Shown: positions 1 to 35,835 of the stretch, piece after piece
Numbering within the stretch: position 1 is the first letter of the stretch
Layout: the number at the start of each line of letters is the position of its first letter
Source: Planctomycetia bacterium
GTDB lineage: Bacteria; Planctomycetota; Planctomycetia; Gemmatales; Gemmataceae
Assembly: GCA_005808665.1 (NCBI GenBank)
Contig: SYLG01000112.1
Coordinates: forward strand, 1-35,835
Direction of reading: 5' to 3'
DNA: 35,835 bases
Program-made: the position numbers and the translations under genes
Notes under the pieces: model-generated
Databases searched by the model: none
What the model saw: the letters and a program-made list of their open reading frames with translations, nothing else
Told to the model about the DNA's origin: nothing

Positions 1-171
1 GAAATTCAACCCCTCAAACCAAGGCAAATGGTTTAAATCCGTTCAGAGGATCTCTGAACAATTGCAAACCCCATTGTTAAAATCGCACAAGTAGCGGGAA
101 ATATCAAGTAACTTGGTCGGGACTACATGCCGTTTTGAACCCGACATACTCCAAATTCCCGGGAAAAACAT

Positions 172-236
172 CAATCAGGGTCCCAAAAAAGACCAAAAAA
201 TCGTAAAAAATCACTCCAACTGCGTAACTTGGGCTA
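172..236 (+). repeat. 65-nt intergenic repeat, left copy
   Basis: This stretch aligns without gaps to the reverse complement of 35228-35292, with 53 of 65 positions identical. The best conserved blocks are GGTCCCAAAA, CCAAAAAATCGTAA and AATCACTC. Both copies are intergenic and lie a few hundred bases upstream of a gene for a protein with the planctomycete LExR N-terminal motif. One frame stays open in both copies and shares 15 of 22 residues, so a decayed coding fragment is an alternative to a regulatory or REP-like element. Its function is unknown. Confidence 0.75.
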
Positions 237-561
237 AAACGGGATTGGCTATCGATACGGTCGGTGTGAAAACACGCACTTTTTTTCAAAAAAAACTTTC
301 CAAACCCGTCATCTTGCCTGGATCATGGGTTTGGGCGTTTTATCTTTTTTTCCTTCCCTTTTTCCGGAAAAAAACCATTCCGCTTTTCCAAAAAAAACAA
401 ACTCTTTCGCAATGGTCCCCGTATAGAATGGGTCGGAAACTTGGCATTTGGATTTACCGCTCCAAGGTCTATGGACCATTTCCATTACCCTTCGCAATTT
501 CTAAAAGCGAAGCCACCATAGCCTTGGGTAGGTGATTCAAAAGGTTGCGATTTTTCTATCA

Positions 562-600
562 GCACAGGATCGGGTCCTATTTTTCCTGCCGACCCTGTGC
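562..600 (+). promoter_or_regulatory. Strong hairpin in the chitinase leader
   Basis: GCACAGGATCGG (562-573) pairs with CCGACCCTGTGC (589-600), giving a 12-bp stem with one A-C mismatch and a 15-nt loop. It ends 19 nt before the chitinase ATG at 620 and leaves the likely Shine-Dalgarno AGGGA (609-613) free. No T-run follows on either strand, so it is a poor intrinsic terminator. It could be an operator or an mRNA 5' structure. Confidence 0.5.
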
Positions 601-619
601 CTGAATTTAGGGACCAAAC

Positions 620-2995
620 ATGAACATTCGACCGATCCATTCCCTACCCTTGAACCTGACCAGGCGGTCCACTCCCTTTGGAGTGGAGGCCTTGGAGCGA
701 AGGGAAAACCCGTCAGGGCTCACGGCTACTTTTCATCTCGATTCCCACTGGGGAACGGGGATGCAAGGCACCGTTACCGTGGAAAATCAGACTGCCGCAC
801 CGGTATCCAATTGGGTTGTATCCATGGAGTATGCCAATTCCATTGCATCGGTCTGGGACGGAAGGATCCTATTCCAAACCAATACAGGTTACAAAATCAC
901 CCATAATGGCTGGAATTCAAGCATTGCTCCTGGACAAAAAGTTTCGTTTGGTTTTGTGGGCGGTGCCAATCACGAACCCGGACCGAAAAACCTGACCGTT
1001 TCCGCGGAAGGCATCGCACCTGCACCAACGCCTACCCCAGCACCTGCGCCTACCCCAGCACCTGCGCCTACCCCAGCACCAACCCCTATTGGTCAGGTTC
1101 AAGTCAAGGTTGAATATAAAGTAACATCCGATTGGGGATCCGGGTTTAATGGAGACATTTCGATTACAAATGTGGGAGATTTGGCAATCACCGGATGGAC
1201 ACTTGGTTTCCACTCCACTAATACCATTACCTCGGTTTGGAATGCTACCAAAGTAAATAGTGGTGACAATTACCTGTTCTCGGATGCCGGTTGGAATCAG
1301 GTTATTGCCAAGGGGGCAACCGTATCCTTTGGTTTCACCGCAACGGGTAATGGTAAGGCTATTCCACCTGGCTTTACTTTTAATGGCCAATCTGTAGGCA
1401 GCACACCGACCCCAACAACCCCTCCAACCCCGGCGACACCTCAACCCACGAAAACCCCTTCCCTATCAATTGCCAATGTATCCTTGATAGAGGGAAATAG
1501 TGGCACGAAAAACATGGATTTCAAAGTCCAATTGAGCTCGCCAACCACCTCTGATGTGCAGTTTACGGTTAACACGGTGAACGGAACCGCCATGGAAGGT
1601 GTTGACTTTCAACCCCTGGTTGCCCAGGTGGTTACCATTGCGGCGGGCAAAAGGGAGGCAACCGTTAGCGTACCCATAATTGGGGATTCTTTGGTCGAAT
1701 CCAATGAAACCTTTTCACTTCTCCTATCGGCGGCAACGGGGGTTGTCCTTGGCAACATCAGTCCCTTGGGAACGATTGAAAATGATGATGTATCTCCGCC
1801 GGAGTCCCCACCCCCTGGTAATAATGGGACAACAGGAAAACGGGTAGTAACCTATTTTACCGAATGGGCTGTTTATGACAGGAAGTTTACAGTCGCCGAC
1901 CTGCCTGTCGACAAATTAACCACCATCAACTATGCCTTTGCAAAGATTACGGAGGCTGGCGAGGTTGGTATTTTCGATAGCTGGGCTGCGGTGGAAAAAC
2001 CATTCGGGGCGGACAAATGGGATACTCCTTTAAAGGGAAATTACCACCAACTCCAACTCCTGAAACAAAGCCATCCCAATCTTGAAATTCTTATCTCGGT
2101 GGGTGGCTGGACTTTGTCGGACAGGTTCTCGGATGTTGCCCTTACGGCCCAATCCCGTGCCAAATTTGCGGCATCCGCAGTTGATTTTTGCAATAAATAT
2201 GGCTTTGACGGGGTAGATTTGGATTGGGAGTATCCTGTAGGTGGTGGTTTGGAAACCAACAAATACCGGCCGGAAGACAAACATAATTACACACTCCTTG
2301 TGGAAGAAATCAGGCGCCAGTTCAACCTTGCCGATGCTGTGGATGGTGACCATCGGCTAATTACAATTGCCGCCCCGGCCGGATTTGACAAAATGGTTCA
2401 TTTCGAGTTGGCCACCATGAGCCAATCCCTGGATTGGATGAACCTGATGACCTACGATTACCATGGTTCCTGGGAGAATGGGACCAATCATCAGGCGGCC
2501 CTTTTTGCCAATCCCAAGGATCCATCGCCCCTTCGTGACCAATACAATATTTCCCATACTGTGGATGCCTATTTAGGGGCAGGGGTTCCGGCTGAAAAAC
2601 TCATCCTGGGTGCCCCAATCTACGGGCGGTCCTGGAAAGGGGTTCCTTCGGTCAACAATGGCCTGTTTCAGGAATCGGCAGGGGCAGGAAAAGGTACATG
2701 GGAGATCGGCGTTGTCGATTATTCAGATCTTTTAAACAAAACCAAATCACAACCTGATGTCTACCAGTTGCTTTGGGACGAGATGGCCCAGGTGCCCTAT
2801 GTTTATGCCCCGACAGTGGAGGGAGGTTGGTTTAGCACCTTTGAAACCACCCAATCGCTGGAGAAAAAAATCGACTATCTCATGGGGAAAGAAATGGGCG
2901 GCATAATGTTTTGGGAATCTTCGGGAGATGTGCGCGATGCAAATTCTCCGGATTCGTTGACCGGGACCGCCGCCCGGTTACTCCTTGGGAAATAA
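620..2995 (+). CDS. Secreted GH18 chitinase with two CBM2 modules and a Calx-beta domain
   Basis: The protein (791 aa) is predicted to hydrolyse beta-1,4 N-acetylglucosamine polymers outside the cytoplasm. In order it has an N-terminal segment with the planctomycete motif ALERRENPSG (residues 25-34), a CBM2-like module (34-131), a Pro/Ala/Thr linker (133-157), a second CBM2-like module (160-261), a Pro/Thr linker, a Calx-beta domain (about 280-391) and a GH18 barrel (about 407-790). The GH18 signature DGVDLDWE is at 530-537, with Glu537 the expected catalytic acid. SVGG (493-496) and MTYDYHG (610-616) are further GH18 landmarks. No classical hydrophobic signal peptide is seen; the LExR segment probably takes that role, as in other planctomycete surface proteins. 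ATG 620 follows AGGGA at good spacing. The gene stands alone and converges on acnA. Chitin is the likeliest substrate; CBM2 modules bind cellulose or chitin. Confidence 0.9.
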   Translation: MNIRPIHSLPLNLTRRSTPFGVEALERRENPSGLTATFHLDSHWGTGMQGTVTVENQTAAPVSNWVVSMEYANSIASVWDGRILFQTNTGYKITHNGWNSSIAPGQKVSFGFVGGANHEPGPKNLTVSAEGIAPAPTPTPAPAPTPAPAPTPAPTPIGQVQVKVEYKVTSDWGSGFNGDISITNVGDLAITGWTLGFHSTNTITSVWNATKVNSGDNYLFSDAGWNQVIAKGATVSFGFTATGNGKAIPPGFTFNGQSVGSTPTPTTPPTPATPQPTKTPSLSIANVSLIEGNSGTKNMDFKVQLSSPTTSDVQFTVNTVNGTAMEGVDFQPLVAQVVTIAAGKREATVSVPIIGDSLVESNETFSLLLSAATGVVLGNISPLGTIENDDVSPPESPPPGNNGTTGKRVVTYFTEWAVYDRKFTVADLPVDKLTTINYAFAKITEAGEVGIFDSWAAVEKPFGADKWDTPLKGNYHQLQLLKQSHPNLEILISVGGWTLSDRFSDVALTAQSRAKFAASAVDFCNKYGFDGVDLDWEYPVGGGLETNKYRPEDKHNYTLLVEEIRRQFNLADAVDGDHRLITIAAPAGFDKMVHFELATMSQSLDWMNLMTYDYHGSWENGTNHQAALFANPKDPSPLRDQYNISHTVDAYLGAGVPAEKLILGAPIYGRSWKGVPSVNNGLFQESAGAGKGTWEIGVVDYSDLLNKTKSQPDVYQLLWDEMAQVPYVYAPTVEGGWFSTFETTQSLEKKIDYLMGKEMGGIMFWESSGDVRDANSPDSLTGTAARLLLGK
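1027..1080 (+). repeat. 18-bp tandem repeats encoding the Pro/Ala/Thr linker
   Basis: TGCGCCTACCCCAGCACC occurs twice exactly (1045-1062 and 1063-1080), preceded by a third copy that differs in its first three bases (1027-1044). Each unit encodes six residues of the linker joining the two CBM2 modules. Such tandem codon repeats can change in copy number and so alter linker length. Confidence 0.85.
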
Positions 2996-3070
2996 CCAAA
3001 CCGGTTGCCGGAATAGGGGATTTTTACCTTGCCAAGGTCATTCCCGGGCTTGGCCTTGAAGGGACCGGGA

Positions 3071-3098
3071 GGCTGGGTAGGGTTCCCATTACCCAACC
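3071..3098. terminator. Possible shared terminator hairpin between convergent genes
   Basis: GGCTGGGTA (3071-3079) pairs with TACCCAACC (3090-3098), a 9-bp stem with one G-U wobble and a 10-nt loop. It overlaps the stop codon and last codons of acnA and lies 76 bases after the chitinase stop. Neither strand shows a T-run after the stem, so a rho-independent terminator is only a weak reading. Confidence 0.3.
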
Positions 3099-5803
3099 AG
3101 CTGCCTGAGGACATAAGGGAGGATGCCATCGTTTTGGTAATAATGGACCTCCTGGGGGGTATCAATGCGCAGCAATGCCTCAAAGGTTTTGACTGAACCA
3201 TCAGAGGTTGCCTTGACCGTCATTTTGGTACCGGCCCTGAGTGTATCCTTCAAGGTTTTGGCCAAATCGGCGATCTCAAAAGTCTCTTCCCCGGAAAGGC
3301 CAAGACTTTGGGCCGATTGGCCAGGGAGAAATTGGAGCGGAAGGATTCCCATGCCAACCAGGTTACTTCGGTGGATCCGCTCATAGCTTTCCGCGATGAC
3401 GGCCCGGACTCCCAAAAGTTTTGGTCCCTTGGCGGCCCAGTCCCTGCTTGAACCTGAACCATATTCTTTGCCCGCCAGGATAATGAGAGGAGTGTTAGCC
3501 TTGGCATAAAGGGCCGAGGCATCAAAAATGCTCATGGTTTCGTGTGTCGGCAAGTACCGGGTCACCCCGCCTTCGGAGCCAGGTACCAGCAGATTTTTGA
3601 GGCGAATGTTGGCAAAAGTTCCCCTGACCATGACTTCGTGGTTGCCGCGACGAGCACCATAACTATTAAAATCCCCTGGTTGAACACCCTTTTCCAGAAG
3701 GTATTTGCCTGCGGGGCTGGATGCCTTGATATTACCGGCCGGGCTGATGTGGTCTGTGGTAATGCTATCTCCCAAAAGGGCAAGCACCCTGGCCCCGGCG
3801 ATTTCCCTTACGGCGGGAACCTCCCTGGTCATGCCATTAAAATAGGGAGGATTTTTGACATAGGTACTTGTTTCATCCCAAGTGTAACGATCCCCTTTGG
3901 GAATAGGGAGGGAACGCCAGGCTTCGTCGCCCTCATAAACCGAATCATATTGTTTGGCAAACATGGCCCGGTCAAGAGAACCGCTTTCCGCAAGGGCCAC
4001 CTCTTCCCTGGTTGGCCAAATATCTTTCAGGAAAACCGGCTCCCCATTCGTTCCTGTCCCGATCGGTTCGTTTGCAAAATCGATGTCGATTCGCCCGGCC
4101 AAGGCATAGGCAACGACCAAGGGTGGAGAGGCAAGGTAGTTGGCTCGAACCTCGGCATGGACCCGGCCTTCAAAATTCCGGTTGCCCGACAAGACGGCAG
4201 CAACCACCAAACCGCCCTCCTCGATTCCTTTGGAAACAGGACCAGGCAAAGGGCCGGAATTGCCAATGCAGGTGGTGCAACCATAGCCCACCAAATGGAA
4301 TTTGAGTTGGTTAAGAGGGTCGGTGAGGCCGGCTTTTTCAAGATAATCTGTAACCACTTTGGAGCCCGGAGCAAGGCTGGGTTTGACCCAGGGCTTGGTG
4401 GTAAGTCCCCGACTCCTGGCTTTTTTGGCAACCAATCCGGCTGCAAGCATTACCGAAGGGTTGGAGGTGTTGGTGCAACTGGTTATTGCGGCAATGACGA
4501 CAGACCCATGCTTTAATGTATGGTCGGTGTTTTCCAGGGTGGCGATGCCTGTAGCCGCCAAGGTTGGGGTTTCGCCTGCCCTGTTTTTGGCCCGTGCCAT
4601 CAACCCGGGAAGGGCTTTTGCAAAGGAGGCTCCAACCTCGGTCAAAGGTACTCTATCCTGGGGACGCGAAGGCCCGGCAAGACTTGGAACAACCGTACTC
4701 AGGTCCAGGTGCATTGTGTCGGTAAACACAGGTTCAGGACTGTTGGGATCGTGAAAGAGACCTTGGGCTTTGAAATACGCCTCAACAAGTGCAACAAGCC
4801 AGTCGGGCCGATTTGAAAAACGGAGGAAACGAATGGTTTCAGCATCCACCGGAAAAATTCCACAGGTAGCACCGTATTCAGGGGCCATGTTGGCAATGGT
4901 TGCCCGGTCGGCCAAGGAGACTTGCGAAAGGCCCGCACCATAGAATTCGACAAACTTGCCAACCACACCCCGTTTCCTGAGCATTTCGGTTATTGTCAGA
5001 ACAAGGTCAGTGGCATTAGCTCCCTCGGGGAGTTTCCCATCCAGACGAAACCCTATGACCTCGGGAATAAGCATGGAAACAGGTTGCCCAAGAACGGCGG
5101 CCTCGGCCTCAATTCCCCCGACCCCCCACCCCAGCACCCCAAGGCCATTGATCATCGTGGTGTGACTATCGGTGCCAACCACAGTATCCGGGTAAGCCAT
5201 GGGGGCTTCCCCGGCAGGGAATTCCCGGGTAAAAACAACCCTTGCAAGGTATTCCAGATTTACCTGATGGACGATGCCGGTTTCCGGGGGAACGACCGCA
5301 AAATCGGCAAACGCCGTTTGTCCCCACCGAAGGAAAATATACCTTTCCTTGTTTCGTTCATATTCGAGGTCGGTATTGGTTTTGAAGGAGAGTTCGGTTC
5401 CAAATTGGTCCACCTGAACCGAGTGGTCGATCACCAGTTCGGCCGGGCAAAGGGGATTGATCTTTTGGGGATCCCCCCCAAACTTGGCCATGGCATCGCG
5501 CATCGCCGCCAGATCGACAACTGCCGGGACTCCGGTGAAGTCCTGCATCAGGACCCGTCCCGGGGTGAAGGCAATCTCGGTTTGGCCAATGGCTTTGAGA
5601 TCGATATTCGCCAATGCTTCGACATCTTTGGCCGTTACATTAAGCCCATCCTCCGTTCGCAACAGGTTCTCCAAAAGAATTCGGAGGCTAAAGGGAAGCG
5701 ACCTGGATTTGGGAAATCGGGAATAAAGGGTATGAAGGTTGTGGTAACGAAAAGTGCGATCTTGGACGGTGAAGGATGTCAGGGAAGAAAACGAATTGGC
5801 CAT
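3089..5803 (-). CDS. acnA: Aconitate hydratase (AcnA/IRP1 type)
   Basis: The enzyme isomerises citrate to isocitrate in the cytoplasm as part of the TCA cycle. The length (904 aa) is that of the monomeric AcnA family. The [4Fe-4S] ligands are visible as Cys443 in SCTNTSNPS and Cys509/Cys512 in [27 protein letters not shown] (208-222) and, in the swivel domain, [15 protein letters not shown] are also family hallmarks. The N-terminus matches AcnA proteins, so ATG 5803 is accepted; a modest GGAAA lies upstream. The gene is transcribed alone, convergent with the chitinase and divergent from the giant membrane protein. Nothing suggests truncation. Some AcnA proteins also act as RNA-binding regulators when iron is low; the sequence cannot show whether this one does. 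Confidence 0.97.
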
Positions 5804-5985
5804 GGAGTCTTTTCCAACGGGTGAGGGTGTTTGAACCGAGCGTGTTTCTTTCCTTTTCCTAAGGGAAAAACATGGTTGGGCAAGGGAATTAGCCCTAATG
5901 ACAATTGTAAAAATAGGTCGAATGGGCGAATTTTAGGCAAGGCAGGTAAAGTGGACTTGTTTCTTTGGTTTTACCTAGGGTATTC

Positions 5986-8900
5986 ATGCTCAATCTGGCC
6001 ATTGGGTATCCCTATGGCCCCTCCCATTCCCACAGCAATTTGGACTACCTGTCCATGAATGATGCCAATTTGCCTGTTTTTACCGCACTTCTCCTGGGCG
6101 TGTTAGCAGGTCCCCTCGTTTGGTGGGTTGGCCGTAGTATTTTGCGTTTTGTGGCCTGGCAACTGGAATACGGCAAGGCTTGGTTACCTGACCTTGCTGG
6201 GCAAGAACTCGACTGCCCCGGCTGTGCAAAATCCTTCGCCCCGAATGAATCGACTTGCCTGGAGTGTGGTAAATCCCGTGAGGTAGCCTATTACGCCTCG
6301 CTTCGGAAAGTGGATATTGCAGAGGAACAATTGGTTCGCCTTAGCCGAATGGGTGCGGTGGAACCGGAAACCGCCCTCCGCATGGAGGAGGGGCTTTTAC
6401 GCCAAAAAAACGCTTTAGGTCGGTTGCGCAAACCTCAAAAACCGCCCAATAGCATGGTGGAGTGGGTTTTGCCGGGTGGAGAGCCCATTGATCAGGGCTA
6501 TATTCACCCGGAAACTTTTTACCAATCATGCCCTCCGGGAACCCATCCCCTTCGACTCAAAGCGGTTCCCGTGACAAAGGATCATGGCTTGCCCAATGGG
6601 ACCGGGCCTTATTTTGCCCGAATTGCCGGATGGTTTCTCTTATTGGCCGGCCTTTTTGGTTGGACCCAAGGGGCCTTTTCCCAGGAAAGTTTCTCTGGCC
6701 GGATCCCGATCCTGGCGGAATCGTGGATGGGGTTGGCCCTCATGTTAGTCGGCTTGTACAGTTTAGCTTTTGGCCGGGCATCAGAAGTCCTTGCCCAAGT
6801 TGCAGCTATGGGGACAGGGATCCTTGTTCCAGCTTTTTGGATGATCGGACCATGGATTCATGGTACAACAATAAACCCTGGTGATTGGGCCATTGGATTG
6901 GCATGTGCAACCCTTTGTGCGGCCGGGGGAGCTATTATCGATCGATATTTGGCACAGTGGCGAGCCGATTTCCTGAGCGAAACCTTTGTTCCCAGCGAAT
7001 CCGGGGTTTCGGAAGCCCGCTTGATGTCACTTTCCGGCTTGGCATTGGGCCTCCTTCAGGTAGGAACACTCGTAGGGTTGGTCCGACCTGAGGGTTGGCT
7101 TGGCCAATGGGTTGCTATTTCAGGTTCCTTATGGGGAATTCTTGCCTTATCCGGATTTCAATTGGGGCGTTTAACCCTGGCAGGGAATAGACTCGAGTTT
7201 CGGCTCCCTGAATGGATTTTTGAATGCTGTTTTGGAGCCGTGATCGCACTTGCCGCTTTCCTGGGAACAACCAACCCGAATTATGGACCCACCTGCATTG
7301 CGGTCGGAATGTCCTCTTTAACATTAACCGGAATGATTGTGGCATGTTGGTTTGGGAAATCCTGGTCCAAGCTTTTACGCCCAGACGGCCCGCGAATGGC
7401 ACCGTTATTACTACGAACAGCCATCCTTACCGCCGCAGCGGGATTTGCCACGGGATCACTACCCAACCACTATCCGTGGGCTGGGGCTATTGCGGTTGGA
7501 ATCAGTTCGCTCACGCTTTTTTGCCTTGCAACTTTATTGCGCCAACATTTCTTGCTAATCCCCGGCTTGGCCTTGCTTGCCTTGGCCGGGGCCCTTGGAT
7601 GTCACCAAGCCATGGTGGAATTGCACCATGGAATCCTTGAGCAAATTTGGTTTGCACTTGATGGAGCACTTTTGGGTATTGCTTTGGGAGCAGGACTTGC
7701 CCGTGGCTTGGAATGGCAAATGGGAACAAAAAACCCATTAAAATCCTCACCCACCCTTTGGATGCGACTGTTTGCTGTCCAAATCCTGAGCGCATCAACC
7801 CTTGCTGCTGTGGGATTGGCCCTCATCCACAAAAACCTTGCCGAAATGCACGATTTGTCCAGCCCGATTACCATGATTGCCTGGATATTGACTCTGGCAA
7901 TGGTAATCCAGGTTCGGTCCTTGCGAGGACATGGGTTAGGGTTGTTGGCGATTTCAGGATCCATTTTACTTGCGGGGCTCCTCAACCAATTCACCGGCCG
8001 GGTTGTTCTTGCCATGCAGGTGGGACTTCTGGAATGTGGTATTTTTGGACTCATGTTGGCAATCGGGGTTGGCCGGGTTAGGTCCATTTCCCGCAGGCTT
8101 TCAAAGGTTTCCGTTTCGTGGTCGATGGCCCTGATGGGAATTCACCTATCGGGAATCCTTGCCCTTTTATTGAACCGACAAATGGGTTGGGAAGGAATGA
8201 TTGTTCCTGCCCTGTTGGGTGGAACCACCTGGATGCTGCTGGCCCGAAACCGGAACCTTCCCGGACTGGGATGGGTGGCCCTCGGGTGGATGTTTGCGGG
8301 CACTTTACCCCATGCAATAAGGCAATCAACGCTTGCCGAGGGTTTGACCACCTCCCTGGCAATTGCCTTGGTTGGATTAACCCTTTGGTGGATCATTGCC
8401 CCGACCAAATTGTTGGCTAGAAACCGTCCCGTCGGGCCATTATTTGCAATTATTGTGGCCATATTATCCGCATTCACAGCCCTGGCTTCCCAACCTATTG
8501 ATCTCATTGCCGGCAGCTTGGTTGCGGTTTCGTTCCTAAGCTTGATTATTGTGGTGCGGGTTTGGGAACCCTCACCCATGCTTTTGCTTGCAGGACTTTC
8601 CGGGGTTTCCCTAATCACTTGGCTGGTCAGGAATTTGGCAGTTATAACCCATCGAAATGGATCGGAATGGCTTGTCTTTGGCCTGGGATTATTTGTCGCC
8701 TTGGTAGCGGTTTTTTCCCAATGCGGGACATTTTTTTCTTGGTGGAAACCTTGCCAGAATTGGGTCCGGAATACCTTTTCCATTATTGTAGCTATTGCTG
8801 GATTTATGGTATGTGCAATAATTCCATATCCATTAATGCTAGAAACCAATCCTTTATACCTTTGTTTCCTGGTGGCCACTCCGTTTTTGGTGGCTTTTTC

Positions 8901-10059
8901 CCTTGAAACGCTTGCCAAACACCTGACCATTGGGCAGGGAAAAACAGCATTAAGGAGTTTGGCCCTTTGCCTTTTCTTAGTTGCCTGGACCTATTTGATA
9001 TTCCTTATTCCCCAACCGGATTGGAACCAACCAAGGCTTGCCCTCGTTGTACTTTCCTTTCTTTGGATGGTTTCGTTTTCCCTTCTTGATCCTGCTGGAA
9101 TTATGGGATCTTTTGGCAAGGAACTACCAAAGCGAACAAGAAGTCTACTTTTTGCATTATCCGGAATAGGGACGGTTTTGGCCCTTACCGGGGTACTGGC
9201 ATTACCGCACAATGGGACATCTTCGGCTTCGATCCTGATTGGATTGACCCTACTAATCGCTTTGGCAATGGCTGGTTTCGTTTTTTACCGGGCCAAGGAT
9301 AAGGGTTCCCTGGAGAGTGCACCGCCAAATCCCCTTTGGATGGACCGATACCATCAGGAAATTCAGGGCCATACCATCTGGTTATTCCTTGCCTTGGGTA
9401 CCGGGTTAGGATGGCGTTTATTTGCCCCCACAGCGAATGATAATCCTTGGGATGGCCCAGGCAATCCTTTGATTTGGGCCGTTGGGTATTGGGCCATTTG
9501 TTCCTTGATTATTGCCATGTTTCGTGGGGGAAACAAACGGTGGCTTGCCCGATCGGGAGCATTGCAGGTGACGGTTGCCTCGGGTGCGGTTGCCCTAATC
9601 CTTTTGGGGGCCACCTTGAGCCAATCCTCAAATACCAATTCCATGGAACCCAGCCAATGGAATGCTTCCTCCGGGATGTTGGCAACCATGGCTCTTGGTG
9701 CGGCCTTGGTCTTTGGTTTTATGAGCATCTTTTTCGATCGTCTTAGACCCAAACCTGCCCGGATTGGGGAGCCAGGTTCCGACTGGGGACTATCCTTGTT
9801 TGGCCAACAAACCTTTTTCGCCCATCTGTTTTGGATGGCATCTGGCTTGGTGATTGTGGCCTTTATTCATCGCGAATTTGGCTTGGGAAATACCTATTGG
9901 GCCTTTCTTGGCATATTACCGCCCGTATTTGGTTTGGTCGCTTTCCGTTCTTCCAATCCAGTATTAATTCCCGCCGAAAAGTCGTCAGACCTGGTCCCAC
10001 GCCTTCATGAAGGTCCATCAAAGGATGGGTACGATTACGAAATACGCCGTGTCGCCTAA
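5986..10059 (+). CDS. Giant polytopic membrane protein with N-terminal zinc ribbon
   Basis: I do not recognise a named family with certainty. The product (about 1357 aa) starts with a short hydrophobic segment. A four-cysteine zinc ribbon follows, CPGC and CLEC separated by ten residues (about 77-94), and then a charged helical stretch (about 100-145). Nearly all the rest is hydrophobic segments broken by short loops, I estimate well over thirty membrane spans, rich in Leu, Gly, Ala and Trp. The C-terminal 40 residues are polar and probably cytoplasmic. The architecture recalls DUF2339-like polytopic proteins, but I could not check this. ATG 5986 is chosen because AGGG sits just upstream; an in-frame TTG at 5965 and ATG 6055 are alternatives. 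It is divergent from acnA and converges with the NUDIX gene 21 bases away, so it is probably monocistronic. Transport, sensing or envelope assembly are all possible. Confidence 0.8.
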   Translation: MLNLAIGYPYGPSHSHSNLDYLSMNDANLPVFTALLLGVLAGPLVWWVGRSILRFVAWQLEYGKAWLPDLAGQELDCPGCAKSFAPNESTCLECGKSREVAYYASLRKVDIAEEQLVRLSRMGAVEPETALRMEEGLLRQKNALGRLRKPQKPPNSMVEWVLPGGEPIDQGYIHPETFYQSCPPGTHPLRLKAVPVTKDHGLPNGTGPYFARIAGWFLLLAGLFGWTQGAFSQESFSGRIPILAESWMGLALMLVGLYSLAFGRASEVLAQVAAMGTGILVPAFWMIGPWIHGTTINPGDWAIGLACATLCAAGGAIIDRYLAQWRADFLSETFVPSESGVSEARLMSLSGLALGLLQVGTLVGLVRPEGWLGQWVAISGSLWGILALSGFQLGRLTLAGNRLEFRLPEWIFECCFGAVIALAAFLGTTNPNYGPTCIAVGMSSLTLTGMIVACWFGKSWSKLLRPDGPRMAPLLLRTAILTAAAGFATGSLPNHYPWAGAIAVGISSLTLFCLATLLRQHFLLIPGLALLALAGALGCHQAMVELHHGILEQIWFALDGALLGIALGAGLARGLEWQMGTKNPLKSSPTLWMRLFAVQILSASTLAAVGLALIHKNLAEMHDLSSPITMIAWILTLAMVIQVRSLRGHGLGLLAISGSILLAGLLNQFTGRVVLAMQVGLLECGIFGLMLAIGVGRVRSISRRLSKVSVSWSMALMGIHLSGILALLLNRQMGWEGMIVPALLGGTTWMLLARNRNLPGLGWVALGWMFAGTLPHAIRQSTLAEGLTTSLAIALVGLTLWWIIAPTKLLARNRPVGPLFAIIVAILSAFTALASQPIDLIAGSLVAVSFLSLIIVVRVWEPSPMLLLAGLSGVSLITWLVRNLAVITHRNGSEWLVFGLGLFVALVAVFSQCGTFFSWWKPCQNWVRNTFSIIVAIAGFMVCAIIPYPLMLETNPLYLCFLVATPFLVAFSLETLAKHLTIGQGKTALRSLALCLFLVAWTYLIFLIPQPDWNQPRLALVVLSFLWMVSFSLLDPAGIMGSFGKELPKRTRSLLFALSGIGTVLALTGVLALPHNGTSSASILIGLTLLIALAMAGFVFYRAKDKGSLESAPPNPLWMDRYHQEIQGHTIWLFLALGTGLGWRLFAPTANDNPWDGPGNPLIWAVGYWAICSLIIAMFRGGNKRWLARSGALQVTVASGAVALILLGATLSQSSNTNSMEPSQWNASSGMLATMALGAALVFGFMSIFFDRLRPKPARIGEPGSDWGLSLFGQQTFFAHLFWMASGLVIVAFIHREFGLGNTYWAFLGILPPVFGLVAFRSSNPVLIPAEKSSDLVPRLHEGPSKDGYDYEIRRVA

Positions 10060-10080
10060 GGTAAAGTATTCCACAATGAT

Positions 10081-10617
10081 TTATGCCAAGCCCAGTCGAA
10101 GGCGGTAGTCCCATAATAAAAGGGAAGTAATCGTTTTGGCATCTTTTATGGTTCCATCCAAGGTCCAACCCAGTGCGGTTTCCCATGGTACAACTACCGG
10201 TTCCAATTGCTCATCCGCTTCGGGTGCCATATTTCCTTTTACCAGCCCACGGGCAACATACAAGTGAATAATTTCAGACATAACCCCAGGGGATGGGATA
10301 AACTCGCCCATTTTTTCGATGGATCCTCCTGAGGAATTCAGGGTGTAGCCGGTTTCTTCCGCCAATTCGCGTAAAGCAGCTTGATCCGGGGGTTCATTTG
10401 GCTCAAGTGTCCCGGCAGGTATTTCCCATAATTCGGTTTGAAACAAGAAACGGTGGTTTTTCAAAAGGCATACGGAACCATTTTCCAACAAAGGTAAAAT
10501 TGCCACCGCTCCGGGATGCAAAACCACATCCCTGCGAATGATGATTCCTTCCGGGGTAATTGTTTCATGCAATCCAACCCGGATCCGCCTACCGGTGTGA
10601 ACGATATTAAATTCCAT
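10081..10617 (-). CDS. NUDIX hydrolase, ADP-ribose pyrophosphatase-like
   Basis: The protein (178 aa) carries a full Nudix box at about residues 69-91: Gly69, Glu75, then REL.EETGY. The preceding EIPAG and following PSPG.M.E are typical of ADP-ribose and nucleoside-diphosphate-sugar pyrophosphatases, which cleave such compounds to a sugar phosphate and a nucleotide with Mg2+. ATG 10617 is chosen because the family N-terminus begins there; longer versions of the frame only read through the upstream gene. The start overlaps the last 11 bases of the CPBP protease gene, so the two are probably translationally coupled. It is the last gene of the cinA operon, where a role in clearing ADP-ribose would fit CinA, which acts on NAD-related compounds. 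Substrate specificity cannot be read from sequence alone. Confidence 0.9.
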   Translation of the reverse strand: MEFNIVHTGRRIRVGLHETITPEGIIIRRDVVLHPGAVAILPLLENGSVCLLKNHRFLFQTELWEIPAGTLEPNEPPDQAALRELAEETGYTLNSSGGSIEKMGEFIPSPGVMSEIIHLYVARGLVKGNMAPEADEQLEPVVVPWETALGWTLDGTIKDAKTITSLLLWDYRLRLGLA

Positions 10618-11542
10618 GGTTTTCCTTTTGGGTTCGAAATAAAAGCAAAGGGCGATAACCCCAAAAAACAAATGAGGACAGGGCAAGTCCGGCAAGAATG
10701 GACAAAAAAGGCATATTTCCAATTCGGTTTTGCAAAGCAATCATGGTTGAGTGCAGGGGACTGTCCTCGCAAACGGCAAGCATGGTGATTGAATTGTTGA
10801 CAAAGTGGGCGGCAATGGATCCGTGGAGGGTGCCGGTAATCAAAACCAGTTTATGAAGAAATAGGCCGAGGATTGTAGCATACACCGCCTGGACAGGGGC
10901 AATGTGCATCACTCCAAATAAAAGGGATGTGAAAAGTACTCCACGAATAATACCAAGTCTGGAAATCATCCCACAACCCAAAAAACCCCTGCAAAAAATC
11001 TCCTCACCAAGTGCTGGGCCAAACCCAATGATCAAAACACCAGCCCACCAAGGCCATTTGGCAAACATTTTTGCCACCTCACCCTCGAAATGTATTTTTT
11101 GAAAAAAATGGTTTGCCCAATGGGAAAGGCCTTCTGCCAGAAAAAACAGGCCTATTCCAAGCATCATCCCAGCGACGATATTTCCAGGTTTTACCTGGGT
11201 CAGGCCGATTTTATCTTTCCATTTTGGACCAAAAAACCGTCGGGAAAGGAGTATTCCGTATATAACAGATAAAATTTGTGCCAACCCTAGCCCGGCAATC
11301 AACGGAACCGTAGCCTCCCCGGATGCCAAAAAACCAAAAACACCCCGTTCTTCAAGGTGATTGGCCATTACTGGATCATCCCACAATCGGATACCAAAAA
11401 TAGAGGCGGCCAGCAAAGCCCCAGGAATTTGGGTTACCACCAAATAAAAAGCCACCCAAATCAAAGCCCACCAGGGACCAAGCTGGAATTTGTTTCCCAG
11501 TCTGGTGCCTGGGACCGGCTCAAGATTTGTCGGATCATGCAT
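10607..11542 (-). CDS. CPBP (Abi) family intramembrane metalloprotease
   Basis: This is a multi-pass membrane protein (311 aa) of the CPBP/Abi family, related to Rce1 CAAX proteases. The motifs are EEIFCR (Glu180, Glu181, Arg185), His213 in VMHIAP, and His246 with Asn249/Asn250 in HFVNN; these make up the expected glutamate/histidine active site. About eight hydrophobic segments are visible. ATG 11542 overlaps the stop codon of the upstream GT-C-like gene by eight bases and is preferred to upstream in-frame codons lying inside that gene. Bacterial members are variously linked to bacteriocin self-immunity or membrane-protein processing; no bacteriocin gene is evident here. It belongs to the cinA operon and overlaps the NUDIX start at its other end. 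Confidence 0.88.
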   Translation of the reverse strand: MHDPTNLEPVPGTRLGNKFQLGPWWALIWVAFYLVVTQIPGALLAASIFGIRLWDDPVMANHLEERGVFGFLASGEATVPLIAGLGLAQILSVIYGILLSRRFFGPKWKDKIGLTQVKPGNIVAGMMLGIGLFFLAEGLSHWANHFFQKIHFEGEVAKMFAKWPWWAGVLIIGFGPALGEEIFCRGFLGCGMISRLGIIRGVLFTSLLFGVMHIAPVQAVYATILGLFLHKLVLITGTLHGSIAAHFVNNSITMLAVCEDSPLHSTMIALQNRIGNMPFLSILAGLALSSFVFWGYRPLLLFRTQKENHGI

Positions 11543-13145
11543 AACCACTCCAGCCCCACCACACCAACAGATCATAGATCCAGGGTAATTTCCAGGGAGA
11601 CCAGGCAGGCCATGATGCTGAAAAGACACCAACCGCCAAAAAGAAATAGGCAAGAATCCTGCCGTTTTTCCTGACATTAAGTCGCTCTAAAGCAGGAATA
11701 GTGCACAACAGCAAAAGTGGGGATAACCAAATCAGCCACCTGGGCCCACAACTCATGCCACCATAGTTGTCACTTTTGAAAAGGTAAAAACCGACAACGA
11801 TTACCGTAAGGCCAAGTGTCGTTATCGCAAGTCTGCCCTGCGTTTCCCCTATCCCTGTTGAACAGGTATTTCCCTTGACAAACAAGCTATTCGTTTTGAG
11901 GCCAAATCCCCTGGTTTTAACCAACCATTGGAAGCCTCCCAAAAGCGAAAGGAGAAACAATGGGGTTAGTGAGAAAAGCCCATGATGACCGATCAAAAGG
12001 TGAAAGGCATATTCAGGCCTGGTTTCCCCCATGTTACGCCTTGCGAAATCTATGTTTCTTTTAAGGTCGCCAAAAGCGTTGAAGGGATTCCACGGGCTAC
12101 CTTCATAGTCGTACCATGGGCCACCAAATTCCGAATAGGCGGGAAGAAAGGATCCAATGGAAATCCAATTGAGAGCGGCAAGTGCCACCATGAAACTTAA
12201 TGCCGATATAAGGAATATCAAAAGGATCCAGAATTGGCGCCAGTCCAACCAAAGAACCAGAAGAACCGCAAAAAAAGATAGAGCGGGAAGTTCCATAGTG
12301 AAGGCCAAGCCGGAAGATGCTCCTGCCAAAAAAGCTTTCCAGACGCTTGGCAAGTTGTTGCCAAGGACCGCCCATAGGGCAAAAGTAACCAGAAAAACGG
12401 CCGGAGTATGGTTATTCAGTGTAATTAAAAAGGGAGTAACAAGAGTACCAAATGCAGCAGCAGTCACCAGAAGAATGCGGACCCAACCCGATTCGGTCAA
12501 CCGGAACACAATGGAGGCAAACAATAAAAGATAGAGGCAAAACGGAATGATATTGATGGCAACCAGCGAGATTCGGATTATTGCCGCTGGCTGTTCCTTA
12601 AGGGTCCAACCCGTTGCTTTTTGCAAAACCCATGTCCAACCGGCAAGGAGTGTGGGAAAAAGGGGTGGTTTGCTCGAATAGTATTCCAACGAATCAGGTT
12701 TAAGTACCCTATCGATGGAGTTCCAACCCTCCTCGAAAAGCAAACCCGTATCCCCCTTGATCCTGGATAGTTTCCCCGCTTCGAGTAACAGGGGAATGGC
12801 AAACGGCTGATTCATCCCAACAAGGGCACATGCGCTTGCAACGAAGGGCCCCTTTGGCCTTTGGCCGATGACAAAGGTGCCGTTTTCAAGAAGTGCCCTG
12901 ACAGTTAGCCATCGCGAGCGGTCATTGGAACTGAGGGTGACCACAGGGATCGGTTTTTTGTTTATCCAGGCCCGCTTGGAATTGCGTTCTTCAACGGCTC
13001 TGAAAAGTGTGGGATCATACAGTTGGGTGACGGAGGCAAGGCGCCCCGCAGCCATTGATCCGGCAACCAGAATCAAAAGCCAACAAACCGTTTTTTGGGC
13101 GGAAACAGGAAGCAAAGAAAGTCCATCGGTTTCATTTTTTTCCAT
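11535..13145 (-). CDS. GT-C/GT39-like polytopic membrane protein (putative glycosyltransferase)
   Basis: The protein (536 aa) has a hydrophobic N-terminal anchor (about 18-38), a polar loop of about 100 residues, and then roughly ten membrane spans. The late segment GGMSCGPRWLIWL resembles the corresponding stretch of ArnT/GT39-type membrane proteins that transfer sugars from polyprenyl-phosphate donors outside the inner membrane. I do not see an unambiguous acidic DD/DE pair in the first loop, so catalysis is inferred only from overall layout. ATG 13145 lies immediately after the cinA stop codon, and the gene's own stop overlaps the CPBP start, so it is the second gene of a four-gene operon. 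A polyprenyl diphosphate synthase gene nearby could supply the lipid carrier, but that link is loose. Confidence 0.65.
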   Translation of the reverse strand: MEKNETDGLSLLPVSAQKTVCWLLILVAGSMAAGRLASVTQLYDPTLFRAVEERNSKRAWINKKPIPVVTLSSNDRSRWLTVRALLENGTFVIGQRPKGPFVASACALVGMNQPFAIPLLLEAGKLSRIKGDTGLLFEEGWNSIDRVLKPDSLEYYSSKPPLFPTLLAGWTWVLQKATGWTLKEQPAAIIRISLVAINIIPFCLYLLLFASIVFRLTESGWVRILLVTAAAFGTLVTPFLITLNNHTPAVFLVTFALWAVLGNNLPSVWKAFLAGASSGLAFTMELPALSFFAVLLVLWLDWRQFWILLIFLISALSFMVALAALNWISIGSFLPAYSEFGGPWYDYEGSPWNPFNAFGDLKRNIDFARRNMGETRPEYAFHLLIGHHGLFSLTPLFLLSLLGGFQWLVKTRGFGLKTNSLFVKGNTCSTGIGETQGRLAITTLGLTVIVVGFYLFKSDNYGGMSCGPRWLIWLSPLLLLCTIPALERLNVRKNGRILAYFFLAVGVFSASWPAWSPWKLPWIYDLLVWWGWSGYA

Positions 13146-14480
13146 TTAAGGAACCTCTTTGGAAGGCATATTTTGGCAGGAAATTTGGTCCGCTTTTATC
13201 GCCAAAAGTTTGAGCCTTAACAGGTTGAGGGTCATAAGGGCGGTTCGGTGTTGGATCTCGGATCTTGAGCCATGCCAATTTTGGGTATGTTCCGAGGTAA
13301 CGGAGGACCCATCGTCCACCGCGGCAAAAACGAGCCCAGCAGGTCGTCCAGGGCCCCCATCACCGGGACCAGCATATCCCACAACCGCCACTCCAAGGTC
13401 AGTCCCCATTTTTTCACGAACGGCCTTGGCCAGGAACCTGGCGGTTTCTGGCCCAACGCACTCTTCCCTTTGCAAAAGATCCTTGGGATATCCTAATAGG
13501 TTGTCTTTGGCTTCAGGCCTGTACAAAACAAGGGATCCCGCAAACCACTTCGAGATTCCAGGAACCGCACCCAAAAGGGATGCCGTATGACCGCAGGTGA
13601 CGCTTTCAACCAAAGAAACTGTCAGGTTGAGCTCTTCCAAAAGCAACCCAACCGCTTCGGCAAGAGTATCTTCATTGGCCCCAAACACAAGGTCGCCCAA
13701 CCTGTCCCGAATGATCTCCTCCACCAGGGCGATTTTCGCCTGAACATCGGCCTGGTCCGCTCCCCTGGCTGTAATACTCAAATTGATAATGGCGTTGGAG
13801 GCTGTAATTCCCACCTCGGGATCCGCTCCACGCCTGGTTAAATCAAGCAACTTCTCCTCTACAGCCGATTCACCCGCACCAAAAGTGCGGATGGTCCTTC
13901 GGGAAAGGAAACCATCCCCAAAACCAAGCTTCCCAAGGTTGGCATTTAGTAGCCTGGGCCTTACTTCGTTCGTCCACATTTGCTCCATTTCCCTGGGGGG
14001 GCCGGGTAGGGCAACGAAAATGGTCCCCTGATGGATCAGGAAAACCCCCGGGGCGGTTCCATTGGCGTTGGGAATGATTTCAGAACCCTTGGGAAAGTAG
14101 GCCTGAACCCGATTTCGTTCAGGACAAATGCGGTGGCGGCGATGAAACAAGTCCTGGATCGCTACCCATGAAGCCTCGTCAAAAACCAACTCCACCCCAA
14201 CCAGCCGAGCCAAGGTCTCACGGGTCAAATCGTCCTGGGTTGGCCCCAATCCCCCAGTAATTACGACCAATCCCGCCCGGGATGCAGCCAAAATAAAACC
14301 ATTCAAATTGGCCTCGACATCATCCGGAATGGTGCTGTGCCAACCGGTTGCTACCCCAATTTCAGCAAGTTTCCGGCTTAGCCATTGGCTATTCGTGTCA
14401 AGTTGGGCACCCGAGGTTAATTCGCTCCCTATGGAAAGGATTTCGGCTTTACGCAAGAATGAATTGTTTGTGCAAACCAT
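13146..14480 (-). CDS. cinA: CinA-like protein (MoCF-type domain plus NMN deamidase-type domain)
   Basis: The protein (444 aa) has the two-domain CinA layout. Residues 10-175 form a molybdopterin-binding-like fold with GGLGPTQDDLTRE (76-88); in other CinA proteins this part has ADP-ribose pyrophosphatase activity. Residues about 270-430 correspond to PncC, which converts NMN to nicotinate mononucleotide for NAD recycling. The usual ESCTGG motif here reads ESVTCGH (292-298), keeping Ser293 and Thr295 but losing the glycine that follows Thr; the EAKDNLLG region with Lys325 is kept. NMN deamidase activity is therefore uncertain. ATG 14480 gives the expected N-terminus, KAEILSIGSEL. It heads an operon with GT-C-like, CPBP and NUDIX genes and is divergent from the rhodanese gene. 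Some homologues are competence-induced; nothing here shows that. Confidence 0.92.
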   Translation of the reverse strand: MVCTNNSFLRKAEILSIGSELTSGAQLDTNSQWLSRKLAEIGVATGWHSTIPDDVEANLNGFILAASRAGLVVITGGLGPTQDDLTRETLARLVGVELVFDEASWVAIQDLFHRRHRICPERNRVQAYFPKGSEIIPNANGTAPGVFLIHQGTIFVALPGPPREMEQMWTNEVRPRLLNANLGKLGFGDGFLSRRTIRTFGAGESAVEEKLLDLTRRGADPEVGITASNAIINLSITARGADQADVQAKIALVEEIIRDRLGDLVFGANEDTLAEAVGLLLEELNLTVSLVESVTCGHTASLLGAVPGISKWFAGSLVLYRPEAKDNLLGYPKDLLQREECVGPETARFLAKAVREKMGTDLGVAVVGYAGPGDGGPGRPAGLVFAAVDDGSSVTSEHTQNWHGSRSEIQHRTALMTLNLLRLKLLAIKADQISCQNMPSKEVP

Positions 14481-14541
14481 GCAATTGCGGGCGATACCCG
14501 TCCCTCGTTTGCCAATGGAATAAACAGCCCCACCTTGGATC

Positions 14542-14555
14542 GAAGTTTGAACTTC
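14542..14555. promoter_or_regulatory. Inverted repeat in the cinA/rhodanese divergent region
   Basis: GAAGTT and AACTTC are perfect inverted arms separated by TG. The site is centred about 42 bases before the rhodanese ATG and 68 before the cinA start. It contains the octamer GTTTGAAC seen in four other intergenic gaps of this window. A regulator-binding site is possible but unproven. Confidence 0.35.
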
Positions 14556-14590
14556 AAAAGCTACACTAAAGATTTCAGGGGGAGGATTCC

Positions 14591-14917
14591 ATGATTCGGC
14601 AAATTGGCGTTGAGGAATTGTCCGCTTGGGCCCGCGAAAAGAAGGCCTTTCATCTGCTGGATGTGCGCCAACCTTGCGAAAACGCCACGGCGGCTTTGCC
14701 CAATAGCCAACTCATCCCACTGGATGAATTAACCATGCGTGTCGGGGAAATCGACCAGGAATCCGGGGTTCCCTTGGTGGTTTATTGCCATCATGGGGTT
14801 CGTAGCCTTCATGCCGGGTCTTGGCTTGCCGGGAATGGTTTTGATCCGGTGTATTCCCTTTCAGGGGGCATTGATGCCTGGTCCCAAAGGGTTGACCCCA
14901 CCGTTCCACGGTATTAG
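14591..14917 (+). CDS. Single-domain rhodanese (sulfurtransferase)
   Basis: This small protein (108 aa) is one rhodanese domain, the GlpE/PspE size class. It has LLDVRQPCEN (22-31) and the active-site loop CHHGVRS beginning at Cys66, the residue that would carry the persulfide. The ATG is preceded by a strong GGAGG six bases upstream. It lies 35 bases before moaC on the same strand, so co-transcription is likely. Sulfur mobilisation for molybdopterin synthesis is an attractive role, since rhodanese domains elsewhere thiolate the small subunit of molybdopterin synthase, but MoaD and MoeB are not in this window. Broader thiosulfate or cyanide sulfur transfer is equally possible. Confidence 0.92.
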   Translation: MIRQIGVEELSAWAREKKAFHLLDVRQPCENATAALPNSQLIPLDELTMRVGEIDQESGVPLVVYCHHGVRSLHAGSWLAGNGFDPVYSLSGGIDAWSQRVDPTVPRY

Positions 14918-14952
14918 GCCTTGAACCGGTTTATCCCAAGACAGGCTGGAAA

Positions 14953-15480
14953 ATGAAAACAAAAAACCAAAACTTAACCCATTTTGACGAAACTGGGGCC
15001 TCCCGGATGGTGGAGGTTGGTCCAAAACCCGAAACCCCCCGGAGGGCCCGAGCCGTGGGGCAAATCAAAATGTCGCCAACTACCCTGGAGATGATTCGGA
15101 ATCGGGCCTTTTCCAAAGGTGATGTCCTTGAGGTAGCCCGGTTGGCAGGAATCATGGCCGCCAAAAAAACTTGGGATTTGATTCCTCTTTGCCATCAGGT
15201 ATCCCTTACAGGAGTGGGAATTGATTTTTCCTTCCCGGAACCAAATATCGTGGAAATCGAGGCCATTTCCTCAACAATTGCCCGGACCGGAGTCGAGATG
15301 GAAGCTTTGGTTGCGGTGAGTATCGCAGCTTTGACGATCTATGACATGTGCAAAAGCGTGGATCGTGTTATGCAATTGGATGGTGTACGGTTGATGGAAA
15401 AGACAGGTGGAGTCCATGGAGACTTTGCCCGTGCCGTAAACCCGGATGCCTCCCCTGAAAGGGATCAAGGCAAGGAATGA
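14953..15480 (+). CDS. moaC: Cyclic pyranopterin monophosphate synthase MoaC
   Basis: MoaC converts the MoaA product into cyclic pyranopterin monophosphate, an early step of molybdenum cofactor synthesis. The protein (175 aa) shows TGVEMEALVAVSIAAL (112-127) followed by DMCKSVD, in which Asp131 and Lys134 match the catalytic pair of the family. LCHQVSLTG (79-87) replaces the more common LCHPxxLT, keeping Cys80 and His81. ATG 14953 gives the usual length and the conserved LTHFDETGASRMVEV start. Its TGA overlaps the ATG of the polyprenyl synthase gene in an ATGA arrangement, indicating translational coupling. No other Mo-cofactor genes are visible apart from the CinA domain, which only resembles one. 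Confidence 0.97.
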   Translation: MKTKNQNLTHFDETGASRMVEVGPKPETPRRARAVGQIKMSPTTLEMIRNRAFSKGDVLEVARLAGIMAAKKTWDLIPLCHQVSLTGVGIDFSFPEPNIVEIEAISSTIARTGVEMEALVAVSIAALTIYDMCKSVDRVMQLDGVRLMEKTGGVHGDFARAVNPDASPERDQGKE

Positions 15481-16544
15481 ACAGGGAGCATGCGATGAGC
15501 CCCGTTGCCCTGCTGGACAGCAATCCATCCACCCACATTGCCCATCCCCCCAAGGGTGGGTTGGAATCGATCTTTCGTCAAACCGTTGCAGCAGAAATTT
15601 CCCAGATTCCCGAACTGGCGGAGGTTGAACAGCACATTGATGCCGTTTTGAATCGATGCCATAGCCGTTTTGCTCCCATGGTGGAACAAGTAAAGAATTT
15701 TCGTGGCAAACGATTTCGCCCTATTATGGTCCTACTTTCTGCCAAGGCCGTTGGAAATCCAACCCCCAAACACGCCGCCTTGGGTGCGGTTATGGAACTC
15801 ATCCACACGGCTACCCTAATCCATGATGATGTCCTCGACGAAGCCATGATCCGCCGGTTTGCCCCAACAATTAATGCCCTCCATGACAACTACACAAGTA
15901 TCCTTCTTGGCGACTGGATCTTCAGCCAGGCCTTTTCCTTGGCCAGCACGCTCGAGAACCTCCGCATCAATCATTTGCTTTCGGAAAGTGCCTGCCGCAT
16001 TTGCGAGGGGGAACTGAATCAAGGGATGGACCGGGGCAATTTTGGATTGGAAGAATCTACCTATTTCGAAAACATCAACGGGAAAACAGCAGAACTTATT
16101 GCCGCTTGCTGCAAAGTTTCAGCGATCCTTGCCAAAGCTCCTGAGGATCAGGTCCAGCACCTGGAAAACTTTGGCCGTAAGGTGGGAATGGCATTTCAGA
16201 TTGCCGATGACCTTTTGGACCTTTGGGGTGATGAGGACCGAACCGGAAAATCGTTGGGAACCGACCTTCAACAAGGCAAGCTAACGCTCCCCATCCTCCA
16301 TGCTCTTAGGCAACCCCAAAGCGAACGGGTTCTTGCTATCCTCAGGAATCCGCCCAAGGACTCCCAAAAGGCAAGGGCAAGCCTCATTCCTTTGTTGGAA
16401 ACGGCAGGATCCCTTGATTACGCCAAGCAAATTGCACGGGATCTTATCCATCAGGCCAAAATGGAATTATCAAACCTTCCCGCAACTGTTTGGCGCAATC
16501 AACTCACAACCATGGCAGAGCAAGCCATCGCCCGAAATGCTTGA
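15477..16544 (+). CDS. Trans-polyprenyl diphosphate synthase
   Basis: The protein (355 aa) belongs to the IspA/IspB superfamily and is predicted to condense isopentenyl diphosphate with an allylic diphosphate, yielding a medium- or long-chain prenyl diphosphate for quinones or lipid carriers. GKRFRP (77-82), the first aspartate-rich motif DDVLD (117-121) and the second DDLLD (244-248) are intact. The residues just before the first motif (small and aliphatic, HTATLIH) suggest a long product, so an octaprenyl/heptaprenyl-type enzyme is likelier than a farnesyl synthase. ATG 15477 overlaps the moaC stop; ATG 15495 is an alternative start. It is the last gene of the rhodanese-moaC set and converges on infA. 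Confidence 0.93.
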   Translation: MNREHAMSPVALLDSNPSTHIAHPPKGGLESIFRQTVAAEISQIPELAEVEQHIDAVLNRCHSRFAPMVEQVKNFRGKRFRPIMVLLSAKAVGNPTPKHAALGAVMELIHTATLIHDDVLDEAMIRRFAPTINALHDNYTSILLGDWIFSQAFSLASTLENLRINHLLSESACRICEGELNQGMDRGNFGLEESTYFENINGKTAELIAACCKVSAILAKAPEDQVQHLENFGRKVGMAFQIADDLLDLWGDEDRTGKSLGTDLQQGKLTLPILHALRQPQSERVLAILRNPPKDSQKARASLIPLLETAGSLDYAKQIARDLIHQAKMELSNLPATVWRNQLTTMAEQAIARNA

Positions 16545-16561
16545 TCGATTGAAAATCAAGC
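16539..16561 (+). terminator. Weak hairpin at the end of the polyprenyl synthase gene
   Basis: GCTTGAT (16539-16545) and ATCAAGC (16555-16561) form a perfect 7-bp stem with a 9-nt loop spanning the stop codon. There is no proper T-run after it, only TCATTTCC. A second possible stem, AACCGA with TCGGTT (starting near 16599), falls inside the 3' end of infA and is followed by TTGG. Confidence 0.3.
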
Positions 16562-16592
16562 TCATTTCCTCGAGAATAATCGTTGGTTTGAA

Positions 16593-16847
16593 CTAATTAA
16601 CCGAGGCATTTTCTTCGGTTTTGGCACGCAAGGGTCCCCGGTAGGTGATTCGGCCTTTGGCCAAATCATAGGGAGAGATTTCGACGGTAACGATGTCTCC
16701 AAGCAGGATTCGGATAAAATTCTTTCGAATTTTTCCCGCAATATGGGCCTTCACTTCGTGCCCATTTTCCAGCTTCACCAAAAACTGGGTATTAGGGAGG
16801 GCCGTGGTCACTTTGCCCTGTTGTAAAAACGCTTCCTCTTTCGCCAT
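16593..16847 (-). CDS. infA: Translation initiation factor IF-1
   Basis: This is a small S1/OB-fold protein (84 aa) that binds the ribosomal A site during initiation. The start MAKEEAF, the central [21 protein letters not shown] and [19 protein letters not shown] are diagnostic. It is slightly longer than the usual 72 residues because of an acidic tail ([10 protein letters not shown]) and a small insertion near the N-terminus. GGAG lies about nine bases before the ATG. It is monocistronic: a promoter-like region lies just upstream, and the polyprenyl synthase converges from the other side. It is not next to ribosomal-protein genes, as is common where infA has moved out of the spc operon. Confidence 0.97.
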
Positions 16848-16885
16848 CAGGTTCCGCTCCTAAACCAAAATACACAATTCATCAA

Positions 16886-16915
16886 ATAGTAATTATAACA
16901 CCATATCGCTGTCAA
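16886..16915 (-). promoter_or_regulatory. Candidate infA promoter
   Basis: On the minus strand a perfect TTGACA (16910-16915) is followed after 18 bases by TACTAT (16886-16891), about 40 bases before the infA ATG. A perfect TATAAT (16892-16897) also lies here but only 12 bases from TTGACA, too close to pair with it. The region is AT-rich compared with its surroundings. Confidence 0.45.
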
Positions 16916-17004
16916 TCCCATCCCATTTTATCAAGAAAAATGTTGAAATAACAGGAAACAAGGTGGATTAACCTGGGTTGGCCCAAATGGCCCCTCCCTT
17001 AAGG

Positions 17005-17026
17005 AAAAAAGAGGGGTAATCCCTCT
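17005..17026 (-). terminator. Intrinsic terminator after tyrS
   Basis: Read on the minus strand, AGAGGG pairs with CCCTCT around the loop ATTAC and is followed by five T residues. It lies 75 bases after the tyrS stop codon. This is the clearest rho-independent terminator in the window and would end the ffh-rpsP-trmD-rplS-yraN-tyrS transcript. Confidence 0.75.
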
Positions 17027-17100
17027 ATTTGTCCCAAGATTTGGAGTTACAAGCGATCAACATGATACCTTCGACATCCATAAGAAGCATAATTGGTATC

Positions 17101-18324
17101 CTATGCTTCCAAACGAACCTTAACGATTCGTCGATTTCCAACCCGGATCACAAGGCCATCGAAGATTTCAATCGTTTGGTTGGGATCGGTTATTTTGGTT
17201 TTGTCCGGGCCAATGGTCACTCCTCCCTGGTCGACCAGACGCCTTGCGTCGTTGTTGCTCTTTGCCAAACCCAAGGCCGCAACCAGTTTTGAAACGGTTA
17301 GTTTCCCCTCGGCCAAATGGCTTAATCCCAAGGATACCTCAGGTATGTCGGTGGGGTCCTGCCTTTCACTAAAGCGTTTGCGCCATTCCAAAGCGGCCGC
17401 CCCAGCGCCCTCTGCTCCATGGTAAAAGGCGACAATTTCTCGGCCCAATCTTTCCTTGGCTTCCCTTGGATGTGTCATTTTTCCATCCGCCAGGAGACTG
17501 ATTTCCGCTTGTGGCAAATCGGTCAATAGTTGAAACCACTCGGTCATTAGGGAATCCGGAATACTCATGGCCTTTGCAAATTGATCATACGCCGATTCGG
17601 CCACGCCGATGTAATTCCCCAAACTTTTACCCATCCGCCTTTCGCCATCCAATCCCCTTAAAATGGGTAGCGTCATCGCGATTTGTGGTTCCTGGCCATC
17701 GTCCTTTTGCAAATCCCGGGCAACCATCAGGCTAAAAAGTTGTTCACTGCCACCCAGTTCAACATCTGCACGAATCGCCACCGAGTCGTGGCCTTGCATC
17801 AAGGGGTAAAGGCACTCATGAAGGTATATGGGCGACCCCGCCTTTAACCTTTTGGTAAAGTCATCGCGTTCAAGCATGCGCTGGATCGTGATTTGGGAGG
17901 TTAATGCCAGGACATTGAGAAAGGAAAAATTGCCAAACCAGTTTCCGTTACGATGAACCTCGGTATTGCCCAAATCAATAATCCGCCCGACCTGTTTCAG
18001 GTAGTCCAAAGCATTGATTTCGACCTGCTCGGGAGTAAGCCTGACCCGGGTTTGGTCCCGCCCTGATGGATCGCCTACAAGTGCGGTGTAGTTGCCAATG
18101 ATGAGGACTGCCTTATGGCCAAGGTCCTGGAATTGTCTTAATTTTCTCAAGGGGACGGTGTGCCCCAAATGGACATCAATCCCGGTAGGGTCGATACCAT
18201 ATTTCACCCGGAGCGGTTTCCCGGTGGTTACCGATTTGACGATTTTCTTTTCAAGCTCTCCGCCGGGAACGGAGGCGTCGATCCCGCGGTTCAGGATTTT
18301 CAACTGTTCAGATGCGCTGATCAA
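17101..18324 (-). CDS. tyrS: Tyrosyl-tRNA synthetase
   Basis: This class I aminoacyl-tRNA synthetase (407 aa) charges tRNA-Tyr. The HIGH motif is HLGH (52-55). The KMSKS loop reads RMGKS (230-234) within GERRMGKSLGNYIG, as in the TyrZ-type subfamily. DVELGGSEQLFSLMV (187-201) lines the active site, and a C-terminal S4 RNA-binding domain spans about 345-405. The start is TTG 18324, preceded seven bases upstream by a strong AAGGAG; no ATG gives a sensible N-terminus. It follows yraN by 21 bases and is the last gene of the operon, ended by a hairpin with a T-run. Confidence 0.97.
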   Translation of the reverse strand: MISASEQLKILNRGIDASVPGGELEKKIVKSVTTGKPLRVKYGIDPTGIDVHLGHTVPLRKLRQFQDLGHKAVLIIGNYTALVGDPSGRDQTRVRLTPEQVEINALDYLKQVGRIIDLGNTEVHRNGNWFGNFSFLNVLALTSQITIQRMLERDDFTKRLKAGSPIYLHECLYPLMQGHDSVAIRADVELGGSEQLFSLMVARDLQKDDGQEPQIAMTLPILRGLDGERRMGKSLGNYIGVAESAYDQFAKAMSIPDSLMTEWFQLLTDLPQAEISLLADGKMTHPREAKERLGREIVAFYHGAEGAGAAALEWRKRFSERQDPTDIPEVSLGLSHLAEGKLTVSKLVAALGLAKSNNDARRLVDQGGVTIGPDKTKITDPNQTIEIFDGLVIRVGNRRIVKVRLEA

Positions 18325-18345
18325 GAGGCCACTCCTTGGAAACGC

Positions 18346-18789
18346 TTAGGCATACCACCCCGAAACAATACCCGGTCCATCCGGTTGGAATGCGTTTCGA
18401 ATGTGCCTGATTTCAATGACCTTGTTTTGGTCGGACCATGCAATTGCCACAATATCCTGACGAATGGTTACCCCAGCAAGGTCATGACGCCTGATAAGCC
18501 AACGGGTTGCCGCAAGGATTCGTCGTCTTTTGCCGTGAGCTACAGAATCGAGGGGAATTTGCACATCCCCCACCCGACGCGACCGCACTTCCACCACGAC
18601 AAGAGTGTCGCCTTCACGGGCAAGGAGGTCAATTTCTCCAATGCCCCGGGCATCCATGTTTTTTGCCAGGATTCGGAGTCCCTGGCGGCGTAAATAGGTC
18701 GCAGCAATTCGCTCAGACCGATTTCCAAGCAATCGCCGCCAGGTCCAGTTTGGGGTACCGAACCAATTGGGCAAAGGGAACCATCGCAT
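18346..18789 (-). CDS. yraN: UPF0102 (YraN) family protein
   Basis: The protein (147 aa from ATG 18789) belongs to the YraN family, which has a restriction-endonuclease-like fold. It shows the typical order: G.R.ER.AA.YLRRQG near the N-terminus, then GEIDLLAREGDTLVVVEVRSRR, where the acidic and basic residues (E/D...E.R) match the nuclease-like site. A biochemical role is not established for the family. TTG 18813 would add eight residues; ATG 18789, with GAGGG upstream, is preferred. The gene lies between rplS and tyrS; yraN beside rplS/trmD-type genes is a recurrent arrangement in bacteria. Confidence 0.88.
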   Translation of the reverse strand: MRWFPLPNWFGTPNWTWRRLLGNRSERIAATYLRRQGLRILAKNMDARGIGEIDLLAREGDTLVVVEVRSRRVGDVQIPLDSVAHGKRRRILAATRWLIRRHDLAGVTIRQDIVAIAWSDQNKVIEIRHIRNAFQPDGPGIVSGWYA

Positions 18790-18824
18790 GGGATCGCCCT
18801 CTCCCAAACCCAATAAAAGCGAAT

Positions 18825-19220
18825 TTATTGGGTTGGTTTTTTGCGTTCGCGAAGACGGGTTGCCTTGCCAACACGATCGCGCAGGAAGTATAGTTTTGCA
18901 CGACGCACTTCACCCGATCGTTTGACTTCCAACCTTGCAATGCGAGGAGATTCAAAGGGGAAAATTCGTTCTACCCCTTCCCCTTGCACAATGCGACGAA
19001 CAGTAAAGGTGGCAGTTGCCCCGTGTCCCCGGATGGCAATCACCACTCCGTTGTAAACCTGGATGCGTTCCTTCTCACCTTCCAAAAAGCGGAGGTAAAC
19101 ATCAACCGTGTCCCCAATGGTGAAAGGGGCAATCTGGCGATTGACTTTTGCCGCGACACAAAAGTCCTGAACGCGTTGCTTTGCTTTCGTTTCAACCAAG
19201 TTCATTAAAGAGTTCTTCAT
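18825..19220 (-). CDS. rplS: 50S ribosomal protein L19
   Basis: The protein (131 aa) sits at the 30S-50S interface of the ribosome. Family signatures are IGDTVDVYLRFLEGEKERIQVYNGVVI shortened here to its core, the TVRRI...GVERIFPFESPRI region, and RSGEVRRAKLYFLRDRVGK. ATG 19220 is preceded by AGGATGG at good spacing; ATG 19205 is a less likely start. It lies 26 bases after trmD, the classical rpsP-trmD-rplS order. The C-terminal tail is basic and slightly longer than usual. Confidence 0.97.
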   Translation of the reverse strand: MKNSLMNLVETKAKQRVQDFCVAAKVNRQIAPFTIGDTVDVYLRFLEGEKERIQVYNGVVIAIRGHGATATFTVRRIVQGEGVERIFPFESPRIARLEVKRSGEVRRAKLYFLRDRVGKATRLRERKKPTQ

Positions 19221-19246
19221 TATCCATCCTGCCTTTACAAAAAAAT

Positions 19247-19945
19247 CTAGTCCTTCACTTCACTATTGCCGACCGGAGATCCTTCATCCCCATTCGACCT
19301 GAGCAATGCCTGTTCACGCCTCCAGGCATCAATTTTCTGGTGGTCTCCGGAGAGTAATATACCGGGGACCTCCAACCCGTTGTAAACCCTTGGCCGGGTA
19401 TACTGCGGGTATTCAAGAAGGCCAGGTTCACTGTGGGATTCCTCCACAGCACTGGCCGGGTCGCCAAGGAAACCCGGTATGAGGCGGATCACCGTTTCCA
19501 TAACGACCATCGCCGGTACCTCGCCCCCGTTGCACACAAAGTCTCCAATGGAGATTTCAATGGGCTTTAGACCCAATCGAATCCGCTCATCGAATCCCTC
19601 ATAGCGCCCGCAAAGGAGGACCAACCTCTCTTTTTTAGCCAATTCCCAAGCAACCGCCTGGGTGAGCCTTTTCCCGGAGGGAGTCAGCATGACCAGGGTT
19701 CCAGGCCGGGAATCGTCCGCCAGGACCGCTTCAACCGCACCAAACACGGGCCCGGGAATCAAAACCATTCCCGGTCCACCTCCGAATGGTTTATCATCCA
19801 CGCTTTGGTGCCTGCCGCCAGCAAATTGGCGAATGTTCCAAAGCTTTGCCTGGATAAGCCCTTTGGCAATCGCCTTTGCGATGAGACTTTCCCCAAGAAA
19901 CCCCGTGAATATCTCGGGAAACAGGGTCAGAACATCAAAGCGCAA
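19247..19945 (-). CDS. trmD: tRNA (guanine-N1)-methyltransferase TrmD
   Basis: TrmD methylates G37 next to the anticodon of several tRNAs using S-adenosylmethionine, preventing +1 frameshifts. The knotted SPOUT domain shows LTLFPEIFTGF near the N-terminus, DDKPFGGGPGMVL, and LCGRYEGFDERIR followed by SIGDFVCNGGE, where the methyl donor binds. The start is placed at TTG 19945, preceded eight bases upstream by GAGG. This gives 232 aa, the normal size, and MRFDVLTLFP; a longer in-frame version would run into rpsP. It ends 26 bases before rplS. The C-terminal half LLEYPQYTRP is standard for tRNA binding. Confidence 0.96.
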   Translation of the reverse strand: MRFDVLTLFPEIFTGFLGESLIAKAIAKGLIQAKLWNIRQFAGGRHQSVDDKPFGGGPGMVLIPGPVFGAVEAVLADDSRPGTLVMLTPSGKRLTQAVAWELAKKERLVLLCGRYEGFDERIRLGLKPIEISIGDFVCNGGEVPAMVVMETVIRLIPGFLGDPASAVEESHSEPGLLEYPQYTRPRVYNGLEVPGILLSGDHQKIDAWRREQALLRSNGDEGSPVGNSEVKD

Positions 19946-20015
19946 AGGGAAAACCTCAAGGTTATGACCCGCTGGGAAAAAAACCGTTACGGCCTTTTTT
20001 TCCAGCGTTACCAGT

Positions 20016-20306
20016 TTAAGCGGTAAGGGCTTGGGTTTTTTCTGCGGCTGCCTTTTCAAACGCTTCCATGTGGCGTTTGATAAAAGCGGCCACATTTTCC
20101 GAGGGTTGTGCCCCAACGCCCAGCCAATATTTCACCCGAAGCGGGTCGAAATGAACGCGTTTTTCGGCCTCCTTGATGGAGGGATCGTAGGTTCCAAGTT
20201 CCTCAAGGACCCGACCGTCCCGAGGTTGTTTGGAATCGATTGCCACGATCCGGAAAAAAGCGCGATGCGCACGCCCCATTTTCTTCATACGAATCCGAAC
20301 TGCCAC
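20016..20306 (-). CDS. rpsP: 30S ribosomal protein S16
   Basis: The protein (96 aa) is a 30S assembly protein. The start is set at GTG 20306 because it yields the family N-terminus (M)AVRIRMKKMGR, and GGAAGGA lies seven bases upstream; more upstream codons would add a non-homologous tail. RAFFRIVAIDSKQPRDGR and EELGTYDP are diagnostic. The C-terminal KAAAEKTQALTA tail is typical variable sequence. It lies 57 bases after ffh and 70 before trmD in the well-known ffh-rpsP-trmD-rplS arrangement. Confidence 0.96.
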   Translation of the reverse strand: MAVRIRMKKMGRAHRAFFRIVAIDSKQPRDGRVLEELGTYDPSIKEAEKRVHFDPLRVKYWLGVGAQPSENVAAFIKRHMEAFEKAAAEKTQALTA

Positions 20307-20363
20307 TGCCTTATCCTTCCTGGCGGACCAGGCACCATGCCCTGCCACCCAAAACGCACCCCT

Positions 20364-21836
20364 CTAGCGGTGCTTTTTCTTGCGGCGCAACGCCGCACGA
20401 TCCCTGGGAGACAATCCCCCGTCCCCTTGGTCCTTAACGGCGATTTTTGCCCCCGGCATAAAACCACCCATTTTTCCCAAACCCGAAACCATACGGATTC
20501 GCTCCAACATGGACATCTTGGCTATGGGCCGCATAAACGATCGGATTTGGTCAAATACTGTGACTAATTGCTTGACCTCGGTTGCCTGGACACCACTTCC
20601 CTTGGCAATCCTCATCCGCCTTGCATAGTCAATATCATCGGGGTTCTTCCGCTCTTTGGTGGTCATCGAGTCGATGATCCCCTGGATTCGGCGGATGGAA
20701 GCCTCAGGGTCCTGATCCGCAGGCATCATTTCGGACATTCCGGGCATCGAGCCTAAAACATCCTTGAGCGGGCCCATCTTCCGAATCAGGGGAAGTTGTT
20801 GGCGGAAATCCTCTAATGTGTAGTCTCCCGCCTCCATCTTTTTCTGCTGGCGAGTGCGTTCTTCTTCGGTAATCTCCGATTGGACACGATTGACCTTTTC
20901 CACCAACGAAAGGATATCGCCCTGCCCCAAAATCCGTTGGGCCATACCCTCGGGCCGAAAATCCTCAAGCCGGTCAAGCTTTTCCCCCATCCCCACAAAT
21001 TTGATCGGTACTTTGGTGATCTCTTTGATGGAAAGGGCCGCACCACCCCTGGCATCTCCATCCAGTTTGGTGAGAATCACCCCATTGATTTCGAGGGCCT
21101 CATTGAAAGCACGGGCACTAAGGACAGCATCCTGACCGGTCATGGCATCGCAAACAAAATAGACCTGATCCGGCTGGATGGTTTTGTCGATCTGCCTGAG
21201 CTCATCCATGGGCATTTCGGCGACATGCAATCGACCCGCAGTATCCAAAATCACCGTGTCTAACAAAAGGCTTCTGGCTTGGGTAACGCCTCGCTTGCAC
21301 ACATCGATGGGGTTTGGTCCCAACCTGGCCCCGTCGGGACCAAACTTGACATCCTCGCGATAAACGGGGGTATCGACCTGCTTGCCAAGGAGTTCCAGTT
21401 GATCAATTGCCGCAGGCCTCTGAAGGTCGGCTGCCACCAGAAGAACCTTGCGTCCACGCTGTTTTAAATAAAGGGCAAGCTTGCCGGCTGTTGTGGTTTT
21501 GCCTTGGCCTTGAAGCCCACAAAGCATGATCACGGTGGGGCGCCCTTGCGCCACGGGAATCGTAGTATCGACCGGGCCCATCAAGGCTACCAATTCGTCG
21601 TATACAACCTTGAAAACCTGCTCGCCTGGGTCGAGGGATTTTAGAACTTCCTGGCCAATAGCCCGTTTGGTTACCCGGGTTATGAACGCACTTGCAACAT
21701 CCAGATGCACATCTGCATCCAAAAGTGCGGTCCGGACCTCATCCATGCTTTCACGGATATTCGCTTCGGAAAGACGACCCTTCCCGCGAAGTTTCCGTAA
21801 GGCCCCGGTCAGCGTTTTTTGCAAACCCTCAAACAT
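20364..21836 (-). CDS. ffh: Signal recognition particle protein Ffh (SRP54)
   Basis: Ffh (490 aa) binds signal sequences and 4.5S RNA and delivers ribosomes to FtsY at the membrane. The N domain (1-90) is followed by the GTPase domain: P-loop [10 protein letters not shown] (107-116, with Gln where Ser is commoner), DTAGRLH, and [10 protein letters not shown]. The methionine-rich M domain covers about 325-460, with [10 protein letters not shown] and [12 protein letters not shown] upstream of it. The basic tail [13 protein letters not shown] is unremarkable. ATG 21836 matches the family start MFEGL. It heads the operon and has its own promoter about 60 bases upstream. No SRP RNA gene is visible in the window. 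Confidence 0.97.
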
Positions 21837-21865
21837 AAAATTTCACAAGCCAAAAAAAGAACGGG

Positions 21866-21886
21866 CCCGGCCCAACAAAGGCCGAG
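21866..21886 (-). promoter_or_regulatory. GC-rich hairpin in the ffh leader
   Basis: On the minus strand CTCGGCC pairs with GGCCGGG (one G-U pair) around a 7-nt loop, between the predicted promoter and the ffh ATG. A run of seven T residues follows, but only after another seven bases, so it is at best a poor attenuator. It could equally be a neutral 5' structure. Confidence 0.35.
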
Positions 21887-21900
21887 TCTAGGAATCATTC

Positions 21901-21929
21901 ATTATAAGGGGTAATCCGGCGGTCTGCAA
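21901..21929 (-). promoter_or_regulatory. Sigma70-type promoter of the ffh operon
   Basis: On the minus strand TTGCAG (21924-21929) and a perfect TATAAT (21901-21906) are separated by exactly 17 bases. The implied start of transcription is near 21894, giving a leader of about 58 nt before the ffh ATG. It is the best-matching promoter in the window and lies correctly for the whole translation/secretion operon. Confidence 0.65.
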
Positions 21930-21987
21930 TCCAAAGAGCCCTTGGGAGTGGTCCAAAAAATCAGGAATTGGAAAAAAAGATGAATTA

Positions 21988-23871
21988 TTATATCTTTTGA
22001 TCGTTCAATATATGATTAAGCAAGCCCCAATCGGGTCGATTCCTGGGACCAACCCCTTTATGGATGTCCCTTTGGATTTGTTCCAATTCCTCATCCTTTA
22101 CATAAGGAAGGCCTTTTTTTCGAATGCGCTCATACATGACGGCCGATGCCTCCGGTGTAAAACCGCTCCCCGGCTGATGCTCGATGTGGTAGATCGCCTG
22201 AGGTTCTTCAAAGACACATTCCGTCAAACCATTCGCAGCCGCCTGGTAAAGCAAGAGCGAATCAATGTGCATGGAAAAGCCATCAAACTCCCAGTAGCCA
22301 CCCAGCTGGTAAAAATCCTCTTTTGATAGCAGGGTAAAATCCCCACAGCCGTTGGTGTGCCAATGATTTTTTTTCTCCAGGTCATCATCACCCTTTGGAA
22401 ATCCCAAATCCCCATCAAGGTCATTTCCACACGAGGAGGGGGTTGGAAACGCCATTTGTCCGGATTTTGGTAGACGCAACAGGCTTCCCTTGAGAATGGG
22501 CCGAATCAACTCGTGCCAAAACCAATTCCACAGTGACCCAACTCTTGTCAGCCAACCAAAAGAAACCAGTTTTATCCCATCCGCCCGGAGGGCTAATACC
22601 CGTTGACCAGGGTCACCCGAAAAAGGTGCAATTAGGCCAGCAAAGGCAAGGCGCAAGACCACCCAACTTTTAACCGTATGGGGTACCCGAAGATGCAATT
22701 TCCTTCGGGACTCCAAGCGAAAGGAACCAAGGCACCCATTTATATGGTGGACAAACAGGCGTGCGGGAACCCCCAAATGGGAGGGACCGGGTGCCGCTTC
22801 AAGTTCTACCACCGATCCCGCAGGGACTGCCAGGAAGGTTTCCTTTTCAGCCCAACGAAAAAAAGGTTTTCCAGGTTCTTTTTCGACTTGATGCCAACCC
22901 TTACCCAACAAAATGCCCTGAGGAGAAAGCTGGGAGGATGATTTATCTTCCAAATGAAACGCATGAATCCGAATAACCAGCCAATCCCTGGCACCAGGCG
23001 GAAGGGAACCTGCCCGGACCCTAAGTTGGACCCGTGACCTGGCGGCCAACCCAAAAGGAATGCAATGCCTTTCCCTCTTGCAAAGCAGGACTCTATGGAA
23101 CAATTTTCCCTCTTCATCGCAAAAATCCAAGGGGAGCGACCCGGTGATGTCAAGGACCAAAGGTTCCAATTCCACCACCAAGGTGGGCTGGGCCTCGTAG
23201 ACTTGAAACCTGGCCAAAGGCTGCAAATACGAACCAATTCCCTGTTCCTCATGGCATTCGGAAAACCCGGAAAGGGGCCCGATGCGGGGGTCGATCACCT
23301 TTTCCCATTTGGGTTTGCCGTCTGGATGAACCCGAATGGTGCTTGCCGGTCGATTGTGTCGAAGTTGATTGCAATTGGCCCAGGCAAGCATCGCTTCAAC
23401 GCCTTGACCAAGGGGTATTTCGTTACGGACATCGGTTCGGTCAATTCGGAACAGGACCTTTGGGAACAAGTTTTTTTCGGCAAGATTTTGCACAAGGGCA
23501 TCGTTGAACAGGATGTCAACATTGGTGAATAAAAGAAATTTCCCTTTTGCCCGGCGTGCCCCCACATTTTTGGCAATCATCTGGTATAGTCCCATTTTAT
23601 TGCTATGTACCATGGTTCTGTGGACTTCTTCGGGTACGGTAATGATGCGGATGGATAACCCGCCACGCTCCTTTGGCCAGGCTAACGCCTCGGACAATGA
23701 AGGTCGATCCGGGGGTGGGTTCCATTCGACCAGGATTAATTCCGCACTCCAACCCCACCGTTCGGATTGCCCACAAAGGCCATCGATAAACGCTTGCATC
23801 CGTTGGAGCATGGAGCCGCCATGGTCGTCATTTCGCGAGGTGGCGATGATGCTAAGGTAAGGGTCGGTCAT
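21988..23871 (-). CDS. Split GT-A glycosyltransferase-like protein with beta-rich insert (paralogue B)
   Basis: The product (627 aa) resembles a family of GT2-like proteins starting with SIIATSRNDDHGG (residues 7-19). The N-terminal half (1 to about 195) has LVEWNPPPDRP (47-57) and TNVDIL (116-121), a likely metal/nucleotide-sugar site. The C-terminal half (about 503-627) has HTNGCGDFTL (505-514), HIDSLLLYQA (535-544) and YHIEH (561-565). Between them lie about 300 residues of beta-rich sequence, including GWHQVE and PFFRW (325-340). My reading is one catalytic domain interrupted by an insert. It acts presumably on a nucleotide sugar in the cytoplasm. It is homologous to the gene at 24145-25998, from which a 273-base structured spacer separates it. 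ATG 23871 has no good Shine-Dalgarno. The substrate is unknown. Confidence 0.7.
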   Translation of the reverse strand: MTDPYLSIIATSRNDDHGGSMLQRMQAFIDGLCGQSERWGWSAELILVEWNPPPDRPSLSEALAWPKERGGLSIRIITVPEEVHRTMVHSNKMGLYQMIAKNVGARRAKGKFLLFTNVDILFNDALVQNLAEKNLFPKVLFRIDRTDVRNEIPLGQGVEAMLAWANCNQLRHNRPASTIRVHPDGKPKWEKVIDPRIGPLSGFSECHEEQGIGSYLQPLARFQVYEAQPTLVVELEPLVLDITGSLPLDFCDEEGKLFHRVLLCKRERHCIPFGLAARSRVQLRVRAGSLPPGARDWLVIRIHAFHLEDKSSSQLSPQGILLGKGWHQVEKEPGKPFFRWAEKETFLAVPAGSVVELEAAPGPSHLGVPARLFVHHINGCLGSFRLESRRKLHLRVPHTVKSWVVLRLAFAGLIAPFSGDPGQRVLALRADGIKLVSFGWLTRVGSLWNWFWHELIRPILKGSLLRLPKSGQMAFPTPSSCGNDLDGDLGFPKGDDDLEKKNHWHTNGCGDFTLLSKEDFYQLGGYWEFDGFSMHIDSLLLYQAAANGLTECVFEEPQAIYHIEHQPGSGFTPEASAVMYERIRKKGLPYVKDEELEQIQRDIHKGVGPRNRPDWGLLNHILNDQKI

Positions 23872-23917
23872 AAAATAGTTCTACCGCTTGGGGTTTGTCC
23901 CTGCGAGCAATTGACTT

Positions 23918-23965
23918 TCAGGTTTGGACAAAAGTCGAGCCGACATGTCGGCTGAGAAAACCTGA
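23918..23965. promoter_or_regulatory. Nested inverted repeats with a perfect 16-bp palindrome
   Basis: AGCCGACATGTCGGCT (23938-23953) is a perfect palindrome. It is enclosed by TCAGGTTT (23918-23925) and AAACCTGA (23958-23965), which are perfectly complementary. A small GAC-AAAA-GTC hairpin sits on one side. It lies 47-94 bases before the ATG of the downstream glycosyltransferase gene, in its probable leader or promoter. It could be a dimeric-regulator operator or a branched RNA structure. Confidence 0.55.
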
Positions 23966-24099
23966 TAAAGTCGCAAAACCAAATCCAGCTCCGGCCAAAA
24001 AAGGGGAGCGTACCCTGCAAACCTCTTTAAAACGATTCAACGGCAAGGTGCCACAACCGCAAAAGAGGAACCCAACAGGGTAACCTGACTTCCCGGATG

Positions 24100-24139
24100 G
24101 GATACCATTCTGCCATATTTCGCCCCCAAGCTGGTATCC
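24100..24139 (-). terminator. Inverted repeat just after the first split glycosyltransferase gene
   Basis: GGATACCA (24100-24107) and TGGTATCC (24132-24139) are perfect 8-bp arms with a 24-nt loop, five bases past the stop codon of the upstream gene on the minus strand. No T-run follows it. It may stabilise the 3' end of the transcript or help termination. A weak AGGG/CCCT stem followed by T residues lies further on, around 23998-24016. Confidence 0.35.
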
Positions 24140-24144
24140 TCCCG

Positions 24145-25998
24145 TTATTGGGTCCCTCGATCCAAAGCCCGCTTAAACACCTCATCAAGGGTAATGACCG
24201 GAAGGCCCTCGGCCTTTAGGCGAGCCAAAAGCCTTTCCATTCCCTCGGGCGTAGCACCCAAACCATGTTCTATATGATAGATCTCCATTGTTGGTGAAAT
24301 CCGTTTCTCCCTTATCCCGGCATGGCGAAGCCGGTACAAAAAATCGGTATCCAGATTCAGCGAAAAGACCGGTTCCTCACTATGTCCACCTACCCGGAAA
24401 AAATCGTCCCGATCCACCAAAGTAAAGTCTCCACAGTTGTTCATGTGGACCGCCTCGGGCATGGCGGGAGGTAATTCGGCCGCTTCGGTTCTCCTTAACT
24501 CGCCACGCAAATAGGCACGAATATTTTTTAGCAAGGTAATTGGCCGCAAACCGAACAACCCATTGCCTAAAAGGTGAAAAAGCGAGGCCCCTTTTTCAGG
24601 ATTCCATTTGCCACCCAAAAGGGAGAAATTCAACACCCGATCATCCCTTGGGTCTTGTGTTTGGCGATACCCGGTGGGACTTGGAATAAGGCTTATTTTC
24701 GCCCAATCACGGCCTAACCGAGGGACATAAATCGACAACCGCCTCCTTCCGGCAATGGCAAAACTTCCCCATTTCCCAACGGAGTCATCCATGATGCTTA
24801 ACCAAAAAGCAACCATTCCTGTACCGGGTCCTGGCCCAATGTCCAATTGAAGGCTTCCTCCCCTGCTTCCCTTGGGAAAAGGTATTTCCAAACCGGATTG
24901 CCTTCCTGCCCAGCGAAAGGGAGTACCTTCAGGGGTTTTTTCGATCGGGTGCCAATCCCCGCGAAAAACCACATCCTCGATGATCTCAGGATCTTCATTA
25001 ATGGTTGCCCATTCCGTTTGCAGCCACGAATCCAAGGGACCCACCCCAGCAATAATCTGGTAAAGTGCCCAAGGGAGCACCAACGGGGTTGCCCGGGTGG
25101 GCAGGTTTCCCTTGGCGTTAAAGCGAATGGTTGGATCGCCCTTGCTTAAGGATTGTTTAATAAAGATCCGGGTCCGTTCCGAAAAAGTAACCGTTCCTGA
25201 TCTTTCCAATCCATTTGGTCCATGGATTTCCAATTGAAGGTGGCAAGGCTCAGGCCCCACTCCCGGCCCGGGGCCGACATCGAGCACGATTCCCTGGGCC
25301 AGGACTTGGGAATCCACATGGAGGAACGATTCGGTGGCGGATAAAACTTTTGCATTGGCTGGGTTCAGGCAGGCGGTAAAGTTCCGGCCAAGGTTAACCC
25401 CTAATACCTTGACAATACCGGGTTCCAAACGAAATCCGGTTTCAGTGACAGGGTAGGTTCCCACAAGTCCGTTATGGCGAATCTGATGCGTTTTTGCCCA
25501 TTGCAAAATGGATTCTGGCCCATCCTCCTTGGGGAAATCCGCCGCAATGTCCAGTCGATCGGTCCGATAATAAACCCCTTTTTCGGTGGGAATATTGGCT
25601 AAAAATTTTGCCATGTTGACTGAAAGGAGGATGTCAATGTTTGTAAATAAAAAATGCCTTCCCAATGCCATTCTGGCACCCCTGTTTTTGGCAATCATCT
25701 GAAATAGGGCAAGCTTCTCCGCATGGGGAAAGGTATTGTGGGTATAAGGTGGCACCTGAACAATGTTCACGGTCAAGTGAGGATTTGGGGCAGGGAGGTT
25801 TAACACCTCCGCCAAACAAGGACGATTGGGGGGAGGGTTCCATTCCACAAGAACCAATTCCCACCTTGGTTTTAAGTGGGCCGCATGGAAGGCAAGATTA
25901 TCTATCATTGCCTGCAACCGATCCAGAGGCCGATCCCCATGGTCATCGTTACGCGATGTAATGATAATGCTCAGGTCAACGGCTGGGTCAGGCAACAA
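24145..25998 (-). CDS. Split GT-A glycosyltransferase-like protein with beta-rich insert (paralogue A)
   Basis: The product (617 aa) is a diverged paralogue of the neighbouring 627-aa protein. N-half landmarks are IIITSRNDDHGD (11-22), LVEWNPPPNRP (50-60), QMIAKNRGAR (100-109) and TNIDIL (119-124). C-half landmarks are NNCGDFTLVDRDDF (520-533), NLDTDFLYRL (548-557, Asn replacing the His of its paralogue) and YHIEH (574-578). The middle, about 190-510, is beta-rich and itself repeated: LDVGPGPG (239-246) and LDIGPGPG (385-392) head similar stretches. GDWHPIE and PFRWAG (347-365) mark a second element shared with the paralogue. The start is probably TTG 25998 or the adjacent TTG 25995; no in-frame ATG fits. 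It follows the NUDIX gene by 12 bases, in the nucleotide-sugar operon. Donor and acceptor are unknown. Confidence 0.7.
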   Translation of the reverse strand: MLPDPAVDLSIIITSRNDDHGDRPLDRLQAMIDNLAFHAAHLKPRWELVLVEWNPPPNRPCLAEVLNLPAPNPHLTVNIVQVPPYTHNTFPHAEKLALFQMIAKNRGARMALGRHFLFTNIDILLSVNMAKFLANIPTEKGVYYRTDRLDIAADFPKEDGPESILQWAKTHQIRHNGLVGTYPVTETGFRLEPGIVKVLGVNLGRNFTACLNPANAKVLSATESFLHVDSQVLAQGIVLDVGPGPGVGPEPCHLQLEIHGPNGLERSGTVTFSERTRIFIKQSLSKGDPTIRFNAKGNLPTRATPLVLPWALYQIIAGVGPLDSWLQTEWATINEDPEIIEDVVFRGDWHPIEKTPEGTPFRWAGRQSGLEIPFPKGSRGGSLQLDIGPGPGTGMVAFWLSIMDDSVGKWGSFAIAGRRRLSIYVPRLGRDWAKISLIPSPTGYRQTQDPRDDRVLNFSLLGGKWNPEKGASLFHLLGNGLFGLRPITLLKNIRAYLRGELRRTEAAELPPAMPEAVHMNNCGDFTLVDRDDFFRVGGHSEEPVFSLNLDTDFLYRLRHAGIREKRISPTMEIYHIEHGLGATPEGMERLLARLKAEGLPVITLDEVFKRALDRGTQ

Positions 25999-26010
25999 GG
26001 GGGAGTACTC

Positions 26011-26568
26011 TTAGGAATCTGCCAGGACCTCAGGATCAAGCGCCATTACCAATGCTATGGTTGCTGCGCCTGGCAAACCCTGGTATTCACCCTTTAAAAG
26101 CCCTTCACGGATCTTTTTGGGGGGAATGGTGACAACCGACAAACATTCGTGTGGATCGGGATCAAACGGAGCAAATACGACATCACGGGCAGTAAAAAGG
26201 TGCATCGCCCCGCAGCCACGGTTGGCATCAATGGAATATCGACCCAACGATTTCCAAACCCCATCAATGAATCCTGTTTCTTCGGCGAGTTCCCTTTTCG
26301 CTGCCTCAAGGGGAGATTCCCCCGGATCGACAATTCCCCCCGGAGCCCAAAGAGATTGGGCTTTGAGGCCTGGGCGCCAAGCGTCAACCATGACGATGGA
26401 TCCGGTCGTTGTCCGGGCCAATACCATGACAAAGTCCGGAAAATCCACATGCCAAAAATCATGAAGCCGCCTTCCTGTGGGTAATAGATATTCCACTTGG
26501 CGGACCGTTAGCCATGGGGGGCAATCAAGGACCACCCGCTCGGCCTCAACAATCCATGGGGTATTCAT
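26011..26568 (-). CDS. NUDIX hydrolase
   Basis: The protein (185 aa) carries a complete Nudix box, GGIVDPGESPLEAAKRELAE followed by ETGF, with the expected catalytic glutamates. It resembles the ADP-ribose/nucleotide-sugar pyrophosphatase branch more than the MutT branch. ATG 26568 is chosen because it falls ten bases after the stop of the sugar dehydrogenase and gives the family-like start; a longer frame only reads into that gene. It sits between the nucleotide-sugar dehydrogenase and the first split glycosyltransferase. A role in hydrolysing excess nucleotide sugars or acting as a sugar-nucleotide housekeeper fits the context but is inferred. Confidence 0.88.
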   Translation of the reverse strand: MNTPWIVEAERVVLDCPPWLTVRQVEYLLPTGRRLHDFWHVDFPDFVMVLARTTTGSIVMVDAWRPGLKAQSLWAPGGIVDPGESPLEAAKRELAEETGFIDGVWKSLGRYSIDANRGCGAMHLFTARDVVFAPFDPDPHECLSVVTIPPKKIREGLLKGEYQGLPGAATIALVMALDPEVLADS

Positions 26569-26578
26569 GGGGCGACTT

Positions 26579-27952
26579 TCAGGATACCTTAAACGGTTGG
26601 ACCAAGGGTGGGGAAAAAGACTTGTTGGCAACTTTTTGGACATCCCCTGTTCCAAGGGCAATGACTTTTGCAACATCCGCAAAATCAGATAATTTGTTCA
26701 GCCTCCAACAATCCAAAATCACCTTTGGCCGTTTGGATTCGCACAACACCTCGCGGGGGAGGTTGCCATATTCCGCACAAGGAAGGGCAACAATGATTAT
26801 GTCCGATCGCTTGCAACATTCCTCAACCGAATCGGTAAACTCAATGTCCTGATTCATTGACATGACTGCAGGAATCCTGGCGTGAAAATCGTGGGCAATG
26901 ACCGGGAGGCCTCGCTCGGCAAGAGCGTCCGCCAAGGCAATTCCGAACGATTTTTCCACGACATTAGTGCCCGGTTTGTAGGCGAGCCCGAGGATGCCGA
27001 CAGTCAATCCACGGGGATCAAGGTTGTTAATAATGGTCAGCACCCGATCAAGTTGGGAATTGTTTATCTTGTCAGTAGCTTCTGGAAGTGCCATTTCTTT
27101 ACCCAGGTCCATTCCCAATCGGGCAAGGGCGCGATTGTCACGGGGAAAGCATGGTCCTCCGAAGGAAACCGATCCCCGAAAGTATTTGGCTCCAATGCGA
27201 CTATCATGCCCCAGTGCCTTGGTCACATCATCGACATTGCCTTCAGGGAAATTTTCACAGATGGAAGCGATCATATTCGCAAAAGAGATCTTCATAGTTA
27301 CAAAACTGTTCAGGGAAATCTTGGTTATCTCCGCGTTAACAATTGCCATTCGGGAAATGCCAGGGTTGCTTTGATGGAGCGTCTGGTAAAAATCGGCCAG
27401 CAATTTGCCGCTTGCCGAATCAGACTCTCCGATCAATACCAGATCGGGGTGCAGAAAATCGCGAATACAAGTGCCAAGCGCAATGAATTCGGGGGAATAA
27501 CAGACACCGATATTGCTGCCTACTTTCTGGCCCGATGCACTTTCCAACGCCTTGATGAAAACCGCATCGGTGTCCCCGGGCATTACCGTACTGGTAAGGA
27601 CCACAAGGTGTGGATCGGTACGGCCCAATAGTGCAAAGCCGATTTCCCTTGCGGCGGCTTCCGCATATTTCATCGAAAAGGAACCGTTTTTTTCGCTTGG
27701 AGTGGGAACAATGACAAAAGAAATGCGACTGTTTTGTACAGCCTCGGCGAGGTTCGATGTGGCCCTTAACCGCCCACCTGTTTGAAGGAGCAGTTCTTTT
27801 AATCCCGGCTCAAATACAGGGGGTTCAAGGCGATTGATTTTCTCCACCGTGGCAGGAACCATGTCCACACCGATGGTGTTATGGCCCAGGGAGGCAAAGA
27901 TCGCCGCCATGGGAGAACCGAGTTTACCCAAACCAATGACGGCAACATCCAT
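26579..27952 (-). CDS. UDP-glucose/GDP-mannose dehydrogenase family protein
   Basis: The protein (457 aa) belongs to the family that oxidises a nucleotide-sugar C6 alcohol to a uronic acid in two NAD+-dependent steps. The Rossmann motif GLGKLG (7-12) is followed by VDMVPATVEKIN. The catalytic cysteine is Cys268 in SFGGPCFPRDNRAL, and the lysine-containing KISLNSFVTMKISFANMI helix is present. Either UDP-glucose or GDP-mannose may be the substrate; the sequence does not settle it. ATG 27952 is preceded by GGAG. It lies 55 bases after gmd and ten before the NUDIX gene, so the three form an operon. The product would feed the neighbouring glycosyltransferases. Confidence 0.92.
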   Translation of the reverse strand: MDVAVIGLGKLGSPMAAIFASLGHNTIGVDMVPATVEKINRLEPPVFEPGLKELLLQTGGRLRATSNLAEAVQNSRISFVIVPTPSEKNGSFSMKYAEAAAREIGFALLGRTDPHLVVLTSTVMPGDTDAVFIKALESASGQKVGSNIGVCYSPEFIALGTCIRDFLHPDLVLIGESDSASGKLLADFYQTLHQSNPGISRMAIVNAEITKISLNSFVTMKISFANMIASICENFPEGNVDDVTKALGHDSRIGAKYFRGSVSFGGPCFPRDNRALARLGMDLGKEMALPEATDKINNSQLDRVLTIINNLDPRGLTVGILGLAYKPGTNVVEKSFGIALADALAERGLPVIAHDFHARIPAVMSMNQDIEFTDSVEECCKRSDIIIVALPCAEYGNLPREVLCESKRPKVILDCWRLNKLSDFADVAKVIALGTGDVQKVANKSFSPPLVQPFKVS

Positions 27953-28007
27953 GCTGCGTCTCCAAAGTGCCAGATAAAAACGGATTGAAACCTGAAAAAA
28001 AAGGCGA

Positions 28008-29003
28008 TTAGGCTGCTCGACGAATGGGACCCAAGGCGGTTAATCGCTTGAGATCGGCATCCACCATCATTTTAATCAAACCGGAAAAGTCCACTTCCGG
28101 CATCCAACCTAGCTTGTTTTTTGCGTGATTTGGGTTGGAAAGCAACAAATCCACCTCGGCCCGTCGATAGAAGGCGGGGTCCACAACGACATACCTTTCC
28201 CAGTCGAGACCGACATGACCAAACGCAAGCTCACAAAACTCCTGAACGCTGTGGGTTTCCCCGGTTCCGATGACGAAATCCTCGGCCTGGTCTTGCTGGA
28301 GCATAAGCCACATTGCCCGGACATAATCCCCGGCAAATCCCCAGTCACGACGAGCCTCCAGATTGCCAAGTCTCAATTCTTTGGCTTGTCCTAATTTAAT
28401 CCGGGCAACCGCATCGGTGATTTTGCGGGTTACAAACTCGATTCCCCGGCGGGGGGATTCGTGGTTAAACAGAATTCCCGAACAGGCATACATGTCGTAG
28501 CTTTCGCGGTAGTTCATGGTGATGTAATGGCCATAGGCCTTGGCCACAGCATAGGGAGAACGCGGGTGGAACCGGGTCGTTTCACTCTGGGGGGTTTCCA
28601 CCACTTTGCCATACATTTCGCTGGAACTTGCCTGGTAAAAACGGGCTTGGGGACAAGTGAGACGCATCGCATCCAAAACCCGGGTTACCCCCAAACCGGT
28701 TACCTCACCGGTTAGGAGAGGCTGACCAAAAGAGGTTGGAACAAAGGATTGGGCTGCCAAATTGTAGATTTCATCCGGTTTGTATTTGGCAAAAATTTCC
28801 ATGAACGAACTTTGGTCCAACAGGTCACCCTGGGCAAGTTCAATCCTGCTTTCTATGTGCCCAATTCGTTCCGTATTGGGGGTACTTAATCGGCGAACAA
28901 CCCCAACCACCTTATAGCCCTTTTCCAGTAACAATTCTGCCAGGTAACTTCCGTCCTGACCTGTAATACCTGTAATGACTGCCGTCTTGCCCGCCTGCGC
29001 CAT
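28008..29003 (-). CDS. gmd: GDP-mannose 4,6-dehydratase
   Basis: This extended short-chain dehydrogenase (331 aa) converts GDP-mannose to GDP-4-keto-6-deoxymannose, the precursor of GDP-fucose, GDP-rhamnose and related sugars. [16 protein letters not shown] (10-25) binds NADP. SSSEMYG (126-132) holds the catalytic Ser/Thr-equivalent and Glu, and the YxxxK motif is Tyr151-Lys155. [10 protein letters not shown] and [17 protein letters not shown] are Gmd-specific. ATG 29003 has GGAG seven bases upstream and a promoter-like pair further up. A matching 4-reductase or 3,5-epimerase is not present in the window, so the final sugar is unknown. Confidence 0.95.
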
Positions 29004-29032
29004 TTTTCATCTCCGTCCTTGGAATTCCCGGG

Positions 29033-29062
29033 ATATTACCACGCTTTTGAAACCGAATGCAA
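29033..29062 (-). promoter_or_regulatory. Candidate promoter of the gmd operon
   Basis: On the minus strand TTGCAT (29057-29062) and TAATAT (29033-29038) are 18 bases apart, 30-59 bases before the gmd ATG. Both hexamers depart from consensus at two or more positions, so this is only a candidate. Confidence 0.35.
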
Positions 29063-29094
29063 GAAAGAATTTGGAATGTAGGGGATTGGGGCCA

Positions 29095-29991
29095 TTAACG
29101 ATTTTTGGCTAGCATTTCCAGGTGATGCCTGGCTTCCTCCACCCGCCTTTGATCGGTGTCGTGGGTTGTAACCTCCTTGAATAGAACAGCCGCCCTTGGT
29201 CGATCAATGTTATATTGTTCATACAGTTTCGCAGCACGCATTCTTGCCTCTGCCTGTTGGGGGTTCCACTGCACGGACCTGTCGTAATAGAGTGCAGCTC
29301 TGTTATGTTGTTTGTACGCTTTGCTTTCATAAAGCTCACCCAGCTGATATGCGGTATCGGAAATTCGGTTGCTGGTGGGGTGCGAGGTAAGGACCTGCTG
29401 AAGGAGAATTTCGGCACGCCTTTGATTGTCGATATAGTCCGTGCCCCAACCGCGGTCTTTGTAGGTCAGGGCCCGGCGGTAAATTTCGTTGGCTTCCGGA
29501 CTGTTTTGAATGGCTTGTGTTCCCAAGGATACCGGAGGCACATCCAAATCAAAGATAAAGGGTTGCTTGGCGATACGGTGGTATTGGATCAATTCATCCT
29601 CTGCCCATTTTGCCTTCTCTGTTTGATTGGTTTGCAGGCAATAGATGCGTAGGGTTTCCAAATTGCGCTGGTATTCTTTTCGGGAAATGAGCAGTTTTTC
29701 AACCATATCCGAATAGGGACCGCCGGTTGGCACAACCGGTTTGACAGAGCCCAAAGCGGGGGGCGGCGTGTTGGTTCCCAATGGTGCCGGAGAAGGGACT
29801 GGAACAGGAGCGGAACCCCCTGGCGTGGAAACGGGGGCAGGTGTCCCCACGGTCGCCCCTGGAATGGGCGCCGGTGTGGGGCTTGGAGAAGGGGCCTGGC
29901 CCAAGGCGGTGGTTGCGAAGAAAAGGCCAAGGAAGCCTCGGAGCACCCTACCTTCCAATAAACGAAACCGATTGGGGTTATTTGTATTCAT
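29095..29991 (-). CDS. Secreted TPR-repeat protein
   Basis: The protein (298 aa from ATG 29991) begins with a signal peptide: basic RFRLLEGRVLR, then the hydrophobic GFLGLFFATTALG, with probable cleavage after ALG or GQA. A Pro/Ala/Ser/Thr-rich linker of about 70 residues follows. The rest is helical with tetratricopeptide-like repeats, for example ANEIYRRALTYKD, SDTAYQLGELYESKAYKQ, and AALYYDRSVQWNPQQAEARM. GTG 30024 and ATG 30018 are alternative starts. It is probably periplasmic and may act as a scaffold for polymer export or assembly, as TPR proteins do in other polysaccharide systems. It lies 91 bases before gmd on the same strand. Confidence 0.78.
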   Translation of the reverse strand: MNTNNPNRFRLLEGRVLRGFLGLFFATTALGQAPSPSPTPAPIPGATVGTPAPVSTPGGSAPVPVPSPAPLGTNTPPPALGSVKPVVPTGGPYSDMVEKLLISRKEYQRNLETLRIYCLQTNQTEKAKWAEDELIQYHRIAKQPFIFDLDVPPVSLGTQAIQNSPEANEIYRRALTYKDRGWGTDYIDNQRRAEILLQQVLTSHPTSNRISDTAYQLGELYESKAYKQHNRAALYYDRSVQWNPQQAEARMRAAKLYEQYNIDRPRAAVLFKEVTTHDTDQRRVEEARHHLEMLAKNR

Positions 29992-30118
29992 TCCTTTGTC
30001 CCCTGAGACAGGAGGCATTTTCACCCGTATCTTCGAAAAAAATCAAGAGCCACTGGCAAAACTTCCCAACTGGCCCATCCAAATCGTCCAAAGATTGCAT
30101 TCTGAAAGGGCCAATTGA

Positions 30119-30148
30119 TTGACGGCTATGCCTCCTTTCGGTTATGAC
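30119..30148 (+). promoter_or_regulatory. Candidate promoter of the GT4 gene
   Basis: TTGACG (30119-30124) and TATGAC (30143-30148) are 18 bases apart. The implied start is near 30155, leaving a leader of about 60 bases before ATG 30217. The -10 is imperfect (4 of 6). Confidence 0.4.
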
Positions 30149-30216
30149 ACAAGTGCAGTTTCCAAGATAAAGGACCAAAGGACATGGCAGACCGCTTGGG
30201 TTAAGAAGGGGTTTTA

Positions 30217-31413
30217 ATGAAGGTTTTGGTGGGGACCCGCTGTTTGATTCAACCCAAAACAGGGATCGGGCATTATACGGAAGAAATGCTGCGTTCTTTG
30301 GGCCAGCTGGCCGATTCCCCCGAAATATTTTCCTTTCCTGGAAAGTCCCTGCTCCGATGTACTCAATTGGGCCTTGGTGCTTTGAAAACAATTTCCCATT
30401 GGGCTCACAGCATTGGGAAAACCAGGAAGGACGGGAATCGCCAAGGCCCTGGAGGGCAACCCGCTTGGTTGGAAAAAATCTACAACTACCTGCTGGAAAG
30501 GGAGTTGGCGTCCGGGAAATACGATCTTTATCATGAGCCAAACTATTTTGCCCAACCAACCGATCTTCCCACAATCGTAACGGTTTGCGATCTATCCGCC
30601 TTGTTGCACCCGGATTGGCATCCGGCAACCCGGGTTCGCCGTCACGAACAACTTTTCCAATGGCTTTTGCCAAGCGGGGCCCATTTCCTTACCATTTCCG
30701 AGTTTGTGAAAAACGAGATGGTGCAGGTTTTAGGGGTTTCCCCACAAAGGGTTCATGTGACCTGTTGCGGTGTTCGGAACCATTTTCGGCCTTTGCCGTC
30801 TGAAACCATTGATGCCGGCCTCAAACATTTGGGCCTTCCTCGTGGGTATTTTCTCCATGTTGGGACCATTGAACCCCGGAAAAACCTCCTCCTTTTGCTC
30901 CAGGCGTGGGCCGACCTTAAACCCAAATGGAAATCCAGACACCCATTAGTCCTTGTGGGAGGAATTGGCTGGGCGGACGCAAAAACCTTGGACTTGATTC
31001 AAAAGCTAAAACCTCAGGGTCTGATCCATTTAGGCTACCTGGCGGAAAGGGATTTACCCTTGGTTTATAGCGGGGCAAGGGCTTTTCTCTATCCCTCGCA
31101 TTATGAAGGGTTTGGCATGCCCCCGGTTGAAATGCTTGCTTGTGGGGGAGCGGTGCTTACCGCCCCTGCCGGAGCCGTGGAGGAGGTTACCAGCCCGGCG
31201 GCTCATGTAATAAGGTCAAACGAGGCTTCGGTTTGGCGGGATGCCATGACCTTGGTGGCTTCGGATAACGAATGGCACGACCATTTGACCAGCCGGGCGG
31301 TAGAAACGGCAAAGAGATATACTTGGAAACGATGTGCGGAACTTACTTTGTTGGGTTATCAAAAAACTTTGGGATTAGCCGATCCGCCGACCAACCGGTC
31401 GAAAGCGGCTTGA
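30217..31413 (+). CDS. Glycosyltransferase, GT4 type (GT-B fold)
   Basis: The protein (398 aa) has the two-Rossmann GT-B layout. The N-terminal half includes GTRCLIQPKTGIGHYTEEML (6-25), a typical start for GT4 enzymes. The C-terminal half has HVGTIEPRKNLLLLLQAW (214-231), LVGGIGW (246-252), HLGYLAERDLP (271-281) and the donor-binding EGFGMPPVEML (297-307) with its E...E pair. It probably transfers a sugar from a nucleotide donor to a lipid-linked or glycan acceptor at the inner face of the membrane. ATG 30217 follows AAGGGG at good spacing. It is divergent from the TPR-gmd cluster and leads toward an epimerase and a methyltransferase on the same strand. Confidence 0.93.
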   Translation: MKVLVGTRCLIQPKTGIGHYTEEMLRSLGQLADSPEIFSFPGKSLLRCTQLGLGALKTISHWAHSIGKTRKDGNRQGPGGQPAWLEKIYNYLLERELASGKYDLYHEPNYFAQPTDLPTIVTVCDLSALLHPDWHPATRVRRHEQLFQWLLPSGAHFLTISEFVKNEMVQVLGVSPQRVHVTCCGVRNHFRPLPSETIDAGLKHLGLPRGYFLHVGTIEPRKNLLLLLQAWADLKPKWKSRHPLVLVGGIGWADAKTLDLIQKLKPQGLIHLGYLAERDLPLVYSGARAFLYPSHYEGFGMPPVEMLACGGAVLTAPAGAVEEVTSPAAHVIRSNEASVWRDAMTLVASDNEWHDHLTSRAVETAKRYTWKRCAELTLLGYQKTLGLADPPTNRSKAA

Positions 31414-31423
31414 AATCGTTCCC

Positions 31424-31435
31424 CACCAATTGGTG
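31424..31435. promoter_or_regulatory. 12-bp perfect palindrome after the GT4 gene
   Basis: CACCAATTGGTG is a perfect palindrome ten bases past the GT4 stop codon, in a 125-base gap before the epimerase. No T-run follows directly. It could be a weak terminator or an operator for the downstream pair; the evidence is thin. Confidence 0.25.
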
Positions 31436-31538
31436 ATTTGGTTGGATTGTTTGAACCCATTTGTTGGGGAAAACCTCCTTTGGTCCGTATCCTATTCCAT
31501 TGGGTTAATCCAAAACAATTGCTGAGAATTGACAGCTA

Positions 31539-32573
31539 ATGGGCTTCAATGTTACCCGCCACCAGGCATTGCTTTCACCCAACCTCGCCAAATACTCAGG
31601 GCAAATTTGGGTCCTTGAGGATGGCAGGGGGGCCAAAGCGTCCATTTGGCCAGAAATCGGTTTTAACCTGATTTCTTGGACTGTGCCTGTTGCCAACACT
31701 TCCTTTGAACTAATCCACCAAGACCCCCAATTGTTCCAGGATGCCAAGGCAACCCGGTCCGGCAACCCCGTATTGTTTCCGTTCCCCAATCGGATTGTCG
31801 GGGGAAATTACAATTGGGACGGCAAAACTTATCAACTCGACCGAACCGGTGACCAAGGTGCGACGGCGATTCATGGTTTCGCCTGCAGGAACAGTTGGAA
31901 AGTCCTTGAAAGTGGAGCTACCGGGTCGAGTGCTTGGATCACCGGAGAGTTTTTGCTTTCACGCGATGCACCCAAGGACAGGAACGATTGGCCAGCGGAA
32001 GCAAGGCTTAGGCTTACCTATCGATTGCAAGGCAAACCAGGAAAAAGCTGTTTGCGTTTGGAAGCGGTTGTGGATTCCCCAGGGGGCAAAGCCCTTCCTT
32101 TTGGTTTGGGCTATCACCCCTACTTTGCGATTCCCGGGGATTCAGGAGTTGAAATCAGGGTTCCGGCCAATGCCTATTGGGAATTGGAAAGTTGCATCCC
32201 TACCGGGAGAATACTTCCTTTGGACGAAAGCAGGGATTTATCCCAATTTCGATCCTTTAACTCGGTTTATGTGGATGATGTGTTGGGAGAATTGCCAAAA
32301 ACCGCTCCATCCTCCACAGACCAAGGCCTGGAAACATTGCATTTGCGAGGCGAAATCCGCCATCCCCAAAAAGGCACCCTTGGCATTTGGTGTGATCACC
32401 ACTTTCGCGAGATTGTGGTTTATACCCCACCAAGCCGCGATTCCTTTTGCATCGAACCCTACACTTGCCCGACCAACGCCATCAATATGCCCCATTCAGG
32501 AGCAAACGATGGCTGGATCCTTCTCCCCCCGAACCAAACTTGGACTGGCACCAATGAATGGACCTTCGGTTAA
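31539..32573 (+). CDS. Aldose 1-epimerase (galactose mutarotase-like)
   Basis: The protein (344 aa) has the beta-sandwich mutarotase signature. GNPVLFPFPNRI (75-86) is followed by IHGFACRNSW (111-120) with His112. GLGYHPYFAIPG (189-200) holds His193, and FCIEPYTCPTNAIN (303-316) has the catalytic base Glu306. It interconverts alpha and beta anomers of free aldoses, or of hexose phosphates in the YeaD branch; I cannot tell which. ATG 31539 has only a weak Shine-Dalgarno. The gene precedes the methyltransferase by 21 bases, so those two are probably co-transcribed. A link to the nearby glycan genes is plausible but not required. Confidence 0.9.
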   Translation: MGFNVTRHQALLSPNLAKYSGQIWVLEDGRGAKASIWPEIGFNLISWTVPVANTSFELIHQDPQLFQDAKATRSGNPVLFPFPNRIVGGNYNWDGKTYQLDRTGDQGATAIHGFACRNSWKVLESGATGSSAWITGEFLLSRDAPKDRNDWPAEARLRLTYRLQGKPGKSCLRLEAVVDSPGGKALPFGLGYHPYFAIPGDSGVEIRVPANAYWELESCIPTGRILPLDESRDLSQFRSFNSVYVDDVLGELPKTAPSSTDQGLETLHLRGEIRHPQKGTLGIWCDHHFREIVVYTPPSRDSFCIEPYTCPTNAINMPHSGANDGWILLPPNQTWTGTNEWTFG

Positions 32574-32594
32574 CGCAAACCAAACCAATATATC

Positions 32595-33719
32595 ATGAAG
32601 AAAATTCCAAGACGATCCCGGTTGCCTATCCTTCCCCAATCCCTCCTGGAGAGGTTGCGGGGGCCTGTGGCATTTGTCAATTTGCAGCTTGAGGAAGCGA
32701 TCCAATGGGTTCAGGCCCTGGGAACCGACCGCATCACTCAAATGGCTCAGGGAAATGACCTCCCCCTCTTTTTCTTTTTTGACGATACCAGGGCCCGGGC
32801 ACTCGACCATTATTTTCGTGAAGTCGATCTTGGTGCCCGAACCGAGGCCCTTGCCGACCTTTGGGACCTCCCCCCCCAACAAACCCTTCTTTGGGCTCCC
32901 CAACGCAATGATGAAAGGGAGTTGAAACTGGATATTGTCGAGCAGGCTTGGCATGCCCTTCGGCCAGGCGGTTTGTTTCTGGTTTGGTTACCCACCAAAG
33001 ACTTGGTGGATACTTCTCCGATGGTGCGCAAGGTTTTCGGCCGCATCCATGAAGTCCCCGAGGGAAAAAACACTCTCCTTTGGGCCCAACGAACAGGGAC
33101 CAATCCCAAACGCCGCCATGAAATCTCCTTTACGGCGAAAATCACCAAAAAAGGTCCATTTTCCTTCACTGCCCGCCCAGGAGTTCACTGCTTTGGCCAA
33201 ATCGACGAGGGCACCCGGGCCCTGGATGAGGTCATTGAAATCGAACCTGGGGACCGTATTCTTGACATCTGCTGTGGGGTCGGTGCCGCCGGAATCGTGG
33301 CGGCCCAAACAGGGGGTGAAACAGGTGAATTGGTTTTTGCGGATGGGAGCCCCAGGGCTCGGGAAATTGCCGTATTAAATGCCCGGGCCAATGGTGTTGC
33401 CAAGGTTTCAGCCGTTTCCATCGAATCCCTGGAAACACTTCCTGATGATTATTTCCGGGTGATTCTTGCTCACCCACCCGGATTTGGCACCGGGCCACTC
33501 ACCGAACGAATCATTGAGGAGGCAAGCCGACTTCTCGATGCCCAAGGCCGGTTTTACCTTCTTACCAAACAACCCAATGAAACCGCTCCCATGGTTGTTG
33601 CCAGTTTTCGTCGTGCCGACGCCCTGATCAATAAAAGCTATACTATTTTGGTCCACAATCGTGCCATGCCCGATGGCATTCTTGCCGAGTTTGAAGACGA
33701 AAAATGGCTTGAAAGTTAA
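32595..33719 (+). CDS. RsmC/RlmG-like class I methyltransferase
   Basis: The protein (374 aa) looks like a tandem of a degenerate N-terminal and an active C-terminal methyltransferase domain, as in RsmC and RlmG, which make m2G in 16S or 23S rRNA. The C-terminal domain has ILDICCGVGAAGIVAA (222-237) for S-adenosylmethionine and Asp250 at the end of strand 2. The position of the usual NPPF/NPPY catalytic motif reads LAHPPGFGTG (291-300), replacing Asn by His. PGVHCFGQIDEGTRAL precedes the SAM site, comparable to the PGVFS/..D.GT.LL stretch of RsmC. The target is likely rRNA but unproven. ATG 32595 lacks a Shine-Dalgarno. Confidence 0.8.
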   Translation: MKKIPRRSRLPILPQSLLERLRGPVAFVNLQLEEAIQWVQALGTDRITQMAQGNDLPLFFFFDDTRARALDHYFREVDLGARTEALADLWDLPPQQTLLWAPQRNDERELKLDIVEQAWHALRPGGLFLVWLPTKDLVDTSPMVRKVFGRIHEVPEGKNTLLWAQRTGTNPKRRHEISFTAKITKKGPFSFTARPGVHCFGQIDEGTRALDEVIEIEPGDRILDICCGVGAAGIVAAQTGGETGELVFADGSPRAREIAVLNARANGVAKVSAVSIESLETLPDDYFRVILAHPPGFGTGPLTERIIEEASRLLDAQGRFYLLTKQPNETAPMVVASFRRADALINKSYTILVHNRAMPDGILAEFEDEKWLES

Positions 33720-34097
33720 GCGGCGCAGTGCTTCCTTTTAGGCCTTTTGATTCCTTTTTGTGGAATCTCAACAGATCCTGTCGGCCAATAGGGTTTGAGG
33801 GATTGTGGCAATCCTTTGATTGTGGCAACCAGGTTCCCCGTGGTTTAAGGAAAACCTCGAAGCTTTGATGTCTTTGTTCCCTAATTCGGTTCCCATGGGC
33901 GTGCCGTTAACCAATATCCAAACCAGTCCCATTTGGATTTCATTGCTGGTTACCCCGCCTGGAAAGGTTTCAGGTCCTGAATGGGAAAAATGGGTTTGAA
34001 CCCTGCCCAAAGGAGAACAGCTTTTTGCGTGAAAAACCCCCTTATTGCCTAATCCGAATGGGGTTGTGATAATTAACATAATACAGGGGGTGCCATA
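33720..34097. other. Non-coding gap before the DUF1559 gene
   Basis: I see no convincing gene in these 378 bases; the one longer reading frame (33768-34079, minus) resembles nothing I know. The direct repeat GATTGTGGCAA occurs at 33801-33811 and 33818-33828, a 17-base period. GGGTTTGAACCC (33992-34003) is an inverted repeat with a TG centre and contains the recurrent octamer GTTTGAAC. The stretch 34066-34087 is AT-rich and probably includes the -10 region of the next gene. Confidence 0.55.
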
Positions 34098-35066
34098 GTG
34101 AAAGATTGCGTTCGTGCCCGTGCCTTTACACTTATTGAGCTACTGGTTGTGATTGCCATCATTGCCGTTTTGATCGGCTTACTCTTGCCTGCTGTGCAAA
34201 AAGTCCGCGAGGCGGCCAACCGACTTCATTGCACCAACAATCTCAAGCAACTTGCCCTTGCCTGCCATACTTTTGAAAACACAAATGGCTTTTTTCCGCT
34301 TGCCTATACCAATCCCAATGGACCCAACTCCATGAAATGGCACACCTGGACCCCGTTCCTTTTTCCCTATTTGGAAGAAGGAAACCGAGTCAGTAACTAT
34401 GATTTTGCCTCGGACTGGTGGAAGACTCCAAACCGTGAAATTGTCGCCACCAAAGTCAAATCGTTGCAATGCCCCTCTACTCCCAACCCGGATAGAATCC
34501 AGGACAAGCCCGAAGCCACACCTCCCAATAAAACAGGAGCCGTCAGCGACTATTTTCCCCCCACCGGGGTTAATGCGGAAATCAATCAATATTTACCAGC
34601 AACCGATCAGCTTTCACCGAATTCCGATTTGCGCGGAGTAATGTGCTGGTGGAGTGCCAAAAACCTGGTTAACAAACAAGCCGACATCCTCGATGGGACT
34701 TCCCATACCATCCTGATGGGGGAGTGCGCAGGCCGGGAAGATGTATGGCGCAAAAACATTATGACGGCGGTAAACTTTAATGTGGTCCCCAAGGTCCGGG
34801 CTCGTGGAGGGGCGTGGGCAACCCCGGACAACCCCTACGAGATTGGTTCAAGGAAAGCGTGGGATGTTGCCTTTGGTCCCATTCCCTTCCCACCTGGAAT
34901 CAATACCTCCAACGAATGGGGACACGGCTTTTACGGCTTTCACTCCCATGGGGCCAACTTTGCCATGGCGGATGGATCTGTTCGATTTCTTTCTTCCTCA
35001 ACCGAACTCAAACTCTTGGCCTACCTCGTTACCCGTGCGGGAGGCGAAGTGGTACCAACCCCCTGA
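34098..35066 (+). CDS. DUF1559 domain protein with type IV prepilin leader
   Basis: This protein (322 aa) belongs to the large planctomycete DUF1559 family. The leader MKDCVRARA is followed by [20 protein letters not shown], the class III/type IV pilin-like N-terminus, then [27 protein letters not shown]. The C-terminal [15 protein letters not shown] is the H-X9-DG-type motif that marks the family. The residue before the predicted cleavage site is Ala rather than the usual Gly. The product would be a pseudopilin-like surface or periplasmic protein; its biochemical role is unknown. The start is GTG 34098, with AGGGGG about seven bases upstream. Many copies of this family occur in each planctomycete genome, so it supports the taxonomic call. 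Confidence 0.95.
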
Positions 35067-35550
35067 CCTTGACCCTTTTTTCTGGCGATTTGTGATAGGC
35101 TAAGTCCTGAATCCCTATTTCGATAGTAATCAACAATTCCCGGGAAACACTGATTAAACAATCAAGCCTTTGTTTTGAATCCAAACCGTCAAGCGAGCCG
35201 GTTGGTTCAAGGCCTTTCGGGTTGACCTAACCCAGGTAACTCGGTTCGAGTGATTCATTACGATTTTTTGGCCAGTTTTGGGACCATGATTGTATGTTCG
35301 GCGGCAAAGCGGGTACCTGACCCAGATAAAGGGGATTTGGAATCCCGTCGTTTGCAGGCTGATTTGACTTTTTCTTGGGGAAGATTGGGTTTTCATGGTC
35401 CCAACAGCATAACTTTGGGTAATACCAACTAAATCCAGATCTTTGCATTTCGAGGAAATACCCTCTATTTTGCCCAAGAAGCTTGCCTGCACCTTTCTGC
35501 CCCTTTAACTTGACCATAGTATTCCCATCAATCACCTCTGGGATTAAGCC
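35067..35550. other. Non-coding gap before the right-end gene
   Basis: I see no gene in these 484 bases. They hold the right copy of the 65-nt repeat (35228-35292, minus) and a palindrome AATTCCCGGGAA (near 35135). There is also a possible fragment of the repeat's ends on the plus strand: GGTCCCAA (35397-35404) followed shortly by ATAACTTTGGGTAA (35409-35422). ACTCGGTTCGAGT (near 35239-35251) resembles a tRNA T-arm but no tRNA surrounds it. Confidence 0.55.
35228..35292 (-). repeat. 65-nt intergenic repeat, right copy
   Basis: This is the reverse-oriented partner of 172-236, with 53 of 65 positions identical and no gaps. The two are about 35 kb apart, too far for a local duplication. Here the element lies about 260 bases upstream of the right-end LExLExR gene and reads away from it. 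In this copy, but not in the left one, ACTCG-GTT-CGAGT can form a small hairpin, so that hairpin is not the conserved feature. Confidence 0.75.
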
Positions 35551-35835
35551 ATGTCCTCCCGAGTGGTTTTCTTCGGCCGGTGGTTGCGTCGGTTTTATCG
35601 TCCGGTTTCCCCGATCTTAAACCGTTCACTGTTAACCTTGGAATCCCTCGAAAACCGGCTTGTCCCGGATGGCCAAGGATTCTCGCAACTTCTTCCTCAA
35701 TGGAACGGGGATAACTGGGTGCACCCATCGGCATCGGTTGCGACACTTTCTTCCAACTCGGTCCTCGTTCCCCTGGTGGCTCCTTCTCCTCCCTCATCGG
35801 GACCGGGTGCCGTTCCCTCCGACTTTTCCCAATTC
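35551..35835 (+). CDS. Partial secreted/surface protein with planctomycete LExLExR N-terminus
   Basis: An open frame begins at ATG 35551 and runs 95 codons to the end of the window without a stop, so only the N-terminus is present. A basic start (FFGRWLRRFYRP) leads to SLLTLESLENRLVPDG at about residues 27-42. This is the LE.LE.R..P signature that planctomycete extracellular multidomain proteins carry near their start. Ser/Pro/Val-rich linker-like sequence follows. The chitinase at 620 has a related but less complete motif. GGGAT about ten bases upstream is a weak Shine-Dalgarno. The domain content beyond the window, and so its function, is unknown. Confidence 0.7.
   Translation, partial: MSSRVVFFGRWLRRFYRPVSPILNRSLLTLESLENRLVPDGQGFSQLLPQWNGDNWVHPSASVATLSSNSVLVPLVAPSPPSSGPGAVPSDFSQF

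Follow-up and report, generated by a model that had tools for sequence, protein, structure and literature searches.

Acceptor specificity in GT-A glycosyltransferases is thought to arise via three hypervariable loops, and hypervariable region 2 (HV2) has been linked to it (PMC7185993). The GT-A catalytic domain of PGAP4 (GT109), a eukaryotic Golgi enzyme, is interrupted by an inserted element of about 47 residues comprising two tandem transmembrane helices, and its authors noted that whether other enzymes have that topology remained to be seen (PMC5785973). PGAP4 was the only precedent for a split GT-A domain found in the literature searched. In GalNAc-transferases and MGAT4A, the lectin domain is C-terminal and not inserted. 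These enzymes combine a GT-A catalytic domain with a sugar-binding domain (PMC4432651, PMC9296478). The two planctomycete genes described here likewise encode an interrupted GT-A catalytic domain, but in contrast to PGAP4 the insert consists of globular beta-sandwich modules, and these form a series of zero, one or two copies that is absent from PGAP4.

Both genes are located on the minus strand of the window (the whole stretch of 35,835 nucleotides that was analysed) and are intact ORFs, encoding a 627-aa protein (21988-23871, ATG start) and a 617-aa protein (24145-25998, TTG start). The paralogues have an N-terminal and a C-terminal block in common, with 314-324 residues lying between them, the N-terminal block (residues 1-184 of the 627-aa protein) being 46% identical to its counterpart. 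All the motifs named in the earlier note were found where it had placed them, namely SRNDDHG (residue 12 in the 627-aa and 15 in the 617-aa protein), LVEWNPPP (47 and 50), TNVDIL and TNIDIL (116 and 119, respectively), CGDFTL (509 and 522), HIDS and NLDT (535 and 548, respectively) and YHIEH (561 and 574). A gene fusion or frameshift artefact was ruled out, as there are no internal stops and the same architecture is present in the orthologues of two genomes of the same genus. A recent foreign origin of the insert was also rejected on composition, with similar GC3 values in insert (0.46-0.59) and core (0.51-0.55).

Compact homologues and fold comparison both support the proposal that a beta-rich insert divides a single GT-A domain into the two blocks, and together they ruled out two separate domains. 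The blocks are contiguous in compact homologues, including two short proteins of 292 aa (L068) and 313 aa (L069) and three planctomycete proteins (G487, G422 and G448). The distance between the TNxD and GDF motifs increases stepwise with module count, from 59-135 residues in the compact homologues (viral contigs and planctomycetes) to 297 residues in a one-module homologue and 390-460 residues in two-module homologues. The interruption is thus proven, since homologues exist both with and without the insert. In the 617-aa protein, residues 1-187 (25438..25998, minus strand) and 513-617 (24148..24462, minus strand) together share homology with an uninterrupted GT-A domain of about 300 residues. 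The corresponding halves of the 627-aa protein are residues 1-184 (23320..23871, minus strand) and 499-627 (21991..22377, minus strand).

In the AlphaFold2 model of the 617-aa protein, the N- and C-terminal blocks pack as a single GT-A domain, with mean pLDDT mostly between 77 and 96 for the core blocks and about 90 for the N-terminal half. The C-terminal half contributes the CGDFTL strand, the helix carrying D550 and the YHIEH strand, and also gave a weak match to Glyco_transf_7C (E = 0.023). The model matched the chondroitin polymerase K4CP (Z = 20.6, rmsd 3.5 over 234 residues, spanning model residues 1..616) and SpsA (Z = 17.4, 223 of 239 residues aligned). Overall, the core fold, over some 190-234 residues that include both blocks, is common to the K4CP GT2 domain, SpsA, Leptospira 6p61, RmlT and TarS (Z = 16-21), which also share with the window proteins an acid at the xED position and a C-terminal His. 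The window proteins differ from them by a sequence identity of only 11-16%, by NxD in place of DxD, by the 314-324-residue insert at HV2 and by the lack of any Pfam GT2 match above cut-off.

Residues N120, D122, D524, E541, D550, H575 and H578 are invariant across 11 sequences, compact and split members included. N120-I-D122 (25633..25641, minus strand) forms the putative DxD-like metal/donor motif TNxD, located at the expected strand end with the first D of DxD replaced by N; both N120 and D122 are retained in the compact viral members. D550 (24349..24351, minus strand) begins the helix 549-559 and H578 (24265..24267, minus strand) follows the strand 573-576; their assignment to the xED and C-His positions is based on the order of elements and not on superposed coordinates.

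The family is outside Pfam and NCBIfam recognition. No glycosyltransferase model of either database matched the core above cut-off, including PF00535 (Glycos_transf_2) and PF10111 (Glyco_tranf_2_2), and the window proteins were not assigned to these two families because their scores are under the curated cut-offs. Removal of the insert allowed a weak PF10111 (GT2_2) match to bridge the junction (E = 0.0063, compared to 0.067 with the insert), at 16.5 bits and below the curated cut-off of 27.3. As the core attains no glycosyltransferase cut-off, catalysis by these proteins is itself putative. Among PHROGs, the compact viral proteins gave one weak and unlikely match and otherwise fell into no family; for L068, one of the compact proteins, GenBank phages contained no match. 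A plasmid search returned only Azospirillum 'hypothetical proteins' with a continuous core and 26% identity.

The insert is positioned between the predicted strand 148-151 and the strand 525-529 of the 617-aa protein, so that the break in the core corresponds to HV2. It is built of a recurrent module of about 120 residues with the signature GW..E..FRW, a mobile unit present in 0, 1 or 2 copies depending on the family member. The second module is intact in both window proteins, at residues 342-465 of the 617-aa protein (24604..24975, minus strand; an eight-stranded sandwich as predicted by AlphaFold2; module HMM E = 3.5e-35, with a profile that includes that same sequence) and at residues 318-435 of the 627-aa protein (22567..22920, minus strand; E = 7.7e-29). 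The first module is degenerate in both, and its bounds are approximate. In the 617-aa protein (about residues 200-325; 25024..25401, minus strand) it was detected by hhalign (E = 6.6e-5, probability 64%) and a single-sequence HMM (i-E = 0.0037), and it has retained LDVGPGPG and lost GW..E..RW. The first module of the 627-aa protein (about residues 220-312; 22936..23214, minus strand) is strongly degenerate (hhalign E = 1.5e-4, probability 52%; HMM i-E only 0.29). The LD(V/I)GPGPG repeat of the 617-aa protein was confirmed, with LDVGPGPG at residue 239 and LDIGPGPG at residue 385, 146 residues apart; a chance origin was ruled out, the second copy being a strand of the conserved module. The GWH element reported as shared by both proteins occurs as such in the 627-aa protein but reads DWH in the 617-aa protein.

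No Pfam model recognises the module, no Pfam CBM match was obtained for any of nine modules, and PDB sequence searches with the core and module profiles returned nothing relevant. The module is also found C-terminally in other GT2, GT4 and membrane GT-like proteins and in one beta-helix protein. Seven planctomycete GT2, GT4 or membrane GT-like proteins (L084, L083, L079, L080, L104, L081, L101) matched the module HMM with E-values of 1e-5 to 1e-2, and their version, with the signature GF(Y)..E..FRW, aligned with it at 97.7% probability in a profile-profile comparison (E = 2e-12). In these L084-type proteins the module follows the catalytic domain as an appendage, whereas in the window proteins it splits that domain. 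One GT4-attached module was also compared with plasmids, with no match.

The earlier note had suggested that the insert is a carbohydrate-binding or acceptor-recognition module, which is made plausible by its acceptor-region site in the GT-A domain and by a predicted jelly-roll beta-sandwich fold close to those of the BcsB carbohydrate-binding domain, CBM35 and CBM36, although the module model (pLDDT = 62.6, built from three sequences) is of moderate confidence and Z is about 8. BcsB (Z = 8.5) and CBM35 (Z = 8.4) were nearest, within a range of 8.1-8.5 for the three, values near 8 being also reached by unrelated sandwiches. Foldseek likewise placed CBM36 and CBM35 among the matches (E = 7e-4 to 9e-3). 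The likeness is one of predicted fold, as opposed to the Pfam CBM sequence matches that the module lacks.

Taken together, both genes probably encode GT2-like GT-A enzymes of surface polysaccharide synthesis that bear sugar-binding modules in their acceptor region. The split architecture of the core is well supported, and surface polysaccharide synthesis is the most likely role of the family; glycan binding and an effect on acceptor specificity are suggested by the predicted fold and position of the modules. The TNxD motif would bind the nucleotide-sugar donor, D550 would probably serve as the base and H578 would be a metal or diphosphate ligand, while the module, as a carbohydrate-binding jelly-roll, would keep a growing and probably lipid-linked glycan above the active site and thereby determine the acceptor, or the stretch of polymer, to be extended. 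The first module of the window proteins has decayed, the second alone keeping the conserved signature. Compact members presumably function without a module.

Behind the modules, a basic and amphipathic segment may lie on the inner membrane. It corresponds to a helical linker in the 617-aa protein (residues 474-497; 24508..24579, minus strand; AlphaFold2 helix of low pLDDT, ranking at 0.98 for hydrophobic moment among segments of this protein) and to TRVGSLWNWFWHELIRPI in the 627-aa protein (residues 442-459; 22495..22548, minus strand), which has the top hydrophobic moment of the whole protein. It is improbable that this segment is the main functional part of the insert, docking the enzyme to the membrane with the modules as spacers. 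In six proteins (winA, G001A, G002A, G024a, G019 and G195), the 18-mer with the highest amphipathicity anywhere in the chain falls after the last module and before the CGDF strand, as such docking would predict, and the decay of the first module in both window proteins is also compatible with it; however, the segment was looked for within a limited stretch, its helix is of low confidence, and all module-bearing proteins keep a second module that clearly exceeds noise, for which there would be no need if it were just a spacer.

We regard as rather unlikely, but more credible than membrane docking, that the modules are assembly or scaffolding domains acting in oligomerisation or docking to the polysaccharide machinery without contacting glycans. 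Protein contacts are a common job of jelly-roll sandwiches, similarity of the module model extends to viral capsid, phage tail and MAM domains (Z = 7-9), unlike enzymes carry the module, including a radical-SAM-like protein (L100), and its conserved R, W and GP residues are of a kind that could be structural. On the other hand, the fusion partners found are mostly glycosyltransferases or polysaccharide-type enzymes, and it is in the acceptor region that the insertion occurs. It is very improbable that either window protein, or both, is an inactive pseudo-glycosyltransferase retained for binding: NxD replaces DxD and each protein has one decayed module, but the residues from N120 to H578 listed above are invariant in compact and split members alike.

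More tentatively, within the sugar-binding reading, an undescribed mobile module might have been captured in the acceptor region and then gained or lost as a cassette. If so, acceptor recognition would be altered by whole-domain insertion instead of loop change, and the length or type of the acceptor would depend on how many modules are present. The best tree requires three changes of module content, and a single module-bearing clade obtained p = 0.056 in the AU test. One GT-A hypervariable loop is here replaced by whole modules, and the natural relatives with zero, one or two of them offer a ready test of acceptor specificity evolving by domain insertion. The analysis also brings to light a glycosyltransferase family and an accessory module that recurs among bacterial glycosyltransferases, both unrecognised by Pfam and NCBIfam.

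Upstream of the pair, also on the minus strand, are genes encoding a NUDIX hydrolase (26011..26682; PF00293, E = 8e-12), a nucleotide-sugar dehydrogenase (26579..27952; TIGR03026) and a GDP-mannose 4,6-dehydratase (28008..29003; TIGR01472, E = 3e-129, above cut-off). In eight genomes the dehydrogenase gene is linked to a family member, whether insert-bearing or insert-free, which speaks for the proposed polysaccharide-synthesis reading. The NUDIX hydrolase linkage was also seen in G001, G024 and G237. The tandem arrangement of the paralogues is not conserved: in the same-genus genome G001 the homologues of the 627-aa and 617-aa proteins are on different contigs, with no 617-aa homologue within 7.6 kb upstream of the 627-aa one. 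The two linkage specificities suggested in the earlier note are conjectural. Within the genus each protein forms a conserved lineage of its own, a pattern that would fit different roles.

The 627-aa and 617-aa paralogues are encoded on the minus strand by real, open reading frames (21988-23871 and 24145-25998, respectively). The motifs named in the earlier note were all found in place, except that its GWH element reads DWH in the 617-aa protein. The paralogues are 46% identical in their first ~180 residues and 40% identical in their last ~90; a single additional patch between these terminal blocks reaches 33%. An AlphaFold2 model of the 617-aa protein, based on 11 aligned sequences (from the window, genome contigs and viruses), was confident for the outer blocks (block means of 72-96 for residues 10-170 and mostly 77-87 for residues 521-580), with the insert poorly predicted. 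In VIA-align comparisons, both blocks together matched the chondroitin polymerase K4CP (Z = 20.6 over 234 residues, model positions 1 to 616) and SpsA (Z = 17.4; 223 of 239 residues), as well as numerous enzymes of GT2 and GT27. As both blocks match K4CP and SpsA together, they pack in the model as a single GT-A domain, as the earlier note had proposed. The core of the 627-aa protein is placed by homology in the same predicted fold. The putative catalytic residues of the 617-aa protein (N120, D122, D550, H575 and H578) are conserved.

Relatives were sought with a profile built from both outer blocks (A2), which retrieved proteins with contiguous outer blocks in viral contigs and planctomycetes. 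These compact members include the viral-contig proteins L068 (292 aa), L069 (313 aa) and L070/L094-L096 (~300 aa), and planctomycete proteins from the genomes G487, G422, G448, G361 and G049, the last with a gene cut by contig ends. Compact members have 59-135 residues between the metal-site-like TNxD motif and the GDF of CGDF, compared with 297 in the intact G019 protein, which carries one module, and 392-460 in two-module members; the value of 517 tabulated for G001B, a homologue from the same genus as the window, arose spuriously from an early TNIDL match and should be ~400, within the two-module range. The contiguous blocks of the compact relatives and this graded spacing identify the middle region as an insert, in agreement with the earlier reading. 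Removing it from the 617-aa protein improved the Pfam GT2_2 E-value from 0.067 to 0.0063, the match then crossing the junction and being below the cut-off both times.

The insert is built from a module of ~120 residues, whose signature comprises G-W/F-x-x-x-E, F-R-W and a strand that contains GPGP. Two complete copies were found in each of two paralogues of G024, two copies in G237, and one copy in the available portions of G019, G045, G108 and G195. Each window protein has a complete second copy (module HMM, E = 3.5e-35 for the 617-aa and 7.7e-29 for the 627-aa protein) and a decayed first copy, the latter with HMM scores close to noise and weak hhalign matches to the module profile (probability 64% for the 617-aa and 52% for the 627-aa protein); the first copy of the 617-aa protein kept the GPGP strand and lost the GW..E..RW part. 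The internal repeat noted earlier is therefore most likely what is left of two tandem modules, the first of which decayed. G045 apparently has two paralogues (L031:5991-7040 and L030:1-1092), each cut by contig ends, and the L031 piece seems to start with the end of another module, so that this paralogue may have two modules. Most module-bearing members have a strongly amphipathic, mostly basic segment (window 22495-22548 and 24508-24579) after the last module and before the C-terminal core.

No Pfam model was found for the module. In other planctomycetes, weak module HMM matches (E = 1e-5 to 1e-2 per genome) placed it at the end of GT2 proteins (L079, L080, L083, L084), a GT4 protein (L104), GT-resembling membrane proteins (L081, L082, L101) and a beta-helix-like protein (L102), and at the N-terminus of one radical-SAM-like protein (L100); the GT2 label has a Pfam basis in L084 and L079, and those of the GT4, membrane, beta-helix-like and radical-SAM-like proteins come from reading the sequences. 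An alignment of six end modules matched the insert profile over its full length (probability 97.7%, E = 2e-12), the first part of this match being partly circular because the insert profile had picked the six modules, and the later part being absent from most of the matches used to select them. This recurrent GF(Y)..E..FRW beta-sandwich module merits its own family. Modelled alone from three sequences, it formed an eight-stranded beta-sandwich (pLDDT 62.6, pTM 0.60). The closest matches among solved structures include CBM35, CBM36 and the carbohydrate-binding domain of BcsB (Foldseek E = 7e-4 to 9e-3; Z = 8.1-8.5); the top Z (9.5) was for a phage baseplate domain. A carbohydrate-binding role for the modelled domain is suggestive only, because the top 50 structural matches comprise many CBM35 but also capsid, tail and MAM domains.

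In the 617-aa protein, the insert lies between strand 148-151 with its following helix and strand 525-529. Judged by the order of elements, this site would correspond to hypervariable region 2 of GT-A enzymes, located between strands beta6 and beta7 and tied to acceptor specificity (PMC7185993). Alongside the observed fold, insertion site, module identity, copy series and conserved putative catalytic residues, a mechanism can be proposed in which the GT-A core would transfer a nucleotide sugar, the intact second module would bind a glycan and the acceptor would be positioned above the active site, while the amphipathic segment following the modules may contact the membrane. The GT-A core and sandwich folds are each of known kinds; what is new is the presence of globular modules, in variable number, within the hypervariable region 2 of a GT-A domain. 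The nearest precedent found is PGAP4, whose GT-A fold is split by tandem transmembrane helices (PMC5785973) instead of globular modules.

The 617-aa gene forms a row with genes for a NUDIX hydrolase, a nucleotide-sugar dehydrogenase and a GDP-mannose 4,6-dehydratase, and a GT4 gene is located farther upstream. Linkage of the dehydrogenase to the GT family is seen in eight genomes (window, G001, G024, G019, G049, G487, G422 and G195), independently of whether the GT member has modules, which supports a role of the family in polysaccharide synthesis and suggests that the product may contain uronic acid. The 627-aa gene adjoins ffh, encoding the signal recognition particle GTPase (window 20364-21836), in each of the three genomes from this genus; in G001 the rest of its homologue's neighbourhood differs, and this homologue is not adjacent to that of the 617-aa gene. 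Each has thus been maintained as a lineage of its own, and the earlier proposal of two linkage specificities is a guess.

The GT family is sparse, being detected at E = 1e-10 in 9 of 95 genomes from the window's taxonomic family and 9 of 392 phylum-wide, a few of these matches being distant relatives. In the core tree, module-bearing and compact members were clustered yet interleaved; the best tree needs three module changes, and a single module-bearing clade was only marginally disfavoured (p = 0.056). Modules may have been lost as well as gained, since the compact G049, G487 and G422 proteins nest with moderate support among module-bearing planctomycete proteins. Compact core copies were also observed at the start of larger proteins. 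On a viral contig (L067:4911-10774), one begins a protein at least 1954 residues long, the remainder of which apparently comprises more GT-like, methyltransferase-like and repeated segments, as in a multi-enzyme glycosylation protein. A distant copy begins an 874-aa 'hypothetical protein' on an Azospirillum brasilense plasmid (L114:3998-6622), among glycosyltransferase, epimerase and FkbM methyltransferase genes.
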